Of a stretch of 64,000 nucleotides of DNA, positions 1-64,000 are shown one piece after another. The notes beneath the pieces were generated by a model. The model was not told the origin of the DNA and ran no database searches. It saw nothing but the letters and a program-made list of their open reading frames with translations. Where the stretch lies: the NCBI RefSeq assembly GCF_021129235.1, contig NZ_JAJOMA010000002.1:310001-374000 (forward strand), given 5' to 3'. Position numbers and translations under genes: made by a program. The stretch's first letter is position 1; the number at the start of each line of letters is the position of its first letter. Source of the DNA: Kineosporia mesophila. Lineage in GTDB: Bacteria > Actinomycetota > Actinomycetes > Actinomycetales > Kineosporiaceae.

Positions 1-756
1 GGCGACGATCTCCTGGCCCGCCTTCCCCGTCGTGAGCAGGCCGCGAAACTGGTTCTCGCCGAACAGGCCTGGCTTCCCCAACTGGCCCCGCGCCTGCCGC
101 TCGCGGTTCCCGTGCCGGTGCGCACCGGCGTCCCCACGTCCTTCTACCCCTACTCCTGGAGTCTCACCCCGTGGCTGCCGGGCCGCCCGGTGGTGTCGGG
201 CGACGGCACGAGCGCCGAGATCGACCCGGGGGGAACGGCGCTCGCGCTGGGAGCGTTTCTCGGGGCCCTGCATCACCCCGCGCCGCCGCACGCGCCCACG
301 CACCGGACCCGGGGCGTCCCTCTGCTCGATCGCCGGGAGCTCGACGACCACAACGCGTCCCTCCTGAGCGACACCGGGCATCTGATCGAAGCGCTGGAAG
401 CCGGCCGGTCGGCGAAACCCTGGCCGCACGAGCCGGTCTGGCTGCACGGCGATCTACATCCGGCCAATGTCCTGGTACGGGAGGGGCGGATCGGAGCGGT
501 CATCGACTTCGGAGACGTCACCGCGGGCGATCCGGCCACCGACCTGGCCGTGGCCTGGATGCTCGTCCCGGCGCCGGCCCGGGACGTGTTCTGGGACCAG
601 TACGCGCGGGCTGTGCCCTTTCTCGACGAGACCCGGGTGATCCGGGCCCGGGCCTGGGCCGCCGCGTTCGCCCTGGTCTTCCTCGCGAACTCCGCGGACA
701 ACCCGCAGATGGCGGCGATCGGGCGGGCGACCTCCGGTGCGCTGAGGTCAGAATGA
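1..756 (+). CDS. Aminoglycoside phosphotransferase-family kinase, 5' end outside window
   Basis: The frame is open from the first base, so the true start lies upstream and 251 residues are visible. It is an APH/choline-kinase-like small-molecule kinase. The catalytic loop HGDLHPANVL lies near visible residue 149. The metal-binding VIDFGD motif lies about 20 residues later and is followed by DPATDLAVAW, the usual APH family pattern. The substrate cannot be told from sequence; actinomycetes carry many such paralogues and most are not resistance enzymes. It ends at TGA 65 bp before the next small gene. Confidence 0.85.
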   Translation, partial: GDDLLARLPRREQAAKLVLAEQAWLPQLAPRLPLAVPVPVRTGVPTSFYPYSWSLTPWLPGRPVVSGDGTSAEIDPGGTALALGAFLGALHHPAPPHAPTHRTRGVPLLDRRELDDHNASLLSDTGHLIEALEAGRSAKPWPHEPVWLHGDLHPANVLVREGRIGAVIDFGDVTAGDPATDLAVAWMLVPAPARDVFWDQYARAVPFLDETRVIRARAWAAAFALVFLANSADNPQMAAIGRATSGALRSE

Positions 757-820
757 GGGACGACGTGGGCCTTTGGGGCCCCAGGCCCCCTGGGTGAGGG
801 GGCGGTGTTACGGTCGCGAC

Positions 821-1126
821 ATGCGTCTTCCCACGGCAGCGGTCACGGCAGGTTCTCTGATCGGGGGCTGGCAGGTCGCCCGCCGCACCGGGGTCCGGCC
901 CCTGGGTGGTGTGGTGCTCGCGGCCGGAGGGGCGCTGGCCGGCCGGGAATGGGCCCGCACGACCGGGCCGGTGACCACCGGTGCACTGGTGGCCACCTAC
1001 GTCGGGGCCTTCGGCCTCAGCCACCCCCTGGCCAAGAAGATCGGAGCCTGGCCCTCGGTGCTCACGGTCTCGGCCCTCACCGCCGCGGCCTCGTACGTGG
1101 TGTCCGACCGCCGCCGGGCGCGCTGA
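821..1126 (+). CDS. Small putative membrane protein
   Basis: A 101-residue protein starting at ATG 821. An upstream in-frame ATG at 773 would add 16 unlikely residues. It is rich in Ala, Gly, Val and Thr, with two to three weak hydrophobic stretches (about residues 5-20, 42-60 and 75-92) and a basic C-terminus ending RRRAR. No catalytic motif is visible. It is probably a small integral membrane protein of unknown function. It lies in line with the TusA-like gene 15 bp downstream and may be cotranscribed. Confidence 0.55.
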   Translation: MRLPTAAVTAGSLIGGWQVARRTGVRPLGGVVLAAGGALAGREWARTTGPVTTGALVATYVGAFGLSHPLAKKIGAWPSVLTVSALTAAASYVVSDRRRAR

Positions 1127-1141
1127 AACGCTCACCCGGAC

Positions 1142-1447
1142 ATGACCGAGCCCCTCGTCGTCGACGGCACCGGGATGCTCTGCGTGCGCCTGCTGATCAA
1201 GCTGCGCGGTGTGGTGGCGCAGGCGGATCCGGGCACGGTCGTGCACGTGCTCACCACCGATCCGGCCGCGCCCATCGACCTGCCGTCGTGGTGTCATCTC
1301 ACCGGTCATGAATACCTGGGGCAGGTCGGGGAACGGCCCGAACATGCGGTGCACGCGGTGAGGGTGACCGCCGGTGCGCGACGCACCCGCCCCGATCGTC
1401 CCTGGCATCTGGAACCGGAATCCGGGCCGTCCGATCGACGCGAATGA
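1142..1447 (+). CDS. TusA/SirA-like sulfurtransferase-fold protein
   Basis: A 101-residue protein. Residues 5-55 fit the TusA (SirA/YedF) fold: a DGTGMLC strand-turn, a helix with IKLRG, then VVHVLTTDPAAPIDLPSWC and TGHEYLG, which match the end of the family domain. The catalytic Cys of the family CPxP motif is present (MLCVRLL) but both prolines are missing. A C-terminal tail of about 30 residues is rich in Arg and Pro. Family members relay sulfur for tRNA thiolation or other pathways. The altered motif makes the activity uncertain. No clear Shine-Dalgarno sequence precedes ATG 1142. Confidence 0.6.
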   Translation: MTEPLVVDGTGMLCVRLLIKLRGVVAQADPGTVVHVLTTDPAAPIDLPSWCHLTGHEYLGQVGERPEHAVHAVRVTAGARRTRPDRPWHLEPESGPSDRRE

Positions 1448-1607
1448 CGGTGACATTCGACGGAACGGGGGCATCGCGAATGCCGGACCCGGATAAAACG
1501 TCCGTCTGCGTAGTCGCCTGGTCCGTCCGGGTGAATGGTGCCCTCGGCAATTAGTCGACGACCACCCCGAATTACTCCTTGCCAGAATCTCGCCCTATGC
1601 TCTGCTC

Positions 1608-1928
1608 ATGGCGCAGAGAACAATTGTGGAATTCACCGACGACCTCAACGGAAAGCCCGCGGCCGAGACGGTCACGTTCTCGCTCGACGGCAAGACCTAT
1701 GAGATCGACGTGACCGACAAGAACGCCGCGAAATTGCGCCAGGCTTTCGAGCCCTGGACCGAGAGCGCGCGTCGTCTCACCAAGTCCGGCCGCACCATCC
1801 GTAAGGTCGCCACCGACGTCGACACCGCTGCTGTGCGCGCCTGGGCCGCCAGTAACGGCATCGAGGTCTCCGCCCGTGGCCGTATCTCCTCGACCGTGCT
1901 CGAGCAGTACCGCGCCGCCGGGAACTGA
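1608..1928 (+). CDS. lsr2: Lsr2 nucleoid-associated protein
   Basis: A 106-residue Lsr2, the actinobacterial H-NS analogue that silences AT-rich and foreign DNA. The N-terminal dimerisation domain begins MAQRTIVEFTDDL and continues through the ...GKTYEIDVTDKNA strand. The C-terminal DNA-binding domain contains VRAWAASNGIEV and the RGR minor-groove motif followed by VLEQYRAA. Length is standard. The 160-bp upstream region is relatively AT-rich for this window and presumably carries its promoter. Lsr2 is present in nearly all actinobacteria, often as paralogues, so whether this is the main copy is unknown. Confidence 0.95.
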   Translation: MAQRTIVEFTDDLNGKPAAETVTFSLDGKTYEIDVTDKNAAKLRQAFEPWTESARRLTKSGRTIRKVATDVDTAAVRAWAASNGIEVSARGRISSTVLEQYRAAGN

Positions 1929-1977
1929 TCGAAACCCGATTGACCGCGGGCCGGTCGTTCCCCCTAGGTTGACCGGC

Positions 1978-2751
1978 ATGCATCCCGCAGTGGAAAAACT
2001 CTTCTCCTGTGCCGGGCGCACGGCGCTGATCACGGGCTCCAGCTCTGGAATCGGGCTGAGCATGGCCGAGGCGATCGGCCGGGCCGGTGCACAGGTGATT
2101 CTCGTGGCGCGTCGTGAGGCGCAACTACGGGAGAACTCTGAACGACTGCGGGAAGACGGCGTGGAGGCCGGCTGGATCACGGCCGACCTCTCCGACCGTG
2201 ACGACGTGGCGCGCGTGGCCGAGCAGGCGGTGACCCGGTTCGGTCCCGTCGACATTCTGGTGCATGCGGCCGGGCTGAACCTGCGGCCCCCGATGGACGA
2301 GCTCACCACGGCCGACTACGACCGCACGATGGCCGTCAACGTCGACGCCGCCTTTCTGCTCGGCCAGGCCCTCGGCCCGTCGATGGCCGAACGCGGCTGG
2401 GGCCGCATCATCAACATCGCCTCGCAGCAGTCCGTGCGGGCGTTCGGCAACAGCGGCGCCTACGGCATCTCCAAGGCCGCGGTCACCGGCCTCACCCGTT
2501 CCCAGTCCGAGGCCTGGTCGTCGCGGGGCGTGTGCTGCAACGCCGTCGGCCCCGGATTCGTGCGAACCCCGCTGACCGAGCCCACTTTCGCCATCCCCGG
2601 TCGGTCCGAGGCGCTCGCCGCCCGCACCCAGATGCTGCGTAACGGTGAACTTCCCGACTTCGCGGGCGTCGCGGTCTGGCTGGCCTCGAACGCCTCCGCC
2701 TACGTGACCGGGCAGACCGTCTTCGTGGACGGCGGCTTCTCGGTGGCCTGA
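1978..2751 (+). CDS. SDR-family oxidoreductase
   Basis: A 257-residue classical short-chain dehydrogenase. The cofactor motif TGSSSGIG is at residues 19-26, Ser149 (IINIAS) and the Tyr162-x3-Lys166 pair (AYGISK) form the catalytic set, and the C-terminus shows the usual YVTGQTVFVDGG. The closest general type is gluconate 5-dehydrogenase/3-oxoacyl reductase-like SDRs; the substrate is unknown. Start ATG 1978 is preferred to an earlier in-frame start at 1876 because the family begins just before the first beta strand. A strong hairpin follows the stop. Confidence 0.9.
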   Translation: MHPAVEKLFSCAGRTALITGSSSGIGLSMAEAIGRAGAQVILVARREAQLRENSERLREDGVEAGWITADLSDRDDVARVAEQAVTRFGPVDILVHAAGLNLRPPMDELTTADYDRTMAVNVDAAFLLGQALGPSMAERGWGRIINIASQQSVRAFGNSGAYGISKAAVTGLTRSQSEAWSSRGVCCNAVGPGFVRTPLTEPTFAIPGRSEALAARTQMLRNGELPDFAGVAVWLASNASAYVTGQTVFVDGGFSVA

Positions 2752-2776
2752 ACCGTCCCGACCCGAATTCCAGCAC

Positions 2777-2805
2777 AGGACGCCGGTGGTGACCACCGGC
2801 GTCCT
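2777..2805. terminator. Perfect 13-bp hairpin, probable terminator
   Basis: The arms AGGACGCCGGTGG and CCACCGGCGTCCT are perfectly complementary around a 3-nt TGA loop, 25 bp after the SDR stop codon. There is no T tract, as is usual for high-GC actinomycete terminators. Confidence 0.7.
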
Positions 2806-2895
2806 ATGCTGTCTGCTGTCGCACAGGTTTTGCACAGCTCCCGAGTGATCCACCCGACACACCCGTCCGGCCGCTGGCGCTCGCGCCCGTCTTCT

Positions 2896-2914
2896 TACTA
2901 TCTTTCAGGTAGTA
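2896..2914. promoter_or_regulatory. Putative HxlR-family operator
   Basis: An interrupted inverted repeat, TACTATCTTTCAGGTAGTA, with TACTA/TAGTA ends, lies 30 bp upstream of the NAD(P)-binding protein GTG. Known operators of HxlR/YodB regulators are TACT-N-AGTA palindromes (established knowledge), and an HxlR gene is the second gene of this unit. Autoregulation is therefore a reasonable inference. Confidence 0.55.
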
Positions 2915-2944
2915 GCTATCCGCCAGCAAGTAGGGAGGCCCGTC

Positions 2945-3583
2945 GTGGCCAAGGTCGTTGTTTTCGGAGTCACGGGATACGCCGGTAGCCGGATCGGGGC
3001 CGAGCTCGTGTCCCGCGGTCACGAGGTGGTCGGCGTCGCCCGGCACGCGAAGGGCGTGGACGGCCGGATCCAGGTGCTCACCGGCTCGATCCACGACGCC
3101 GCGTTCGTCGCGGACGCGGTGAAGGGTGCCCAGCAGATCGTCGTGGCGCTGCGGGCGGAGCCGGGCGAGGAGGGCGAGCCGAAGCTGATCGACGCGCTGC
3201 CGCTGCTCACCCAGCTCTCGATCGAGAACGGTGCCCGTCTGAGCTTCGTCGGTGGGGCCGGTTCGCTGAAGGTCGCCGAGGGTGGCCCGGCCCTGGTCGA
3301 GTCCGCGGATTTCCCGGACGCGTACAAGGGCGAGGCGCTCAGCCACCAGGCAATTCTCGGGGCGCTGCGGGAGAGCGACGCCGGCCTGGACTGGTTCTAC
3401 GTCAGCCCGGCCCCGGCCTTCGGTTCCTGGAACCCGGGTGAGCGCACGGGCAGTTTCCGGGTCGGTGGCGACGTGCTGCTGCCCGGCGCCGAAACCGTTT
3501 CGGGCGACGACTACGCCATCGCCTATGTTGATGAGATCGAGGCGGGCGTGCACCGGCGCGAGCGCATCGGTGTGGCTTACTGA
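2945..3583 (+). CDS. NAD(P)-binding atypical SDR (YwnB/YhfK type)
   Basis: A 212-residue Rossmann protein. Residues 3-18 (VVVFGVTGYAGSRIG) form the dinucleotide loop, followed by HEVVGVAR and a C-terminal region with WFYVSPAP and GDDYAIAYVDEIE typical of NAD(P)H-dependent YwnB-like proteins. It starts at GTG 2945 with AGGGAGG six bases upstream. It lies directly before an HxlR regulator gene. This pairing is common for stress-inducible quinone or aldehyde reductases, so a role in electrophile or oxidant detoxification is inferred. No substrate evidence is present. Confidence 0.85.
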   Translation: MAKVVVFGVTGYAGSRIGAELVSRGHEVVGVARHAKGVDGRIQVLTGSIHDAAFVADAVKGAQQIVVALRAEPGEEGEPKLIDALPLLTQLSIENGARLSFVGGAGSLKVAEGGPALVESADFPDAYKGEALSHQAILGALRESDAGLDWFYVSPAPAFGSWNPGERTGSFRVGGDVLLPGAETVSGDDYAIAYVDEIEAGVHRRERIGVAY

Positions 3584-3608
3584 GCTTTCTTGTGTCGGAG
3601 AGGATGTC

Positions 3609-3986
3609 GTGAACCAGGATCGGCCGTTCGACCCGTACAGCCCGGACTGCCCCAGCCGGGGGCTCGTCGACCGGATCGGCGACCGCTGGACGATCCTGAT
3701 CATCGGCGTCCTCTCCGCCGGCCCGGCGCGCTACCGCGACCTGGCCGACCAGGTCGGGGGAATCTCGCCGAAGATGCTGTCGCAGACGCTGAAGGCCCTG
3801 GAACGCGACGGGCTGATCGTGCGGCAGGCCTTCGCCGAGGTGCCGCCCCGGGTGGTCTACGAGCTCACCGCGGCCGGGCGCACGCTGGAGCCGCTGCTGC
3901 TCGGGCTGGAGGAGTGGGCCAAGCAGCACATGCCCGGGGTGCTGGAGTCCCGGGCCCACTACGACGGAGTGCGGAAGGCCGGCTGA
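3609..3986 (+). CDS. HxlR-family transcriptional regulator
   Basis: A 125-residue winged-helix repressor. GTG 3609 is chosen because GGAGAGGA sits 4 bp upstream and because residues 14-30 (CPSRGLVDRIGDRWT) are the standard HxlR N-terminus. Cys14 corresponds to the redox-sensing Cys near the N-terminus of YodB-like members. The helix GGISPKMLSQTLKALERDGLI is the recognition region. It is cotranscribed with the reductase 25 bp upstream and likely represses the pair through the TACT/AGTA palindrome at 2896-2914. Confidence 0.9.
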   Translation: MNQDRPFDPYSPDCPSRGLVDRIGDRWTILIIGVLSAGPARYRDLADQVGGISPKMLSQTLKALERDGLIVRQAFAEVPPRVVYELTAAGRTLEPLLLGLEEWAKQHMPGVLESRAHYDGVRKAG

Positions 3987-4233
3987 CGGCTGATCTTCTC
4001 CCGGCCGGCCACGTGAACCCGCTCACGTACGAGATGGGTGCGCTACGTGGTCGGCCGCATTCGTCCCGGCCGGGCATTACCGGGCTGACCTCGGGAGCTG
4101 TGCCCGGCGCGGAGGTGGATCGGTGGATCCGGCCCGCTCGACCCGCTGAGCTCAAACGGGCTCGAACGTGGCGCGGATCACGGCCTCCCGGTTGCCAAAT
4201 CGCCCAATATCCGGAGGATGGGACCAGGAGGAC

Positions 4234-4251
4234 CTGACGTTGTGTCGTCAG
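4234..4251 (+). promoter_or_regulatory. Leader hairpin before the 87-aa gene
   Basis: The 284 bp between the HxlR stop and the next start holds no convincing gene. Near its end the arms CTGACG and CGTCAG enclose TTGTGT, just ahead of the GGAGG ribosome site at 4260-4264. It may be a 5'-UTR stem or simply chance; no T tract is present. Confidence 0.3.
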
Positions 4252-4270
4252 CCTTTACTGGAGGTTCATC

Positions 4271-4534
4271 GTGAATGCCCTGAGCCCAATGCTTTCCCGC
4301 GACGATCTCTTCGAGAGCGAGTTCGAGGACGAAGAAGTCGCCGAAGAGTCCGAACCGGTCGTCGCGGTCACCCGCGACGCGCAGACCGGGTACGTGTCCG
4401 TCGTGCTCAATGAACGCGCACGTCAGGCACTTTCCGCCGTGATGAAATGCATCGACGACGACTGCCTCTCCGAGAACTACGACTACTCCTGGGATGCCGA
4501 ACGGGTGCTCGAAAGCCTGCGTGCGGCGCTGTAG
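4271..4534 (+). CDS. Small acidic protein of unknown function
   Basis: An 87-residue protein starting at GTG 4271 with GGAGG six bases upstream. The N-terminal half is strongly acidic (ESEFEDEEVAEESE). The C-terminal half is predicted helical, with LNERARQALSAVMKCIDDDC and a closing DYSWDAERVLESLRAAL. I do not recognise a family. The strong ribosome site, the leader and the terminator directly downstream support a real gene. Its charge suggests a binding partner or small adaptor rather than an enzyme. Confidence 0.7.
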   Translation: MNALSPMLSRDDLFESEFEDEEVAEESEPVVAVTRDAQTGYVSVVLNERARQALSAVMKCIDDDCLSENYDYSWDAERVLESLRAAL

Positions 4535-4545
4535 TACGGCATTGA

Positions 4546-5055
4546 TCAGTATCGGCCCGGGCTCCGCGAGACAACGCGGCCCCGGGCCTTTTTCATACTC
4601 TGCAAGCTCTTGCACACTTCCTGCACGAAGACGTCAGGCTGCTCCCACGCGCCGAAGTGCCCACCCCGCGCCGGTTCGCCCCAGTGCACGATCTGCGCGG
4701 ACGTCCTCCCGGCCCAGCGCCTGGAGGGTCGTGGCACCTCGCGCGGGAACACCGTGGCCGCCGTCGGCACGTCGTTCCGCGGGTCGATGAACCAGGCGCC
4801 GACCTCGGCGATGCTCTCCGCGTAGAGCCGGGCCGAGGAGGCGCTGCGCGTGAACCAGTACAGGCTGAGGTTGTCGAAGATCTGCCGCCGGGTCAGGATC
4901 TCGCCGTCGGTCCAGGTCAGCAGCTTCTCGCCGATCCACGCCGGCAGCGCTGCGGGGGAGTCGGTGAGCGCGTAACCGATCGTCGGGGGCCGGGTCTGCG
5001 CAAGGGCCGAGTACACCGAGGCCCGCGCGGCCCGTTGCGCCAGTTCCGCCTGCGA
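4546..5055 (-). pseudogene. Epoxide hydrolase remnant (C-terminal part only)
   Basis: Reading leftwards from about 5055, the frame encodes roughly 165 residues matching the C-terminal third of bacterial epoxide hydrolases of the EHN/alpha-beta hydrolase type. Visible motifs are TIGYALTDSPAALPAWIGEK, NLSLYWFT, SSARLY, and a terminal GGHFGAWEQPDVFV carrying the catalytic His. The N-terminal domain, the HGWP oxyanion region and the nucleophile Asp are missing. No start or ribosome site precedes it. At its 5' side it abuts a plus-strand lipase remnant, so it looks like one half of a deletion scar. Confidence 0.75.
4554..4593. terminator. Rho-independent terminator with T tract
   Basis: The stem GGCCCGGG (4554-4561) pairs with CCCGGGCC (4581-4588), with an inner CCGCG/CGCGG extension, then TTTTT at 4589-4593. 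It ends the 87-aa gene and overlaps the 3' end of the opposing epoxide hydrolase remnant. Confidence 0.85.
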
Positions 5056-5078
5056 GTGTGGTGCTGGGGCGGGGGGCG

Positions 5079-5261
5079 GCACCCCTGTCGATCCTGTTCG
5101 TGCCGACCTTCCCGCTGACCGTGCCGGACCCCGTGTGGCGGCGGCAGGTCCACGAGGGCGACGGGGCGCATCCGGACGCGGGTGGGTACCAGGTGCCGGC
5201 GGATCTGGTCGTCGCCCCGATCCTGCGGTGGATGAGCGGTGATGGCGTTTCGTCCCGGTAA
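5079..5261 (+). pseudogene. SGNH/GDSL hydrolase remnant (C-terminal part only)
   Basis: About 60 codons ending at TAA resemble the last segment of SGNH-family esterases. The block V motif DGAHPDAGGY carries the catalytic Asp and His (family knowledge) and is followed by ADLVVAPILRWM, the terminal helix. Blocks I-III, including the nucleophile Ser, are absent. Its truncated 5' side abuts the truncated 5' side of the minus-strand epoxide hydrolase remnant at about 5056-5085. Confidence 0.6.
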
Positions 5262-5291
5262 GGGGCCGTCGGACCCGGTTACCGCTCGGAG

Positions 5292-5340
5292 CCGTTCGGG
5301 GCACGGCTGCTCCGAATGAAGTGATCGTTGTCCCGAACGG
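5292..5340. repeat. Inverted repeat CCGTTCGGG / CCCGAACGG
   Basis: Perfect 9-bp arms at 5292-5300 and 5332-5340 are separated by 31 bp. They lie between the lipase remnant and the TasA-like gene. It could be a relic terminator or an operator for the tasA-sipW unit. Confidence 0.4.
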
Positions 5341-5444
5341 CCACACTCCGTCAACCTCGTGACCCGATGGACGACAGGGGCTGCGCACCAGAGACCGGCC
5401 GTGATCCATCAGGGATCTCCCGGCCCGACCCGTGAGGACTCATC

Positions 5445-6035
5445 ATGCGCGCAGCAACCCGTCGGCGGGTCGCCGTTCCGGCTGCCGTCCTCTCGGGCGT
5501 GCTGGTCAGCGGGTTGCTCGTGTGGCACACCTCGTACGCGGCGTTCACCGCCTCGACCGACAACCTCGGCAACAGTTTCCAGTCCGGGTCGGTGTCGATC
5601 AGCGACAACGACGCCGGCTCGGCGCTGTTCACCGCGACCGCGCTCTCGCCCGGCGCCTCGGCGCAGAACTGCATCACCGTCACCTACGGCGGCACGCTGC
5701 CGGGAAGTGTCAAGCTCTCAGCGGCCTACACGGACACCACGACCGCGGGTGCGAACGACCTGGCGCAGTACCTCACCTTCAAGATCGAGGAGGTCGGGCT
5801 GACCGGGACCTGCGACGCGGCCAGCGGTATGACGGCGGTCGAGATCCTGCCCGCGGCGACCACCCTGGCGACCAAGGTGAGCGGGCTGGCGGCACCGGGG
5901 GTCGACATCAACTGGAACAGTGCGAGTACCGGGCAGCAGAAGCGCTACCGGTTCAGCTACGTCCTCCAGGACAACAACAACGCCCAGAACAAGACCGCGG
6001 GCGTCGGTTTCACCTGGACGGCATCGAGCCTCTGA
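5445..6035 (+). CDS. TasA/CalY-like secreted protein with SipW-type signal peptide
   Basis: A 196-residue exported protein. It has an Arg-rich N-region, a hydrophobic core at residues 10-27, and a cleavage region HTSYAAFTAST, which is the signature of SipW-dependent signal peptides. The mature part is Thr/Ser/Ala-rich and beta-rich, with two Cys (QNCITV and TGTCDA) that could form a disulfide. TasA and CalY are the fibre-forming matrix proteins of Bacillus (established); actinobacterial homologues are poorly characterised. A GAGG element precedes ATG 5445. The stop overlaps the start of the signal peptidase, so the two are translationally coupled. Confidence 0.85.
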   Translation: MRAATRRRVAVPAAVLSGVLVSGLLVWHTSYAAFTASTDNLGNSFQSGSVSISDNDAGSALFTATALSPGASAQNCITVTYGGTLPGSVKLSAAYTDTTTAGANDLAQYLTFKIEEVGLTGTCDAASGMTAVEILPAATTLATKVSGLAAPGVDINWNSASTGQQKRYRFSYVLQDNNNAQNKTAGVGFTWTASSL

Positions 6036-6601
6036 TGACCGTCCGACGTTTCGGGAGCGGCCTGCTCTCCATCGGCCAGCTCCTCTCGATCGTGGCGCTC
6101 GCGATCGCCGGGGGACTGCTCGTCTGGGCGGTCCTGCCGATGGCGCTGGGGATGTCCACGCACGCCGTGGTCTCGGGCTCGATGACTCCCCAGGTGGACG
6201 TGGGCGATGTGCTCGTCTCCCGTGAGGCCGATCCCGACTCCCTGGAACCGGGCATGGTGGTGCTGTTCCAGGATCCGTCGCGACCGGAACGCGTGGTCTC
6301 GCACCGGATCAAGGAGATTCACGACGACGGTTCCCTGACCACCAAGGGCGATGCGAACCCGAGCGTGGACCCGGTGCCGGTCCCGGCCGGCAACGTGCTG
6401 GGGGTGGCTGCCCTGCGCATCCCGTGGATCGGGTACCCGGCCGTGTGGTTCGGCAACGGCAACTACGGCCTGGTGCTGCTCACCCTGGTCGGCCTGACGG
6501 CGGCCACGTCCCTGGCGGCCTGGCCCGACCCGAAACCGGCGTACTCCCCGTCGGTCGTGGAGCCCTGGCCGTGGCTGGTGCACCTGCGGACGCCGGTCTG
6601 A
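6035..6601 (+). CDS. sipW: SipW-type (ER-type) signal peptidase I
   Basis: A 188-residue membrane peptidase. A first membrane span covers residues 13-38, SGSM carries the nucleophile Ser49, VSHRI supplies His90 in place of the bacterial general-base Lys, and KGDAN gives Asp106. Ser/His chemistry defines the ER/SipW class. A second span lies near residues 143-165 (VLLTLVGLTAATSLAA). ATG 6035 overlaps the upstream TGA as TGATG, so it is made with the TasA-like protein it presumably processes. Confidence 0.9.
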   Translation: MTVRRFGSGLLSIGQLLSIVALAIAGGLLVWAVLPMALGMSTHAVVSGSMTPQVDVGDVLVSREADPDSLEPGMVVLFQDPSRPERVVSHRIKEIHDDGSLTTKGDANPSVDPVPVPAGNVLGVAALRIPWIGYPAVWFGNGNYGLVLLTLVGLTAATSLAAWPDPKPAYSPSVVEPWPWLVHLRTPV

Positions 6602-6631
6602 CCTCGTCCGGCCGGGTCTGGTCGCGTCTGA

Positions 6632-7066
6632 TCAGGCCTGGTCGGAGGGAGCCGCGGCCGGGTCGCTGTCGGAGCGGGAAAGTCCTGAGCGAGGCTGCTC
6701 GAGCAGTTCGAGCAGCTTTGCCGGTGGTGTGTCCGGAACCTCGGCCCAGACTGTCTTCACACCGTTGTCGACGTACCAGCCGGCACTGGAGGTGAGCGAG
6801 AGCACGATGGCCAGACCCCGCCCGCCGATCTGGTCGGTGACCGGGGTGCCGACCGAGGGCTGGAGTTCTGGGGCCGCATCGTCGATACCGATCAGCCAGG
6901 CCTGGGCCGTCGAGTGGAGCCAGGCCCGGACGGGCTGGTGGGCGTGACGCAGGGCGTTACCCGCCAGCTCGGTGAACACCACTTCCAGTCGCCGCCCCGG
7001 TGCGGCCATCAAGGGATAGGTGTCGGGCATCACCAGAGGGGGTTCCCGCACGCACAAGGCGGTCAT
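6632..7066 (-). CDS. GHKL-type ATPase / anti-sigma regulatory kinase (RsbW-like)
   Basis: 144 residues from the first conventional start. The N-box FTELAGNALRHAH and the G1/G2 region DQIGGRGLAIVLSLTSSAGW match the SpoIIAB/RsbW-like histidine-kinase-fold ATPase family. Such proteins phosphorylate STAS antagonists or bind sigma factors. From ATG 7066 the domain lacks its first strand and helix. The frame stays open and protein-like to 7189, with an ATT codon at 7166-7168 preceded by AGGAG at ideal spacing, so the real protein may be 178 residues. A STAS gene and a PP2C phosphatase lie next to it, forming a partner-switching set. Confidence 0.85.
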   Translation of the reverse strand: MTALCVREPPLVMPDTYPLMAAPGRRLEVVFTELAGNALRHAHQPVRAWLHSTAQAWLIGIDDAAPELQPSVGTPVTDQIGGRGLAIVLSLTSSAGWYVDNGVKTVWAEVPDTPPAKLLELLEQPRSGLSRSDSDPAAAPSDQA

Positions 7067-7271
7067 CGACAGACGCGTGGGGCCCAGGGCCGCATAGCCG
7101 GGGACTGGCCACGCCCCCTGGACAGTGCGCAGGACCTCGGGTGGGCGTTCCTGAGGCAGGAAGGAAATGACGAAGCTCCTAGCCGGTCGTCAAGGCGCCC
7201 TACTCGGCCGGGCCGGGCGCGGAAGAGAACCTGAAAGCAAGGTCAGCCTCGTACGGCCAGACTAGACGGCA

Positions 7272-7302
7272 CTCGGGCAGGCCGCGCGGCGGCCTGCCCG
7301 AG
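7272..7302. terminator. Perfect 13-bp hairpin, probable terminator of the STAS gene
   Basis: CTCGGGCAGGCCG pairs with CGGCCTGCCCGAG around a 5-nt loop, 25 bp beyond the stop of the minus-strand STAS gene and ahead of the ATPase gene. No T tract. Confidence 0.65.
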
Positions 7303-7327
7303 CGGCGATCACCTGCCGGATGCGGGT

Positions 7328-7768
7328 TCAGGGGGTGGGAAGGCCATCGGGACCCGAACGGCCTTCGACCCACGCGAAAAGCGTGCCGGCCCCGGCGACC
7401 GACAGCATCTCCTCCACCAGGGGTGCGGGACCGCACAGGGTGATCGTGCCGCCCTGAGCGCGGACCGAGGCTGCCACCCGGACCAGGAAGGAGATGCCCA
7501 CGGAGTCGATCATGGCCACGTGCCGCACATCGATCATGATCGGCATGTCCCGCTCGATCGCGTAACCGCCGGCCTCCTCGAGTTCCTGGGTCTGATCGAT
7601 GTCGATGCTGCCGTGCAGCAGTACGACCACGTAGCCGTCCTGGTCGTAGACCGACACATCGCCCTGGGCTCGCGGCTGCCGCCGACTCTGAGGGGGGCCG
7701 TCCGGACCGACTGACTGCAGATGTCTGGGGCGTTGTCCCGCCATGCCGGCGTCTTTCTCGTCATTCAT
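7328..7768 (-). CDS. STAS-domain anti-sigma factor antagonist
   Basis: 146 residues. A disordered N-terminus of about 35 residues precedes a STAS domain with VVVLLHGSIDID, the phosphorylation loop IDVRHVAMIDSVGISFL (target Ser in DSVG) and GTITLCGP. In the family, dephosphorylated STAS proteins sequester RsbW-like kinases. The kinase-like ATPase is the next gene on the same strand and the PP2C phosphatase is divergent, so the three partner-switching roles are adjacent. A later start at Met9 (7744) is also possible. Confidence 0.9.
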   Translation of the reverse strand: MNDEKDAGMAGQRPRHLQSVGPDGPPQSRRQPRAQGDVSVYDQDGYVVVLLHGSIDIDQTQELEEAGGYAIERDMPIMIDVRHVAMIDSVGISFLVRVAASVRAQGGTITLCGPAPLVEEMLSVAGAGTLFAWVEGRSGPDGLPTP

Positions 7769-7883
7769 GAGTGCCCGCCCGTCCGGATGCGCCGATCATG
7801 AATTTCGGACATCCTGTCACTGTACGAGAGGGCCCCGGGCGTAGATCCCGGCCGGTCACTGATCCCTTTTCTGGAATCAGTGC

Positions 7884-9623
7884 ATGATAATCATCCCGTG
7901 CAGAATTGTTGGCGTGGACCGGGATCGCAGCGTGGATGAGTTGACGGCGTCCAGGTCCGTGGTGGAGCGCGGGGGCTGGCTCAGCCTCGACCGGTACACC
8001 CAGCTGGTGCGTGACGTGCTGAACACCCCGGCCGCGATCGTCTCGATCCTGACCGAGCATGCTCAGACCCTCCCCGGCGCATCGGGCCTGCCGGAACCGT
8101 GGCAGAGCCAGCGCTGGACCCCGCTGGTGTACTCGGTGTGCCTGCTGGTGGTGGAGGGGGGAGTGCCTGTCGCCGTCCCCGACGCCCGGCTGGACGAGCG
8201 CACCAGCCACAGCCCGTCCATCGAAGAGCTGGACCTGGTTGCCTACCTGGGGGTGCCACTCAGCCGGGGTGGCCGGATCGTCGGGGCCCTGTGCGCTGTC
8301 GACAGTGAACCCCGCGCCTGGTCCGATCGGGACATCCACCTTCTGACCGGCCTGGGCGCCGCCTGCTCGGCCGAACTGGACCTGCGGGACTCGCAAGCGC
8401 AGGCCCGCTCTCGTCAGGAAGAGGCGGAGACGGCCCGGGCTGCCGCCGAGTCCGACGGCGACTCGGCGCGCGCCGCCCAGAAGTTGTCGGAGCTGCGCAC
8501 CGCGGCCTCCGAGCGCGCCGATCGGCAGTCCCGCCTGCTGCTGTCGCTCTCCGAGGCGCTGACGGCCACGACGACCGTCGACAGCGTGATCCGGGTGGTT
8601 CAGGAAGCGGCGATCACCTACCTGGACGCCGAGAGCGCGGACTTCGATCTGGCCGGGAGCGAGGTGCTCCTGGACCGCGACGGCGACGGGGCGGGGCGTA
8701 CGGTGCACGTTCCCCTGTCCGGTTCGCTGCCCGGTCGGCTGGCCCTGACCTGGGCCAGCAGAGTCGACGCGCGGAACGTGGCCGAGGCGGCCGAGCAGCC
8801 GGAGTCCGACGTCGTGGAGATCGTCACCGCGCTCTCCCATTACGCCTCCACCGCGCTGGACCGCGCCATCCTGCTCCAGGAACGCCGCAGCGCGGCGGCC
8901 ACCCTTCAGCACGCCATGCTGACCACCCTGCCCACCCGGGCCGATCTCGAGCTCGCGGCCCGCTACGTACCGGCGGCCAGCTCCAACCAGGTCGGTGGTG
9001 ACTGGTACGACGCGGTCGCGATGCCGACCGAGGACGACGAGGGCCCGGAGAACCTGGCCGTCGTCATCGGGGACGTGGCCGGTCACGACATCGACGCCGC
9101 CGCCACGATGGGTCAGGTGCGCAGTGTGCTGCGGGGCCTGCTGGTCGACAGTCCCCGGCCGCCGGCGGAGATGATCACTCGTCTGGACCGGGCGCTGACG
9201 CGGCTCGGCCTGGCCACCTGCTCCACGCTGGTGCTGGCCATGCTCCACCGCCATCCCGGGGAGCCGACGGCGGGGCGTCTGGCCTGGGCCAGCGCCGGTC
9301 ATCCGCAGCCCGTCCTGATCCGGGCGGACGGCACGACCGAGCTCCTGGCCGGTGCGCCCGACCTGCTGCTCGGTATTCCCCTGGATCTGCCCCGGCAGAC
9401 CCGCCGGGCCGAGCTGAACCGCGGTGACACACTCATCCTCTATACCGACGGCCTGATCCAGCGGCCCGGCCGGACCCTGGCCGAGGGGCAGCGGCGCCTG
9501 ATGGCCAGCGCTGCCGAGCATCGGGGCCTGCCTCTGAAGGAAGCCCTCGACCGGGTGCTGCAGGACCTGATCAGCAAGGCTCCGGACGACGACTGCGCGG
9601 TGCTGGGGCTGCGACTGGTCTGA
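7884..9623 (+). CDS. GAF-PP2C (RsbU/SpoIIE-type) serine phosphatase
   Basis: Up to 579 residues (569 if it starts at GTG 7914). A GAF-like sensor domain covers about residues 30-165 (AIVSILTEHAQT, YLGVPLSRGGRIVGALCAVD). A charged helical linker lies at 165-210, a degenerate second sensor region at 210-330, and the PP2C/SpoIIE domain at 335-578. Metal-binding motifs are GGDWYD (361-366), IGDVAGHD and the C-terminal DDDCAVLGLRLV. Family members dephosphorylate STAS antagonists in response to a bound signal. It is divergent from the STAS gene. Confidence 0.92.
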   Translation: MIIIPCRIVGVDRDRSVDELTASRSVVERGGWLSLDRYTQLVRDVLNTPAAIVSILTEHAQTLPGASGLPEPWQSQRWTPLVYSVCLLVVEGGVPVAVPDARLDERTSHSPSIEELDLVAYLGVPLSRGGRIVGALCAVDSEPRAWSDRDIHLLTGLGAACSAELDLRDSQAQARSRQEEAETARAAAESDGDSARAAQKLSELRTAASERADRQSRLLLSLSEALTATTTVDSVIRVVQEAAITYLDAESADFDLAGSEVLLDRDGDGAGRTVHVPLSGSLPGRLALTWASRVDARNVAEAAEQPESDVVEIVTALSHYASTALDRAILLQERRSAAATLQHAMLTTLPTRADLELAARYVPAASSNQVGGDWYDAVAMPTEDDEGPENLAVVIGDVAGHDIDAAATMGQVRSVLRGLLVDSPRPPAEMITRLDRALTRLGLATCSTLVLAMLHRHPGEPTAGRLAWASAGHPQPVLIRADGTTELLAGAPDLLLGIPLDLPRQTRRAELNRGDTLILYTDGLIQRPGRTLAEGQRRLMASAAEHRGLPLKEALDRVLQDLISKAPDDDCAVLGLRLV

Positions 9624-9637
9624 CGTCCGGGGCGAGC

Positions 9638-10543
9638 TCACCCCACCGGGTGGGCCGCCAGTTTCGCGGCCAGGCCAGCGTTGCGGCGCAGGAACGGTGA
9701 CCACTCACCGCAGTGCCCGGCCTGTGCCGGAGTAGCTTTCTGGTGCCAGTCGTAGATCCGCCCGGCCTTCACCCGGAGCCGGAACTGCATGCCGTCGCTC
9801 CAGCCGATGAGGTCGGCGTCGGCACCGCCGGGAACGGTCGCCCGCTGGGGTGAGGTGACCCAGGTCAGGGCCTCGAGCTCGTCCTGGATCCGGGCCGCCA
9901 GCTCGAAGAGCAGCTCACCCGCGGCGGCGTCGCGACGCACCTGGAGTTCCTTCAGCGCGCTCGGCACCGCCTCGCCGGAACGGGCGAGCACGGCCGTGAC
10001 CGTCGCGAGCAGGGCCGGCCGGTCCAGCGCGGTCACGCCCCGGGTCGCGGCCAGATCACGCTGCGCCCCGATCAGCCGGGAACCGGTGTAGGCCAGGGGA
10101 TAGCAGCGGGCCAGGGCGGAGATCGCGGTCCTCGCCCGGGTCGAGCCCAGGTACGGCCCGAAGTAGAGCCGACCGTCGTCGGGGTCGGGCCGGAACGTGA
10201 AGTCCAGACGGGGCGCCACCGGGGAATCGTCCAGCCGCAGCCAGACCGGTGACTCCAGGCCCCCGCGCACCCGGTTCCAGCGCGGCTTGCGGTGTTCCAG
10301 CAGATTGCGCTCGGCCCAGGCCGCCTCGTGCCCGGAATCGCAGACCAGGGCCTCGATCCGGGCCACCTGCGGCATCATCCGGCGCAGCCGGGGCCGGTCG
10401 CGCAGGTCGCCCCAGTACGAGCCGACGCGTCGGCGCAGGTGCACGGCCCGCCCGACGTACAGCACCTGGCCGGCGTCGTCGCGGAACCGGTAGACGCCGG
10501 GTTCGGCGGGTAGCAGGGCCACCGCGGCCGGGCGTGTGCTCAC
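9638..10543 (-). CDS. GIY-YIG nuclease, UvrC N-terminal-like (Cho-like)
   Basis: 301 residues starting at GTG 10543. The GIY-YIG core is GVYRFRD...LYVGRAVHLRRRVGSY (residues 16-43), followed by the UvrC-like EAAWAERNLLEHRKPRWN segment. The rest is a lineage-typical extension. The UvrB-interaction motif and RNase H-like C-terminal nuclease of UvrC are absent. That resembles Cho, the short 3'-incision paralogue of E. coli. A DNA-repair or UvrC-like accessory nuclease is inferred. It is convergent with the phosphatase, with a 14-bp gap. Confidence 0.8.
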   Translation of the reverse strand: MSTRPAAVALLPAEPGVYRFRDDAGQVLYVGRAVHLRRRVGSYWGDLRDRPRLRRMMPQVARIEALVCDSGHEAAWAERNLLEHRKPRWNRVRGGLESPVWLRLDDSPVAPRLDFTFRPDPDDGRLYFGPYLGSTRARTAISALARCYPLAYTGSRLIGAQRDLAATRGVTALDRPALLATVTAVLARSGEAVPSALKELQVRRDAAAGELLFELAARIQDELEALTWVTSPQRATVPGGADADLIGWSDGMQFRLRVKAGRIYDWHQKATPAQAGHCGEWSPFLRRNAGLAAKLAAHPVG

Positions 10544-10641
10544 CCACCGAACTCTACGGCCGCGATCAGAAGCAGTGGGAGCCCCCGGCCCCGCTCCTGA
10601 TGCGCTCCGGGCTCAGGGCCTCGTCTTCGGGCAATTCCGGG

Positions 10642-12891
10642 ATGCGCCCGTCCGCATCGGCGGATCATCAGGCCGGGTGTCGAAGATCACTGAGGGGGCC
10701 GAAAACGACCACACAGCCATCGACCCGGACCACTGTCACGGACCTGATTGCGCAGGGCCGGCACGCCCTGTGGACCGAGGGAGACCTGCGGGAGGCCCGG
10801 CGCCGCTTCGAGGAGGCCTGGACCCGGGCGGACCGGGAGAACCTGCCCCGGGAGAGGGCGGAGTCCGCCCTCGGCCTGGGAGGCATCTGGGTGCACGAGT
10901 ACCGCGAGGACGTGCTGCGGGCCCGGATTCTCGCCCGGCAGGAATGGTGCGCGCAGCAGCCGGGCACCCCGTGCGGCCTGGCCCTGGCTCTGCGGGCCCG
11001 GGTGGCCGCCGAACGGGACTACCTGGACGGTACCCATGACCGCGTCCTGGAGGCGCTCGACCAGGCCCGGCGGGCCGGGGATCCGCAGCTCCTGGCGACC
11101 GTGCTGAGCCTGGCCCACCACTGTCTGCTCGGTCCGCAGCACGGTGCCCTGCGCACCCGGCTGGCCGAGGAACTCCTGCTCACCGCGGGGCGCTCCGACC
11201 GCCCCGGCGACGCGCTGGCCGGGATGCTCTGGCTGACCGTCGACCAGTTCCTGGGCGGTGACCCGCACGCCGGGCGCTCGCTCGCCCGGCTCCGCGAGGC
11301 CCTGAAACAGCACGACCACCAGGCTTTCGGGTACGTCGCCGCGGCCATCGAGGTGATGCTGGCGATCCGCGACGGGCAACTGGACAGGGCCGAGGCAATG
11401 GCCGCCGAGTGCGCGGTGCTGGGTGAACGCTGCGGTGACGCCGACGCGAGCGGCTGGTACCGCGGGCAGCTGATCACGATCCGCTGGTTCCAGGGCCGGC
11501 TGGGGGAACTCCTGCCGGTACTGAGGGCCGAGGTCGACTCGTACGCTCTCGGCGTGCAGGACGATTCGCTGTTCTCGGCGCTCGCGGTCTCGGCCGTGGC
11601 CGCCGGTGACGACCTGGTCGCGGCCGGGGCCGTGGCCCGGCTGGGTGGTTCGGGGCTGAGCGGTTCGGGGCTGAGTGCCGTCCCGGCCTCGAGTGCCTGG
11701 CTGGTGACCGTGAACGGCGCGGCCGAGGCCGCGTTCCGGTTGCAGGACAGGGAACTGGCGTCGACGGTCTACCGTCTGCTGGCATCGCACCAGGACCTGC
11801 CGATCTGCGGCAGCCTGGCCATCACCTGCTTCGGGTCGGCCCACCAGTCGCTCGGGCTGGCCGCCCTGACGGTGGGTGACGTCCCGGCCGGGATCGACCA
11901 CCTGCGCCGGGCGGTGCGGGGCAATCTGGCGCTGGGTCACTGGCCGGCCCACTGCCTTTCGCTGCACCGGCTGGGCCACGCGCTGCTGCGGTACGGCAAC
12001 CCCCAGGAGCGCGCGGAGGCCCCGGGCCTGCTGGCGGCCGCCGCGCGGGAGGCGGACCGGTTCCGGATGGTCCTGCCCGCACAGCCGTCCCCGACGTCCA
12101 CCCCGGCCCGAAATCCCCGGCCGGCCACGACGTCCACTGATATCGCGATGAGTGCGGACATTCGGATCCGCCTGCTGGGCCCGGCCGGGATCGTGGTGGA
12201 CGGGGTGGCCCAGGTGATCCCGGGCCGGCGCCGCCGGACGGTGCTGAGTGTGCTGGCGCTGAACGCCGGCGAGCTCGTCGGGGCCGACCGCCTCGTCGAC
12301 ATCGTCTGGGGTGACAAGGTTCCCCGCACCGCGGCCAACACCCTGCAGAGTCACGTCTCCTACCTGCGCCGGGTGCTGGGCCCCGCGGCACGGATCATCA
12401 GCCAGGGGCAGGGGTACGTGCTCGACCTGCCCCGCACGGCGGTCGACGCCGGTCTGGCCGAGCACCTGATCCGGGCCCAGGGCGACGGCCCGCCGACGGC
12501 CGCCGGCGTGCGTCCCCTCACCGAGGCGCTCGCCCTCTGGCACGGAGAACCCCTGGGAGACGTGGAGAGTCACCCGTGGTTCGAGGTCCAGGCCCAGCAT
12601 CTGGGGCAATTGCGGCTGCGGGCCACGAAGATGCTGGCCCGGGCCCATCTGCTGACCCGGCAGTCCGCCCGGGCCGTGGACCTGCTGACGCCGGCGGTGC
12701 GCGAGCACCCGCTGGACGAGCAGGTGTACGAGCTGCTGATGCTCGCGTACTACCGTCAGGGCCTGGCGGGCCGGGCCCTGACCGTCTTCGAGAACGTGCG
12801 CACGGTGCTGGCGTCGGAACTGGGCGCCGATCCCAGCGGCCCGCTGCGCGATCTGCACACGGCGATCCTGCGCCAGGACCCGGCGCTGTAA
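10642..12891 (+). CDS. Helical-repeat protein with C-terminal SARP (OmpR-type HTH + BTAD) module
   Basis: 749 residues from ATG 10642 (ATG 10600 also possible). Residues 1-490 are all-helical, Ala/Leu/Arg-rich TPR-like repeats. A Pro/Thr-rich linker lies near 480-500. From Met503 (12148) the last 247 residues have exactly the size and order of a stand-alone SARP: winged helix (IRIRLLGPAGIVVDG ... LVDIVWGD ... LQSHVSYLRRVLG) then BTAD (EALALWHGEPLGD ... LLMLAYYRQGLAGRAL). In AfsR-type proteins the SARP module is N-terminal, so this order is reversed. No ribosome site precedes 12148, which favours one protein. An 11-bp repeat array lies just downstream. Confidence 0.8.
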   Translation: MRPSASADHQAGCRRSLRGPKTTTQPSTRTTVTDLIAQGRHALWTEGDLREARRRFEEAWTRADRENLPRERAESALGLGGIWVHEYREDVLRARILARQEWCAQQPGTPCGLALALRARVAAERDYLDGTHDRVLEALDQARRAGDPQLLATVLSLAHHCLLGPQHGALRTRLAEELLLTAGRSDRPGDALAGMLWLTVDQFLGGDPHAGRSLARLREALKQHDHQAFGYVAAAIEVMLAIRDGQLDRAEAMAAECAVLGERCGDADASGWYRGQLITIRWFQGRLGELLPVLRAEVDSYALGVQDDSLFSALAVSAVAAGDDLVAAGAVARLGGSGLSGSGLSAVPASSAWLVTVNGAAEAAFRLQDRELASTVYRLLASHQDLPICGSLAITCFGSAHQSLGLAALTVGDVPAGIDHLRRAVRGNLALGHWPAHCLSLHRLGHALLRYGNPQERAEAPGLLAAAAREADRFRMVLPAQPSPTSTPARNPRPATTSTDIAMSADIRIRLLGPAGIVVDGVAQVIPGRRRRTVLSVLALNAGELVGADRLVDIVWGDKVPRTAANTLQSHVSYLRRVLGPAARIISQGQGYVLDLPRTAVDAGLAEHLIRAQGDGPPTAAGVRPLTEALALWHGEPLGDVESHPWFEVQAQHLGQLRLRATKMLARAHLLTRQSARAVDLLTPAVREHPLDEQVYELLMLAYYRQGLAGRALTVFENVRTVLASELGADPSGPLRDLHTAILRQDPAL

Positions 12892-12899
12892 CGGCTCCC

Positions 12900-12930
12900 G
12901 TTCCAGCGCCGTTTCAGCGTCGTTCCAGCG
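12900..12930 (+). promoter_or_regulatory. Three 11-bp direct repeats, candidate SARP binding site
   Basis: GTTCCAGCG (12900), GTTTCAGCG (12911) and GTTCCAGCG (12922) recur with exact 11-bp spacing, one helical turn. They sit 62 bp upstream of the lectin ATG, with a possible -10 (TGGAAT, 12944-12949) downstream. SARPs bind heptamer direct repeats at 11-bp spacing near the -35 (established). The SARP-module gene ends 8 bp earlier, so control of the lectin by that regulator is an inference. Confidence 0.6.
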
Positions 12931-12991
12931 GTAGGGGGCAGATTGGAATCGTCAGATGACCGATCTGGCAACTTCCGAAGGGAATCTCTGA

Positions 12992-13552
12992 ATGCGCTCT
13001 CTCGCAGGTCGTTTCCTCGCCGCCACCGTACTGGTGGCCGGCACCCTGATCCCGGCCGGGGTCGCGGCGAACGCCGCGTCTTCGTCCGACGCCCCAGTGA
13101 AGCCGCTGCTCAGCGGTGTTTTCAAGCCGATCAAGAACTCTGGCACCAACCTGTGTCTGGAGCCCGAGTACCAGTCCACGGCGGTGGGGGCCTACCTGGT
13201 CCAGATGCCGTGCGTGACCAGCGGTCCCGAAAGCCTGGCCCAGAGCTGGCAGACCGTTTTCGTGTCGAAGTACCACTACAAGTTCGTGAACCAGCTCAGC
13301 GGTCTGTGCATGAGCAACCGGGACACGGCCAACGGGGCTGCCATCTACCAGTGGGACTGCTACACGGTCAGCGACGAGGAGTACAACACCGGTGCGGCGT
13401 TGCCCGCGGTCGCCAAGATCGAGTCCCGCCTCCACTGGAAGGACAGCGGCGCCTGCCTCGACGTACCGGGCGGCGTGGCCACGGCCGGTGCTCGCATGCA
13501 GCTGTACAAGTGCAACGGCACACCGGCCCAGATCTGGGTCAACGGCTTCTGA
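12992..13552 (+). CDS. Secreted ricin-type beta-trefoil lectin
   Basis: 186 residues: a Sec signal peptide (MRSLAGRFLAATVLVAGTLI, cleavage near ANA-A at about residue 29) and one ricin B-like domain. The domain shows repeated trefoil features: NLCLEPE, the QSWQTVF and GLCMSNRD motifs, IYQWDC, and ACLDVPGG ... MQLYKCNGTPAQIWV. Carbohydrate binding is inferred from the fold; no catalytic domain is attached. ATG 12992 has GAAGGGA upstream. It lies directly behind the SARP-module gene and an 11-bp repeat array. Confidence 0.85.
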   Translation: MRSLAGRFLAATVLVAGTLIPAGVAANAASSSDAPVKPLLSGVFKPIKNSGTNLCLEPEYQSTAVGAYLVQMPCVTSGPESLAQSWQTVFVSKYHYKFVNQLSGLCMSNRDTANGAAIYQWDCYTVSDEEYNTGAALPAVAKIESRLHWKDSGACLDVPGGVATAGARMQLYKCNGTPAQIWVNGF

Positions 13553-13558
13553 TTCGGC

Positions 13559-14422
13559 TCAGGGCCGGGAAGGGCTGAGAGGCCCGGGCCGCCACGGGGT
13601 GGTGGGCAGCCCCCGGTGGGTCGTGCGGAGCGTCAGCACCGAGCCCGCACGATCAGAGCGGGGGACGCCCGCCACCGTCCGGTCCGCGGTGGTCACCACC
13701 AGCAGGTCGAGGTCGGGGCCGGTGAACGCGCAGCTCGTGGTCAGGGGTGCGCCGGTGTCGAACTCCTCGAGCAGCACGCCCCGGGGGGAGAGGACGCGGA
13801 CCTGTCCGGCTCCCCAGACGGCGACCCAGAGGTTGCCGGCGGCGTCGACGGTCAGGCCGTCGGCGCCGCCCATCGCGACCAGCAGGTGACGCCGGCCGGC
13901 GGCACCGGTGTCCGGGTCGTAGGTGCGTCTCCAGATCATCCCGGGCACGGTGTCGACCTGGTACATCGTGGCGCCGTCGGGGCTCCAGCCCAGGCCGTTG
14001 GACAGGCTCAGGTCGTCGTCGAGCACGGTGAGGCCGCCGTCGTGCTCCAGGCGCCACAGGCGCTCGGAGCCGCGACGGTCGTCCAGGGCCATGCTGCCGA
14101 CCAGGAAACGCCCGGCCGGGTCGCACTTCCCGTCGTTGAGGCGGCTGTTCACCCCGTCCGGCACCAGGGTCACGGTGGCAACCACGTCCCCCGGCACGTC
14201 CACGTGTTCCAGCCCGCGTTGCCGGGCCAGCAGCAGGTCACCGGCCTCGCTGTGAATCACCGCGCCCAGCGTGGGTTCCCGCTTGAGCACCACCCTCGGC
14301 GAGTCCAGGCCCTCCCAGACCCGGCCACCCTCGATGTCCACCCAGCGAACGATCTCGCGCTCGGCGTCCCACATCGGGCCCTCACCGAGCACGCAGTGCG
14401 AACCGCCGACGATCTCGAACAT
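13559..14422 (-). CDS. SMP-30/gluconolactonase family lactonase
   Basis: 287 residues starting at ATG 14422, with GAGGGAG nine bases upstream. The six-bladed propeller lactonase motifs are present: EGPMWD (metal Glu), NDGKCDPAGRFLVGSM (metal Asn) and SNGLGWSPDG ... YQVDT (catalytic Asp). These enzymes hydrolyse sugar-acid lactones such as gluconolactone or arabinonolactone. It lies 155 bp downstream of the ALDH gene on the same strand and likely forms an oxidative sugar or polyol pathway with it. It is convergent with the lectin, with a 6-bp gap. Confidence 0.88.
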   Translation of the reverse strand: MFEIVGGSHCVLGEGPMWDAEREIVRWVDIEGGRVWEGLDSPRVVLKREPTLGAVIHSEAGDLLLARQRGLEHVDVPGDVVATVTLVPDGVNSRLNDGKCDPAGRFLVGSMALDDRRGSERLWRLEHDGGLTVLDDDLSLSNGLGWSPDGATMYQVDTVPGMIWRRTYDPDTGAAGRRHLLVAMGGADGLTVDAAGNLWVAVWGAGQVRVLSPRGVLLEEFDTGAPLTTSCAFTGPDLDLLVVTTADRTVAGVPRSDRAGSVLTLRTTHRGLPTTPWRPGPLSPSRP

Positions 14423-14577
14423 GCCCGTGCGACTCCCTCGGCTCCTGGTCGGCACCGGCCACGCGTCACTGCGCACGCGCTGCACACGGTAGCCACCGGC
14501 ACGCCGCCCGGCCAGACCCCGGCGCCGACCGGGCACCAACGGTCAGAAACCCACAGCCGTCAGGCCGGTCAGGGCGG

Positions 14578-16002
14578 TCAGGCCGGGTGCCGGACCGTGA
14601 CGGTCTGGCGCTCGGTGAACTCCAGCAGCCCGGCCTGGCCGCTCTCGACCCCGACCCCGGACTGCTTGAGCCCGCCGAACGCGGCGGTCGGGGACAGGTG
14701 CATGACCTCGTTCACCCAGACCGTGCCGGCCTCGATCCGCTCGGCGACGGCCAGCGCGGCCTGCGGGTCGGCCGACCAGACCGAGGCACCGAGACCGTAC
14801 TCACCGGCGTTCGCGCGAGCGATCGCGTCGTCCACGTCGTCGTACCTCAGCAGCGGCAGCACCGGGCCGAACTGCTCCTCCTGCACGATGCGCGCGGTCT
14901 CCGGCGGCTGCCCGACGATCGTCGGGCGGATGAAGTACCCGGCCTGGTCCGGATCGGGCAGGCCACCGGCGAGGATCTCGTAGCCCTGGTCGACGGTGTC
15001 CTGGAGCAGGTCCACGACGGTGTCGTACTGGCGCCGGTTCGACACCGGCCCGATCTGGGTCTTCTCGTCGCGCCCGTCCCCGACGACCACCTCGTCCGCG
15101 AGCTGCACGAGCCGCGCCGCGACCCGGTCGAAGACGTCGGTGTGCAGGTAGATCCGCTTGCTGGCCAGGCAGATCTGCCCGGTGTTGCTGAAGGCGGCCC
15201 AGAACAGCTGGTCGGCCACCGCCTCCGGGTCGGCGTCGGCCAGCACGACGGCGGGGTCGTTGCCCCCGAGCTCGAGGGTGACCCGGGTGAGCGACGCGCT
15301 CGCCCCCGCCATCACGGCCCGGCCGGTGCGGGTGGAACCGGTGAAACTGATCTTGTCGAAGCCGGGGTGGCCGCTCATCCAGGCCCCCAGCTCCCCGATG
15401 CCGGTGACGACGTTCACCACGCCGGCCGGAACCGCCTGCCGGATCAGTTCTCCCAGGCGCAGCGCGGACAGGGGAGCGAGGTCGGAGGGTTTGACGACCA
15501 CGGTGTTGCCCGCCAGCAGGGCCGGGCCGAGCTTGAAGGAGAGCTGGCCCATCGGATAGTTCCACGGCGTGATCGCCGCGACCACCCCCAGCGGCACGTG
15601 CCGGGTCACCGAGCGCCGCTGCGCATCGTCCTGATTGACGGTCACCGGCAGGTCCAGGCCCGCGGTCTCGCGCAGCCAGAAGCTCAGGCCGCTCACCTCG
15701 GTCACCGCGACGGCCAGCGGCTTGCCCTGCTCCGCCGTCACCAGCCCGGCCAGCTCGTCGGTGTGCGCGTCGATGATGTCGGCGATCGCCCGCAGGTGGT
15801 CACGCCGCTCGTCCGGGCCGAGGGCGGCCCAGGCGGGCTGCGCCCGGCGGGCCGCAGCCACGGCGGTGTCGAGCTGTTCGCGGGTGGCGTCCGGGGCCTG
15901 GCCGGCCGGGAGACCGGTCGCCGGGTCGGTCACGGTGAAGGTGGCGAAAGTCGTTGCCGGAGAGCCGTCGATGGTCATCGTCAGGGGTGTCGTCGTGGTC
16001 AT
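14578..16002 (-). CDS. NAD(P)-dependent aldehyde dehydrogenase
   Basis: 474 residues starting at ATG 16002, with GGATGAGGAC just upstream. All ALDH signatures are present: ITPWNYP, the cofactor motif FTGSTRTGR, the Glu in VTLELGGNDP, the nucleophile Cys in NTGQICLASKR, and QEEQFGPVLP. It resembles the succinate-semialdehyde/betaine-aldehyde/aldose-type group; the substrate is not decidable. It is divergent from two alcohol dehydrogenase genes across a 174-bp promoter region. The locus likely oxidises a polyol to its acid with the SMP-30 lactonase. Confidence 0.93.
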   Translation of the reverse strand: MTTTTPLTMTIDGSPATTFATFTVTDPATGLPAGQAPDATREQLDTAVAAARRAQPAWAALGPDERRDHLRAIADIIDAHTDELAGLVTAEQGKPLAVAVTEVSGLSFWLRETAGLDLPVTVNQDDAQRRSVTRHVPLGVVAAITPWNYPMGQLSFKLGPALLAGNTVVVKPSDLAPLSALRLGELIRQAVPAGVVNVVTGIGELGAWMSGHPGFDKISFTGSTRTGRAVMAGASASLTRVTLELGGNDPAVVLADADPEAVADQLFWAAFSNTGQICLASKRIYLHTDVFDRVAARLVQLADEVVVGDGRDEKTQIGPVSNRRQYDTVVDLLQDTVDQGYEILAGGLPDPDQAGYFIRPTIVGQPPETARIVQEEQFGPVLPLLRYDDVDDAIARANAGEYGLGASVWSADPQAALAVAERIEAGTVWVNEVMHLSPTAAFGGLKQSGVGVESGQAGLLEFTERQTVTVRHPA

Positions 16003-16176
16003 GTCCTCATCCTGAGGAGAGCCGGCTCGCGGGGGTAGGACGCCGCTGCCTAGGAGTGCGGCACCCTGCCTGCGCCGGTCCGTCCGCCGCACCCCTGGCT
16101 CCGGGAACGATTCGTGACGTATAAGAGTGTTTCGCCCGGCCCCGCCGGTTGCGTCCGGTCGAAGGAGTGGTCCCGC

Positions 16177-17202
16177 ATGCGCGCGCTGGTACTCGAAGAC
16201 TTTCACCGCCTGGTCGTGGCCGAGCGGCCCGACCCGGTCGCCGGGCCGCACGACGTGGTGCTGGATGTCGCCTTCACCGGCATCTGCGGGTCCGACCTGC
16301 ACGGATACACCGGTGCCAGCGGCCGCCGGGAGCCCGGCCAGGTGATGGGTCACGAGAGCGTGGGACACATCCGGTCGGTGGGCAGTGAGGTCACCGGTCT
16401 GGACGTCGGTCAGGCGGTGACGTTCAACCCGGTGGTGGCGCCCCCGACCCCGGCCTGGGCCGGCCGCGAGCACCTGCATCCGGGTAAGTACGTGCTCGGC
16501 GTGCGGCCCGACGTCGACGCGGCCTTCGCCGAGCAGGTGCTGGTGCCCGCGCGCAACGTCGTGCCGCTGCCCGACGGCCTGCCCCTCGAGCACGGCGCGC
16601 TGATCGAGCCGGTCGCCGTGGCCGTGCACGCCCTGCGCCGCGCCGGGGCGGCGGGCGCCCGCAACACGCTGGTCGTGGGCGGCGGCCCGATCGGTCAGTC
16701 GGTGGTGCTGGCGCTGCGGCACGCCGGGGTCGATCCTGTTCTCGTGAGCGAGATCGACGCGGCCCGGCGGGAACTGGTCGAGCATCTGGGGGCGGTGGCG
16801 ATCGACCCCCGGGACGCGGCCACCGGCCCGCTGGCCGAACGGGTGGAGGCCCGGTTCGGGCGGCTGGCCGACGTCACCATCGACGCCGTGGGGGTGGACG
16901 CGAGCCTCGCCGACGCCCTGATCGCCACCCGGGTGGGTGGCGTGGTCTGCCTCGTCGGCCGGGGCCGGCCCCGGGTGTCCATCGACGCGTTCGAGATCAC
17001 CACCACGGAACGGTCCCTGGTGGGCAGCTTCACCTACTCGGCCGACGACTTCCGCGAAGCCGCGCGGCTCGTCGCCGGGGAGACCACCTCGTCCCGCGCT
17101 CTGATCAGTCGCATCGTGCCGCTGGACGAGGCCCCGGAGACGTTCGCGGCACTGGCGGCGGGCGACGGGACGCCGGGCAAGGTGCTGGTGGCGCTGTCGT
17201 GA
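16177..17202 (+). CDS. Zinc-dependent MDR alcohol dehydrogenase lacking the structural-zinc loop
   Basis: 341 residues. ATG 16177 is preceded by GAAGGAG. The catalytic-zinc ligands are in GICGSDLHGY and GHESVGH. The Rossmann motif is VVGGGPIGQSVV. The four-Cys structural zinc lobe is missing: the loop reads FNPVVAPPTPAW, with no Cys. It resembles sorbitol/butanediol dehydrogenase-like MDRs. Its TGA overlaps the next gene's GTG, so the two dehydrogenases are coupled and probably act on the same pathway, or as one heteromeric enzyme. Confidence 0.88.
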   Translation: MRALVLEDFHRLVVAERPDPVAGPHDVVLDVAFTGICGSDLHGYTGASGRREPGQVMGHESVGHIRSVGSEVTGLDVGQAVTFNPVVAPPTPAWAGREHLHPGKYVLGVRPDVDAAFAEQVLVPARNVVPLPDGLPLEHGALIEPVAVAVHALRRAGAAGARNTLVVGGGPIGQSVVLALRHAGVDPVLVSEIDAARRELVEHLGAVAIDPRDAATGPLAERVEARFGRLADVTIDAVGVDASLADALIATRVGGVVCLVGRGRPRVSIDAFEITTTERSLVGSFTYSADDFREAARLVAGETTSSRALISRIVPLDEAPETFAALAAGDGTPGKVLVALS

Positions 17203-18215
17203 GGGCCTTCGTCGTCACCGGTCCGGGGCAGGCCGCGGTGCAGGATGTGCCCCCGCCGCACGTCGCCGCCGGACAGGTGATCGTCGACGTCGAGCGGGCC
17301 GGGGTCTGTGGCACCGACGCCGAGTTCTTCTCCGGGCACATGTCCTACCTGGCCACCGGGCACGCCGCCTACCCGCTGCGCATCGGTCACGAATGGTGCG
17401 GCCGGGTCAGCGAGGTCGGCCCCGGCGTCGACCCCTCCTGGCTCGGGCGACGGGTCAGCGGCGACACCATGCTGGGCTGCGGCGCCTGCCGGCTGTGCGC
17501 CGGCGGCCGGCAGCACCTCTGCGCGGACCGGTACGAGATCGGCATCCGCGGCGGCTGGCCCGGCGCGCTCGCCGAGCAACTGCCCGTACCGGCATCGGCC
17601 CTGGTCGCTCTCCCCGAAACAGTGGACGAGGTGGCCGGCGCGCTGATCGAGCCGTCGGCGAACGCCCTGCGGGCGGTGCGGGGAGCTGCGATCCAGCCGG
17701 GCTCGCGGCTGCTGGTCGTCGGGCCGGGCACGATCGGGCTGCTGAGCGCGCTGATCGCCCGGGCCTGCGGAGCCGAGGTGAGCATCGCCGGGCCGACCCC
17801 CGAAAGCCTGCTCTTCGCGTCCACACTCGGGTTCGACCCGGTCTCGACCCGGGAGCACGTGGACCGGGCCAAGGGTTTCGACGCGGTGATCGACGCCGCC
17901 GGCGGCCCGGACGTTCCCGCGCTGGCCGCCGAGCTGGTCGATCCCGGCGGCCGCGTGGTGTTCATCGGGCTCGCGGCCGCGCCCAGCCGGGTGGACACCC
18001 GCACCCTGGTGCTGAAAGACGTCACCGCGGTCGGGGTTCTGTCCGGATCGGGGGCCCTGGCGGGCGTGGTCGACCTTTTCGCGCAGGGCGCGCTGGATCC
18101 GCGTCCGCTGGTCGCGGCGACCGTTCCGCTGGAGGGTGCGGCGGAGGTGCTGGCCGGGCGCCGACCGGGAAACGCCGGGCCGGGCCCGAAGATCCATGTT
18201 GACCCGCGGCTTTGA
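17199..18215 (+). CDS. Zinc-dependent MDR alcohol/polyol dehydrogenase
   Basis: 338 residues starting at GTG 17199, overlapping the previous stop by 4 bp (GTGA). The catalytic zinc site is AGVCGTDAEFF with GHEWCG. The structural zinc Cys set is intact (CGACRLC ... HLC). The nucleotide motif is VVGPGTIGLLSA. A threonine/sorbitol dehydrogenase-like enzyme is inferred. Both MDR genes diverge from the ALDH and lactonase genes, which suggests one regulated oxidative pathway for a polyol or sugar. Confidence 0.88.
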   Translation: MRAFVVTGPGQAAVQDVPPPHVAAGQVIVDVERAGVCGTDAEFFSGHMSYLATGHAAYPLRIGHEWCGRVSEVGPGVDPSWLGRRVSGDTMLGCGACRLCAGGRQHLCADRYEIGIRGGWPGALAEQLPVPASALVALPETVDEVAGALIEPSANALRAVRGAAIQPGSRLLVVGPGTIGLLSALIARACGAEVSIAGPTPESLLFASTLGFDPVSTREHVDRAKGFDAVIDAAGGPDVPALAAELVDPGGRVVFIGLAAAPSRVDTRTLVLKDVTAVGVLSGSGALAGVVDLFAQGALDPRPLVAATVPLEGAAEVLAGRRPGNAGPGPKIHVDPRL

Positions 18216-18224
18216 TCAAGCCGC
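18206..18224. terminator. Short hairpin between convergent genes
   Basis: GCGGCTT and AAGCCGC (7-bp arms, 5-nt loop) span the adjacent stop codons of the MDR gene and the methyltransferase gene. A weak bidirectional terminator is possible. Confidence 0.4.
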
Positions 18225-18806
18225 TGACAGCACCGCCACGATGAAGTCCGAGTCCGGGGCGAACGGGCGCAGGTCCCAGGTGCTCAGCAGGAGCTCGGCG
18301 ACCAGGTCGGCCCGGTTCGCATCGCCGAAGAAATCGTCGAACTCGTAGCCGCGACCGGCTCCGAAACCGATGACGACGCGTCCGCCGGGCAGCAGGTGCC
18401 GGCGGAAACGCCGGAGGATCTCGCCCCGGGTGGAGGGGGCGCAGAACGTCATCACGTTGCCGGCGCAGACGATCACGTCGAAGGCGCTGCCGGGCAGGTC
18501 GAGCTCACCGAGGTCACCGACGAGCCAGGTCGGGCCCTGGTGGTCGTCCTCGGCCGCGGCGATGAGGGTCGGGTCGATGTCCATCCCGATCACCTCGTGC
18601 CCCCGCCCCGCCAGATACCCGCCGAGCCGGCCCGGACCGCAGCCGGCGTCGAGAATCTTCGATCCCCGCGGCACCATCGCGTCGATCATCCGGCCCTCAC
18701 CGTCGAGGTCGGCACCCTGCTCCGCCATCGCCCGGAAACGGTCGATGTACCACTGGGAATGACTGGGGTCGTCTTCCACCCGGCGTAGCCAGAGGTTCTC
18801 CTGCAT
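18216..18806 (-). CDS. Class I SAM-dependent methyltransferase
   Basis: 196 residues. Motif I is LDAGCGPGRLGGYLAGRG. The acidic motif II is VIGMDIDP. Motif III-like segments are TWLVGDLGEL and FDVIVCAGNVM, followed by LLPGGRVVIGFG. It has the overall layout of Methyltransf_25/11 proteins acting on small molecules. The opening QENLWLRRVEDDPSHSQWYI is typical of actinobacterial members. The substrate is unknown. Its stop codon directly abuts that of the convergent dehydrogenase. Confidence 0.9.
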   Translation of the reverse strand: MQENLWLRRVEDDPSHSQWYIDRFRAMAEQGADLDGEGRMIDAMVPRGSKILDAGCGPGRLGGYLAGRGHEVIGMDIDPTLIAAAEDDHQGPTWLVGDLGELDLPGSAFDVIVCAGNVMTFCAPSTRGEILRRFRRHLLPGGRVVIGFGAGRGYEFDDFFGDANRADLVAELLLSTWDLRPFAPDSDFIVAVLSAA

Positions 18807-18869
18807 GCCCGTTCCACCTCTGTGTCACTCGATCCTGAAAGTCTGGGGGCATCTTAGGGGGGCCACTGG

Positions 18870-19013
18870 TCACAACGGACCCAGGACCTCCTCCGGCGAC
18901 GAGTCCAGGGCCAGCCCGTCGAGCACGGTGAGGAACATGCGTTCCTCGTAGCGGAAGTGGCTCTCCATGATCGCGGCCACACCCTGGAGATGCCGCTGCA
19001 GTTCACCCGGCGT
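18870..19013 (-). pseudogene. Hemerythrin HHE domain remnant (C-terminal part)
   Basis: The last 47 codons before TGA read TPGELQRHLQGVAAIMES then HFRYEERMFL. HFRYEE is the H-x3-E metal-binding helix of hemerythrin-like domains, followed by the usual terminal helix ending EEVLGPL. The first two helices and any start are missing. Its broken end meets a plus-strand histidine-kinase remnant at about 19014-19030. Confidence 0.65.
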
Positions 19014-19030
19014 CGCGGCCCGGTCGACGG

Positions 19031-19126
19031 CTGGGCCTGCCCTTCGTCCGCCGGGTGGCTCTGGCCCAGCAGGGGGCGGGCCCGGAGCCGGGCACCCGCA
19101 TCCGCCTGGCCCTGCCCTCGGCCTGA
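19031..19126 (+). pseudogene. Histidine kinase ATPase remnant (last 31 codons)
   Basis: The frame ending at TGA 19124-19126 reads LGLPFVRRVALAQQG ... GTRIRLALPSA. That is the standard closing segment of sensor-kinase ATPase domains (G-LGL-x-IVRR-A then G-T-x-LP). Nothing upstream encodes the rest. It is joined head to head with the hemerythrin remnant on the other strand. Confidence 0.6.
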
Positions 19127-19199
19127 GCTCTGGTTGCCCGGCAAAGCTCCTCCGTGATGCACTGCGCACGACGTAGCGATCTTTCGAGGGAACGGCACC

Positions 19200-19916
19200 A
19201 TGACGAACGACTCCAGCCCCGAGCAGCTCCACCCGCTCGACCGCCCGTCGTACAGTTCCCTCACCGGACCGCACCGGCGGTTCGCGATCGGCACCGACCG
19301 GGCCGTGCGGTACCCGGCCGACGTCTCCCCGATGACCGGGATGTCCGACCCCGCCGACCCGCAGGTCTGGGCCGACCTGGGCGACCTGGCCGGGCCCGGG
19401 CGGACCGTGCTCCTGCCCGGCCCCGCGAACACCGTCGACCACCTGCCCGCGGGCTGGGAGATCGTGATGAACCTGCCCGGCGTGCAGCTGGTGGCCACCG
19501 ACGCACTCGTCACCGCACCCGACCCGGAGCTCCTGACGCTGGGCCCCGGCGACGTGGACGACATGCTCGATCTGGTGGCCCGCACCCAGCCGGGCCCGTT
19601 CGAGCGCCGCACCATCGAGCTCGGTACTTACCGGGGTGTGCGCGTCGACGGCAAGCTGGTGGCGATGGGTGGCGAGCGCTTCCGGCCGCCGGGCTTCACC
19701 GAGATCAGCGCGGTCTGCACCGATCCCGCCCAGCGGGGCCGGGGCCTGGCCGGCCGGGTGATCCGGGCCGTCGCCCACGGCATCCGCGAGCGCGGGGAGG
19801 TGCCGATGCTGCACACGGCCGCCACCAACACCACCGCCGTCCGCCTCTACGAGCACCTCGGTTTCGCGATCCGCTGGTACCCGACCTTCTTCGTCCTCCG
19901 CGCCCCCGCCGCGTAA
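19200..19916 (+). CDS. GNAT-family N-acetyltransferase
   Basis: 238 residues. The N-terminal 110 residues are a diverged region rich in Pro and Asp. The C-terminal part is a GNAT fold with the acetyl-CoA loop DPAQRGRGLAGRVI (consensus Q/R-x-x-G-x-G/A) and the C-terminal TNTTAVRLYEHLGF strand-helix. It matches the FR47-like group. The acceptor is unknown. The TAA stop is the first half of a 7-bp inverted repeat that precedes a SAM-IV riboswitch. Confidence 0.88.
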   Translation: MTNDSSPEQLHPLDRPSYSSLTGPHRRFAIGTDRAVRYPADVSPMTGMSDPADPQVWADLGDLAGPGRTVLLPGPANTVDHLPAGWEIVMNLPGVQLVATDALVTAPDPELLTLGPGDVDDMLDLVARTQPGPFERRTIELGTYRGVRVDGKLVAMGGERFRPPGFTEISAVCTDPAQRGRGLAGRVIRAVAHGIRERGEVPMLHTAATNTTAVRLYEHLGFAIRWYPTFFVLRAPAA

Positions 19917-19940
19917 AGTCTACTAATCTTGTCGACTTTA
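19914..19940. promoter_or_regulatory. 7-bp inverted repeat TAAAGTC-N13-GACTTTA
   Basis: Perfect arms at 19914-19920 and 19934-19940 start at the GNAT stop codon and end 28 bp before the riboswitch. The segment is AT-rich for this genome and probably holds the promoter of the riboswitch transcript. The repeat may be an operator. Confidence 0.5.
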
Positions 19941-19968
19941 TGGTTGCGGCTTGTTACCGTGGTTCACA

Positions 19969-20047
19969 GGTCAAGAGCATCAGCGTCAAGCCCCGGCTCG
20001 CTGATCAGCAACCCTCCTGTCGCGGCGGGGTGCTCCGGGTGAAGACC
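19969..20047 (+). promoter_or_regulatory. SAM-IV riboswitch
   Basis: The segment follows the SAM-IV/SAM-I clan pattern. P1 is GGTC (19969) with GACC (20044). The core is AGAGCATCAGCG, then CAAGCCCCGGCTCGCTGAT (P2 arms CAGCG/CGCTG), AGCAACCCTCC, a GC stem-loop, GGGGTGCTCCGGGTGAAGAC. CCCCGG in the first loop can pair with CCGGG near the 3' end as the SAM-IV pseudoknot. The regulated gene begins at 20128, leaving about 80 nt for an expression platform. The identification is by eye from the conserved core. Confidence 0.8.
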
Positions 20048-20127
20048 GGGCCGTCGCGATCCTGCGGCGGCAAGCGTGGCTCGTCCCGGACCGGAACGGT
20101 GGGGGCGGCCAGGACTCGGAGGTCACC

Positions 20128-21033
20128 ATGCGGCAGGCGGAACAGATCCGGACCGGCTCCACGACCCGTACCCGGACGAGAACCCGAACCAGCCGGGCCA
20201 TCTGCGGAAGGCTCGGCGACCCGACGACATTCGCCCCGGACGGTCCGCCCGGGGTCTTCGTGGCCGCGCCCGGCCGCTTCCATCTCTTCGCCGACCGCAC
20301 GAGCGCCGCGGCCCACCGCAGCACCCTGGTGATCGCGCTCGCCGGGCTGGGTGACGTGATCACGGTCTCGACGGTCGACGATGCCGCGGGGGCGCTGGGA
20401 TCGGCGGACGCGCTGGGATCGCCGGGATCGCGGGGGGAGAGGCGTCTCGCGCCGGTGCCCCTGCACCGCAACCGGCTTCCCGGTCTGGAAGAGGCCTACC
20501 GGGCCACCGATGCGCAGTTCACCGGCCCGGCCACCGTGCCGGCGCTCTGGGACCGCGACACCTACCGGGTGGTGAGTAACGACTACCCCACCCTGGAGCG
20601 GGATCTCGCCACCGAGTTCGCCGGCTGGTCGGCCACCGGCGTCCAGCTCTACCCGCGCGAGCGGCGGGCCGAGATCGACGAACTGGACCGCTGGCTCGGC
20701 CCGGTCGTCGATCAGGGGCCCTCACGGCTGCGGATCGGCAGTGACCGCAACGGCGATCGGGCCCGGGCCCTGCTGAACGAGGCCTTCGCCCGCCTCGACC
20801 GCACCCTGTCGAACTCGCGTTACCTTCTGGGAGAACAACTCACGCTGGCCGACGTGCGGCTGTGGGTGACGCTCGTGCGTTTCGGGGCGGACGCGGGCCG
20901 TCCGGGGCGGATCTCGGCCGAGCTGCAGCGTTTCGCCAGTCTCTGGGCCTACGCACAGAATCTTTACGAGCGTGAGGAGTTCCGCGCCACGACCGACGCC
21001 GAAGCCCTGCGTCGTCCCTCGTTCGGGGTCTGA
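20128..21033 (+). CDS. Glutathionyl-hydroquinone reductase-like (ECM4/YqjG) GST-fold protein without the catalytic Cys
   Basis: 301 residues starting at ATG 20128, with GGAGG eight bases upstream. It aligns by pattern with the ECM4/YqjG family: an N-terminal thioredoxin fold, VPALWDRDTYRVVSNDYP, and a helical C-terminal GST domain (YLLGEQLTLADVRLWVTLVRF). The family active site CPWAHR is here TSAAAHR, so the Cys is Ser. Glutathione is usually absent in actinobacteria, so another thiol or non-redox role is possible. Placement behind a SAM-IV riboswitch suggests a link to methionine or sulfur status. Confidence 0.8.
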   Translation: MRQAEQIRTGSTTRTRTRTRTSRAICGRLGDPTTFAPDGPPGVFVAAPGRFHLFADRTSAAAHRSTLVIALAGLGDVITVSTVDDAAGALGSADALGSPGSRGERRLAPVPLHRNRLPGLEEAYRATDAQFTGPATVPALWDRDTYRVVSNDYPTLERDLATEFAGWSATGVQLYPRERRAEIDELDRWLGPVVDQGPSRLRIGSDRNGDRARALLNEAFARLDRTLSNSRYLLGEQLTLADVRLWVTLVRFGADAGRPGRISAELQRFASLWAYAQNLYEREEFRATTDAEALRRPSFGV

Positions 21034-21050
21034 CACAGAGCTTTTCGTAA

Positions 21051-21077
21051 GGCCCGACGCACGGAGGGTGACGGGCC
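21051..21077. terminator. Hairpin GGCCCG/CGGGCC, probable terminator
   Basis: 6-bp arms are separated by 15 nt, 18 bp after the GST-like stop. They are followed by a second small stem (AGGGT-TTCG-ACCCT, about 21081-21094). Confidence 0.45.
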
Positions 21078-21106
21078 TCAAGGGTTTCGACCCTGGCGTT
21101 AACGAT

Positions 21107-21125
21107 GGTTCAGGTGCGGTTCAGG
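21107..21125 (+). promoter_or_regulatory. Two GGTTCAGG direct repeats at 11-bp spacing (PHO-box-like)
   Basis: GGTTCAGG at 21107 and 21118 has the 11-bp period and GTTCA core of Streptomyces PhoP boxes. It lies 67 bp upstream of the LCP start. Phosphate control of wall-polymer ligases is known in related bacteria; here it is inference. Confidence 0.4.
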
Positions 21126-21191
21126 GTCTGGGCGTCACCATGCCAGCGTGGTCCCCAGAAACTGCTCGACGCGCCGTGTGGATGTCCGGTC

Positions 21192-22784
21192 GTGAGCCAG
21201 AGGAAAGCCCAGCGGGATCTGGAGCGACAGCTCGACGGAGCGCGACCGGTGCGTCACTCCCGCGGTCGCCGGTACGGAGGCTGGGGCAAGTACGTGCTCG
21301 GCACCGTGGTGCTGCTGGTCGCGAGCACCGCCGGCGGCGGGGCGTACTTCTACCAGCACCTGAACGGCAACATTGCGTCGTCGGCCCTGTTCAGCGGCAC
21401 GACCGGCAGCGCGGGCGTGCAGAAGGCCGACGACCAGGGCCGGTTCCCGATCAATGTGCTGGTGATCGGGACCGACTCGCGGCAGGGGGAGAACTGCAAG
21501 CTCGGAGGGGCCTGCGGTGACACCGGTTCCAACGCCGACGTCGAGCTCCTGGTGCACGTCTCGGCCGACCGCACCAACATCACCGCGATGAGCATTCCGC
21601 GCGACACGATGACGGACATGCCCGGCTGCGAGGACTCGACCACCGGCCGGAGCGTCGCGGCCCGGTTCGGGCAGATCAACAGTGCCCTGGCCTACGGCCC
21701 GGGCTGCTCGGTGGCCGCGATCCACCAGCTCACCGGCATCACGATCGACCACTTCGCGATGGTCGACTTCTCCGGCGTGATCAAGATGTCCGACGCCACC
21801 GGCGGCGTGCAGGTCTGCGTCAGCGGCGACGTCTACGACACCTACTCGCACCTGAAACTGTCCAAGGGCAAGCACACGCTCAAGGGCGAGGCCGCGCTGC
21901 AGTTCGTGCGCACGCGCCACGGTTTCGGCGACGGCAGCGACCTGGGCCGCACCTACGGCCAGCACGCGTTCCTGTCCGCGTCCATCCGTTCCCTGAAGGA
22001 CAAGGGCACGCTGCTGAACCCGACCAAGCTGTACGGGGTGGCGAACGCGGCGACCAGCGCCCTCACCGTCGACGAGGGCCTGGACAGCATCCCGAAGCTG
22101 ATCGACCTGGCCACCGAGTTCAACAAGGTCGGCACCGACCGCATCACCTTCACCACGATGCAGACGGCCGCCGACCCGGACAACGCCAACCGGGTGGTGC
22201 CCGCGGCGGCGGCCCAGAAGCTGTTCGCCACGATCGCCGAGGACCAGTCGCTCTCCAAGGCGAAGACGGCGACCTCCACGCCGACGGCCGCCGCCACGAC
22301 GGCTGCGGTCGAGCAGGTGGCCGGCACGAGTTTCACCGTCGAGGTGAGCAACCGCGGCGGCCAGGACGGCCGCGCCTCCGCGCTGACCAAGGTGCTCCAG
22401 CAACAGGGCTATGACCAGGCCGTCACCGACTCCTCGTCCGGTGACCTCCAGAGCCGTACGGCCGTGCTCTACCCCAAGGGCAAGGTCGACCAGGCCCAGC
22501 AGCTCGCCGCCGACCTGGACGTGCCCTCGTCCCTGCTGCGGAAGAGCACCGACGTCGACGAGGTCACCCTGGTCATCGGCCAGGACTGGAGCACCGGCGA
22601 CACCTACCCCAAGAGCACGACCAAGCAGCGCAAGGAAGCCCTCACCGACTCCCACGCCTCTACCGCCAAGAAGGCCGAGTGCGTGCCGGTGAGCACCTAC
22701 AACACGGTGAAGTACAACGGCGTCTCGATGACCCCGGGCCAGGCCTACGCGGCGGCGACCAGTAAGAAGGACTCGGACGAATAG
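21192..22784 (+). CDS. LytR-CpsA-Psr (LCP) family wall-polymer ligase with LytR_C domain
   Basis: 530 residues from GTG 21192; an in-frame ATG at 21105 would add 29 residues unlike an LCP N-terminus. A short basic cytoplasmic tail is followed by a membrane span (KYVLGTVVLLVASTAGGGAY). The LCP catalytic domain has VLVIGTDSRQGE, TAMSIPRDTMTDMPG, the ALAYGPGC motif and FVRTRHGFGDGSDLGRTYGQ, with the conserved Arg/Asp residues. A Thr/Ala-rich linker leads to a LytR_C domain (about 375-460). It acts outside the membrane, attaching polymers to peptidoglycan. Confidence 0.9.
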   Translation: MSQRKAQRDLERQLDGARPVRHSRGRRYGGWGKYVLGTVVLLVASTAGGGAYFYQHLNGNIASSALFSGTTGSAGVQKADDQGRFPINVLVIGTDSRQGENCKLGGACGDTGSNADVELLVHVSADRTNITAMSIPRDTMTDMPGCEDSTTGRSVAARFGQINSALAYGPGCSVAAIHQLTGITIDHFAMVDFSGVIKMSDATGGVQVCVSGDVYDTYSHLKLSKGKHTLKGEAALQFVRTRHGFGDGSDLGRTYGQHAFLSASIRSLKDKGTLLNPTKLYGVANAATSALTVDEGLDSIPKLIDLATEFNKVGTDRITFTTMQTAADPDNANRVVPAAAAQKLFATIAEDQSLSKAKTATSTPTAAATTAAVEQVAGTSFTVEVSNRGGQDGRASALTKVLQQQGYDQAVTDSSSGDLQSRTAVLYPKGKVDQAQQLAADLDVPSSLLRKSTDVDEVTLVIGQDWSTGDTYPKSTTKQRKEALTDSHASTAKKAECVPVSTYNTVKYNGVSMTPGQAYAAATSKKDSDE

Positions 22785-22795
22785 ACGTCGGCCGG

Positions 22796-24121
22796 CTAAC
22801 CGCTGGTCGGCAGGCGCATCTCCAGCCGGGCGCCGCCCAGCGCGGAGGTGTCCAGCCGGGCCGAGCCGCCCGCGTCGCGGGCGGCCTCGGCGATGATCGC
22901 CAGACCCAGGCCGGCGCCGCCGCGGTCCCGGTCGCGGGAGTCGTCGCGCCGCTCGAAGCGGCGGAAGACGCGCTCGCGGTCCTCGACCGGCACCCCGGGG
23001 CCGTCGTCGTCCACCCGCAGAACCGCGTGGCCGCCGTCGTCGTGCAGGCCGAGGGCGACGGTGGTGCGGGCGTGACGGCGGGCGTTCTCCACGGCATTGC
23101 GCACGGCGCGGGTCATCAGGGCGATGTCGGCGACGACGCGGGCCGGGCCCACGCCGGTGGCGTCGACCCGTACACCGAGCGCACGCAGCCGGGCGCCCTC
23201 GGCCAGCACCAGGTCGTCCAGGTCGATCTCCTGCCGGTTCACCGAGCGCCGCTCGTCCACCCGGGCCAGCAGCAGCAGGTCGCTGACCAGTTCCTCGAGC
23301 CGGGCGGCCTCGGTGTCCACCACCTCGGCCAGGCCGGTGAGTGTGGTGGCGTCCGGGTGCAGCAGGGCCACCTGGGCGTGCTGGCGGATGGCGGCGACGG
23401 GGGAGCGCAGCTCGTGCGAGGCGTCCGACACGAACCGCTGCTGCACGTGCCGGGCCGTCTCCAGGCGGGCGAGCATGTGGTTCATCGTCTCGGCCATCCG
23501 CGCCACCTCGTCCCGTCCGGGCGGGGCCACGATGCGTCCGGACGGGTCGTCGCCGATCTTCTCCACGTCGGAACGGATCTGCTCGACCGGGCGCAGTGAT
23601 CGCCCGACCACCGTCCAGGTGAGCGCCGCGACGAACAGGCTCACGGCCGGTACCCCCGCCCCCAGGAGCCAGCTCGCCGACCGGGTGGCGTCGTCCGCAC
23701 CCTCCAGCGAGCGCGCCACCACGATGTACTGCACGACGCCGTCCTGCAGGCGCACCCGGCTGGAGCGCACGGCCCAGCGCTCGCCCATCAGTCGCACGAC
23801 CTGGGGCCGGCTGCTCACCGGCAGGGGCGGGACCTGCGCGAAGTCGTCGTCCGCGACCGCGACCACGTGCCCGCCGCGTTGCAGCTGGATGATCACCTCG
23901 TCGGCCTCGAAGGGTGGCAGCACGCCGTCCGCCTCGGTCTCGCGGGCCAGCTGCACCGCCTGCTGCCGCGCGGTGGTGGACTGGGCCCGGCTCACCTGGG
24001 AGCGCAGCAGCAGCACGAACCCGGCGGCGCCGACGGCCAGCACCAGCAGCACGATGATCGTGGTGGCGGTGGTGATGCGGACACGCAGGGAGGTCGAGAC
24101 GTACCGCCGGTGCTCAGGCAT
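22796..24121 (-). CDS. OmpR-type two-component sensor histidine kinase
   Basis: 441 residues. Membrane spans lie at about 18-42 and 150-172 around a periplasmic sensor of roughly 105 residues. A HAMP domain follows (LRPVEQIRSDVEKI). The HisKA phosphoacceptor is in FVSDASHELRSPVAAI. The ATPase domain has NAVENARRHA (N box), VDDDGPGVP (G1), FRRFER (F box) and GGAGLGLAI (G2). Its start overlaps the response regulator's end by 8 bp, so they form one operon with the regulator first. The signal is unknown; neighbouring genes are a wall ligase and secreted glycanases. Confidence 0.93.
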   Translation of the reverse strand: MPEHRRYVSTSLRVRITTATTIIVLLVLAVGAAGFVLLLRSQVSRAQSTTARQQAVQLARETEADGVLPPFEADEVIIQLQRGGHVVAVADDDFAQVPPLPVSSRPQVVRLMGERWAVRSSRVRLQDGVVQYIVVARSLEGADDATRSASWLLGAGVPAVSLFVAALTWTVVGRSLRPVEQIRSDVEKIGDDPSGRIVAPPGRDEVARMAETMNHMLARLETARHVQQRFVSDASHELRSPVAAIRQHAQVALLHPDATTLTGLAEVVDTEAARLEELVSDLLLLARVDERRSVNRQEIDLDDLVLAEGARLRALGVRVDATGVGPARVVADIALMTRAVRNAVENARRHARTTVALGLHDDGGHAVLRVDDDGPGVPVEDRERVFRRFERRDDSRDRDRGGAGLGLAIIAEAARDAGGSARLDTSALGGARLEMRLPTSG

Positions 24122-24803
24122 CCTCGATCAGCCGGTACCCGGCGCCGCGCACGGTCACGACGGTCTCCACCCCGAACGGCCGGTCGATCTTGGCCCGCAG
24201 GTGGGCCACGTAGACCTCGACGATGTTCGGGTCGCCCTCGAAGTCGTCGTCCCACACCCCGTTGAGGATGTCCTGCTTGGACATCACCGTGCCCGCGCGC
24301 CGGGCCAGGAAGGCCAGCACCGCGAACTCCCGGCTGGTCAGGGTGATGGGTGTGCGCCCGCGCCGCACCTCGCGGGAGGCCGGGTCGACCACCAGGGTGC
24401 CGACGGTCAGCAGGGTCGGGCGCTCGGGCCGTCCCCGTCGCACCAGGGCGCGCAGCCGGGCCACCAGCACCGGGAACTCGACCGGTTTGACCACGTAGTC
24501 GTCGGCGCCGGTGTCGAGCCCCTCGACCTGGTCCCAGGCGCCGTCCTTGGCCGTGAGCATCATGATCGGGGTCCAGTTGTGCTCGTCGCGCAGGGTGCGG
24601 CAGACCTGGTACCCGTTGAGCCCGGGCATCATCACGTCCAGCACCATCGCGTCGTACTGCACCTCGCGGGCCCGCCAGAGCCCGTCGATCCCGTTCTCGG
24701 CGACGTCCACCGAGAAACCCTCCGCGACCAGTCCCCGGCGGATGCCCTCGGCGAACCGGGCCTCGTCGTCAACCACCAGGACTCGCACCTGAGCAGTCTG
24801 CAT
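24114..24803 (-). CDS. OmpR/PhoB-family response regulator
   Basis: 229 residues. The receiver domain has the acidic pair VVDDE, phosphoacceptor Asp56 in MVLDVMMPG, MMLTAKD and VVKPVEF. The C-terminal winged helix (LTSREFAVLAFLARR ... VEVYVAHLRAKID ... TVRGAGYRL) is of the OmpR class. It is transcribed ahead of its kinase. The 82-bp upstream region separates it from the glucanase gene terminator, so the operon probably has its own promoter there. Confidence 0.95.
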   Translation of the reverse strand: MQTAQVRVLVVDDEARFAEGIRRGLVAEGFSVDVAENGIDGLWRAREVQYDAMVLDVMMPGLNGYQVCRTLRDEHNWTPIMMLTAKDGAWDQVEGLDTGADDYVVKPVEFPVLVARLRALVRRGRPERPTLLTVGTLVVDPASREVRRGRTPITLTSREFAVLAFLARRAGTVMSKQDILNGVWDDDFEGDPNIVEVYVAHLRAKIDRPFGVETVVTVRGAGYRLIEDA

Positions 24804-24840
24804 CCTGGCGGTTGAATCCCTGCTGAAGGGGTGGGGTGAG

Positions 24841-24869
24841 TCACCGGGCCGGGGATCCCGGCCCGGTGA
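24841..24869. terminator. Perfect 13-bp hairpin after the GH16 gene
   Basis: TCACCGGGCCGGG pairs with CCCGGCCCGGTGA around a 3-nt loop, 16 bp beyond the glucanase stop codon. No T tract. Confidence 0.7.
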
Positions 24870-24885
24870 CCGGGTGCCGTCCTGC

Positions 24886-26223
24886 TCAGTGCCGGAAGGT
24901 GAAACTGTCCAGGTCGACGAAGTCGCTCGGCTGCCCGGACGAGAACGTCAGGTAGACGTCGTGCGTGCCGGTCACGCCCGACAGCGATCCCGGTACCTCC
25001 TTGTAGGTCTGCCAGCCGCCGGTATTGGCCACCGCGATGGTCGAGACCGGGCTTGCCGTGGCACTGTCCAGCCGCACCTCGACCAGGCCGCTGACGCCGG
25101 CGGCGGCCCCGGACGCGACCTTCGCCGCGAACGTGTGGGCCGCCGAGGAGCCGAAGTTCACGCCGTTGTACACGGCCCGGTCGCCGTTCGCGATGTATCC
25201 CAGCTTCTTGCCTCCGCCGTCGACGTCGGCGATCTGGGTACCGACCTGGCTGTCGTAGCTCTCGGCCTGGATGGTGGCGTAGGCGTCGCGGTTCCCACCG
25301 GCCGGGGGAGGAGTGGTGCCGCCCCCGCTCCTGCTCGAGACCGTCACGTAGTCGACGGTCATCGGGACCCCGGAGGCGGTGGACGCGGTCGGGTTGCCCG
25401 GCCAGCTGCCGCCGACGGCCACGTTGAGGATCAGGAAGAAGCCGTGGTGCGTGGCGTTGTTCCACGTCGTGGCGTCCATCTGGCTCGCCGAGACGGAGTG
25501 GAACTGCTGCCCGTCGATGTACCAGCGCAGCTGCTCGGGCGAGGTGCTGCGGTCGAGTTCCACCGCGTAGGTGTGGAATCCGCCCTGCAGGGTGGGACTG
25601 AAGCCGGACTTGCTGCCGCCCAGCCCGTTGTACTCGTTGCACGGACCGCCGGGAGCGACCCCGCAGTGCAGGGTGCCGTACCCGGTGTTCACCCCGTTGA
25701 CGTTCTCCATCACGTCGATCTCACCGACGCCCGGCCAGTTGGTGTAGTTGCCGCGGAAGGCGTCACCGAGCGACCAGAAGGCCGGCCAGATGCCCTGCGC
25801 GGCGGCCCCGGTCACGTTCGGGAGCTGGATCCGGCTCTCGAACCGCACCACTCCGCCCGCCGGGGCGGCGAAATCGGTGCGCTGGGTCTCGATCCGGGCG
25901 GAGGTCCAGTTGCCCGAGGCGTCGCGCAGCGGGGTGATCCGCAGGTTCCCGTTGCCGTCGAGGCTGACGTTCTGGGTGCGGTTGGTCATCTCCTCGATCT
26001 CGCCGGTGCCCCAGTTCCCGGCGCCGCCGGGGTAGCTGTGCCCGAGATCGAAGATCCAGTTACCGGAGGAGGGAAGGGTGTTCGCGGTGCCGTTGAAGTC
26101 GTCCGACCAGACGGTGGTGAATCCGGCCGGTGGGGCGGGCACGGCGGCGGTGGCCGGGGCGCTGCCCAGGAGAACGGCCACGCACGCGGTGGCCAGGAGG
26201 GCGGAGATACGTCGGAAAGACAT
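24886..26223 (-). CDS. Secreted GH16 endo-beta-1,3-glucanase with C-terminal CBM6-like module
   Basis: 445 residues. The Sec signal peptide has an AAxA-type cleavage near residue 27. The GH16 catalytic domain covers about 35-295, with nucleophile and acid/base Glu in GEIDVMENV and substrate-cleft WPAFWSLG. A Gly/Thr/Pro linker (SGGGTTPPPAGG) joins a CBM6-type domain (about 315-445: TIQAESYDSQVGTQ ... FVDLDSFTF). It is predicted to cut laminarin-like or fungal-wall beta-1,3-glucan. It follows the chitinase gene on the same strand but is separated from it by a strong hairpin. Confidence 0.92.
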   Translation of the reverse strand: MSFRRISALLATACVAVLLGSAPATAAVPAPPAGFTTVWSDDFNGTANTLPSSGNWIFDLGHSYPGGAGNWGTGEIEEMTNRTQNVSLDGNGNLRITPLRDASGNWTSARIETQRTDFAAPAGGVVRFESRIQLPNVTGAAAQGIWPAFWSLGDAFRGNYTNWPGVGEIDVMENVNGVNTGYGTLHCGVAPGGPCNEYNGLGGSKSGFSPTLQGGFHTYAVELDRSTSPEQLRWYIDGQQFHSVSASQMDATTWNNATHHGFFLILNVAVGGSWPGNPTASTASGVPMTVDYVTVSSRSGGGTTPPPAGGNRDAYATIQAESYDSQVGTQIADVDGGGKKLGYIANGDRAVYNGVNFGSSAAHTFAAKVASGAAAGVSGLVEVRLDSATASPVSTIAVANTGGWQTYKEVPGSLSGVTGTHDVYLTFSSGQPSDFVDLDSFTFRH

Positions 26224-26271
26224 GTCAGAGAATCCTCTTCGTCGAGGTTCGCCAAGGTTCCGAGGGGGAGA

Positions 26272-26310
26272 GGGCGCCCGGCCCAGTGTCAGGGTGAGGG
26301 CCGGGCGCCC
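26272..26310. terminator. Perfect 13-bp hairpin after the chitinase gene
   Basis: GGGCGCCCGGCCC pairs with GGGCCGGGCGCCC across a 13-nt loop. It lies 11 bp past the chitinase stop and 49 bp before the glucanase start, so the two genes are probably separately terminated. Confidence 0.7.
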
Positions 26311-26320
26311 CGATGTGGTG

Positions 26321-27796
26321 TCAGCCCAGGCCGCTGGAGACGGCCTTCGTCAGCTCGGCGCCGGTGGTGTCACCGGACAGTTCCCAGGCGAAGGCTCCGC
26401 CCAGGCTCTGCTGCTTGGCGTACGTCATCTTCCCGGCGATGGTGGCGGGCGTGTCGTAGCTCCACCAGTTGCTGCCGCACTTGGCGTACGCGGTGCCGGC
26501 CACGGTGCCGGTGGACGGGCACGAGGTCTTGAGCACCTTGTAGTCCTCGATGCCGGCCTCGTAGGTGCCCGGTGCCGGTCCGGTGGCCGAACCACCCGGT
26601 GCCGCCTGGGTGACCCCGGTCCAGCCCCGGCCGTAGTAGCCGATGCCCAGAAGCAGCTTGCTGCTGGGGATCCCGAGGCTCTTCAGCTTCGCGATCGCCG
26701 TGGCCGAGTCGAAGCCGGTGATCGGGGCCCCGCTGTAACCGGTCAGCGGTGAGTGCGGGGCGGTCGGGCCGTCGGCGTCGAACGCGCCGTAGAAGTCGTA
26801 CGTCATCGGCAGGTACCAGTCCACGTACTGGGCTGCCCCGGCGTAGTCGGCCTTCTCGATCTTGCCGCCGGAGGTGCCGTCGGCGGTGATAGCGGAGGTG
26901 ACCAGGTCGCTGCCGAACGAGGTGCGCAAGGCTGCCATCAGCTTGCGGTAGGCGTCGAAACCGCTGGTGTCGGTGGTCAGGCCGGTGGCGTTCGGGTACT
27001 CCCAGTCGATGTCGATCCCGTCGAAGACATCGGCCCAGCGGGGGTCTTCGACCAGGGCCCGGCAGGACTGGGCGAAGGCGGTGGGGTTGGCCGCCGCCGC
27101 ACCGAAGCCGCCCGACCAGGTCCAGCCGCCGAACGACCAGATCACCTTGAGGTTGGGGTACTTCTTCTTCAGCTGGCGCAGCTGGTTGAAGTTGCCCGCC
27201 ACCGCCTGGTCCCAGGTGTCGGCCGTACCGCTCACGGAATCCGCCGCGGTGAAGGTCTTCTGGTAGTCGGCGTAGGCGTCGCCGATGGCGCACTTGCCCC
27301 CGGTGACGTTGCCGAAGGCGTAGTTGATGTGCGTCAGCTTCGCCGCGGCACCGCTGGTGTCCAGCGCCTTGACCTGGAAGTTGCGCTGGTAGGTGCTCCA
27401 CTCGGTGTAGTACCCGACGACCTTCTTACCGCTGGTGGTCGGAGGAGTGGTGGGTGGAGTCGTCGGGGGAGTGGTGGGTGGAGTCGTGGGTGGCGTGGTG
27501 GGAGGTGTGGTCGGGTTGGTTCCGCCACAGGCTCCTCCGTCCACCCAGACGTCCTGTGAATTCGCCCCCGGAACGTCGCCGTACGTCCACCATTTCGCGG
27601 TCCAGGTATGACCGTTGTAGGTGACGACGGCGCCGCCGGTGTAGGCGACGTCCTTGGCCCAGGTGGCTCCGGAGCAGGTGGCCGCGGCCGCCGACACCGG
27701 TGTGGCGGCCTGGGCTCCCATGGGTGACATCGTCGCGACCAGCGCGACTGCTGCGGCGGCGGACAGGCCGACGGCAAGCAAGCGAGCACGCTTCAT
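26321..27796 (-). CDS. Secreted GH18 chitinase with N-terminal CBM5/12 module
   Basis: 491 residues. ATG 27796 is preferred over a start 9 codons earlier because GAAGGGGAA precedes it. A signal peptide is followed by a chitin-binding CBM5/12-type module (TWAKDVAYTGGAVVTYNG, WWTYGDVPG). A Pro/Thr linker of repeated TTPP units leads to the GH18 barrel, with catalytic DGIDIDWEYP and the substrate-site WYLPMTYDF. It is a processive or endo-chitinase for extracellular chitin. With the adjacent beta-1,3-glucanase it would attack fungal walls. The linker DNA is a GGTGG-rich repeat tract at about 27440-27515. Confidence 0.93.
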   Translation of the reverse strand: MKRARLLAVGLSAAAAVALVATMSPMGAQAATPVSAAAATCSGATWAKDVAYTGGAVVTYNGHTWTAKWWTYGDVPGANSQDVWVDGGACGGTNPTTPPTTPPTTPPTTPPTTPPTTPPTTSGKKVVGYYTEWSTYQRNFQVKALDTSGAAAKLTHINYAFGNVTGGKCAIGDAYADYQKTFTAADSVSGTADTWDQAVAGNFNQLRQLKKKYPNLKVIWSFGGWTWSGGFGAAAANPTAFAQSCRALVEDPRWADVFDGIDIDWEYPNATGLTTDTSGFDAYRKLMAALRTSFGSDLVTSAITADGTSGGKIEKADYAGAAQYVDWYLPMTYDFYGAFDADGPTAPHSPLTGYSGAPITGFDSATAIAKLKSLGIPSSKLLLGIGYYGRGWTGVTQAAPGGSATGPAPGTYEAGIEDYKVLKTSCPSTGTVAGTAYAKCGSNWWSYDTPATIAGKMTYAKQQSLGGAFAWELSGDTTGAELTKAVSSGLG

Positions 27797-27837
27797 GGCG
27801 TTCCCCTTCAGGGCGGGAGTCATGATTAGTGAAGAGT

Positions 27838-27885
27838 CTTTACGTATTGCTGTCCCAAAAAGATACCCACACAGGAGACGTAAAG
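27838..27885. promoter_or_regulatory. Paired CTTTACGT / ACGTAAAG half-sites in the chitinase promoter
   Basis: CTTTACGT (27838-27845) and ACGTAAAG (27878-27885) are perfect inverse copies with centres 40 bp apart, in an AT-rich 200-bp upstream region. No DasR-type palindrome was seen. They are candidate sites for a dimeric regulator acting over about four helical turns. Confidence 0.45.
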
Positions 27886-28009
27886 GGAAGTATTCAAAAT
27901 CCCGTACACCGCATTGACGGGAGATTGAAAACCTGGGATGACATGGGCGTCCTTACGTTTCGGGCTGGTTAATTTGCGCCCGGTGGTAAAGATTTTGACC
28001 CTGATGGGA

Positions 28010-28335
28010 TCAGGAGCGGCCCAGTCCGGCGAGGCCGGCGTGAATGAAGGTCGTGAGGGTCTCGATCGCCTCGTCGTCGCTCGTGTGCGGCGTGGGCACG
28101 GTGGCGAACGACCACATCAGCCGGCTGATGATCGTCGCGGCCACGATCGGGTCGCCCGGCAGGTCCAGGCCGGACAGGTGCTCGGCGATGTGCCGCAGGT
28201 CGGGCTCCAGCATCTCGTCCTGGCGCCGGGCGAACGATTCGTCCACGGTGGAGGCCTGCTGCAGGGCGACCATCACGGTGCGGTGCTGCCGCTGGAAGTC
28301 CCAGAAGGTGGCGACGCTGTCGATCGAGTTCGGCC
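28010..28335 (-). pseudogene. TetR-family regulator remnant (ligand domain only)
   Basis: From about 28335 leftwards the frame encodes about 108 residues like the C-terminal half of a TetR protein: DSVATFWDFQRQHRTVMVAL, then long helices ending ETLTTFIHAGLAGLGRS. The N-terminal HTH is missing. The apparent upstream extension of this frame (28336-28486) is the antisense of a monooxygenase remnant. It meets that remnant head to head. Confidence 0.65.
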
Positions 28336-28339
28336 TGGG

Positions 28340-28794
28340 GTGGAGACCCTGACCCAGGACGAGCGTGGCGTACATCTCACGCTCGACAGCGGTGAGGGCC
28401 TCACGACCCGGTCCGTGGTGGGTGCCGATGGTGCACGTAGCACCGTACGTCGCGCTCTCGGTGTCGGTTTCGAGGGTGAGACACACGAGGCCGAACGGTT
28501 GTTCATCGCCGACGCGAAGCTCGGCGGCCTGGACCGGGACAGCTGGCTGAACACCGGGATCCAGGCTGCGTACAACCTCGGCTGGAAGCCGGCAGGCGTC
28601 TGGGAAGGGAACGACACGGTGCTGGACACTTGTGAGGCGGAACGGCTTCCGGTCGCCGCGGCGGTGCTCGGCATCAGCACCCAGCTGTTCGGGCGGTGCG
28701 CCGGCCGGACGACGCCAGGCGCCGCGACGACCCGGTGCTCAAGCAGCTCTCCCGGCTACCTCAAACCGACCGGTCCGGGGTGGAAGTCGCTTGA
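28340..28794 (+). pseudogene. FAD-dependent aromatic monooxygenase remnant (PheA/TfdB type)
   Basis: From 28340 the frame reads VETLTQDERGVHLTL, then VVGADGARSTVRRALGVGF, the internal motif of flavin aromatic hydroxylases. It then jumps from IADAKLGGLDRD directly to LNTGIQAAYNLGWKPAG and DTCEAERLPVAAAVLG, which in intact proteins lie well over 100 residues later. So both the N-terminal FAD site and an internal block are deleted. The 3' end is also degenerate, with frame changes up to TGA 28794. It abuts the TetR remnant. Confidence 0.75.
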
Positions 28795-29106
28795 TCAGGC
28801 GAATTCCGGGATCGGGCCGGTCGGGGGCGGGGCTGATACCGAGGCCGATACCGAGGTTGATACGGAGGCCTGGCGGCGCTCCAGCAGCGTGGTGACCACG
28901 GCGTGGGTGCCGATCGCCGCCCAGAGCAGGTTGGAGACGGCGCTGGGCCAGGCTCCGTACATCGAACTGGCGATGCCGCCGGCCGTGCCGCCGATCGCGT
29001 TGAGGAGTGAGTAGCGCAGGGACGTCGCCGTCCAGCGCCCCCGGCTCAGGAGGACATAGGCGCCGAAAGTGCCCATGGTGCCCAGCCAGCCGAGCATTGC
29101 CGCCAT
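28795..29106 (-). CDS. Small CBU_0592-like membrane protein
   Basis: 103 residues from ATG 29106 (AAGAAGG upstream). Three hydrophobic segments are visible: MLGWLGTMGTFGAYVLL, SLLNAIGGTAGGIAS and SNLLWAAIGTHAVVTTLL, with the YGAWPS turn typical of this small membrane family. The hydrophilic C-terminal tail is encoded by three 12-bp repeats (GATACCGAGGCC and variants, 28835-28870). It is divergent from a LysR gene, and an inverted repeat lies between them. Confidence 0.7.
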   Translation of the reverse strand: MAAMLGWLGTMGTFGAYVLLSRGRWTATSLRYSLLNAIGGTAGGIASSMYGAWPSAVSNLLWAAIGTHAVVTTLLERRQASVSTSVSASVSAPPPTGPIPEFA

Positions 29107-29175
29107 CGGAGCAGCCTTCTTTCGATCGTGAGGGAGGGAGCCGGATCGCCGTCTCCCGCGCATGATGATGAGACT

Positions 29176-29214
29176 CCGGATGCCTTCAGCACAATTGCAC
29201 TTCGCTGCATCCGG
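29176..29214. promoter_or_regulatory. Inverted repeat CCGGATGC-N23-GCATCCGG between divergent genes
   Basis: Perfect 8-bp arms at 29176-29183 and 29207-29214 flank a CAATTG-centred AT-rich core, in the 126-bp gap between the LysR gene and the small membrane protein. A LysR autoregulatory site is likely. Confidence 0.55.
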
Positions 29215-29232
29215 CGTTTAGCGTTACTGAAC

Positions 29233-30153
29233 ATGAGGATCGACCCCCGGAGGCTCCGGTTCCTGCTGGCGATCGCGCGGGAGGGAGGGGTGCTGGCGGC
29301 GGCCGACGAGTTGGGTGTCACGCCGTCTGCCGTTTCCCAGCAGTTGGCCCGTCTGGAGGCCGAAACTGGTTGCGCCCTGGTCACTCGGACGGCTCATGGC
29401 ATCCTGCTCACCGAGGCCGGTCAGGCCCTGGTGGAGACGGCCGAGGAGATCGAGCGGGCGCTGAACCTGGTGCGCGCCAAACTGCTCGAGGACGAGGTCG
29501 ACCCGGTCGGCACGGTGCGGGTCGGGATCTTCCAGACCTTCCTGCGGGTCGTCTTCGCGCCCAGCCTGCCGGAGTGGAAGCAGCGCCACCCCCGCCTGCG
29601 GTTCGAGGTGCGCGAAGACGATCAGGAAGAGCTGCTGCGGATGCTCCGATCGGGTGATCTGGACCTGGTGGTGCTGGAACTGGACTCCCAGCAGGCTTCG
29701 CCCCGGCTGCCGAAGAACATGACCGAGACACCCCTGCTCGACGAGCCCTGGCGTCTGGTCGTACCTGCCGGGGCGACCCAGGTCGACGTGGTCGACCTGG
29801 CCAGGCAGTCCCTGCCCTGGCTCGGCCCCGACGCCTCGGCCGCCGGTTCCCAGGCCACCCACCGGGTCCGGCGCGCCCTGGGGATCTCGGGTCCGACCGT
29901 GCACCGCTACCAAGACATCCAGACCGCGCTCGCCCTGGTCGCGGCGGGGGAGGGCGTGGCTCTGGTGCCGTCGCTGGCCCTGATCGGCCAGTCGCACCCG
30001 GGGGTCAGCCCGCTCGAGATGCCGGGGCTCGGCACCCGCCGCATCGTGCTGCGCCGCTACGAGGGCCGCAACGTCCCCGAGGCCCAGGACGTGGCGGTCA
30101 CGCTGATCCGCGAGGCCGCCGCGGCGGTGAGTCTGGAGGAATCGGTCAGCTGA
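29233..30153 (+). CDS. LysR-family transcriptional regulator
   Basis: 306 residues. The N-terminal HTH is RFLLAIAREGGVLAAADE then LGVTPSAVSQQLARLEAETG, followed by the dimerisation helix. The C-terminal two-lobed effector domain includes VRVGIFQTFLR, LRFEVREDDQEELLRMLRSG and GEGVALVPSLAL. ATG 29233 is chosen because it places the HTH at the usual position. It probably controls itself and the divergent small membrane protein; the effector is unknown. Confidence 0.93.
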   Translation: MRIDPRRLRFLLAIAREGGVLAAADELGVTPSAVSQQLARLEAETGCALVTRTAHGILLTEAGQALVETAEEIERALNLVRAKLLEDEVDPVGTVRVGIFQTFLRVVFAPSLPEWKQRHPRLRFEVREDDQEELLRMLRSGDLDLVVLELDSQQASPRLPKNMTETPLLDEPWRLVVPAGATQVDVVDLARQSLPWLGPDASAAGSQATHRVRRALGISGPTVHRYQDIQTALALVAAGEGVALVPSLALIGQSHPGVSPLEMPGLGTRRIVLRRYEGRNVPEAQDVAVTLIREAAAAVSLEESVS

Positions 30154-30190
30154 CCGTGCCGTTCCGCCCCGGTAACGCCATGATCAGTGC

Positions 30191-31063
30191 ATGCCGTTCG
30201 ACCGGGTCGTCCTGATCTTCAACCCCCACAGCACCGGTGATGCGAAGGGTAAGGCCCACCAATTGAGGGACGAGGTGCTCGCCGGCCGTCCCGATGCGCG
30301 GGTCGAGTTGCTGCCCACCGAGTATGCCGGGCACGCACGCACCCTCGCCCAGGAGGCGGCCGGTGACGGGCGTCCTCTGATCGTCTCTGTGAGTGGTGAC
30401 GGCGGGTACAACGAAGTGGTGAACGGGATCATGGATGCCGGTGACACCCACGCCGTGGCCACCGTGGTGGCCGCCGGCAACGCGAACGACCACCACCGCG
30501 TGACCGCGCCGCGTCCTCTGCCCGAGGCCCTCGCGCAGGACGAGGTGCGGCCGATGGACCTGCTGCACCTGAGCGTCAACGGCGAGAAGCTCACCCGGTA
30601 CGCGCACTCCTACATCGGGTTCGGCCTCACCCCGGTGGTCGCGGTCGAGCTGGAGAAGGGCACCAAGGGGTCGCTGAGCGAGATCGTCACCGTGGTGCGC
30701 TCGTTCAGCAGTTTCCGGCCGCTGCGCGTCGAGCTGGCCGACGGCGGGCGCATCGCCATCGACAGCCTGGTGTTCTCGAACATCCCGCAGATGGCCAAGG
30801 TGCTCAAGCTCAGCGACAACGGCGACCCGGAGGACGGCCTCTTCGAGGTCACCCTGACACCCCACGAACCCCGCTGGCGGGCGGTCACCAAGGTCGTGCA
30901 CGCCGCCACCACCGGCCTCGGGCAGCAGCCGAGCGTCACCGACTACCGGTTCACCGCACTGAAGGCGGCGCCACTGCAGATCGACGGCGAGGTCCTGGAG
31001 ATCGAGGGGGGCGACCGCGTGCGGATCGAGATCGCGCCGGGAGCCCTGGCCACACTGCGCTGA
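30191..31063 (+). CDS. Diacylglycerol kinase-family lipid kinase
   Basis: 290 residues. The catalytic domain opens with VVLIFNPHSTGDAKGKA. The nucleotide loop is SVSGDGGYNEVVNGIM, a variant of the family GGDGT-NEV motif. It then has AAGNANDHHR, and a C-terminal beta domain ends QIDGEVLEI. Members phosphorylate diacylglycerol or other lipids, or sphingosine-type acceptors. No membrane span is present. It follows the LysR gene by 37 bp and ends before a strong hairpin. Confidence 0.88.
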   Translation: MPFDRVVLIFNPHSTGDAKGKAHQLRDEVLAGRPDARVELLPTEYAGHARTLAQEAAGDGRPLIVSVSGDGGYNEVVNGIMDAGDTHAVATVVAAGNANDHHRVTAPRPLPEALAQDEVRPMDLLHLSVNGEKLTRYAHSYIGFGLTPVVAVELEKGTKGSLSEIVTVVRSFSSFRPLRVELADGGRIAIDSLVFSNIPQMAKVLKLSDNGDPEDGLFEVTLTPHEPRWRAVTKVVHAATTGLGQQPSVTDYRFTALKAAPLQIDGEVLEIEGGDRVRIEIAPGALATLR

Positions 31064-31071
31064 CCGGCTCG

Positions 31072-31129
31072 GTGACCCCTTTCCCCGGGGACGGTTCGCA
31101 GGATCCCGAACGGGGAAAGGCCTCGTCAC
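31072..31129. terminator. Long bidirectional terminator hairpin
   Basis: CCTTTCCCCG (31078-31087) pairs with CGGGGAAAGG (31111-31120). The stem is extended outside by GTGAC/GTCAC and inside by GGGA/TCCC. It separates the convergent lipid kinase and hydrolase genes. Confidence 0.75.
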
Positions 31130-31135
31130 GCCGCA

Positions 31136-32224
31136 TCAACTGACGAAGAAGTCCTCCAGCAGCTGGGTGAACGCCCTCGGCCGGTCCAGATGCACGACAT
31201 GGGTGGCGTCTGTCGACCGGTAGGTGCCGTTGGTCAGCAGTGACGCTGCCCGTTGTCCGTCCTGCGTCGTCATGGCTCCGTTCAGGGTGCCGTCGGCCAG
31301 GACGGAGGGCTCGGCCTGCAGCAACAGCACCGGGCGGGTGATCGCGCGCAGTGCCTGGGCGTGGTCGAACCCGGCGTTCCAGGTGCCGTCGTGGAAGGCC
31401 GCGCCGAAGCGGGGGTCGAACTGCCCCATACCCCGCACGAAGAGCCGCGTGGTGTCGTCGGGCAGGAAGCGGATCTCCAGCGGTGCCCCGGGATTCGCGC
31501 TGCGGTACGACTTCACGGCGGCGGTCAGCACCGTCGCCGAGCCCCTGAAGGCGTGCTTGTCGAAGAACTTGCGGTTGCTGTCGATCCAGTAGAGCAGGAA
31601 GTCGTCCACGTGCTGGGCCACGGCGTCGGCGCAGGTCGCGAACGACCGGTCGGCGATCGTGCCGGCGATCCGGCCGGCCTCGGAGGAGAACAACGGCGGG
31701 TCTTCCAGCAGCGCCGCCCGTACCAGGTCGGGGCGGTTCGCCGCGAGCCAGGTGGTCAGCAGCCCACCCGAGGAGTTGCCGGTGACGAACGCCGGCCCGG
31801 TCGTCGCCGTCATGAAGGCGGCCAGGTCGGTCCCGATCCGCTGGGCCGTCATCGCGTACCCCTCCGGCCCGGTGGTCGCGCCGTGCCCCGGGTAGTCGAT
31901 GTCGAAGACGTGGAACGACCTGGCCAGCGCGGGCAGCACCCGGCTGTAGCTGAACCAGTCCATGTGCTGGGCGTGCAGCAGCACCAGGGCGGGGCCGTTG
32001 TCGGGCCCCTCCGCGTAGCTCAGGTTCACGCCGTTGATCAGGGCCGTCTTCTGGGTGAAGCCGGCGTCGGCCACTTTCTGCTGCCAGGGGTCGACGTAGC
32101 TGTCGAGCTGGTGGTTCACCACCACCAGGCCGCCCACCGACGTCAGGGCCAGGGCGCCGGCCGCGGCACCCAGCCATTTTCGCCGGGAAAGGTGATGCGG
32201 GGGTGCGGTGTCAGAGGTGTTCAT
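31136..32224 (-). CDS. Exported alpha/beta hydrolase
   Basis: 362 residues. The N-terminus SRRKWLGAAAGALALTSVGG is Tat-like or a signal anchor. The alpha/beta core has LVLLHAQHMDWFSYSRVLPA, FDIDYPGHG, nucleophile elbow GNSSGG, a late acidic segment PVLLLQAEPSVLADG and the catalytic-His segment DATHVVHLDRP. Esterase or haloperoxidase-like activity is possible; the substrate is unknown. It lies 115 bp downstream of a TetR gene on the same strand, which may control it. Confidence 0.85.
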   Translation of the reverse strand: MNTSDTAPPHHLSRRKWLGAAAGALALTSVGGLVVVNHQLDSYVDPWQQKVADAGFTQKTALINGVNLSYAEGPDNGPALVLLHAQHMDWFSYSRVLPALARSFHVFDIDYPGHGATTGPEGYAMTAQRIGTDLAAFMTATTGPAFVTGNSSGGLLTTWLAANRPDLVRAALLEDPPLFSSEAGRIAGTIADRSFATCADAVAQHVDDFLLYWIDSNRKFFDKHAFRGSATVLTAAVKSYRSANPGAPLEIRFLPDDTTRLFVRGMGQFDPRFGAAFHDGTWNAGFDHAQALRAITRPVLLLQAEPSVLADGTLNGAMTTQDGQRAASLLTNGTYRSTDATHVVHLDRPRAFTQLLEDFFVS

Positions 32225-32339
32225 GGATCCGTCCGGGCTGAGGCAGGGTGACGGTCATCATTCGAGGGCCGTGTGCTGCCGTCCGGATGACCGTTCGCTG
32301 ACGGTTGGCTGACGGTCGTTCGCGTCGGCTCGCGTCGGC

Positions 32340-32939
32340 TCAGGCCCGGCCCGCACCCCGGACGAACTGTTCCACCGCGGTGTTCGCCAGCCCCTCGAGC
32401 AGGTCCGGCGGGGCCAGATGGCCGTTGGTCATCGCGGCGATGCCGTGCATGGTCGCGAACAGCACGATGCCGATCTGGTCGATCGGGCCCTCGCGCAGCA
32501 CGCCCTGCACCTGCCCCTCCTGGAGCAGATCTTCCAGCAGGGTGAACGACGGCTGGGCCGCCGCCAGGAACACATCGGCGTTCTCGCCGTGCTTGCGCGA
32601 GAACATCAGTTCCAGCAGCGCCGCGTCGCGGGTCGCGAACCGCGTGTAGGTCTGGGTCAGCGCCTTCAGGCGGGCCACGAAATCATCCCCGGCCCGCGCC
32701 ACCGCCGCCCGCAGCTCGGTGTCGATCCGCTGGAAACCGTTGACGGCCAGCGCGTCGAGAAGGGACTGCCGGTCGGGGAAATGGCGGCGCGGGGCGGCAT
32801 GACTGACGCCCACCTGACGCGCCAGGTCACGCAGCGACAGCGCGTCGACGCCACTCTCGCGGGCGGTCTGCTCGGCGGCCGCGAGCAGTGCCGCGCGCAG
32901 ATTTCCGTGGTGGTAACGCTCGTCGGTCTCGGCTGGCAC
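32340..32939 (-). CDS. TetR/AcrR-family regulator
   Basis: 199 residues starting at GTG 32939. The HTH is LRAALLAAAEQTARESG then DALSLRDLARQVGVSHAAPRRHFPDRQSLL, placed as in the TetR family. The ligand domain resembles the WHG type (KALTQTYTRFATRDAALLELMFSR). It diverges from an SDR gene. The 63-bp gap holds a perfect palindrome overlapping the SDR promoter, so it most likely represses that SDR and itself. Confidence 0.92.
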   Translation of the reverse strand: MPAETDERYHHGNLRAALLAAAEQTARESGVDALSLRDLARQVGVSHAAPRRHFPDRQSLLDALAVNGFQRIDTELRAAVARAGDDFVARLKALTQTYTRFATRDAALLELMFSRKHGENADVFLAAAQPSFTLLEDLLQEGQVQGVLREGPIDQIGIVLFATMHGIAAMTNGHLAPPDLLEGLANTAVEQFVRGAGRA

Positions 32940-32965
32940 GGCCTTAGCCTACCCGGATGTTGGCG

Positions 32966-32995
32966 TTGACTACATAAGTAGTCGATGCCTACATT
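32966..32995 (+). promoter_or_regulatory. SDR promoter overlapped by TetR palindrome
   Basis: GACTAC-ATAA-GTAGTC (32968-32983) is a perfect 6-bp-arm palindrome. It covers a -35 (TTGACT, 32966-32971) and the spacer. TACATT (32990-32995) is a good -10 at 18-bp spacing. That places the transcription start at about 33002-33003, on the GTG start codon itself. Confidence 0.7.
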
Positions 32996-33002
32996 GTTGT
33001 CT

Positions 33003-33875
33003 GTGACTACATTCAGCGTTCCCTCCCAGGACGGCCGCACGGTCGTCGTCACCGGCGCCAGCAGCGGGATCGGCCTGGCGGCGACCCGGGCGCTCGCCGC
33101 CGCCGGTGCGCATGTCGTTCTCGCCGTGCGCAATCCCGAGAAAGGACGCCGGGCCGCCGCGTCCCTGGCCGGGTCGACCGAGGTACGTGTGCTGGACCTG
33201 GCCGAACTGGCGTCGGTGCGGGCGTTCGCCGCCGGATTCGACCGGCCCATCGATCTTCTCGTCAACAACGCCGGCATCATGATGCCCCCGCTCCAGCGCA
33301 CCGCCGACGGCTTCGAGTCGCAGTTCGGCACCAACCACCTCGGGCACTTCGCGCTGACCAACCTGCTGCTGTCCCAGATCAGAGGACGCGTCGTCACCGT
33401 CTCGTCCAACGGTCACCGGGCCGGTGCGGTCGACTTCGCCGATCTCAACTGGGAACGCCGCCCCTACCGGCCCTTTCCCGCCTACGCCCAGTCGAAGCTG
33501 GCGAACCTGCTGTTCACGGCCGAGCTCCAGCGCCGCCTGACGGACGCCGGTTCCCCGGTGATCGCGACCGCCGCCCATCCGGGGCTGGCGGCGACCAACC
33601 TCGGCCACTCGTTCAGCGACCGGCCCGGACTGTCGCTCATGGTCCGGGTGAGCAACCGGCTGGCCCAGAGCGAGGACGGCGGCGCCCTGCCGACCCTCTT
33701 CGCCGCCACCGCCGACGTTCCGCGCAATGCCTACGCCGGCCCGACCGGCTTCCTGCGTTCGCGGGGTGAGCCCGGGCTGATCACCCCGTCGAAGGCGGCC
33801 CGCGACGCCGACGTGGCCCGGCGGCTCTGGACGGTGTCGGAAGACCTGACCGGAGTGACCTTCCCGGCCCTGTGA
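33003..33875 (+). CDS. Short-chain dehydrogenase (retinol dehydrogenase-like)
   Basis: 290 residues from GTG 33003; an ATG at 32985 is in frame but lies inside the predicted promoter. The cofactor loop is TGASSGIGLAA, NNAG is in LLVNNAGIMM, catalytic Ser is in VTVSSNGH and the Tyr/Lys pair is YAQSKLAN. It belongs to the SDR group with a long C-terminal segment, often annotated as an oxidoreductase acting on retinol- or protochlorophyllide-like substrates. It probably has a leaderless mRNA. It is controlled by the divergent TetR. Confidence 0.92.
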   Translation: MTTFSVPSQDGRTVVVTGASSGIGLAATRALAAAGAHVVLAVRNPEKGRRAAASLAGSTEVRVLDLAELASVRAFAAGFDRPIDLLVNNAGIMMPPLQRTADGFESQFGTNHLGHFALTNLLLSQIRGRVVTVSSNGHRAGAVDFADLNWERRPYRPFPAYAQSKLANLLFTAELQRRLTDAGSPVIATAAHPGLAATNLGHSFSDRPGLSLMVRVSNRLAQSEDGGALPTLFAATADVPRNAYAGPTGFLRSRGEPGLITPSKAARDADVARRLWTVSEDLTGVTFPAL

Positions 33876-33888
33876 CCCCCAATCCTTG

Positions 33889-33975
33889 TCCGTGATCATG
33901 CAAAACCTCCCCGGCGTTCTAGAACTCTTCGCCCGGGAGTTCTAGAACTCTGGGGAGATCTTGCATGATCACGGA
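33889..33975. repeat. Dispersed palindrome, copy 1 (GTGATCATGC family)
   Basis: Outer arms TCCGTGATCATGCAA (33889-33903) and TTGCATGATCACGGA (33961-33975) are perfect. Inside are CTCCCC/GGGGAG and paired GTTCTAGAAC blocks, so the 87-bp element can form one long cruciform. It lies between the SDR gene and the Lrp gene. The same arms occur at 36932-37014 and 62141-62184. Confidence 0.85.
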
Positions 33976-33991
33976 GGGTTGGAGGATCACG

Positions 33992-34008
33992 AACTAAGGG
34001 CGTTAGTT
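33992..34008. promoter_or_regulatory. AACTAA-N5-TTAGTT inverted repeat upstream of the Lrp gene
   Basis: The 6-bp arms end 8 bp before ATG 34016. Autoregulation by the Lrp-type protein, or a leader stem, are both possible. Confidence 0.4.
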
Positions 34009-34015
34009 TGGCCGG

Positions 34016-34480
34016 ATGGACGAACGAGATGCGGCGATTCTGACTGAGCTGCAGCAGAACGCCCGCCTGACCAACCGGCAGCTGGCGGCGCGGGTGGGGC
34101 TGGCGCCCTCGAGCACCCTCGTGCGCACCCGGGCGCTGGAGCGGTCGGGGGTGCTCGCCGGGTATCACGCCCGCGTCGACCTGACCCGGATCGGGCGCGG
34201 GGTGCAGGCCATGATCGCGTTCCAGGTGCGGCCGCTGAGCCGTGACGTGATCCAGGGTTTCAAGGCCTTCGCGCTCGCGCAGCCCGAGGTGCTGGCCGTC
34301 TACGTGGTGGCCGGCAGCGAGGACTTCCTGGTGCACGTGGCGGTGCCGAGCGTCGACGCGATGCACGGCATGCTCGTCGACCGGTTCAGTGCCCGTAAGG
34401 AGGTCATCGGGTTCCGGACCTCGCTGCTCTACGAGCACACCGAGAACCGGACCGTGGCGCCGACCGCACTGGACGGCTGA
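34016..34480 (+). CDS. Lrp/AsnC-family transcriptional regulator
   Basis: 154 residues. The N-terminal HTH is DAAILTELQQNARLTNRQ then LAARVGLAPSSTLVRTRALE. The C-terminal RAM domain (GVQAMIAFQVRPL ... VLAVYVVAGSEDFLVHVAV) binds amino acids and oligomerises. The next gene is an amino-acid dehydrogenase, and five GTTCG elements lie between the two. This is the classical Lrp-target layout, with control of amino-acid catabolism inferred. Confidence 0.93.
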   Translation: MDERDAAILTELQQNARLTNRQLAARVGLAPSSTLVRTRALERSGVLAGYHARVDLTRIGRGVQAMIAFQVRPLSRDVIQGFKAFALAQPEVLAVYVVAGSEDFLVHVAVPSVDAMHGMLVDRFSARKEVIGFRTSLLYEHTENRTVAPTALDG

Positions 34481-34501
34481 TCGGGGCATGTGCCGAACTT
34501 T

Positions 34502-34571
34502 GTTCGGTTGAACGAACGGTGGTTCGGAGCAGGGCGCACGTTGTTCGCCGATCCCGTTCGAGGGTCGTTCG
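34502..34571. promoter_or_regulatory. Cluster of five GTTCG elements, candidate Lrp array
   Basis: GTTCG occurs at 34502, 34522, 34543, 34556 and 34567. The first forms an inverted pair with CGAAC (GTTCG-GTTGAA-CGAAC). Spacings of 20 and 21 bp are two helical turns and the last is 11. Lrp proteins bind phased sites cooperatively. Confidence 0.5.
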
Positions 34572-34589
34572 GCGTGTTGTCCTGCCTCC

Positions 34590-35615
34590 ATGGAAACCCT
34601 TACAGCTGAACAGGTCCGGATCGAGCGCGGGCCCCGGTCGGGGCAGCTGATCATGATCGGCATCGACTCGGCACGGCTGGGTCCGGCGCTGGGTGGCTGC
34701 CGGATCAAGCCCTATGACCGCTGGCAGGACGGTCTCGACGACGTGCTGAGGCTGTCCGCCGCGATGACCCGGAAGGCAGCCCTGGCCGGGCTGGACCACG
34801 GGGGCGGCAAGACCGTCGTGGCCCTGGACGGCAGCGCCTTCGACCGGGACGACCTGCTCGCCGACATCGCCGGGCTGATCGAGGATCTGGACGGCCGGTA
34901 CATCACCGGCCCGGACATCGGCACCGGCCCGGCCGACATGGGGGTTCTGCACCGCCACACCCCGCACGTGCTCTGCCGTCCCGAGGAGGAGGGTGGCAGC
35001 GGTGACTCGTCCGGGCCCACGGCGTTGGGTGTGCGCAGCTCGATCGAGGCCGTCTGCGAGCACCTCTGGCCCGGGCGAGACCTTGCGGACCTGCGGTTCA
35101 CCCTGATCGGGCTCGGCCACGTCGGGGCCCGCATCGGTCACTGGCTGGCCGGGCGGGGCGCCCGGCTGACGGTGACCGACCTCGATCCCGGGCGCAAAAC
35201 CCTGGCGCGGCAATGGAATGCCACCTGGACCACCCCGGAACGGGCGCTGTCGGCGGAGGCCGACGTCCTCGTCCCCTGCGCGACCGGAGGCCTCCTGACC
35301 GCGGCGACCACCTCGTCCGTTGCTGCCGGAGCCGTGGTCGGTGCGGCCAACAATCAGCTCGACCACGACGACACCGCACAGCTGCTGCACGCCCGCGGCG
35401 TGCTGTGGGCGCCGGACACCGTGGTCAGCGGGGGCGGGATCATCGCCTCGGTGGCGCGGGAGCTGCGGGGCGCGAGTGCGCCGGAGGCCGAGCGGGAGGT
35501 GCTGGGCATCGGCCCGCGCCTGGCCACGATTCTCGACGACGCCCGGGCGCGCGGCATCACCCCGCTGCGGGCCTCGCAGGGTCTGGTCGACCTGCGCCTG
35601 CGGACAGGGCGATGA
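34590..35615 (+). CDS. Glu/Leu/Phe/Val-type amino-acid dehydrogenase
   Basis: 341 residues. The substrate domain has LGGCRIKPY, the family segment LRLSAAMTRKAALAGL and the Gly-rich DHGGGKTVV. A PDIGT segment and Rossmann domain follow (FTLIGLGHVGARIGHWL). VGAANNQL matches the leucine/phenylalanine/valine dehydrogenase group. It oxidatively deaminates a branched-chain or aromatic amino acid with NAD; the exact substrate is undetermined. It lies downstream of an Lrp regulator and its GTTCG cluster. Confidence 0.9.
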   Translation: METLTAEQVRIERGPRSGQLIMIGIDSARLGPALGGCRIKPYDRWQDGLDDVLRLSAAMTRKAALAGLDHGGGKTVVALDGSAFDRDDLLADIAGLIEDLDGRYITGPDIGTGPADMGVLHRHTPHVLCRPEEEGGSGDSSGPTALGVRSSIEAVCEHLWPGRDLADLRFTLIGLGHVGARIGHWLAGRGARLTVTDLDPGRKTLARQWNATWTTPERALSAEADVLVPCATGGLLTAATTSSVAAGAVVGAANNQLDHDDTAQLLHARGVLWAPDTVVSGGGIIASVARELRGASAPEAEREVLGIGPRLATILDDARARGITPLRASQGLVDLRLRTGR

Positions 35616-35868
35616 TGCGTGAAGGCCCCGGGAATGCCAAGGATAATGCGGTGGGCGGTCCGGATATCTGGCATAACAGTAAGCCCCCGGAAAAGCCATG
35701 AATAAGTCTGGCACTGGACGTTGCATTTCGACCGCTTGACGCCTGGTGTGCGAGCAGTAAAACTCCTGGCACGAACCGGCCGGCCGGATTCTCGAGGGTA
35801 CTCGGTGGCCGGACGCAGGAGTTCGCAAACAATTCGACGACATCGTTCCCGCACTGCCGTAACCAAAA

Positions 35869-35884
35869 TTGTGAACGTTAACAA
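35869..35884. promoter_or_regulatory. LacI-type operator upstream of the sugar ABC operon
   Basis: TTGTGAACGTTAACAA is palindromic about ACGT at 14 of 16 positions and lies 31 bp before the substrate-binding protein ATG. LacI-family operators have this form. No LacI gene is in the window. The 300 bp before the operon contain no gene. Confidence 0.6.
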
Positions 35885-35915
35885 CGGGGTTGGCGTGGTG
35901 CGTCAGGAGGCTGGG

Positions 35916-36899
35916 ATGTTCAGGAAACGGGCCGGTGTACTGCTCACGGCAGCGTTGCTCGTCAGTGTGCTGGGCGCCTGTGGTGACGACGACTCGGGCG
36001 ACGGTGGGGGTGGCGGTGGTGACAAGCTGACCATTGGCTTCGCCCAGGTGGGCGCCGAAAGTGGCTGGCGTACAGCAAATACCAAGTCGATTCAGGAATC
36101 GGCCAAGGCGGCCGGGGTCGAGCTGAAGTTCTCCGACGCGCAGGGCAAGCAGGAGAACCAGATCAAGGCGATCCGGTCGTTCATCACTCAGCGGGTCGAC
36201 GTGATCGCCTTCTCGCCGGTGGTGGAGTCGGGCTGGGACACCGTGCTGAAGGAAGCCAAGGACGCCGAGATCCCGGTGATTCTCACGGACCGGGCCATCG
36301 ATTCGACCGACGAAAGTCTTTACGAAAGTTTTATCGGCTCGGATTTCGTCCTGGAGGGCAAGAAGGCCGGTGAATGGCTGGTCGAGGACGAGAAGGACGA
36401 GCCCGGCCCGGTGAACATCGTCGAGCTCCAGGGAACCCCGGGCGCGGCCCCGGCGAACGACCGTAAGGCCGGTTTCGCCGACGCCATCAAGGCCGACCCG
36501 AAATTCAAGATCATCGCTTCGCAGACGGGTCAGTTCACCCGCACCGACGGCAAGCAGGTGATGGAGACCTTCCTCAAGTCGCACCCCGACATCGACGTGC
36601 TCTATGCCCACAACGACGACATGGGCCTGGGTGCGATCGAGGCGATCGAGGCGGCCGGCAAGACCCCGGGCAAGGACATCAAGATCATCACGGTGGACGC
36701 TGTCAAGGACGGCATGACCGCGCTGTCCGAGGGGAAGATCAACTTCATCGTCGAGTGCAGCCCGCTGCTCGGGCCGCAACTCATGGACCTGGCCAAGACC
36801 GTCGCCGACGGCGGCACCGTGGACAAGCGGGTGCTGACGGAGGAGACGACCTTCACGCCGGAGCAGGCGAAGGAAGTCCTCCCCGAGCGCAAGTACTGA
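35916..36899 (+). CDS. ytfQ: Sugar ABC transporter substrate-binding lipoprotein (YtfQ-like)
   Basis: 327 residues starting at ATG 35916, with CAGGAGG upstream. A lipoprotein signal peptide with lipobox VLGACGDDD is followed by a Gly/Asp linker. The periplasmic-binding fold of the ribose/galactose type (LTIGFAQVGAESGWRTANT, DVIAFSPVVESGWDTVLKEA, ILTDRAID) matches galactofuranose-binding YtfQ closely in pattern. It is the first gene of a four-gene import operon. A 22-bp-arm palindrome directly downstream may stabilise its mRNA relative to the distal genes. Confidence 0.9.
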   Translation: MFRKRAGVLLTAALLVSVLGACGDDDSGDGGGGGGDKLTIGFAQVGAESGWRTANTKSIQESAKAAGVELKFSDAQGKQENQIKAIRSFITQRVDVIAFSPVVESGWDTVLKEAKDAEIPVILTDRAIDSTDESLYESFIGSDFVLEGKKAGEWLVEDEKDEPGPVNIVELQGTPGAAPANDRKAGFADAIKADPKFKIIASQTGQFTRTDGKQVMETFLKSHPDIDVLYAHNDDMGLGAIEAIEAAGKTPGKDIKIITVDAVKDGMTALSEGKINFIVECSPLLGPQLMDLAKTVADGGTVDKRVLTEETTFTPEQAKEVLPERKY

Positions 36900-36931
36900 G
36901 CAGCTGACCTACCCACCCACCCACTTCTGGT

Positions 36932-37014
36932 CGTGATCATGCAGAACCTCCCCGGAGTTCTGGAACTGTCGTCGCGGGAGTTCTAGAACACTGGGGAGGT
37001 TCTGCATGATCACG
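36932..37014. repeat. Dispersed palindrome, copy 2, inside the ABC operon
   Basis: Left arm 36932-36953 (CGTGATCATGCAGAACCTCC...) and right arm 36993-37014 are perfectly complementary over 22 bp. The interior has imperfect GGAGTTCTGGAACT / AGTTCTAGAACA pairing. The element fills the gap between the binding-protein stop and the ATPase ribosome site. Confidence 0.88.
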
Positions 37015-37024
37015 GGGGAGACGT

Positions 37025-38545
37025 ATGAGCGCTGACGATGACGTGGTTCTCGAGATGACGGGGATCCGCAAGGTTTTCCCCGGGGTGGTGGCGCTGGACG
37101 GCGTCGACCTGTGGTTGCGGGCCGGTGAGGTGCACGCGCTGATGGGTGAGAACGGGGCCGGGAAGTCCACCCTGATCAAGGTTCTCACCGGGGTGTACGA
37201 CATCGACGGGGGTGACGTGCGGCTGGCCGGGCAGCCGGTGCGGTTCGGCGGGCCCCTGGCCGCGCAGCAGGCCGGGATCAGCACGGTCTACCAGGAGGTG
37301 AATCTCTGCGCGAATCTCTCCGTCGCGGAGAACATCCTGCTGGGCCGCGAACCCCGGCGCCTGGGTAAGATCCGGTGGGGCGCGATGCGGCGCCGGGCCC
37401 GGGAGCTGCTGGCCGGGCTCGACCTGGACCTGGACGTCACCGCGCCGCTGAGTACCTACTCGCTGGCGATCCAGCAGATGGTCGCGATCGCCCGGGCCGT
37501 CGACATCGATGCCAAGGTGCTCATCCTCGACGAGCCCACCTCCAGCCTCGATGCCTCCGAGGTGCAGCGGCTCTTCGAGGTGATGCGGCGGCTGAAGAAC
37601 CAGGGCGTGGCGATCGTCTTCGTGTCGCACTTCCTCGACCAGGTCTACCAGGTCGCCGACCGGATGACCGTGCTGCGCAACGGCACGCTGGTGGGGGAGT
37701 TCCGCACCGCCGAGTTGCCGCCGATGCGGCTGGTGGCCGCGATGATCGGTAAGGAACTGGCCACGCTGGAAGATCTGGAGAAGCAGCCGACCGGGCGGGT
37801 GCAGAAGGCCGAGCCGTTGCTGGAGGCCGAGGACCTGGGCCGTCAGGGCGGGATCGAGCCGTTCACGCTGAGCATCCACGCCGGGGAGATCGTCGGTCTG
37901 GCCGGGCTTCTCGGATCGGGGCGCACCGAGCTGGCGCGGTTGCTGTTCGGGGCCGACCGGGCGGACGCGGGCCGGCTGAAGGTCGACGGCAAGAACGCGG
38001 TGTTCCGGACGCCTCGCGCGGCCATGAGCCGCGGTATCGCCTTCTCCTCGGAGAACCGGCGCACCGAGGGGGTGGTCGGGGACCTGAGTGTGCGGGACAA
38101 CGTCATCCTGGCGTTGCAGGCCTCACGCGGCTGGATGCGGCCGGTCTCGCGGCGGCGGGCCGACGAGCTGGCGGACCAGTACATCAAGGCCCTGCAGATC
38201 CGCCCGGCCGATCCCGACCGCCTGGTCAAGGACCTGAGCGGCGGCAACCAGCAGAAGGTGCTGCTGGCGCGGTGGCTGATCACGCAGCCCCGGTTGTTCA
38301 TCGTGGACGAGCCCACGCGCGGCATCGATGTCGGGGCCAAGGCCGAGATTCAGCGGCTGATAGCAGAACTCGCCGACGGCGGGATGGCGGTGCTGTTCGT
38401 CAGCGCCGAGCTGGAAGAGGTGCTGCGCCTCAGCCACAAGATCGAGATCCTGCGGGAGCGCCGTCTGGTGGAGGAACTGGAGAACACCGACGCCGTGGAC
38501 GCGACGAGGATCATGCAGACGATTGCCGGGGAGCAGGCGTCATGA
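37025..38545 (+). CDS. ytfR: Sugar ABC transporter ATPase with two ABC domains (YtfR-like)
   Basis: 506 residues. The first ABC domain has Walker A GENGAGKST, a diverged signature region STYSLAIQQMVAIARA and Walker B LILDEPTSSLD. The second has a degenerate P-loop (LLGSGRTEL), a consensus signature LSGGNQQKVLLARW and FIVDEPTRGIDVG. This is the ribose/galactofuranose-type tandem ATPase. Its ATG lies 10 bp after the intra-operon palindrome. The end overlaps the permease start as ATGA. Confidence 0.95.
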   Translation: MSADDDVVLEMTGIRKVFPGVVALDGVDLWLRAGEVHALMGENGAGKSTLIKVLTGVYDIDGGDVRLAGQPVRFGGPLAAQQAGISTVYQEVNLCANLSVAENILLGREPRRLGKIRWGAMRRRARELLAGLDLDLDVTAPLSTYSLAIQQMVAIARAVDIDAKVLILDEPTSSLDASEVQRLFEVMRRLKNQGVAIVFVSHFLDQVYQVADRMTVLRNGTLVGEFRTAELPPMRLVAAMIGKELATLEDLEKQPTGRVQKAEPLLEAEDLGRQGGIEPFTLSIHAGEIVGLAGLLGSGRTELARLLFGADRADAGRLKVDGKNAVFRTPRAAMSRGIAFSSENRRTEGVVGDLSVRDNVILALQASRGWMRPVSRRRADELADQYIKALQIRPADPDRLVKDLSGGNQQKVLLARWLITQPRLFIVDEPTRGIDVGAKAEIQRLIAELADGGMAVLFVSAELEEVLRLSHKIEILRERRLVEELENTDAVDATRIMQTIAGEQAS

Positions 38546-39564
38546 CCTTCCACAAGCACCACCTGTTCTGGCCCTTCGCGGTCTTCGTGCTGCTGCTGGT
38601 GCTGAACATCTTCTTCTCGAACAACTTCTTCAGTATCACCGTGCACGACGGCCACCTCTACGGCTCGCTGATCGACATCGCCCGGCGCGCGGCCCCCCTG
38701 ATCCTGGTCGGGGTGGGGATGACGCTGGTCATCGCGACCGGCGGCATCGACCTGTCGGTGGGCTCGGTGATGGCCGTCAGCGGTGCACTGTCGTGCCTGC
38801 TGATCGGTGACCTGGGCGACCCGGACGGCGTCGCCGGGGTGCTCGGGGCCATCGCGGTCGCCCTGCTGCTGTGCCTGGGACTCGGCGTCTGGAACGGGTT
38901 CCTGGTCTCGGTGATCGGGATCCAGCCGATCGTGGCCACCCTCATCCTGATGGTCGCGGGCCGGGGCCTGGCCCAGCTGATCACCGGCGGGCAGATCCTC
39001 AACGTGACGTCCGCGCCGTACCGGGTGATCGGGGCCGGGTACTTCCTGGCCCTGCCGGTGTCGGTGCTCATCGCTGTGGCCGTCGCGATCGTCGCCGGCC
39101 TGCTGACCCGCCGCACGGCGCTCGGTCTGCTGCTGCAGTCGGTCGGCGGCAGCCCGGCCGCGAGCCGCCTGGCGGGTATTCAGGCGCGCGGCCTGACCTG
39201 GCTGGTCTACGTGATCGCGGCGGTCTGCGCCGGGATCGCCGGGCTGATCTACAGCTCCAACGTGGCCAGCGCCGACAGCAACGCGGCCGGCAACCTGATT
39301 GAGCTGGACGCCATCCTCGCGGTCGTCATCGGCGGCACCGCCCTGACCGGGGGCCGGTTCTCGCTGTCCGGCACGGTGCTCGGCGCGGTGCTGATCGAGA
39401 CGCTGAACGTGACCATCCTCAGCGTCGGCATCCCGGTCGAGGCCACGCTCCTGTTCAAGGCGGTCGTCGTGGTCGTGCTCTGCCTCGGCCAGTCCCCGGC
39501 CTTCCGCGAGCGCGTGCTCCGGCGGCGCACACCGGTTGTCGCCACGAAGGAGGTTGCCGCGTGA
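38542..39564 (+). CDS. ytfT: Sugar ABC transporter permease (YtfT-like)
   Basis: 340 residues and about nine to ten membrane segments. The BPD_transp_2 family motif is VGMTLVIATGGIDLSVGSV, and the C-terminal conserved loop is AVVIGGTALTGGRFSLSG. ATG 38542 overlaps the ATPase stop (ATGA), and its own stop overlaps the next permease (GTGA), so it is tightly coupled. It forms a heterodimer with the following permease in YtfT/YjfF systems. Confidence 0.93.
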   Translation: MTFHKHHLFWPFAVFVLLLVLNIFFSNNFFSITVHDGHLYGSLIDIARRAAPLILVGVGMTLVIATGGIDLSVGSVMAVSGALSCLLIGDLGDPDGVAGVLGAIAVALLLCLGLGVWNGFLVSVIGIQPIVATLILMVAGRGLAQLITGGQILNVTSAPYRVIGAGYFLALPVSVLIAVAVAIVAGLLTRRTALGLLLQSVGGSPAASRLAGIQARGLTWLVYVIAAVCAGIAGLIYSSNVASADSNAAGNLIELDAILAVVIGGTALTGGRFSLSGTVLGAVLIETLNVTILSVGIPVEATLLFKAVVVVVLCLGQSPAFRERVLRRRTPVVATKEVAA

Positions 39565-40592
39565 CCACGGACACCACCGCACCCGACCAGACCCCCTCGT
39601 CCATCATTGGACGCCCGAAAAGGCAACGCTGGCAACCGGACCGCCAGCACGTCCCGGTCATCGCCACCCTGACGCTGCTGGCGTTCATGTACGGCATCGG
39701 GGTGGTGAACTACGAGGGGTTCGACGACATCCAGGTCGTGCTGAACATCTTCGTGGACGGCGCCTTCCTGCTGGTGGTCGCGGTCGGGATGACCTTCGTG
39801 ATCCTCACCGGCGGAATCGACCTGTCGGTGGGGGCCGTGATCGCCCTGACCACGACGCTGGGCGCGACCCTGCTGCACGCCGGCTGGCCCGCGGGAGTCG
39901 TTCTGCCGCTGCTGCTCCTGCTCGGCACCACGCTGGGGCTGGCGATGGGCGCGGTGATCCACTACTTCGAGGTCGAGCCGTTCATCGCCACGCTGGCCGG
40001 GATGTTCCTCGCCCGGGGCCTGGCCCTGCTGATCAACCGCAACTCGATCCCGATCGACAACGGGTTCTGGGTCTCGGTGGCCCAGGAGCGCATCCGTTTC
40101 GACAAGGGCGTGTTCATCTCGAGCAGCGTCGTCATCGCCCTGCTGGTGGTGCTGGTCGCCGCGATCGTGCTGGCCTGGACCCGGTTCGGCCGTTGCGTCT
40201 ACGCGATCGGCGGGAACGCCGATTCCGCGCTGTTGATGGGCCTTCCCGTGGCCCGCACGCGGGTCGCGGTGTACGGCATCAGCGGGTTCTGCGCGGCGCT
40301 GGGCGGGGTGCTGTACAGCTTTTACACGCTGTCCGGCTACAGCCTGCACGCCCAGGGCCTGGAGCTGGACGCGATCGCCGCGGTGGTGATCGGCGGGGTG
40401 CTGCTCGCGGGCGGGTCGGGCTACCTGTTCGGCACCGTGCTGGGGGTTCTCGTGCTCGGGCTGATCCAGACCATCATCACGTTCCAGGGCACCCTGAGTT
40501 CGTGGTGGACGCGGATCGTGGTCGGGGTGCTGCTCTTCGCGTTCATCGTTCTGCAGCGGGTGGTCGCCGGAAAGCGGTCCGTGCAGCGCTGA
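39561..40592 (+). CDS. yjfF: Sugar ABC transporter permease (YjfF-like)
   Basis: 343 residues starting at GTG 39561. About nine membrane spans, with the family motif VGMTFVILTGGIDLSVGAV and the C-terminal VVIGGVLLAGGSGYLFG loop. The hydrophilic N-terminus of about 30 residues is typical of YjfF. It completes the importer: binding lipoprotein, tandem ATPase and two permeases. No catabolic kinase or isomerase for the sugar is adjacent. Confidence 0.93.
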   Translation: MTTDTTAPDQTPSSIIGRPKRQRWQPDRQHVPVIATLTLLAFMYGIGVVNYEGFDDIQVVLNIFVDGAFLLVVAVGMTFVILTGGIDLSVGAVIALTTTLGATLLHAGWPAGVVLPLLLLLGTTLGLAMGAVIHYFEVEPFIATLAGMFLARGLALLINRNSIPIDNGFWVSVAQERIRFDKGVFISSSVVIALLVVLVAAIVLAWTRFGRCVYAIGGNADSALLMGLPVARTRVAVYGISGFCAALGGVLYSFYTLSGYSLHAQGLELDAIAAVVIGGVLLAGGSGYLFGTVLGVLVLGLIQTIITFQGTLSSWWTRIVVGVLLFAFIVLQRVVAGKRSVQR

Positions 40593-40616
40593 ACCGGGTG
40601 CGTACAGTACGGGCGC

Positions 40617-41240
40617 ATGAAGCCGTTCGAGTTCCGTCCCGCGCAGGGCCCCTAGTCGACCGGGCAGTCGTGGCTGTTCGTCTGTGCCGTGCCCGATCTG
40701 GCCGGGGACGCCGATCTGGCGGCGTTGTTCGGGAGCTGCCGCCGGGCGCTGGAGGGGTTCCCGATCGCCCCGGTCGCGGACGAGGCGCTGCGGGTGACGC
40801 TGGCGCAGGTCGGTGACGCGCCGGCGGCGCAGATCGGTGCGGGGGAGCGGGAGGCGCTGCTCGAGGTGTTGCGGGCGCGGCTGCGGGAGGTCCGGCCGCT
40901 GGAGATCCTGGCGGGCAGTCCGCTCGCCTACGCCACCGGTGCCCTCTGCGATCTGGAGGACGAGCCACTGCAGGACCTGATCGGCATCGTGCGGTCGGTG
41001 ATCCGGGACCTGCGGGGGACGGAGGCCGACACCTTCCACCCCGGGGTCACCCATCTGACGCTCGGCTACGCCTTCGCCGAGGCCTCCACGGACGATCTGG
41101 CGCGCCGTCTACGCCGCGTCCGTCCCAGTCACGCCCGGATGCGCATCGATGCGCTGCACCTGCTCGAGGTGAGCACGGACCCGGCCGCCCGGGCCTTCCG
41201 CCTGGTCCCCGTCGGTGTGGTGCCCCTGGGTCAGAGGTAG
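40617..41240 (+). pseudogene. 2'-5' RNA ligase-like (LigT fold) gene interrupted by an amber codon
   Basis: ATG 40617 opens MKPFEFRPAQGP, then TAG at 40653-40655; the same frame continues STGQSWLFVCAVPDLAGD to the end. Translation could restart at GTG 40689, giving 183 residues. The second HxT motif (HLTLGYA) is intact. In the first, LRVTLAQ carries Arg in place of His. So both the start region and a catalytic His are affected. It is probably inactive; stop readthrough or a sequencing error cannot be excluded. Confidence 0.65.
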
Positions 41241-41491
41241 ACGTCCAGGCTTGAGGACGAGGTGGTCGTCTGCGGGGTGGTGGCAGCAGAGGACGACGTG
41301 GTCGGGGTGGTCGGGCTGCTCGCGGCGGCGATGGCCGCCTGGTCGAGCGTGATGCGGGCCTGGTCGGCGTTCAGCACCTGCTGACCGGCCTTGGCCTTCT
41401 GATCGGCCTGGAGCGTCTTCTGGTCGGTCTGCAGCTGCTTCTGCAGGGCGGCGAGCGAGGACGAGGAGCCACCGACGGAGCTGACGGCCAT
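41231..41491 (-). CDS. Small coiled-coil, Ser/Thr-rich protein
   Basis: 86 residues from ATG 41491 (an upstream start at 41527 would add 12). A Ser-rich N-terminus precedes a Gln/Lys/Asp-rich helix with heptad character (LAALQKQLQTDQKTLQADQK ... LNADQARITLDQAAIAA). The tail is Ser/Thr/Pro-rich and ends SLDVYL. No family recognised. It overlaps the 3' end of the LigT-like gene by 10 bp on the opposite strand. The 265 bp upstream hold no other gene. Confidence 0.5.
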   Translation of the reverse strand: MAVSSVGGSSSSLAALQKQLQTDQKTLQADQKAKAGQQVLNADQARITLDQAAIAAASSPTTPTTSSSAATTPQTTTSSSSLDVYL

Positions 41492-41756
41492 GATCTTCCA
41501 ACCTCCGGGAACGAGCGAGCGGGACACCTGAACCGTCGACGCGGCCGGTGGCGGCGTGAGGCGGCCCGCCTGTGGGAAGTCTGTGAACGTCCGGAGGCGT
41601 TATGCGGCGTAGGGGTCGGTCAGCGTCATCGGCGTCTGCGCGGGTCCAGGCCGAGTTCGGTGGTGGCGGCCTCCAGCTGTCGCATTGAGAGGCAGTCAAC
41701 CGATCCCATCGCGAAAAAGGTTTGCGGCATAACACCCAAAGCGTACGTTTTTGGCC

Positions 41757-43319
41757 ATGACGAGATCCTGGTTGCGACATCCGGCCGCCACGGCGGCCAC
41801 CGTCAGTCTCGGGCTCCTGGCCGCGGTCGGCGTTCCCGGCACCGCCCTGGCCTCTGCCGGTGGGGGCGTGTTCGACCCGCGGCCGGGCAGCGCCGGTATC
41901 GGTGACCGGCTCTACCCGACGCTCGGCAACGGCGGATACGACGCCCAGCACTACGACCTGGACGTGAAGTACCTGACCGGCGAGCCGTCGTCGGGCATCG
42001 ACGGCTCTGTCACCATGAAGGCCAGGGCCACTCAAGATCTTTCGCGGTTCGACCTGGACTTCAGCGGCGACTCGGTCGGTGCGGTCACGGTCAACGGCAG
42101 GAAGGCCGGCTTCCGTCGCGACGGCGAGGATCTCGTGATCACCCCGGCGAAGGCCCTGCACCGGGGTGCCACCTTCACCGTGACGGTCAGCCATTTCACC
42201 GCCACCCCGACGGAGCCGATCCCGGGGGAGCTGCTGTCGGCGGTCTTCTTCATCACCCCGGACGGGTCGGCGACCTCCGGTCAGCCCAACGCCATGCACG
42301 CGGTGTACCCCTCGAACGACCACCCGCGCGACAAGGCCTCGTTCACCATCTCGATGAACGTGCCGAAGAACGAGACCGCCGTGGCCAACGGCGTCCTCCA
42401 GCACAAGAAGACCAGGGGCGACCGCACCACCTGGACCTACGAACAGCGTCAGCCGATGGCCACCGAGCTGACCCAGCTCGCGGCGGGCCAGTTCACCGTC
42501 ATCGACCAGGGCAAGGTCAACGGCGTACCGGTACGCGACGTGGTGCCCACCCGTCTGGTGGACGAGTACAAGTCCAGGCTGGCCGTCTCCAGGAAGCAGA
42601 TCGCCTGGATGGAGAAGCGGGTCACGAAGTACCCGTTCGACCTGTACGGCTCCCTGGTGGTGGACACGCAGCTCGGATTCGCCCTGGAGACCCAGACCCT
42701 GTCGCTGTACGACACGCCCTGGTGGGACTACCCGGAGTACGTCTGGGACCCGGTGATGAACCACGAGCTCGCCCACCAGTGGTTCGGGGACGACGTGGCC
42801 CCCTGGGAGTGGAGCGACGTCTGGCTGAACGAGGGCCACGCCACCTGGTACGAGCAGCTGTACGCCTTCGACCAGCCCGGGTACACGGTCGGCACGTTCG
42901 ACGACTCGATGAAGGCCGAGTACGCCGACGCGAACATCCAGCGCGCCGAGAACGGGCCGGTGGCGCAGCCCAGGAGCGGCGACGTCTACGACGTGTTCAA
43001 CAGCAACGTCTACGGTGGCGGCGCCCTGGTGCTCTACGCGCTGCGGCAGAAGATCGGCACCCAGAAGTTCGTCGCGCTGGAACGGGCCTGGGTGACGAAG
43101 TACTCCGGGAAGAGCGCATCCACAGCCGATTTCATCGCCCTGGCCTCCAAGGTCTCCGGCCACGACCAGAGCGCGTTCCTGAAGGACTGGCTCTACGGCA
43201 CGACCGTGCCGCCGATGCCCGGCCACCCGGACTGGACCGCGACCGACCCGGGCAGCGCATCGGCCCAGCGTTCGGCGCCGTCCCTGGCGCCGCTGGTGAA
43301 GCGGGACGCCCGGATCTGA
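41757..43319 (+). CDS. Secreted M1-family metallopeptidase
   Basis: 520 residues from ATG 41757. A signal peptide is cleaved near LASA-GGG (residue 32). The N-terminal beta domain is typical of gluzincin aminopeptidases. The zinc site is HELAH (His336, Glu337, His340) with third ligand Glu359 in WLNEGHATW. The upstream substrate motif is FALETQT, a variant of GAMEN. It is about 350 residues shorter than PepN because the C-terminal helical domain is absent. A strong hairpin follows. Confidence 0.92.
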   Translation: MTRSWLRHPAATAATVSLGLLAAVGVPGTALASAGGGVFDPRPGSAGIGDRLYPTLGNGGYDAQHYDLDVKYLTGEPSSGIDGSVTMKARATQDLSRFDLDFSGDSVGAVTVNGRKAGFRRDGEDLVITPAKALHRGATFTVTVSHFTATPTEPIPGELLSAVFFITPDGSATSGQPNAMHAVYPSNDHPRDKASFTISMNVPKNETAVANGVLQHKKTRGDRTTWTYEQRQPMATELTQLAAGQFTVIDQGKVNGVPVRDVVPTRLVDEYKSRLAVSRKQIAWMEKRVTKYPFDLYGSLVVDTQLGFALETQTLSLYDTPWWDYPEYVWDPVMNHELAHQWFGDDVAPWEWSDVWLNEGHATWYEQLYAFDQPGYTVGTFDDSMKAEYADANIQRAENGPVAQPRSGDVYDVFNSNVYGGGALVLYALRQKIGTQKFVALERAWVTKYSGKSASTADFIALASKVSGHDQSAFLKDWLYGTTVPPMPGHPDWTATDPGSASAQRSAPSLAPLVKRDARI

Positions 43320-43333
43320 TCACTCGTCAGTGA

Positions 43334-43373
43334 GGGCGCGCCGGGCCGGGGGCAATACCGGCCCGGCGCGCCC
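43334..43373. terminator. Perfect 16-bp hairpin after the M1 peptidase
   Basis: GGGCGCGCCGGGCCGG pairs with CCGGCCCGGCGCGCCC across an 8-nt loop, 15 bp after the stop. No T tract. Confidence 0.75.
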
Positions 43374-43407
43374 CGGCCGATCAGGCCGTGGGTAACACTG
43401 GTCTGCT

Positions 43408-43542
43408 CTGACCCGCACCACGTTCCTGGTGGTGGGCTCCACCAGGCCGGCCGGCTTGCGCAGCGCCGGCATCGAGCCCGAGATCGATGCGCACGGCCGC
43501 ACCCCGATCGCGGTCTGGCAGGTGGAGGCGGAACGCGGCTGA
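43408..43542 (+). other. Possible gene remnant between the M1 and sigma-factor genes
   Basis: The roughly 310-bp gap contains the terminator and a 44-codon open stretch ending at TGA, with protein-like composition (TTFLVVGSTRPAG, GRTPIAVWQVEAERG). No start or ribosome site and no recognised family. It may be the 3' end of a lost gene. No other coding signal is seen here. Confidence 0.25.
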
Positions 43543-43629
43543 GTCCCGGCGCCCTGCCGGTGTCCTGATCGAGACCGTGACCGGCCACCGTGAGCACAAC
43601 CTCCGGGGGCGCTCGGGTGTCATAGGGGC

Positions 43630-44229
43630 GTGACCTTCCTGTCCGTGCCGTCCGATCCCCCGCCACCGGCGGCCCGGTTCACCACGGTGCCCACTGTCGC
43701 GGCCACGAGCCGTCCGACCACCGCCGACACCCGGGCCGCGGTCGGCGCCCTGTTCCATCAGCATCAGATCCAGATGGTGCGGGTCGCCACGGTGCTCGTG
43801 CGGGACCCCGCGGTGGCGGAGGACGTGGTGCAGGACGCCTTCCTGGCCGTCTACGCGAACTGGTCACGGATCCGGGAGAAGGACGAGGCGGTGCGCTACC
43901 TGCACCGCAGCGTGGTCAACGTGGCCCGCAACCGCCTGCGGCGCCGGTCGGTGGTGGAGCGCCTGAAGTCGCTGCGCCACCACGACGAGGTCAGCGCGGA
44001 GGACCGGGCGCTCGGCGCCGGCCTGCCCAGCGCCCTGCTGGTGGCCGTCGCCGAACTGCCCCGCCGGGAACGGGAGACCGTGCTCCTGCGGTACTACCTG
44101 GACCTGTCGGAGAAGGAGACGGCCGAGGCACTGGGTCTGCGGCCCGGGTCGGTCAAGGGGTACGCGTCGCGAGGGCTCGCGAAACTGCGCTCGGTGCTGG
44201 AGCCGGCGATCTGTGGGGAGGAACGATGA
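43630..44229 (+). CDS. SigE-family ECF RNA polymerase sigma factor
   Basis: 199 residues starting at GTG 43630. After a Pro/Thr-rich N-terminal extension, sigma region 2 covers about 40-105 (VRVATVLVRDPAVAEDVVQD, AFLAVYANW), and region 4 covers about 135-190 (ELPRRERETVLLRYYLDLSE, KETAEALGLRPGSVKGYASRG). The SigE-like actinobacterial group is indicated. Its stop overlaps the ATG of a single-span membrane protein (ATGA), so a sigma/anti-sigma-like pair is inferred. Confidence 0.92.
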   Translation: MTFLSVPSDPPPPAARFTTVPTVAATSRPTTADTRAAVGALFHQHQIQMVRVATVLVRDPAVAEDVVQDAFLAVYANWSRIREKDEAVRYLHRSVVNVARNRLRRRSVVERLKSLRHHDEVSAEDRALGAGLPSALLVAVAELPRRERETVLLRYYLDLSEKETAEALGLRPGSVKGYASRGLAKLRSVLEPAICGEER

Positions 44230-44774
44230 CGGGCGACGACATCCTCGAGGCGAGGCTCAGGAAGGCTCTGGCGCGAGATCTTTCGGAGGTCACGCCGCGA
44301 CCCGGAGGGGAAGGGCGCCTGTACCGGGAGATGGACGGCGCCCGGCTGTACCGGCTGCCTCGGCTGAACCGGACGGTCCAGGCCGTGATCGTTCCCGCCG
44401 CCGTTGCCCTGGCGATTGCGGCTCTCGTGCTGGCCGTTCCGATGGTACTCGGGGTGGGCCGGGGGAGTGCGCAGCCGGCGGGCCGGCCGACCCCCACGGC
44501 GGTCTGCCCCACCGTGCAGGCCGGGGAGGAGGGAACCCTGACCCCGGCGGGCAGCGAGAGCGCCGAGCTCCTGGACGAGGGCACGGAACCCCGTTCGAAG
44601 GGTGACCTGGCGTCCGGTGCGACGGAAGAGCTGACCACACCGGGAGAATCGGTTCCGGCGGGGGAGTCTTCCTGTCCGGGCGAGGTGGGTCTCACCCTCG
44701 ATCCCGATCCCGATCCCGATCCCGATCCCGATGCCGGGACGGTGTGGTCGTGGCTCCTGCGCGGAACTCCCTGA
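44226..44774 (+). CDS. Single-span membrane protein coupled to the ECF sigma factor (putative anti-sigma)
   Basis: 182 residues overlapping the sigma gene by 4 bp. A cytoplasmic N-terminus of about 55 residues (ILEARLRKALARDLSE, LYREMDG) precedes one membrane span (VIVPAAVALAIAALVLAVPMV). The extracytoplasmic part is acidic and Ser/Thr/Pro-rich with two Cys. A hexanucleotide GATCCC repeat (about 44699-44733) encodes a run of Asp-Pro. Gene coupling and topology suggest an anti-sigma factor. No zinc-binding HxxxCxxC motif is present. Confidence 0.65.
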   Translation: MTGDDILEARLRKALARDLSEVTPRPGGEGRLYREMDGARLYRLPRLNRTVQAVIVPAAVALAIAALVLAVPMVLGVGRGSAQPAGRPTPTAVCPTVQAGEEGTLTPAGSESAELLDEGTEPRSKGDLASGATEELTTPGESVPAGESSCPGEVGLTLDPDPDPDPDPDAGTVWSWLLRGTP

Positions 44775-44878
44775 CCGTGTGCACAACCCGTCCGGGCTCC
44801 CGATTGTCATACAGGTGACGATCCGGAGCCGTGAGGCCGGTGCACCTGGCCCGCCGGGTCGTCACTTCAGGAGGCCGA

Positions 44879-45313
44879 ATGTCTCGCAAGAACGTCATGG
44901 GTGCGGCGCTGGTGTTCGCGTCGGGTCTGGTGCTGTCGGCAGCCGGGATGGCAGTGGCGAGTTCCTCCCACCCGGAAACGGTTTCGGTGGCTGCTGGGCA
45001 CGACACACAGACGTCGAAGGTGGTGAGCGTTCACGGTTCACTGGCGGCGGCCGGTGACGAGACGGTGGAGCCGATCTGCGTCGTGGGCGATGCCGCGGTC
45101 CCGGCCGGCACTGCGGTCCCGGCCGGCACTGCGGTCCCGGCCGGCACTGCGGCGGAAGATCTGGTGGCCGGGGAAGACGTGACGCCGGTGGCCTCCACCG
45201 ACGAGCCGCAGCTCCTGCCCGGCGAGGAAGCCCTCGACCCGTCCGAGTGTTCGGACGGGCCCAGGGAACTGGGTGAGGCCTCGACCACTGTCCCGGACCG
45301 GGCGAACGACTGA
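44879..45313 (+). CDS. Secreted acidic protein with AVPAGT repeats
   Basis: 144 residues from ATG 44879, with CAGGAGG six bases before it. A signal peptide (VMGAALVFASGLVLSAAGMA, cleavage near VAS) precedes an acidic mature domain. Three tandem 18-bp units (GCGGTCCCGGCCGGCACT, 45097-45150) encode AVPAGT repeats. Two Cys flank the repeat region (EPICVV and PSECSD). No family recognised. It sits 104 bp after the putative anti-sigma gene and may belong to its regulon. Confidence 0.6.
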   Translation: MSRKNVMGAALVFASGLVLSAAGMAVASSSHPETVSVAAGHDTQTSKVVSVHGSLAAAGDETVEPICVVGDAAVPAGTAVPAGTAVPAGTAAEDLVAGEDVTPVASTDEPQLLPGEEALDPSECSDGPRELGEASTTVPDRAND

Positions 45314-45329
45314 GTTTCCCGGTGGGCCG

Positions 45330-45493
45330 GCCCTCCCGTGCGCGGGAGGACCGGTCGGGTTCGTCCTCAGGGCCCGGAAGACTGCGTCGAGCGTTTTCTG
45401 AATGGTGGACGCGCTCATCGACGTGTCGAAGGCGTGAACGTTGGCATCGAGGTCGGGTCCGGAGCTCGCCGGGGAGTCTGTGCGACTTGCCAC
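45330..45493 (-). pseudogene. Fragment resembling the N-terminal part of a large exported protein
   Basis: Reading leftwards from 45493, GPDLDANVHAFDTSMSASTI then QKTLDAVFRALRTNP resembles the conserved opening of large secreted actinobacterial proteins often annotated as coagulation factor 5/8-type or adenylyl cyclase-like (FDPSM-x-x-x-IQ-x-x-x-DAIF pattern, from memory). The signal peptide and everything downstream are missing and the frame decays. The rest of this 281-bp gap is featureless. Confidence 0.4.
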
Positions 45494-45594
45494 TGAACCG
45501 GAGGGCCGGTGCGCGAGTCAGCGGTACCGGAGGACGACCCGGTCGGCACCTGCGGTCGATGTCGCGGTCCGCGGGTCCCGGCAGGGTGGGATGC

Positions 45595-46134
45595 ATGATC
45601 AGCACTGTCCTTGCGATGCATCCCTGGCTCGGCTCCTACGGACTCGTGGTCGTTCTCGCCGTCGGCCCGTTCGCCGGCTGGTGGCTGGCGTCCCGCCCAC
45701 GGGTGGCGGGGGCCCTGCTCCTGGCCTCGCTGGCGGCGGTGGCCGTGCTCACCCTGTCGCCGGGTCCCTCGCACGCGCTGACGCGGTGCTGGGTGGATCT
45801 GTCCGGCTGGTCCCCGGGCGCCCTGCTGAACAGCCCGACCGTCCAGGCCAACGTGATCCTCTTCGTCGCGCCGGTGCTGCTGGCCGGTGTGCTCACCCGG
45901 CGGCCGCTCGCGGCGCTCGTGGCGGGCAGCGCGCTGTCGGCCGGGATCGAGCTCGTGCAGATGATGGTCCCGGCGCTCGGGCGGTCCTGCGACACCAGCG
46001 ACTGGCAGGCGAACACCCTCGGGGCGGTCGTCGGAGCCGCCGCCGCGGCCCTGGCGCTGCTGCTCGACGGCAGCCGACCGCAGCGCGGCGCCGGCCGAAC
46101 GGAGCACCGCGGGGTGAACCACCTGGCGCTCTGA
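45595..46134 (+). CDS. VanZ-like membrane protein
   Basis: 179 residues from ATG 45595. Four to five membrane spans are visible. The VanZ-family features are an early span with LTLSPGPS, then NVILFVAPVLLAGVL, a Ser/Glu-containing helix SALSAGIELVQMM, and DTSDWQANTLGAVVGA near the end (D-x-x-x-N-x-x-G). VanZ proteins affect teicoplanin susceptibility in enterococci; most homologues are uncharacterised envelope proteins. A basic cytoplasmic tail closes the protein. Confidence 0.8.
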   Translation: MISTVLAMHPWLGSYGLVVVLAVGPFAGWWLASRPRVAGALLLASLAAVAVLTLSPGPSHALTRCWVDLSGWSPGALLNSPTVQANVILFVAPVLLAGVLTRRPLAALVAGSALSAGIELVQMMVPALGRSCDTSDWQANTLGAVVGAAAAALALLLDGSRPQRGAGRTEHRGVNHLAL

Positions 46135-46216
46135 TCTGCTGAACATGCGAGGAGTGGCCATTTCGTTATAAAAAGGAACTCGCAGGTGCCCGACGACGTG
46201 ACCTGGGGAGACCCGT

Positions 46217-48961
46217 ATGCCCGATTCCGTGCTCTGGTGCGTTTCGTTCGACGGGACGCCGATGTCGGGTGTCGTGGTCGAGGCGCTGAAACTCGGCGAG
46301 GCCTTCCGGCAGCGGGGGCACCGGGTGCTGCTCGACATCGGGTACGACATCAAAGAGGACAAGGGCCGGTTCTTCGCCCCGTACACCGACGAGGCCGACG
46401 CCCTGCCCGGCTGGGTGGAACTGGTCCGCGTCGACGAGATCGCGCAGATTCCCTGGTACACCCCCGGCTTCGTGCGCCAGACGCTCGGCGCGGTGCGTCG
46501 TGGCTACCAGCCCTCGCAGACGGTGGCCTGCTTCGAGGTCGTCGTCGAGGCCCTGGCCCGGCGGATCGAGCAGACCTGGCACCGGCACGGGGTGACCGCG
46601 GTGCTGGTGGAGAACGGCACCCTGCCCGAGAACATCGCCTACACCCAGGCGCTGTACCGGGCCATCGAGCGCTACGGCCCGCACCTGGCCGACCGGAACG
46701 GCGATCGGCCCTTCGTGCTGTGGCGTGACCACGACCTGATGTGGAACAGCGAACCGTCGTCGGGGAAGTACGGCATTGCTCCCTACCCGCTGACGCCCCA
46801 GCCCCGTAACTCGCCCTGGATCCGCTACCTCGCCCTGCACGAGGAGGCCCGCCGCCGCACCCTCGAATGGGTCCCGGGGCTGCGCGACCTGAGGGTCCTG
46901 CACAACACCTTCGACTTCGACCGGGTCACCACCGCGTCCGGTCTGCGGGAGCACTACGGCATCCCGGCCGAGGCCGCGCTCGTCGCCCGCTGCACCCGCC
47001 TGATCCCGCAGAAGCGCGCCGACCGCGAGATCGACCTGCTCGTCCGGCTGGGGGAGCGGCTGGGCGACCGTCCGGCGTACCTGTTCCTGGCGGGGGACCC
47101 CTCCGAGCACCCGCCGACCGTCGCGGCCCTGAAGCAGCAGGCGCAGCGGCTGGGTGTCGAGGACCGGGTGATCTTCGGTGGCCGGCTCGCGGCCCGGGAC
47201 CTGGGCGCGGCCGGACCGGGCTTCTCGGTGTCCGACCTGCTCGCCGAGGCCGACGTGATGTCGTTCCTGACCTCCTACGACTACGAGAGTTACGGCAACC
47301 CGATCGGTGAGGCCGTGGCCTCGGGTGTGCCCTACCTGAGCACCCGGTACGCGCTCTACGACATCGTCTACGGGCGTAAGGGACTGCACGCGCCTGTTCT
47401 CGAGGTCTCCGGACCGGACGAGGCGCCCCTGACCGACGAGTTCGTCGCCGATGTCGCCGAACTCCTGACCAACCCGCTGCTGCGCAGCCGGGTCGCGGCG
47501 CACAACCGGGCCCGCGGCGAAACGTATTTCGCCCGCAGTCGGGCTGCCGAGATGGTGGACGATCTGCTCGGCGAACGCCCGCAGGCATCCGGAGCGCGGG
47601 TGGTCGCGTCCGGAATTGTGGACGGGGCGGTCGGCCGGGGGGATGCGCCGGACGTCTACAGTCCGGCCGGGCGGGCAGCCGTTCCGCCGCTGGCCGCCGG
47701 AACCCGCATGACGGTGGTGATCCCGGTGCGGGACGAGGCTGCCAACCTGCCGGCGGTGATCGAGTCCCTGGCCGGGCAGCGCGGGCCCGACGGGCCGCTG
47801 GATCGTTCACTGTTCGACGTTCTCCTGGTGGACAACAACTCCCACGACGACACCGTCGTCCTCGCCCGGCAGCTGGCGGCCCAGCACGACGGTCTGCGCC
47901 TTCACGTGATCGGTGAGAGCGAGCAAGGGGTCTCGTGCGCCCGCCGGACCGGGATGGGGCTGGCTGCCGAACGGGCCCAGGTGCGGGACGGCGACGACAC
48001 CGGCGAGCGGTTCTACCTGGTCTCGGCCGATGCCGACTGCCGGGTGGCGCCGGACTGGCTGTACGAGCTGCTGAGTGCCCTGGACGGTGACAAGGCCGCG
48101 ATCGGCGTGTGTGACTACTACTACGACGAGGCGCACTTCGCGGGCCGGCCGCTGCTGTGGGAGGCGATCGACCGCACGATCCGCAGCCGCCGGGTGGCCT
48201 GGGAACGGTTCGGTGGCTTCCCCGACGGCAAGGGGTTCGCGGTCGACCGGCGCTCCTACCAGCGCGTGGGCGGGATCGAGCTGTCGTACCAGCTGGAGGG
48301 CGGGCGGTTCGTCAGTCATCTGTCCGACGACTGGGACTTCGGCATCCTGGTGCGCGCCACTGGCGACGACATCGTGTACGTGCCCACGTCGCGCGTCGAG
48401 ATCAACCCCCGCCGGGTCGACCACGCGATCGACGAGGTGGTGGCCGGGCGGGCGTACGGTTCGGGCGGCATCATCACGATGCGCGACATCCGGCCCACGG
48501 GTCCGGGAGGTCGTGACCTGACCGAGGCGGAAGCGGTTCAGGCGTGGGAGTTCTCGATCAAGGACTTCATGCCCAAGAACATGATCCTGGCCGCGGTGCT
48601 CACCCCGTCGCTGCTGGACGACGAGGGTGTGATCGACCTGCTCTCGCCCGAGCTGGCCCGGCGGATGGCCTCGCGCATCCCGCAGATCACCGCGCAGACC
48701 CATCTTCTCAGCTACGTGCCGATCCACTCGTACAAGACCCCGTGCTTCCGGCTGTACTTCGAGTTCGCCGAGGAGCTCTTCGCCCGTCTGCGTGCGAAGG
48801 TCGGCCCCGACATCGGCTATCCGCCGCCCCTGCCCGACTGTCTCCAGGAGGTTCGCGACACCGGTGACGAGGAGCGGTTCCGCGAGTTCGTGCGTCACTA
48901 CTGCGAAGACCGTGAGTCCGGCGAGGCGCACGACTACTTCGGCAACGGAGGAGTTTTCTGA
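46217..48961 (+). CDS. Bifunctional glycosyltransferase: GT4-like domain fused to GT2-like domain
   Basis: 914 residues, ATG 46217 with GGGGAG upstream. Residues 1-455 are GT-B/GT4-like, with ARCTRLIPQKRADREIDLLV (nucleotide-sugar Arg/Lys region) and YESYGNPIGEAVASGVPYLS (E-x7-E motif). After a Gly/Ala-rich linker, residues 495-760 are GT-A/GT2-like, with MTVVIPVRDEAANLPAVIES, LLVDNNSHDD and the DxD-like SADADCR. The last 150 residues are helical and unassigned. No membrane span is seen, so it is likely cytoplasmic. Its stop overlaps the next start (TGATG), coupling it to a radical SAM enzyme. The acceptor is unknown. Confidence 0.85.
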   Translation: MPDSVLWCVSFDGTPMSGVVVEALKLGEAFRQRGHRVLLDIGYDIKEDKGRFFAPYTDEADALPGWVELVRVDEIAQIPWYTPGFVRQTLGAVRRGYQPSQTVACFEVVVEALARRIEQTWHRHGVTAVLVENGTLPENIAYTQALYRAIERYGPHLADRNGDRPFVLWRDHDLMWNSEPSSGKYGIAPYPLTPQPRNSPWIRYLALHEEARRRTLEWVPGLRDLRVLHNTFDFDRVTTASGLREHYGIPAEAALVARCTRLIPQKRADREIDLLVRLGERLGDRPAYLFLAGDPSEHPPTVAALKQQAQRLGVEDRVIFGGRLAARDLGAAGPGFSVSDLLAEADVMSFLTSYDYESYGNPIGEAVASGVPYLSTRYALYDIVYGRKGLHAPVLEVSGPDEAPLTDEFVADVAELLTNPLLRSRVAAHNRARGETYFARSRAAEMVDDLLGERPQASGARVVASGIVDGAVGRGDAPDVYSPAGRAAVPPLAAGTRMTVVIPVRDEAANLPAVIESLAGQRGPDGPLDRSLFDVLLVDNNSHDDTVVLARQLAAQHDGLRLHVIGESEQGVSCARRTGMGLAAERAQVRDGDDTGERFYLVSADADCRVAPDWLYELLSALDGDKAAIGVCDYYYDEAHFAGRPLLWEAIDRTIRSRRVAWERFGGFPDGKGFAVDRRSYQRVGGIELSYQLEGGRFVSHLSDDWDFGILVRATGDDIVYVPTSRVEINPRRVDHAIDEVVAGRAYGSGGIITMRDIRPTGPGGRDLTEAEAVQAWEFSIKDFMPKNMILAAVLTPSLLDDEGVIDLLSPELARRMASRIPQITAQTHLLSYVPIHSYKTPCFRLYFEFAEELFARLRAKVGPDIGYPPPLPDCLQEVRDTGDEERFREFVRHYCEDRESGEAHDYFGNGGVF

Positions 48962-50433
48962 TGTCCGACGTTTCGGTGAAACCCGCTTTCCGGAGAGACC
49001 AGGCTCTGAAGTCCCTGACCGCGATCGACCCCGGCCACCCGCGTCCCCTTGTTCTGGACGTTCTCGAGAGGCCGGAGAACACGGGTCTGCTGGAGTACGT
49101 CGCCAACGACCCGTTCGGTGCCCACGTGTTCCCGGGTGACATCCCCGATGTCTCCCCGTCGTCCTTTCTTGATGATCTGGACGCGCAACTGGCGAGCACG
49201 CGGCCCATTCATCTCTGGTCGTACATCCCGACCTGTAGTTACCGGTGCCGCTTCTGCCAGTACCCGGTCGTCATCGTCAAGGGCCCCGAGGGTGTGGTGC
49301 GGGACAAGGTCGACCGCTGGGTCGACCTGAACATCCGCGAGGCGCAGCTGTGGCTGGACCGGGTGCCCCGGCTGCGGGAGGCGCCGGTGGGCGAGTTCAA
49401 CGTCTTCGGGGGCACCCCCTCGCTGATGGGCCTGGACGCGGTCTCGCAGCTACTGGACTTCTACCGGGAGAACTTCGGTTTCGGCCCGGACACGACGATC
49501 CGCTTCGAGGGCGACCCGACCACGCTGACCGAGCCTCTGCTGGCCCGGTTGCAGGATCTGGGCTGTGACAAGGTGTCGTCGGGGGTGCAGTCGTTCGACG
49601 ACCACGTGCTGAAACTCAGCGGTCGGGAGCACACCGAGGCCGAGTGCCACGACTTCCTCGACAGCACGCAGCGTCTCGGGTTCGACTGGACCACGATCGA
49701 CCTGATGTACGGTCTGCTCGACCAGACCGTCGACAGCGTCGTGCGGGATCTGGACCAGGTGCTGAAACATGATGTGCCGGGCGTGGTCTGCACCAAGCTG
49801 CACCTGCGCTCGTACACCGACACCCGTACCGGGGTGGCCGGTGACCGGCCGGCGGCCTGGCAGTTCCCCGAGTACCGCGCCCGCCTGACCGAGTCCGGGC
49901 ACCACTGGCCCAGCCTGGGCGAGCAGTACCAGATGCGAGAAGTGCTGGCCGGCGGGCTGACCCGGGAGGGCTACGGCGAGCACCCGACCATGTACTTCCA
50001 CCGCGCGGACAAGCCGCCGGAGACCTGGAAGGCGATCATGGTCGACCAGGACCGGCAGGATGCCGAGGTCGCCATCGGCCTGGGCGGCAGTTCGAGCTGC
50101 CGCCGGTCCGAGGCGATGACCGAGGTGAACGCCGTGCAGTACATGAAGATGGTGGACGCCGGTCAGTTGCCTCTCACGTCGGCCACCCGGTTCGGGGATC
50201 TGGCCACGCAGGCCCGGGCGATCAAGATGGCGCTGTCCACCCTGCAGCCGCTGCGCGACGACGTGCACCGCGAGAGGTTCGCCGGGCGTTCGCTGTTCGA
50301 CGAGCCCTGGGGTGAGCGGTTCGAGGGTCTGGAACGGCGCGGTCTGCTGGTGACCGACCGGGCGGGCGGCACCGTGCGCCTCACCCCGCCGGGAGAAGTG
50401 CTGGTGGAGGCCGTGATGAACACCGAGTTCTGA
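48961..50433 (+). CDS. HemN-like radical SAM enzyme
   Basis: 490 residues. The 4Fe-4S motif CSYRCRFC is at Cys92, Cys96 and Cys99. FGGTPSLM is the HemN-type Gly motif, followed by RFEGDPTTLTEPLLARL, SSGVQSFDDHVLKLSGREHT and DLMYGLLDQT, all in HemN order. A HemN_C-like winged segment is at the C-terminus (ERFEGLERRGLLVTD). The first 80 residues are an unusual extension. No heme genes lie nearby. Coupling to a glycosyltransferase suggests a radical methylation, cyclisation or oxidation in a biosynthetic step rather than coproporphyrinogen oxidation. Confidence 0.88.
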   Translation: MSDVSVKPAFRRDQALKSLTAIDPGHPRPLVLDVLERPENTGLLEYVANDPFGAHVFPGDIPDVSPSSFLDDLDAQLASTRPIHLWSYIPTCSYRCRFCQYPVVIVKGPEGVVRDKVDRWVDLNIREAQLWLDRVPRLREAPVGEFNVFGGTPSLMGLDAVSQLLDFYRENFGFGPDTTIRFEGDPTTLTEPLLARLQDLGCDKVSSGVQSFDDHVLKLSGREHTEAECHDFLDSTQRLGFDWTTIDLMYGLLDQTVDSVVRDLDQVLKHDVPGVVCTKLHLRSYTDTRTGVAGDRPAAWQFPEYRARLTESGHHWPSLGEQYQMREVLAGGLTREGYGEHPTMYFHRADKPPETWKAIMVDQDRQDAEVAIGLGGSSSCRRSEAMTEVNAVQYMKMVDAGQLPLTSATRFGDLATQARAIKMALSTLQPLRDDVHRERFAGRSLFDEPWGERFEGLERRGLLVTDRAGGTVRLTPPGEVLVEAVMNTEF

Positions 50434-50485
50434 TCGGTACCCGACATCGAGATGCCGATGATCAAGACATCCCTAATCTGTAGGT

Positions 50486-51121
50486 ATGACCTCGAAGACG
50501 GCTGACGTCCGGAACGGCCGGGCCCCGGCCCTGGGCCTGGCCGCCCTGGGCTGCGCCGCTCTGGCGCCCGCAATGATCGTGTTCACCATGAAGGTCCTGC
50601 CCGGCGTGGTGGTGCTGGGCGGTCTGATCCTTCCGCTGTGGACGATCAGCGTGGTGTTCGTGCTGCTCGCGGCCGTGATGCTGGGCGCTGCCGTGGTGAC
50701 GGGGGCCCGGGCGTCGCGGGCCCGTGGTGATGCGGGCAGCGTCGGTTCCGCGGTCAGCGTGCTGCTGGTGATGGCCACGGCGATCCTGATGGTGGTGACC
50801 CTGCTCTTCCTGGTGGTCGCGCTGCTCATGGGGCACCTCCTGAGCAACAACATCGGCAGTAAGCAGTTCGCCCGGCTGCGCCCGGAGGGACCGTGCCGGG
50901 TCGTCGCCCAGTACTCCACCTACTTCACCTCCGGCACCGGCACGTTCTTCGCCGTCAACGGCCTCGGCCTGGGCCTGAAGGCGGGCCACTACGACAGCGA
51001 CGACGGCACACTTCCCTTCGACGACGGAAACTACACACTGACCTGGAACGACGACATCGCCACGATCACCTACGGCGGCGAGGAGAACGCGGCGCCGCAC
51101 CGGGAGACGGTGCACTGCTAG
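50486..51121 (+). CDS. Membrane protein of unknown function
   Basis: 211 residues. Three hydrophobic spans lie at about 16-35, 42-72 and 88-116, followed by a soluble C-terminal domain of about 90 residues with beta character (CRVVAQYSTYFTSGTGTFFA ... GNYTLTWNDDIATITY) and two Cys near its ends (PCRVV and the last residue). No family recognised. It lies 52 bp behind the radical SAM gene on the same strand and could belong to that operon. Confidence 0.65.
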   Translation: MTSKTADVRNGRAPALGLAALGCAALAPAMIVFTMKVLPGVVVLGGLILPLWTISVVFVLLAAVMLGAAVVTGARASRARGDAGSVGSAVSVLLVMATAILMVVTLLFLVVALLMGHLLSNNIGSKQFARLRPEGPCRVVAQYSTYFTSGTGTFFAVNGLGLGLKAGHYDSDDGTLPFDDGNYTLTWNDDIATITYGGEENAAPHRETVHC

Positions 51122-51166
51122 CTCGGTGGCGGCGAACGTTCACCCGCTGCCCTCACTTCCTCGTTC

Positions 51167-51266
51167 GTGATCAGGCAATCCCCCGGCCTTCGGCCGGGAG
51201 GTGCCCCACCTCTCCGGGGAAGTGGGGGAACCTCCCGGCCGGAGTCTGGAGAATCGCCTGATGATG
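51167..51266. repeat. Diverged palindrome related to the GTGATCATGC family
   Basis: Left GTGATCAGGC (51167-51176) and right GCCTGATGATG (51256-51266) are imperfect arms. The interior holds several nested GC stems (CCCCGGCCTTCGGCCGGG; GGTGCCCCACC; CTCCCGGCCGGAG). The arrangement and outer GTGATCA match the family at 33.9, 37.0 and 62.2 kb with substitutions. Confidence 0.55.
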
Positions 51267-51314
51267 AGCAAGAAGACGGCTGGCCTTCGGATCGCCGCGC
51301 CAGACGCCCGCCGT

Positions 51315-51370
51315 CGTTGTGTACACCTGGTTCACCCTGCGTGTACCAGGTGGACCAGGTGTACACAACG
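51315..51370. repeat. Palindrome family B, copy 1
   Basis: Arms CGTTGTGTACACCTGGT (51315-51331) and ACCAGGTGTACACAACG (51354-51370) are perfect over 17 bp. The 22-bp centre contains a smaller CACC/GGTG pairing. The same arms make up the outer part of the palindrome at 60856-60909. Confidence 0.85.
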
Positions 51371-51689
51371 TGCGTGCCCCGCTTCCGGGAGTACGCCGAT
51401 GCGGTACCCCAGGACCTGGCGCGACAGCCACGAACATCGACCGGGTTTCCTCGCGCTCCCGGCACAATGCCTTCCCGGCGAACGTTCATGGCCTCGTCCG
51501 GGCAGTTGCACACCTGCCGGCTTGGTGGTCGGTCTCGGTAAAGAGATCCTCGAAGTACGTTCTGGCGCAACGGAGGACGTGGGGATATCCGTACGGCGTT
51601 CGCAAGGGTGATCTTGGAGCGTGTCTCAGGTGGAGATTTTCCGGTGGCCGGTGGGGAACCTCTTTCCCTCGGCGCGCGTCCAAGGGGGC

Positions 51690-52160
51690 GTGAAGACGAG
51701 ACCCTGGACAGTGCCGCTGGTGGCGGCGGTTCTGGTGGCCGGTTGCGGATCTGATGACGAGGTGACCCCGCGGGACGCGGGAGTCGAGCGGAACATTCTC
51801 GGGACCTGGTACCCGTGGGACATCCCGGCCTACGTGCCGCCCGGGTTCGGTGCCGACAGCTTTCCCGAGGCCACGGTCACTTTCAAGGAAAACGGCACCT
51901 GGACCGGCAGTGACGGCTGCAACGGGCAGGGTGGTGACTACGAGATCGCCGCCGACGGCACCTTCAGCGCGGGGGAGCCGGGGCCCTCCACCTTGATGGG
52001 CTGTGCGAACGTTCCGAACGCGACCGTGCTGCACTCCTCCACGAAGGCGTCCGTCGAGGGCGGGATGCTCGTGCTGAGCCTGAACGGCACGACGACGGGG
52101 CGGTACCTGCGCGAGCCCCAGGTGGCCCCGTCGCCCAGCGCCTCGGTGGCCGACCGCTAG
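51690..52160 (+). CDS. META/HslJ-like lipoprotein
   Basis: 156 residues starting at GTG 51690, with AAGGGGG five bases upstream. A lipoprotein signal peptide (VPLVAAVLVAGC) gives the lipidated Cys near residue 17. The mature part contains the META-domain pattern TVTFKENGTWTGSDGCNGQG and a late TTTGRYLRE. HslJ-type META proteins are envelope stress or heat-inducible factors in enterobacteria; the role here is unknown. Confidence 0.75.
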   Translation: MKTRPWTVPLVAAVLVAGCGSDDEVTPRDAGVERNILGTWYPWDIPAYVPPGFGADSFPEATVTFKENGTWTGSDGCNGQGGDYEIAADGTFSAGEPGPSTLMGCANVPNATVLHSSTKASVEGGMLVLSLNGTTTGRYLREPQVAPSPSASVADR

Positions 52161-52196
52161 ATCGACTCAGTTTCGTTGCCGTGGTGTGAATTTTGC

Positions 52197-52590
52197 TCAG
52201 CACGCGGCGGTCGATGGCCGAGAATTCCTCGTGCCCGTCGGTTCGGCCCAGAGGGCGACGGCCTGGGAGAAGGTGAGGGTGGCGAGCTGCGCGGCGATCG
52301 TCGCCGACTGCTCGCCGACCCCGCGTGAGTGAAGTGCGCCGGCCACCGCGGTGGTGATGTCGAGGCGCTTGAGCAGCTCGCGCTCACGGAGCCCGGGGCT
52401 CGAGGCGACGACGGCCAGACGCTGGGGGCAGGTCGCGGCGGTCGGAGCTGAACCAGTCGCCGCCGATGTGGTCGAAAGCCGCCGCGATCTGCTCGACCGT
52501 GGTGGAGTCGTAGCCCTGCTCGGCGAAGAGCTCGATCGTCGCGCGCTCCAGCTGGTCGTGTGCGTTCGGTTCCCGTACTGGTCGATTCCG
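52197..52590 (-). pseudogene. tetR-family gene with internal deletion and frameshift
   Basis: The 5' part reads AHDQLERATIELFAEQGYDS then TTVEQIAAAFDHIGG, the start of a TetR HTH. The recognition helix and most of the middle are missing. A change of frame at the G5 run 52424-52428 then leads to QRLAVVASSPGLRERELL ... FSQAVALWAEPTG, a TetR-like C-terminus ending at 52197. One base fewer in that run would restore one frame but not the deleted part. It diverges from the MFS gene it may once have repressed. Confidence 0.75.
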
Positions 52591-52707
52591 GTCGTCGCAC
52601 CGAGATCCCTTCGGGAGGAACGGTTATCCGGGCCAGATCGGACCCGGCAGGGTGAGCGGTCTTCGTGACATGCTGTGCTGTTCGGGAGACTCGGGGGAGG
52701 GAGTGCG

Positions 52708-53928
52708 GTGATCACGGGGGCTGTCCAGCAATACCGGGACCTACTGAAGGTGCTGGGGGCGCGCCGATCGGTCCTGCCCGCCCTGATCGCGAAGTTGCAG
52801 CCCGGCATGTACGGACTGAGCCTGCTGATGGTGCTGTCGCACCACCTGGAGTTCGGGGCGGCGGCCCTGGTCGCGTCCGGATCGGGCTGGGGCACCATGA
52901 CCACACCGGTGCGGGGTCGGCTGCTCGACCGGTTTCCCTACGGCCGGGTGCTCTGGCCGCTGCTCGGGCTGAACCTGGGGTTCCTGGCACTGCTGATGAT
53001 CGGCCTGGAGAGAGACTTTCCGTTGCCGGTGCTGTTCACGACCGTGCTGTGCGCGTCGATCGTGATGCCGCCCCTGGGCGTGGTCAACCGGGTCATCTGG
53101 CGGAGCCGGGCGACGGGCGCGCTGCTCCCGACGGCGCTGGCCCTCGACGCGGTGCTGGCCGACGTCGGGTTCATGATCGGGCCGGTCGTCGTGGTCGGTC
53201 TCGGACAGCTGATCGCACCGGTCGCGGGCATTGTGACCTGCGCCGTGCTCCTGGTTGTCGCCGTGCCGCTCGTTCTGCGTAACGCCCGCGGGATCACGTT
53301 CGAACGCATTCCCCGTGGTCACTGGGCCGGGCCGCTGCACCGGTCCCGGTCGCGCCGGGTGCTGCTGGTCGCGAGCCTGTTCTTCTTCGGGGTCAGTCTC
53401 CTGCAGACCGCTCTGGCCGCCCACGGTTCGGGCCACGAGGTCACACTCACCGGTGGGGCCGTGCTCAGCCTGATGGCGGTGGCCAGCGTGGCCGGGGGAC
53501 TGGTCGTGGGTGGGCTGCCTGCCTCGGCGTCCCGGCGTCTGGCCCGGCCCGCCGTCGCGGTCTCGATGATCGGCGGAGCCGTACTGCTGATGGCGGCCCT
53601 GCTGCTGCTCGCGGACTGGACGGTCTACCTGTCGTGCATCCCGGTGGGTCTGTGCCTGGGGCCGAGTTTCGTGGCGGTCTACGCAGCGGCCGGGGAAGCG
53701 GCGGTGCCGGGGGAGCAGGCCGAGACCCAGGCCTGGGTGGCCAGCGCGCTGATGGCCGGCGGAGCGCTCGGCACGGCGACCGGGGGCTGGACGACACAGC
53801 ATCACGGGCCGGCCGCGGCGCTGGCCCTGGGTGGTCTGGGGATGCTCCTGGGTGGGCTCGCCGGCACCCGGGCCGCAATCCCGGTGGATCCCGTCGCCAA
53901 GGAGGTCCCGGCTCCAGATCACTCCTGA
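52708..53928 (+). CDS. MFS transporter
   Basis: 406 residues from GTG 52708 with GGAGGG upstream. About twelve hydrophobic segments are visible, with a loop between spans 2 and 3 (GMTTPVRGRLLDRFPYGRVLW) matching the MFS motif A region (G-x-x-x-D-R). It resembles drug or metabolite exporters of the YbfB/AraJ-like type; the substrate is unknown. The adjacent divergent tetR is broken, so expression may be constitutive. Confidence 0.85.
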   Translation: MITGAVQQYRDLLKVLGARRSVLPALIAKLQPGMYGLSLLMVLSHHLEFGAAALVASGSGWGTMTTPVRGRLLDRFPYGRVLWPLLGLNLGFLALLMIGLERDFPLPVLFTTVLCASIVMPPLGVVNRVIWRSRATGALLPTALALDAVLADVGFMIGPVVVVGLGQLIAPVAGIVTCAVLLVVAVPLVLRNARGITFERIPRGHWAGPLHRSRSRRVLLVASLFFFGVSLLQTALAAHGSGHEVTLTGGAVLSLMAVASVAGGLVVGGLPASASRRLARPAVAVSMIGGAVLLMAALLLLADWTVYLSCIPVGLCLGPSFVAVYAAAGEAAVPGEQAETQAWVASALMAGGALGTATGGWTTQHHGPAAALALGGLGMLLGGLAGTRAAIPVDPVAKEVPAPDHS

Positions 53929-54012
53929 GAGCGACGCGAGCGCGCGGCACCGGGCGAGAGGGTGGAGATGCGCGGGAGGGCCGCGTGAATCATCTCTACT
54001 GACGGAGCTGTT

Positions 54013-54390
54013 GTGATCATGGACGAGCGCACGAGGACGGCATCGGTGAGGCGGGTCGTCGGCTGGGTCGCCGGGAGCTGGATCTCCCGCGTCTACCTGG
54101 CGGCCGTCGTGGGGACGACGGTGTGGGCGGAGTGGTCGGTGCGCACGTGGGAGGGTTCCGACGCCAACCTGGCCGGGGTGGTGCCGATGCTGCTGACCAT
54201 GCCGGCGTCCCTCCTGATGCTTCCTCTCGTCGAGGTGTCCTGGGCGTTCTGGTACTGCGGGATCGTGATCGGTGCCCTGGTCAACGCGGCGATCTTCCAC
54301 GGCATCTGGAGGCTCGTGGGCCGTCTGGCGCGCACCACCGCGCCCACCGCATCCACCGAATCCACGACGTCCACCGCTGCGCGGAAATAG
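54013..54390 (+). CDS. Small membrane protein preceding a two-component system
   Basis: 125 residues starting at GTG 54013 (GGAG five bases upstream; ATG 54019 is an alternative). Two to three membrane spans are visible: ISRVYLAAVVGTTVWAEW, LAGVVPMLLTMPASLLMLPL and FWYCGIVIGALVNAAIFHGI, then a Thr/Ala/Ser-rich tail. It resembles the SCO4225-like small membrane family in layout. It is 9 bp ahead of a sensor kinase gene and probably cotranscribed, so it may be an accessory sensor. Confidence 0.65.
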   Translation: MIMDERTRTASVRRVVGWVAGSWISRVYLAAVVGTTVWAEWSVRTWEGSDANLAGVVPMLLTMPASLLMLPLVEVSWAFWYCGIVIGALVNAAIFHGIWRLVGRLARTTAPTASTESTTSTAARK

Positions 54391-54399
54391 GCGGGTTGT

Positions 54400-55281
54400 G
54401 TGACTCCGCGATGGAAGACGTGGCTGACACTCGGGCCGCTCGCCGTGCTGTCGGCGATGTTCCTGATCTTCTTCGGCAGCATCTTCGGCGGGGCCGACCG
54501 GTACCTCGTGCTGGTGGGACTGGCCGCGGTGCTGATGTGGAAGTTCTTCCGGACCCGGGAGGAACTGCTGGAGGAGCGGAGAGTGGGTGCGGTCGAGCGC
54601 GCCCGGCTGCTCGTGCTGGAGGAACGCGCCGAACTGGCCCGCGACCTGCACGACATCGTCGCGCACCACATGTCGCTGATCGTGGTGCAGAGCGAGTCGG
54701 CCGACCTGCGGCTGCCGCATCTGGACGAGCAGGCCCGCGCGGAGATGCGCACCATCTCGGAGGCCGCGCGGGCGGCCCTGACCGAGACCCGGGCCCTGCT
54801 GTCGGTCCTGCGCCAGGAGAACTCCCATGCGCAGGACGGTCCTCCGCCCGGCCTGCATCTGCTGGACGAGCTGATCGGCACGAACCGGCGGGCGGGCATG
54901 CGTCTCGACGTCGCGATCACCGGGAGCCTCGACGTTCTGAGCCCGGGCCGGTCGCTGGCCGGCTACCGGATCGTCCAGGAGGCGCTGTCCAACGCGGCCC
55001 GGCACGCGCCGGGGACCGCCGTGCGGTTCGAGGCGCACGGTGACGTCGACGGTGTGCACCTGCTGGTGCTCAACGGAAATGGCCCGTCTCCGCAGGCTCC
55101 CGAGGCGCCGGAACGCACCGACGACCTGCGTCTGCGGTGGCTCACGGTGGGGCCGGTGCGGCAGACCGGGCACGGGCTCACCGGCATGGGGGAACGGGCG
55201 ATCGCGGCCGGTGGGCGCTTCCAGGCCGGGCCGACTCCCGATGGTTTCGTGGCCCAGGCCATCCTGCCGGCGCAGAGATGA
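54400..55281 (+). CDS. NarL-type sensor histidine kinase (HisKA_3)
   Basis: 293 residues starting at GTG 54400. Two short membrane segments at about 6-45 precede a helical region. The HisKA_3 phosphoacceptor is in ERAELARDLHDIVAHHMSLI. The ATPase domain has EALSNAARHAPG (N box) and GHGLTGMGERAIAAGG (G box). It is of the DesK-like class that pairs with LuxR-type regulators; its partner gene is 103 bp downstream beyond a hairpin. Confidence 0.92.
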   Translation: MTPRWKTWLTLGPLAVLSAMFLIFFGSIFGGADRYLVLVGLAAVLMWKFFRTREELLEERRVGAVERARLLVLEERAELARDLHDIVAHHMSLIVVQSESADLRLPHLDEQARAEMRTISEAARAALTETRALLSVLRQENSHAQDGPPPGLHLLDELIGTNRRAGMRLDVAITGSLDVLSPGRSLAGYRIVQEALSNAARHAPGTAVRFEAHGDVDGVHLLVLNGNGPSPQAPEAPERTDDLRLRWLTVGPVRQTGHGLTGMGERAIAAGGRFQAGPTPDGFVAQAILPAQR

Positions 55282-55316
55282 AAGAGCCCGATCATGGTGG
55301 ACGTCCGTCACGTCGC

Positions 55317-55341
55317 CCCGGGTGGGCGGGAACCACCCGGG
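55317..55341. terminator. Hairpin between kinase and regulator genes
   Basis: CCCGGGTGG pairs with CCACCCGGG around a 7-nt loop. Inside the operon it may attenuate read-through or protect the upstream mRNA. Confidence 0.5.
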
Positions 55342-55384
55342 ACGAGAGTTGCTCCAGGACGGCAGATGACAGGAAGGTGTGGCG

Positions 55385-56053
55385 GTGAGGACGAAGGTCA
55401 TGATCGTCGACGATCAGGCGATGGTGCGCTCGGCGTTCTCGGCGGTGATCTCGGCCGAACCCGATCTGGAAGTGGTGGGCACGGCCGAGGACGGCCTCCA
55501 GGCGGTGGAGCGGGCCGGAACACTTAACCCTGACGTGATTCTGATGGATGTGCGGATGCCCCACCTGAACGGTATCGAGGCGACCCGCCGGATCCTGGCC
55601 CGGCCCGGACCTCATCCGGCGAAGGTGCTGATCCTGACCACCTTCGACCTGGACGACTACGTGTACGAGGCCCTGCGCGCCGGGGCCGGCGGGTTTCTGC
55701 TCAAGGACGCCCGCCGGGCCGACCTGGTGCAGGCCGTGCGTGTGGTCGCCGCCGGGGAAGGACTCCTGGCCCCGACCGTGACCCGCCGCCTGATCGCGCA
55801 TTTCGCCGGCCGGACGGCCCCGGACCAGCGTCTGAGCGGGTTGACGCCCCGCGAGACCGAGGTGCTGAAGCTGATCGCGTCCGGGCTCTCGAACGCCGAG
55901 ATCGCCGCTCACCTCGTGGTGGCCGAGCACACCGTGAAGACCCACGTCAGCCGCATTCTCGACAAGCTCGGCCTGCGCGACCGCACCCAGGCCGTCGTGC
56001 TCGCCTACGAGAGCGGCCTGGTCGAGGTGGGCCGGCCCTATCTGGAACGCTGA
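55385..56053 (+). CDS. NarL/LuxR-family response regulator
   Basis: 222 residues. GTG 55385 is chosen because AGGAAGG sits seven bases upstream; GTG 55379 is too close to it. The receiver domain has VMIVDDQ, phosphoacceptor Asp in [16 protein letters not shown] and LLKDARRAD. The C-terminal GerE HTH is [18 protein letters not shown] then [20 protein letters not shown]. It is the partner of the upstream HisKA_3 kinase. Confidence 0.95.
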
Positions 56054-56068
56054 GAACAGCAGTCTGAA

Positions 56069-56713
56069 TCAGGCAGTGGGCTGCGTGGTCGGCGCGACCA
56101 GCAACCCCACCATCGCGTCGACCAGGTGGTCCGACATGGACTGCCAGGTCGGACGTCCACCATCACGCTCGTGGGCCAGGGCCCGCTCGTGCTCGGCGGT
56201 GACGTGCACGAGCAGCGAGCGGGCCATCTCACTGCGGGTGAGGCGCACCGCCGGCGGCAGGACCGGCAGGGCCCCGGACAGGCCGTTCAGCGCGCGGACC
56301 ATCGTGGGGGACCGGACCCCGTCACGGACCACGACCGCGCGCAGCTGCGGATCGGTGAACAACTGCTCGGAGAAGCGGGCGTACCAGGTCGGCGGCCCCA
56401 GATCGTCCAGGTGCCGGGTCAACGGGGTGACCAGGCAGGCCACCCGGTCCCGCAGCGGCGCGCCGTCGCGGCACCGGTCGAGCATGTCCTGCCGGATCAC
56501 GTCGATCGGCCCGGCGTGCCGACGGGTGATCGCCGTCAGCAGGTCGGTCTTCGAACCGAAGTGGTAGCTGACCGCGGCCGTGTTGGCCTGCCCGGCCGCC
56601 TCACTGATCTGCCGGTTGGAGACGGCCGCCAGACCGTGCTCCGCGTAGAGCCGCTCGGCGGCGTCGAGCAGGCGCAGCTGGGTGACGCCGAACTCCTGCG
56701 CGACATGATCCAC
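56069..56713 (-). CDS. TetR-family regulator
   Basis: 214 residues starting at GTG 56713. The HTH is LLDAAERLYAEHGLAAVSNR then QISEAAGQANTAAVSYHFGS, with the TetR turn KTDLLTAI. The long C-terminal ligand domain ends in a helix MSDHLVDAMVGLLVAPT. It follows ferredoxin and P450 genes on the same strand, separated from the ferredoxin by 39 bp, so it may be in their operon. It is convergent with the LuxR regulator. Confidence 0.9.
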   Translation of the reverse strand: MDHVAQEFGVTQLRLLDAAERLYAEHGLAAVSNRQISEAAGQANTAAVSYHFGSKTDLLTAITRRHAGPIDVIRQDMLDRCRDGAPLRDRVACLVTPLTRHLDDLGPPTWYARFSEQLFTDPQLRAVVVRDGVRSPTMVRALNGLSGALPVLPPAVRLTRSEMARSLLVHVTAEHERALAHERDGGRPTWQSMSDHLVDAMVGLLVAPTTQPTA

Positions 56714-56752
56714 CCTTCATTCTGACGTGAACACCCGGCGATGCACCCGTGA

Positions 56753-56959
56753 TCAGGCCACGGAATCGGGCTCCAGCCAGATGGCCCGGGCCGGGCAGAC
56801 CGTGATCGCCTGCTGCACGTCGCCGAGCTGATCGTCGGCCGGCTGCGGCGTGAGCAGCACCGCGACTCCGTCTTCGTCGCGCTGGTCGAACACCTCCTCG
56901 GCCGCCATCACGCACTGCCCCGAGGCCACGCACCGGTCCTGATCGACGACAATCCTCAT
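56753..56959 (-). CDS. [3Fe-4S]-type ferredoxin of a P450 system
   Basis: 68 residues. The motif is CVASGQC at residues 10-16, then a single late CP (VCPARAI); the second cysteine slot of the CxxCxxC pattern is Ala or Gly, as in 3Fe-4S/FdxD-like P450 partners. A strong AGGAGCGGC ribosome site precedes ATG 56959. It lies 24 bp after the P450 gene on the same strand, so the two are an electron-transfer pair. No dedicated ferredoxin reductase is adjacent. Confidence 0.9.
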   Translation of the reverse strand: MRIVVDQDRCVASGQCVMAAEEVFDQRDEDGVAVLLTPQPADDQLGDVQQAITVCPARAIWLEPDSVA

Positions 56960-56983
56960 GTGCCGCTCCTGTCTCGAAAAGCT

Positions 56984-58186
56984 TTACCAGGCCACCGGAA
57001 GCTCGTAGACGCCGTAAACCACACCGTCGTTCTTGAACGGGACAGCGTCGACCGTCGTGGCCAGGCGCAGCGTCGGAATGCGCCGGTAGAGCGTGCTGTA
57101 GACCACCTGGAGCTCGAGGCGGGCCAGCGGCTGGCCGAGGCACTGGTGCACACCGAACCCGAAGGCCACGTGATGACGGGCGTCACGGGTCAGATCGAGG
57201 TCGTCGGGCGCCGCGAACGCCCGGGGATCGCGGTTGCCGAGCTCGTTCGGGCAGATGATTCCCTCACCGGCGCGGATGGTCTCACCCGCGATATCGATGT
57301 CTTCGAGGGCCACACGCCGCCGGCCGTTGTGCGTGATGCTGAGGTAACGCAGCAGTTCCTCGACGGCGCTCGCCACCAGTTTCGGATCGTCGCTCCCGCG
57401 CAGCAGGGCCAGCTGCTCCGGGTTCTGCAGCAGGGCGAGGGTGCCCAGGGCGATCATGTTGGCGGTGGTCTCGTGCCCCGCGATGAGCAGCAGCAAGCCG
57501 ACCCCGGCGGCGTCGTCGGGGGTGAGTTCGCCGGCCTCGACCCGGCCGACCAGCATGGACAGCAGGTCGTCACCGGGACGACGGGCCTTCTGGGCCAGCA
57601 GATCGGTGAGATAGCCGCGCACGTTCTGCGCCGCCGCCGCGCGTTCTTCGGGCGGGACCGACAGCCGGATCAGGGTTTTGCTGTTCTGCTGGAAGAACTC
57701 GTGATCGGTGTACGGCACCCCGAGCAGGTCGCAGATCACCAGCGACGGCACCGGCAGGGCGAAGGCCTCGACCAGATCGGCCGGGTTCGGGCCGGCCAGC
57801 AGGTCGTCGATCAGGTCGTCGGTGATCTTCTGGATCGCCGGGCGCATGGCCTGGATGCGCTTGACCGCGAACGGCGCTGTGACCATGCGCCGCAGCCGGG
57901 CGTGCTCCGGATCGTCCTGCACGATGAAGCCGGGCCGACGGTTGCCGACAATCGGTGCGGCCAGCGGGAATCCGTCGCGGAAGACGTCGGCGCTGACCCG
58001 CGGATCGGCCAGCAGCGCCCGCTGTTCCTCGTAGCGGGTCACCAGCCAGTGGGTGGTGCCGTTCCAGATACAGACCTTCGTCAGCGGTGCCTGCTCCTGC
58101 TGGTCGTGCAGCGCGGGCGCGGGATCGAAGGGACAGCGGGCGTCCCGGGCCATCGGATATTGGGGGGTCGTGGTGGTGTTCGTCAT
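56984..58186 (-). CDS. Cytochrome P450
   Basis: 400 residues from ATG 58186 (GAGAGGTGG upstream). The I-helix motif is AGHETTAN. The K-helix ExxR is in EELLRYL, where the E-x-x-R pair is intact. The heme loop is FGFGVHQCLGQPLARLEL with the proximal Cys. Length and layout are those of soluble class I bacterial P450s (CYP105/107-like in general pattern). It works with the ferredoxin encoded next. The substrate is unknown, and no polyketide or peptide synthetase lies in the window. A near-perfect 22-bp palindrome lies in its promoter. Confidence 0.95.
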   Translation of the reverse strand: MTNTTTTPQYPMARDARCPFDPAPALHDQQEQAPLTKVCIWNGTTHWLVTRYEEQRALLADPRVSADVFRDGFPLAAPIVGNRRPGFIVQDDPEHARLRRMVTAPFAVKRIQAMRPAIQKITDDLIDDLLAGPNPADLVEAFALPVPSLVICDLLGVPYTDHEFFQQNSKTLIRLSVPPEERAAAAQNVRGYLTDLLAQKARRPGDDLLSMLVGRVEAGELTPDDAAGVGLLLLIAGHETTANMIALGTLALLQNPEQLALLRGSDDPKLVASAVEELLRYLSITHNGRRRVALEDIDIAGETIRAGEGIICPNELGNRDPRAFAAPDDLDLTRDARHHVAFGFGVHQCLGQPLARLELQVVYSTLYRRIPTLRLATTVDAVPFKNDGVVYGVYELPVAW

Positions 58187-58235
58187 GGGCCACCTCTCGC
58201 AACTCTCAGCGTCGATGCGAATTCTTTGCGTCACC

Positions 58236-58257
58236 ATTTAAACCACGTGATTTAAAT
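58236..58257. promoter_or_regulatory. Near-perfect 22-bp palindrome in the P450 promoter
   Basis: ATTTAAA and TTTAAAT arms flank CCACGTGA, giving 20 of 22 symmetric positions about CACGTG. It lies between the tetR stop and the P450 start (50 bp upstream) and is the most AT-rich stretch nearby. It is a likely operator for one of the two flanking TetR proteins. Confidence 0.65.
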
Positions 58258-58269
58258 CGGGCAAGCCGG

Positions 58270-58884
58270 TCATGAGCCCCGGAGGTAGCCGCTCAGCATC
58301 GCGACCATCTCGGTCTCCAGGTGGGAGGCGTCCACCGGATCGGGAGCCGCGACCAGAAGGTGCACCGAGAGTTCCACGGTGGTCAGCACCAGCTGCGCCG
58401 CGGTGGCGACGTCGGCCACGCGCACCTCGGGGTGCTCGCGCAGCACGGTCTCCAGGCGCTGCGCGGTCTCGCGCTGCACCGTCTCCATCCGGGCGATCAG
58501 TTCGCCGGACCGGGGGGCCTGCTCGATCATCACCTGCAGCAGATGCGGGTCGTGGCGGTGGTTGTCGATGGACGCGCGCACCGTGGCCCGCAGCATGTCC
58601 TCCAGATCCCTCTGAGCGGAGCCGTTCTCGGTCAGCGCGAGCATCGGGGAGGCGTCCAGGTGCTGGGAGAGCAGTTCGAGCAGGAGCGCGTCCTTGTTCG
58701 GGTAGTACTGGTAGAGCGACCCGATGGAGATCCCGGCCTGCTCCGCGATCCGGTTGGTGGTGCCGGCGGCGTACCCGTACTCGGCGAAAACGTGAGCAGC
58801 CGCGTCGAGAATGCGCCGGCGGGTCAGCTCGGCGCGCGCCTGGCGGGGCTGTTTCCGCGGTTGGATCGGGGTTTGCCGGGGCAT
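58270..58884 (-). CDS. TetR-family regulator upstream of the P450
   Basis: 204 residues from ATG 58884, with AGGAG eight bases upstream. The basic N-terminus (RKQPRQARAELTRRRILDAA) leads to a TetR HTH (VFAEYGYAAGTTNRIAEQAG, ISIGSLYQYYPNKDALL). The ligand domain resembles the TetR_C group with a VRASIDNHRHDPHLLQVMIE helix. It is the first gene on the strand that continues into P450 and ferredoxin. It is divergent from the siderophore-interacting protein gene, with a GAGCAATTGCTC palindrome between them. Confidence 0.92.
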   Translation of the reverse strand: MPRQTPIQPRKQPRQARAELTRRRILDAAAHVFAEYGYAAGTTNRIAEQAGISIGSLYQYYPNKDALLLELLSQHLDASPMLALTENGSAQRDLEDMLRATVRASIDNHRHDPHLLQVMIEQAPRSGELIARMETVQRETAQRLETVLREHPEVRVADVATAAQLVLTTVELSVHLLVAAPDPVDASHLETEMVAMLSGYLRGS

Positions 58885-58930
58885 CGGGTCTCCTGGTCGG
58901 GGCGGCGGCGAAAGCGAGTACCGGTGAGGC

Positions 58931-58942
58931 GAGCAATTGCTC
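58931..58942. promoter_or_regulatory. Perfect palindrome GAGCAATTGCTC between tetR and the SIP gene
   Basis: This 12-bp perfect palindrome lies in the 101-bp divergent promoter region, 46 bp from the tetR start and 43 bp from the SIP start. It is a plausible operator for the TetR. It differs from the ATTTAAA palindrome of the P450 promoter. Confidence 0.5.
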
Positions 58943-58985
58943 ATAATTGTGTCATGACCTGCAACTTTACCGAGGCAGGGCCTCG

Positions 58986-59804
58986 ATGATCCCGAAGGTG
59001 CGCCTGCCCGCCGAGCGCCGCATGATCACCCTCGAGGTGCGGTCGGTGCAGCCGCTGTCCGACAGCTTCGTCACCCTCACCCTGGGCGGCCCGGAGCTGA
59101 AGCACCTGCACGTGGCCGGGGACGACCAGGGCGTGCGGCTGTTCTTCCCGCGCCCGGGGCAGCCCGATCTGCGCATGCCCACCCGCAACAGCGAGGCCTG
59201 GATCGCCGAGCTGCTGCTGTGGCCGAAGGCCAGCCGGCCGTGGGTGCGCAACATGACGGTGCGGCGGGTGCGTCCCGAGCAGGACGAGATCGACATCGAG
59301 ATCGCGGTGCACGGTGACACGCCGACCTCGACCTGGCTGCGCGCGGCCCAGAAGGGTTCGCCCGCAGGAATTTTTGACATCGGCCTGACCTACCAGCCAC
59401 CCCCTGACGGGTGTCGCCAACTGCTCGTCGGCGACGAGAGTGCGCTACCGGCGATCGCCGCCATCCTGGAGCGGGCTCCGCAGGCCCTCACCGGCGACGC
59501 CATTCTCGAAGTGCCCACAACGGGGGACGTCCGTGAGCACCTGGTCGCGCCGGCGGGGGTGAACGTGCAGTGGGTGGTGCGGGACGATCCCTCCCTGCCC
59601 CCGGGAAACGTGACCCCGGGAACCCTCGCCCTGGAGGCGGTTCGGTCCGCGAACCTCCCGGCCGGGCCGTGTACCGCCTGGGTGGCGGGAGAGGCGAAAC
59701 TCGCGACGGGTGTCCGCAGGCATCTCGTCAACGACCGGGGTGTGCCCAGGCGGGACATCCACTTCATGGGCTATTGGCGGGTGGGCCGGTCCGCCCCGGG
59801 TTGA
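58986..59804 (+). CDS. Siderophore-interacting protein (FAD ferric-siderophore reductase)
   Basis: 272 residues from ATG 58986. The N-terminal FAD-binding domain has VRNMTVRRVRPEQDEIDIEI, where family members carry R-x-Y-T/S; here the Tyr is replaced by Met. Then HGDTPTSTWLRAAQKG, and the C-terminal SIP domain GDESALPAIAAILE ... AWVAGEAKLATGVRRHLV. The family (ViuB/FscN-like) reduces ferric siderophores with NAD(P)H. It could alternatively supply electrons to the divergent P450/ferredoxin pair; that is speculation. Confidence 0.85.
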   Translation: MIPKVRLPAERRMITLEVRSVQPLSDSFVTLTLGGPELKHLHVAGDDQGVRLFFPRPGQPDLRMPTRNSEAWIAELLLWPKASRPWVRNMTVRRVRPEQDEIDIEIAVHGDTPTSTWLRAAQKGSPAGIFDIGLTYQPPPDGCRQLLVGDESALPAIAAILERAPQALTGDAILEVPTTGDVREHLVAPAGVNVQWVVRDDPSLPPGNVTPGTLALEAVRSANLPAGPCTAWVAGEAKLATGVRRHLVNDRGVPRRDIHFMGYWRVGRSAPG

Positions 59805-59852
59805 GGCCCCGGAGACCTGGCTGCCTCCGGGGCCCCCGTGGGCGGTGGCCTG

Positions 59853-60428
59853 TCAGTCGGACAGGCTGTCCAGCACGCCGCTCTTGGCGGCTCCGATGAG
59901 GTTCGCATAGGCAGCACTACCGAGCGTGAGAAGGGGACCTTCAGGATTCTTGCTGTCTCTGATCTGGCGGTCCGAGCCATTCTTCCGCTGCTCGACGCAT
60001 TGACCGTCGGAGTTGGATCGGGCCGACTTAACCCAAGGTGTGATCACGTTGCACGCTCCATTGATGACCGACTCATGAAGCGCCGTAATTGCTTCGGCTT
60101 CCTGCTCGGTCTCCAGGTAAAGACCGAAGCGTGAGCCGTACGGCTCGTGAAAGCTCTTCTCCCGCCACCGGGCGGCCATTTCCAGAAGCTTGTCCACATC
60201 TTCCTGCCCAGCCCCGTATTTCTGGCAGAGCGCCCGGATGGTGGTCTCCTTGTAGGGGCCCTGGCCACCCTGGAGGCGCCAGATCGTTTGCCGCGACATG
60301 AAACCGGAACGGTCGAGGTCCATCACGTCGGTTCCGGAGGCTTCGCGGAGCCGGTTGAGTTGTTCGCCGATCCGCCGGCCGACGAATGTGGTGTTGTCCT
60401 TCGATCGCACAGCCCGCGTCCGTGACAT
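59853..60428 (-). CDS. XRE-family HTH protein fused to DUF397
   Basis: 191 residues from ATG 60428. An XRE-type HTH covers about 17-80 (FMSRQTIWRLQGGQG). Residues 98-122 (SRFGLYLETEQEAEAITALH) match only the start of DUF5753. Then from about 128 the sequence is DUF397: ITPWVKSARSNSDGQCVEQR and IRDSKNPEGPLLTL ... YANLIGAAKSG. In actinomycetes the XRE-DUF5753 regulator and its small DUF397 partner are normally separate adjacent genes. Here about 150 residues of DUF5753 and the gene boundary are absent and the frame is intact. Upstream in-frame codons are a tandem repeat, not part of the protein. Confidence 0.85.
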   Translation of the reverse strand: MSRTRAVRSKDNTTFVGRRIGEQLNRLREASGTDVMDLDRSGFMSRQTIWRLQGGQGPYKETTIRALCQKYGAGQEDVDKLLEMAARWREKSFHEPYGSRFGLYLETEQEAEAITALHESVINGACNVITPWVKSARSNSDGQCVEQRKNGSDRQIRDSKNPEGPLLTLGSAAYANLIGAAKSGVLDSLSD

Positions 60429-60490
60429 GCCGTCCATCCTGTCTTGCACGCGGTAACCGGGTAACCGTTTCCGCATCGGGCCGGTGCCAG

Positions 60491-60562
60491 CGATGCGGCT
60501 GGCACGGGCGATGCGGCTGGCACGGGCGATGCGGCTGGCACGGGCGATGCGGCTGGCACGGG
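60491..60562. repeat. 18-bp tandem repeat, four perfect copies
   Basis: Unit CGATGCGGCTGGCACGGG is repeated four times without change, then begins a fifth copy (CGATGC). It lies upstream of the XRE-DUF397 gene and contains no stop in the antisense frame (Arg-Ile-Ala-Arg-Ala-Ser). Confidence 0.9.
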
Positions 60563-60591
60563 CGATGCAGACGACATCGGCGCTATGGGGC

Positions 60592-60651
60592 CTGCCAACT
60601 GCGCGCCCACTACCTGCCGACTGCGCGCCGACTACCTGCCGACTACACGCC
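60592..60651. repeat. 22-bp tandem repeat, about 2.7 copies
   Basis: Unit CTGCCgACTgCGCGCCgACTAC at 60592, 60614 and a partial at 60636, with a few substitutions. It is followed by a separate hairpin CCCCTCAG / CTGAGGGG (60671-60708). Confidence 0.75.
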
Positions 60652-60855
60652 GTCCTGGCGGCTCCCATCGCCCCTCAGTGCCCTCCTCCCTCCGCTGGCG
60701 CTGAGGGGCTCACTCCGTGTCGCCATGGATGTGGGCCTGCTGTCGGGCATCTCCCTGTGCAGGTGTCCAACGGGACGATCAGGGACGCGGCCCGGCCCGG
60801 CGAGGCCGGCCCAGAGCGTGCTCCGGATGGCAGGAATCCAGGAATGGCAACGGAT

Positions 60856-60909
60856 GCGTTGTGTACACCTGGTACATCCGGTACCGGATGTACCAGGTGT
60901 ACACAACGC
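60856..60909. repeat. Perfect 54-bp palindrome without spacer (family B, copy 2)
   Basis: The sequence from GCGTTGTGTACACCTGG (60856) to the mirrored CCAGGTGTACACAACGC (60909) is perfectly self-complementary about the GGTACC centre at 60880-60885. The outer 16 bp on each side equal the arms at 51315-51370. It has no loop, so it would form a full cruciform or mRNA hairpin of 27 bp. Confidence 0.95.
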
Positions 60910-60943
60910 GAACCTGTTGATCCTCGATCGGGGCGTGGTCGGC

Positions 60944-61111
60944 CTTGCCGGAGGCTGGCGAACCCTTGCCGGAGGCTGGCGAACCCTTGCCGGAGGCTGG
61001 CGAACCCTTGCCGGAGGCTGGCGAACCCTTGCCGGAGGCTGGCGAACCCTTGCCAAAGGCCGGCGAACCCTTGCCGAAGGCCGGCGAACCCTTGCCGAAG
61101 GCCGGCACACC
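60944..61111. repeat. 21-bp tandem repeat, eight copies (minisatellite)
   Basis: Unit CTTGCCGGAGGCTGGCGAACC. Copies 1-5 are identical. Copies 6-8 carry GGAGGCT to AAAGGCC or GAAGGCC changes, and the last also has a CACACC end. The gradient of variants points to recent expansion from one side. Each unit contains a small GCC/GGC stem. Confidence 0.95.
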
Positions 61112-61170
61112 TTCGTGGTCATCGCCGACGGCAACTTCTCCGTGGACGGTGCGGGGGAAGCAGCTCCGGG

Positions 61171-62043
61171 TCAGAGCCCGAGGTCGGCGAGTGCCAGTTC
61201 CCCGAGGGGCTTCTCGTCCAGCACGTCGCCGACGAGCCGGTGCACGGTCATCGCGTGCAGGGCGGCCAGGGCGGCGCGCGTCGCGGCCGGGGTCAGGTCC
61301 GGGTTGGCCCGCACGAACTCCATCGTCACGTCGAGCACGGCCCGCATCTGGAACCGCAGGCGCCCCTCGCGCAGGCAGGCCCAGGCGGCCTCGTGCATGG
61401 CCCGTGACCAGATCCCGACGGGCCAGGTCACGGCCGACAACTGTGCCGGGGCGAGGTCGCCGGTGCGCACCCGGTCGATCAGCTCCAGCACCGGCGCGCT
61501 GCGCGGGCCGTAGACCGTCGGGCCGGACTCGAAAATCCCGCTCCCGCCCAGGGCGACGAGGCTGAACGGGGCCCGCAGGGCGCGCACGTGCTCCAGGCCG
61601 AGCTCGGGGCCCGCCCAGTAGGCGGCGACCGCGGCGGCCGCTGCCGCGGCGGAGGCGGGTGCGGCCCCCAGACCCGGCACGGTGGCGACCGGGGCGTCGG
61701 GCCAGACCGTGGCCTCGGTCGCGACCAGCGCTGCGACCTGCGAGGCGTTGCCGAACCGGCCCGAGGCGATGGCGTCCGCACCGACGGCGGCCCCGCCCTT
61801 CAGGGCCGAGCCGGCGATGCGCAGCGTCTCGGGCATCGTGGGGGAGTTCAGGTCGAGCAGCTGGACCAGGCCCCCGGCGATGCCGGTGGCCTCCTGGTCA
61901 CGGGCGAGCCAGGCCCGGCCCAGGGCCGTGGCGCCGTCCTGGGTGATCCGGAACGCGCTGCTGAGCGCCCGCAGGACCGGGGCGGCGGCCGGGTGCGTGG
62001 CTGCGTCGGAAGCGAGCACGGTGGGTGAGGACAAGGTGTACAT
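61171..62043 (-). CDS. Hypothetical protein
   Basis: 290 residues from ATG 62043 (GTG 62046 adjacent). It is Ala/Leu/Val-rich. A central segment of about 20 mostly Ala residues (near 128-150) includes ASAAAAAAAVAAYWAG. Helical stretches at the N-terminus (VLRALSSAFRITQDGATAL) and C-terminus (TPAATRAALAALHAMTVHRL) suggest a helical protein. No motif or family is recognised. It precedes the carboxylase gene's 3' end on the same strand, beyond a palindrome. Confidence 0.6.
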   Translation of the reverse strand: MYTLSSPTVLASDAATHPAAAPVLRALSSAFRITQDGATALGRAWLARDQEATGIAGGLVQLLDLNSPTMPETLRIAGSALKGGAAVGADAIASGRFGNASQVAALVATEATVWPDAPVATVPGLGAAPASAAAAAAAVAAYWAGPELGLEHVRALRAPFSLVALGGSGIFESGPTVYGPRSAPVLELIDRVRTGDLAPAQLSAVTWPVGIWSRAMHEAAWACLREGRLRFQMRAVLDVTMEFVRANPDLTPAATRAALAALHAMTVHRLVGDVLDEKPLGELALADLGL

Positions 62044-62140
62044 CACTCAAGACCCTGCGGGCCGGACGTGACCGCGGTCAAGGGCGGAGGTGCGTTTGCC
62101 GCACCCGTCGCCACTCTGGGTATCTGAACCCCGGGCTAGC

Positions 62141-62184
62141 CGTGATCATGCGAAGGCTCCCCGGGGAACCTTCGCATGATCACG
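62141..62184. repeat. Dispersed palindrome, copy 3 (short form)
   Basis: Arms CGTGATCATGCGAAGG (62141-62156) and CCTTCGCATGATCACG (62169-62184) are perfect over 16 bp, with a 12-nt centre that is itself CCCCGGGG. It ends 8 bp from the carboxylase stop, so it could terminate or protect that transcript. The GTTCTAG core of copies 1 and 2 is missing here. Confidence 0.85.
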
Positions 62185-62192
62185 AACAGGTT

Positions 62193-64000
<1,808 letters not shown>

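Follow-up and report, generated by a model that had tools for sequence, protein, structure and literature searches.

Gene layout at the Kineosporia mesophila locus

The window, that is, the whole stretch of 64,000 nucleotides of K. mesophila DNA that was analysed, contains two genes that share a single base (Table 1), the first encoding a glycosyltransferase (GT) and the second a HemN-like radical SAM protein (rSAM). Both had been reported in a preliminary description of this DNA, and we found the two ORFs again with the same coordinates, lengths and motifs. The two domains that had been recognised in the GT are confirmed by Pfam as a GT-B group 1 and a GT-A family 2 domain, both above the curated cut-offs and with their EX7E and DXD motifs, so the protein belongs to the GT4 and GT2 families; the radical SAM assignment likewise agrees with the CSYRCRFC motif and with a match to PF04055.

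Table 1. Features of the GT-rSAM locus (positions in the window; res, residues)
Feature	Coordinates	Strand	Remarks
Promoter-proximal box, consensus GGGTTAAAAAGGATCT	46165..46180	+	Degenerate in K. mesophila; kept upstream of the GT in 6/6 Kineosporia
GT4-GT2 fusion glycosyltransferase, 914 aa	46217..48961	+	Pfam PF00534/PF13692 res 245-393, PF00535 res 499-674; kept in 20 loci
GT4 (GT-B) half, res 1 to about 460	46217..47600	+	EX7E motif E357-E365
GT2 (GT-A) domain	47690..48300	+	DXD SADADC res 603-608; catalytic-type LSDDWDFG res 702-709
GT C-terminal 145 aa	48524..48958	+	Matches zero Pfam families; seen only in GTs paired this way
C-terminal tail, 20 residues, YCEDRESGEAHDYFGNGGVF	48899..48958	+	In every homologue its last residue directly precedes the stop codon
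TGATG, GT stop and rSAM start sharing one base	48959..48963	+	Junction read TTC TGATG
HemN-like radical SAM protein (rSAM), 490 aa	48961..50433	+	CxxxCxxC at C92/C96/C99; CSYRCRFC; PF04055

The preliminary description had also noted an odd N-terminal extension of 80 residues in the rSAM. This was right in that the region matches zero families in a Pfam search, but part of it corresponds to the N-terminal arm of HemN-type proteins: the alignment with the HemN profile starts at residue 63, and 91 residues precede the first cluster Cys in the Kineosporia rSAM versus 61 in E. coli HemN. The membrane protein encoded downstream (50486-51121, 211 aa), which had been put forward as a third component, is present in the two closest strains only and was set aside. 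A META-domain protein is encoded near the pair in all Kineosporia, but not near the pair outside this genus.

Distribution of the gene pair

The overlapping GT and rSAM genes are inherited jointly, both in Actinomycetes and in alpha-, beta- and gammaproteobacteria. They are adjacent and in unchanged order in every homologous locus inspected, so the rare adjacency that the preliminary description had named as a refutation was not observed. These loci come from actinomycetes (6 Kineosporia, 2 Actinokineospora and 4 genomes of a nifH-bearing genus, probably Frankia) and from plasmids, through which the Proteobacteria were covered (Paraburkholderia, Cupriavidus, Sinorhizobium, Rhizobium, Duffyella and a decayed copy in Pseudochrobactrum). 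Co-occurrence and adjacency hold for 6/6 carriers among 395 Actinomycetes genomes searched and for 10/10 plasmids, and this constancy supports the earlier view of GT and rSAM as one functional unit. The conservation of the overlap, which had been suggested as a check, was also found: the same gene order and the one-base overlap recur in 16 of the 19 intact homologous loci, which excludes a chance pairing, and the spacing is 0-1 nt in the remaining three.

Carriage is patchy (4/13 genomes of the nifH-bearing genus and 2/16 Actinokineospora), and alpha-, beta- and gammaproteobacterial members are intermixed in the rSAM tree. An all-against-all comparison of 18 loci (ORFs of 90 aa or more) revealed no other shared neighbour. 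Viral contigs, PADLOC and phages were searched and nothing was found for the pair. Concerning single loci, the Duffyella copy adjoins treRBC, the Pseudochrobactrum copy adjoins ThuA/Gfo-Idh and sugar ABC genes, and treS is located some 5 kb away from that of P. sabiae; a link with trehalose was considered and rejected, because the neighbours are inconsistent between loci.

The glycosyltransferase and its invariant tail

The EX7E and DXD motifs are invariant or nearly so, with E357 replaced by Asp in Proteobacteria, and in the homologues both GT domains and the rSAM retain their catalytic motifs. In Duffyella, Cupriavidus and R. jaguaris the GT4 half is a separate ORF. Its profile similarity to mannosylglucosylglycerate synthase and BshA is weak and far below the curated cut-offs (39.8 bits versus 640 for mannosylglucosylglycerate synthase, NF041101). 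The NF041101 profile is matched by four of the eight GT4 members tested, with a best value of 3e-11, and by that of Duffyella nearly over its full length; unlike in this synthase, however, GT4 is here fused to, or encoded before, GT2 and rSAM. Mannosylglucosylglycerate synthesis was rejected as the identity of the pair, since a weak profile match alone would speak for it, and the 247 Actinomycetes genomes searched contained zero members of NF041101 for comparison. The best curated matches of the GT2 half, also weak, are the exopolysaccharide enzymes HpsE and EpsD. The predicted GT structure, from a four-sequence alignment, has a pLDDT of 46.

The tail of the GT, with the pattern …CEDRESGxAHxxFxNGGVF-COOH, is present only in GTs of this system, and its domain was encountered only together with the rSAM. 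No other 20-residue window of the GT2 half is as conserved (80% of columns invariant versus 35% overall), and the terminal Phe is the exact end in 20/20 homologues. Codons vary at 20/20 positions while residues are fixed at 15/20, indicating that selection acts on the tail as protein. Shine-Dalgarno coding was rejected as the cause of this conservation, since it could touch GGN-GGN alone and every tail codon varies synonymously.

Family placement of the radical SAM protein

In the tree, the rSAM forms its own clade (100/100) on a long branch, outside the HemN, HemW and STM4012 clades, with HemN separate at 99/99, while the deep joins between families are unresolved. A firm clustering with true HemN or HemW, which the preliminary description had named as fatal to its proposal, is therefore not what the tree gives. 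The profile scores fall far below all cut-offs: 92.3 bits for HemN (TIGR00538, 98.4 for the P. phymatum rSAM) versus 324.95, 72.6 and 108 for HemW (TIGR00539) versus 205.4, and 84.5 for ChuW/HutW (TIGR04107) versus 400. STM4012 (NF006067) is the top curated match, yet the rSAMs reach 103.4 and 115 bits versus 380 and lie in a separate clade; a true STM4012 member (610 bits) is encoded elsewhere in the K. mesophila genome.

Like HemN, the oxygen-independent coproporphyrinogen III oxidase, the rSAM has the radical SAM fold, the N-terminal arm and the SAM-I core, as the three Cys, GGTP and the equivalents of E145, Q172, R184 and D209 are all invariant. Unlike HemN, in 19/19 aligned sequences it lacks HIPFCxxxCxxCxC, the fourth Cys, F310 and Q311: YIPTC stands for VHIPFC, Tyr or Phe for C71, and W356 and K357 for F310 and Q311, so that substrate and SAM-II residues of HemN are changed; it also has a GT as partner. 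The HemN-like core and an Asp touching both SAMs (rSAM D247) are shared with the class C methylases (NocN/NosN, C10P), and NocN is the second PDB match of the rSAM by profile. However, Tyr56 of HemN and Tyr34 of NocN stack on SAM-II (PMC12871812), whereas the rSAM has an invariant Trp86, still aromatic, at this place, and the pair does not lie in a thiopeptide or polyketide cluster. In a VIA search with the predicted rSAM model (pLDDT 59, from a four-sequence alignment), the best solved structure was HemN 1OLT (Z 19.9 over 283 residues, rmsd 4.0), the next best had a Z of 13.6, and NocN was not among the matches listed. With this analysis a new family of HemN-like radical SAM proteins is delineated, accompanied by a strictly conserved GT tail.

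Possible function of the pair

The pair probably makes an undescribed, chemically modified sugar compound. In the pathway that we infer, the GT4 and then the GT2 domain would act on a small soluble acceptor from primary metabolism, as hinted by the weak matches of the GT4 half to mannosylglucosylglycerate synthase and BshA, whose acceptors are both small and acidic. The rSAM would then radically modify the GT product by methyl or C1 transfer, oxidation or decarboxylation, the invariant tail would be the contact for product hand-over between the two enzymes, and a small specialised glycoside would result. We give about even odds to the view that GT and rSAM form a horizontally mobile biosynthetic unit, complete in itself, whose product is such a radically modified small glycoside.

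Since the loci have no export or tailoring gene dedicated to the pair in common, the unit might instead act on an existing cell glycan. Modification of a cell-surface polysaccharide or glycolipid would fit the HpsE and EpsD matches, weak as they are, and the location of the plasmid copies in symbionts of plants, for which surface glycans are important; we consider it unlikely, because a polymerase, flippase or nucleotide-sugar gene is not conserved nearby in the 18 loci, neither protein matches a membrane family in Pfam, and the pair occurs with both Gram-positive and Gram-negative envelopes. It is hardly credible that the rSAM should be a genuine coproporphyrinogen III oxidase or heme chaperone whose GT neighbour is unrelated to it: HemN is indeed its best solved-structure match, but the distance from every family cut-off, the separate clade, the replacement of HemN-specific C71, H58, F310 and Q311 and the constant company of the GT all speak against it.

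Boldest of all would be that the GT tail serves the rSAM as its target or as its docking site. The tail, which ends in GGVF, could be its substrate, for example if the terminal Phe underwent a HemN-type oxidative decarboxylation that activated the GT or led to the release of a peptide from it; this would agree with the protein-level selection on a tail that always ends at Phe and accompanies the rSAM only, and with the revised HemN chemistry of H-abstraction and decarboxylation (PMC12871812). In mycofactocin (MftA/MftC/MftF), too, a radical SAM protein and a GT2 are constantly together and an invariant C-terminal -G-V-[YF] is found, the last four residues of the precursor, CGVY, being invariant (PMC3023750); with the GT as substrate, the precursor would here be fused to it. 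However, the rSAM is HemN-like and not SPASM, the partner is a GT4+GT2 protein with 29 bits to MftF versus a cut-off of 280, the invariant C-terminus sits on the GT with no other neighbour of at least 90 aa conserved, as a mycofactocin-like RiPP system would not have it, and an RRE domain or peptidase was not found. The likeness to CGVY is short and was spotted post hoc, and a role as docking peptide or as a lid over the active site of the GT would explain the conservation equally well, so that we regard the GT as substrate as rather improbable. The fuller version, in which the rSAM modifies or is loaded by …NGGVF-COOH in a RiPP-like or self-activating manner, with a radically altered, perhaps glycosylated peptide spread between phyla by plant-associated bacteria, seems to us a long shot.

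Expression and plant association

In the open-access papers searched, the pair is undescribed apart from two nodule expression tables. Legume symbionts are among the carriers and turn the pair on in their nodules. In bean nodules, the P. phymatum orthologues Bphy_7707 and Bphy_7706 are NifA-dependent (RNA-seq, log2FC -4.98 and -4.07; PMC8305402). Bphy_7707 is also RpoN-dependent (-3.6; PMC5979394). The common role of the pair lies outside nitrogen fixation, since in the three Kineosporia genomes checked, K. mesophila included, there was no nifH above the cut-off besides distant relatives. In symbionts the pair would operate in bacteroids, whose low-oxygen, NifA-dependent state is favourable to an oxygen-sensitive enzyme such as the rSAM. 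The strong NifA dependence in nodules and the spread across phyla make it likely that the product serves symbiosis or contact with plants; a two-gene pathway crossing phyla among plant-associated bacteria has so far been undescribed.

Searches for nod boxes and NifA upstream sites gave no consistent match at the pair loci, and no candidate sigma54 promoter for the P. phymatum pair was better than chance; the NifA dependence may be indirect. A near-perfect sigma54 promoter sequence was found for the S. garamanticum pair.

The gene pair and its conservation

The pair formed by GT and rSAM is a real, undescribed and mobile two-gene system. Checks of open reading frames (ORFs) and Pfam domains placed both genes where the preliminary description had put them, and its one-base overlap was also recovered, the GT stop TGA and the rSAM start ATG sharing one base. 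Coordinates are collected in the table.

Features of the window and plasmid loci carrying the pair or a distant relative (plasmid coordinates are those within each locus)
Feature	Position	Strand	Remarks
GT, GT4-GT2 fusion glycosyltransferase	46217-48961	+	914 aa; Pfam glycosyltransferase group 1 (residues 245-393) and family 2 (residues 499-674), above curated cut-offs
rSAM, HemN-like radical SAM protein	48961-50433	+	490 aa; PF04055; motif CSYRCRFC
Membrane protein	50486-51121		211 aa
GGGTTAAAAAGGATCT box	46165-46180		precedes the GT start by about 40-50 bases; common to six Kineosporia
META-domain lipoprotein-like gene	51621-52160		downstream of the pair
Sigma-70-family regulator gene	43630-44774		overlaps a short second ORF
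Small putatively secreted protein	44831-45313		PAGTAV hexapeptide repeats; adjoins the sigma factor ORFs
Pair, Paraburkholderia phymatum pBPHY02 (L033)	11323-15431		symbiotic plasmid
Pair, Pseudochrobactrum sp. XF203 (L035)	11298-15420		both genes interrupted
HemN-like locus, Bradyrhizobium sp. ISRA443 plasmid (L063)	4688-11342		

The pair was present in all six Kineosporia genomes searched. Among 395 Actinomycetes sampled, the profiles of rSAM and of GT both matched the same six genomes, namely K. mesophila, one Actinokineospora and four genomes of one nifH-bearing genus, which we infer to be Frankia because nifH is above the cut-off in all 13 of its genomes. Within genera, 4 of these 13 genomes and 2 of 16 Actinokineospora carry the pair, and in a whole-phylum sample (n = 396) the K. 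mesophila genome was the sole match. Among plasmids, GT was found in ten records and the closest rSAMs in the same ten: P. phymatum, P. sabiae, P. phenoliruptrix, Cupriavidus taiwanensis, Sinorhizobium garamanticum, Rhizobium jaguaris, Duffyella gerundensis (three records) and Pseudochrobactrum (one), most of them from plants or soil according to the record source.

At every locus inspected the two genes adjoin, GT preceding rSAM, with the one-base overlap in 16 of the 19 intact loci read and a spacing of 0-1 nt in the other three. The Pseudochrobactrum pair contains several frameshifts, which suggests recent decay or sequencing error. Duffyella, C. taiwanensis and R. jaguaris encode GT4 and GT2 as separate adjoining ORFs, so that a joint function gains support from their fusion in Kineosporia.

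GT and rSAM are inherited together. The core idea of the preliminary description stands in part; its third component does not. The proposed membrane protein lies beside the pair in the two closest strains alone, and an all-against-all comparison of ORFs of at least 90 aa in 18 neighbourhoods revealed no third gene common across groups. The META-domain gene is nearby in all six Kineosporia and absent at the Actinokineospora locus; the sigma-70-family gene is not kept beside the pair in other genera.

In the tree, proteobacterial copies are separate from actinomycete ones, and the Sinorhizobium (alpha) copy is nested with Paraburkholderia (beta) with support 95/96. This nesting, the patchy presence and the plasmid location indicate that the pair has moved by horizontal transfer.

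The radical SAM enzyme

The best curated neighbours of rSAM are STM4012, HemN, HutW and HemW, with scores far under every cut-off. HemN is the nearest solved structure both by sequence and by model (VIA Z 19.9, next best 13.6), and the class C methylase NocN is the second-best solved-structure match by profile. As in HemN, the three cysteines, GGTP and the equivalents of E145, Q172, R184 and D209 (SAM-I and core) are invariant, whereas H58 is replaced by Tyr, C71 by Tyr or Phe, and F310/Q311 by Trp/Lys. Moreover Tyr56, whose position stacks on SAM-II in HemN and NocN (PMC12871812), is an invariant Trp in rSAM. Rather than clustering with HemN or HemW, 19 rSAM members form one 100/100 clade outside these and STM4012, in a tree whose deeper joins are weak and which contains long branches. 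We conclude from these comparisons that rSAM represents a new family inside the HemN-like group. A genuine STM4012 member is encoded elsewhere in the K. mesophila genome.

The Bradyrhizobium locus, possibly an analogous GT-rSAM locus that is differently composed, encodes a distantly related HemN-like protein (25% identity, 94% query coverage); with it are galE, a GT4 gene, a glycosyltransferase gene and a further gene for a radical SAM protein.

The glycosyltransferase and its tail

Catalytic motifs are intact in both halves of GT: E-x7-E in GT4, its first Glu being Asp in Proteobacteria, and SADADC and SDDWDFG in GT2. Of eight GT4 halves, four match the mannosylglucosylglycerate synthase profile (best 3e-11) and two that of BshA, which hints weakly at a small acidic acceptor. 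GT would put two sugars onto a small acceptor, and radical modification would then follow.

The C-terminal 145 residues have no Pfam match and, among 297 Actinomycetes and all plasmids, are confined to GTs of this system. Conservation within the GT2 half peaks in the final 20, [YF]CEDRESGxAHxxFxNGGVF, and is higher there than in the catalytic motifs. All their codons vary among 14 sequences compared while residues vary at five positions only, and 20 of 20 homologues stop exactly at the terminal Phe, which argues that selection acts at the protein level and reaches its extreme C-terminus.

It could be supposed that rSAM works on this tail, given that HemN removes a carboxylate following H-abstraction (PMC12871812) and that the GGVF end resembles the invariant CGVY end of the mycofactocin rSAM substrate (PMC3023750). 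A peptidase, an RRE and a SPASM domain were not found, and we consider this reading improbable. Most simply, the tail would be an interface between GT and rSAM, or a lid over the GT2 site.

Expression and upstream elements

In bean nodules, a P. phymatum nifA mutant showed reduced expression of Bphy_7707 (GT, log2 4.98) and Bphy_7706 (rSAM, 4.07) (PMC8305402, Table 1), and in an rpoN mutant the decrease for Bphy_7707 was 3.6 (PMC5979394); these locus tags agree with the plasmid annotation of the pair. NifA dependence extends to nearby genes (hemerythrin/AraC, QueE and class I SAM methyltransferase; PMC8305402, Table 1). Upstream of GT, a near-perfect -24/-12 element was found in S. garamanticum (11/12 positions, matched by 0.2% of shuffles) and a weaker one in C. 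taiwanensis (10/12, 3%); none above chance was found in P. phymatum. The K. mesophila genome has no nifH above the cut-off. What the six Kineosporia share upstream of GT is instead the GGGTTAAAAAGGATCT box, slightly degenerate in this strain; farther upstream their DNA does not align. On pBPHY02, nodS-nodU-cysC precede the pair by about 9 kb.
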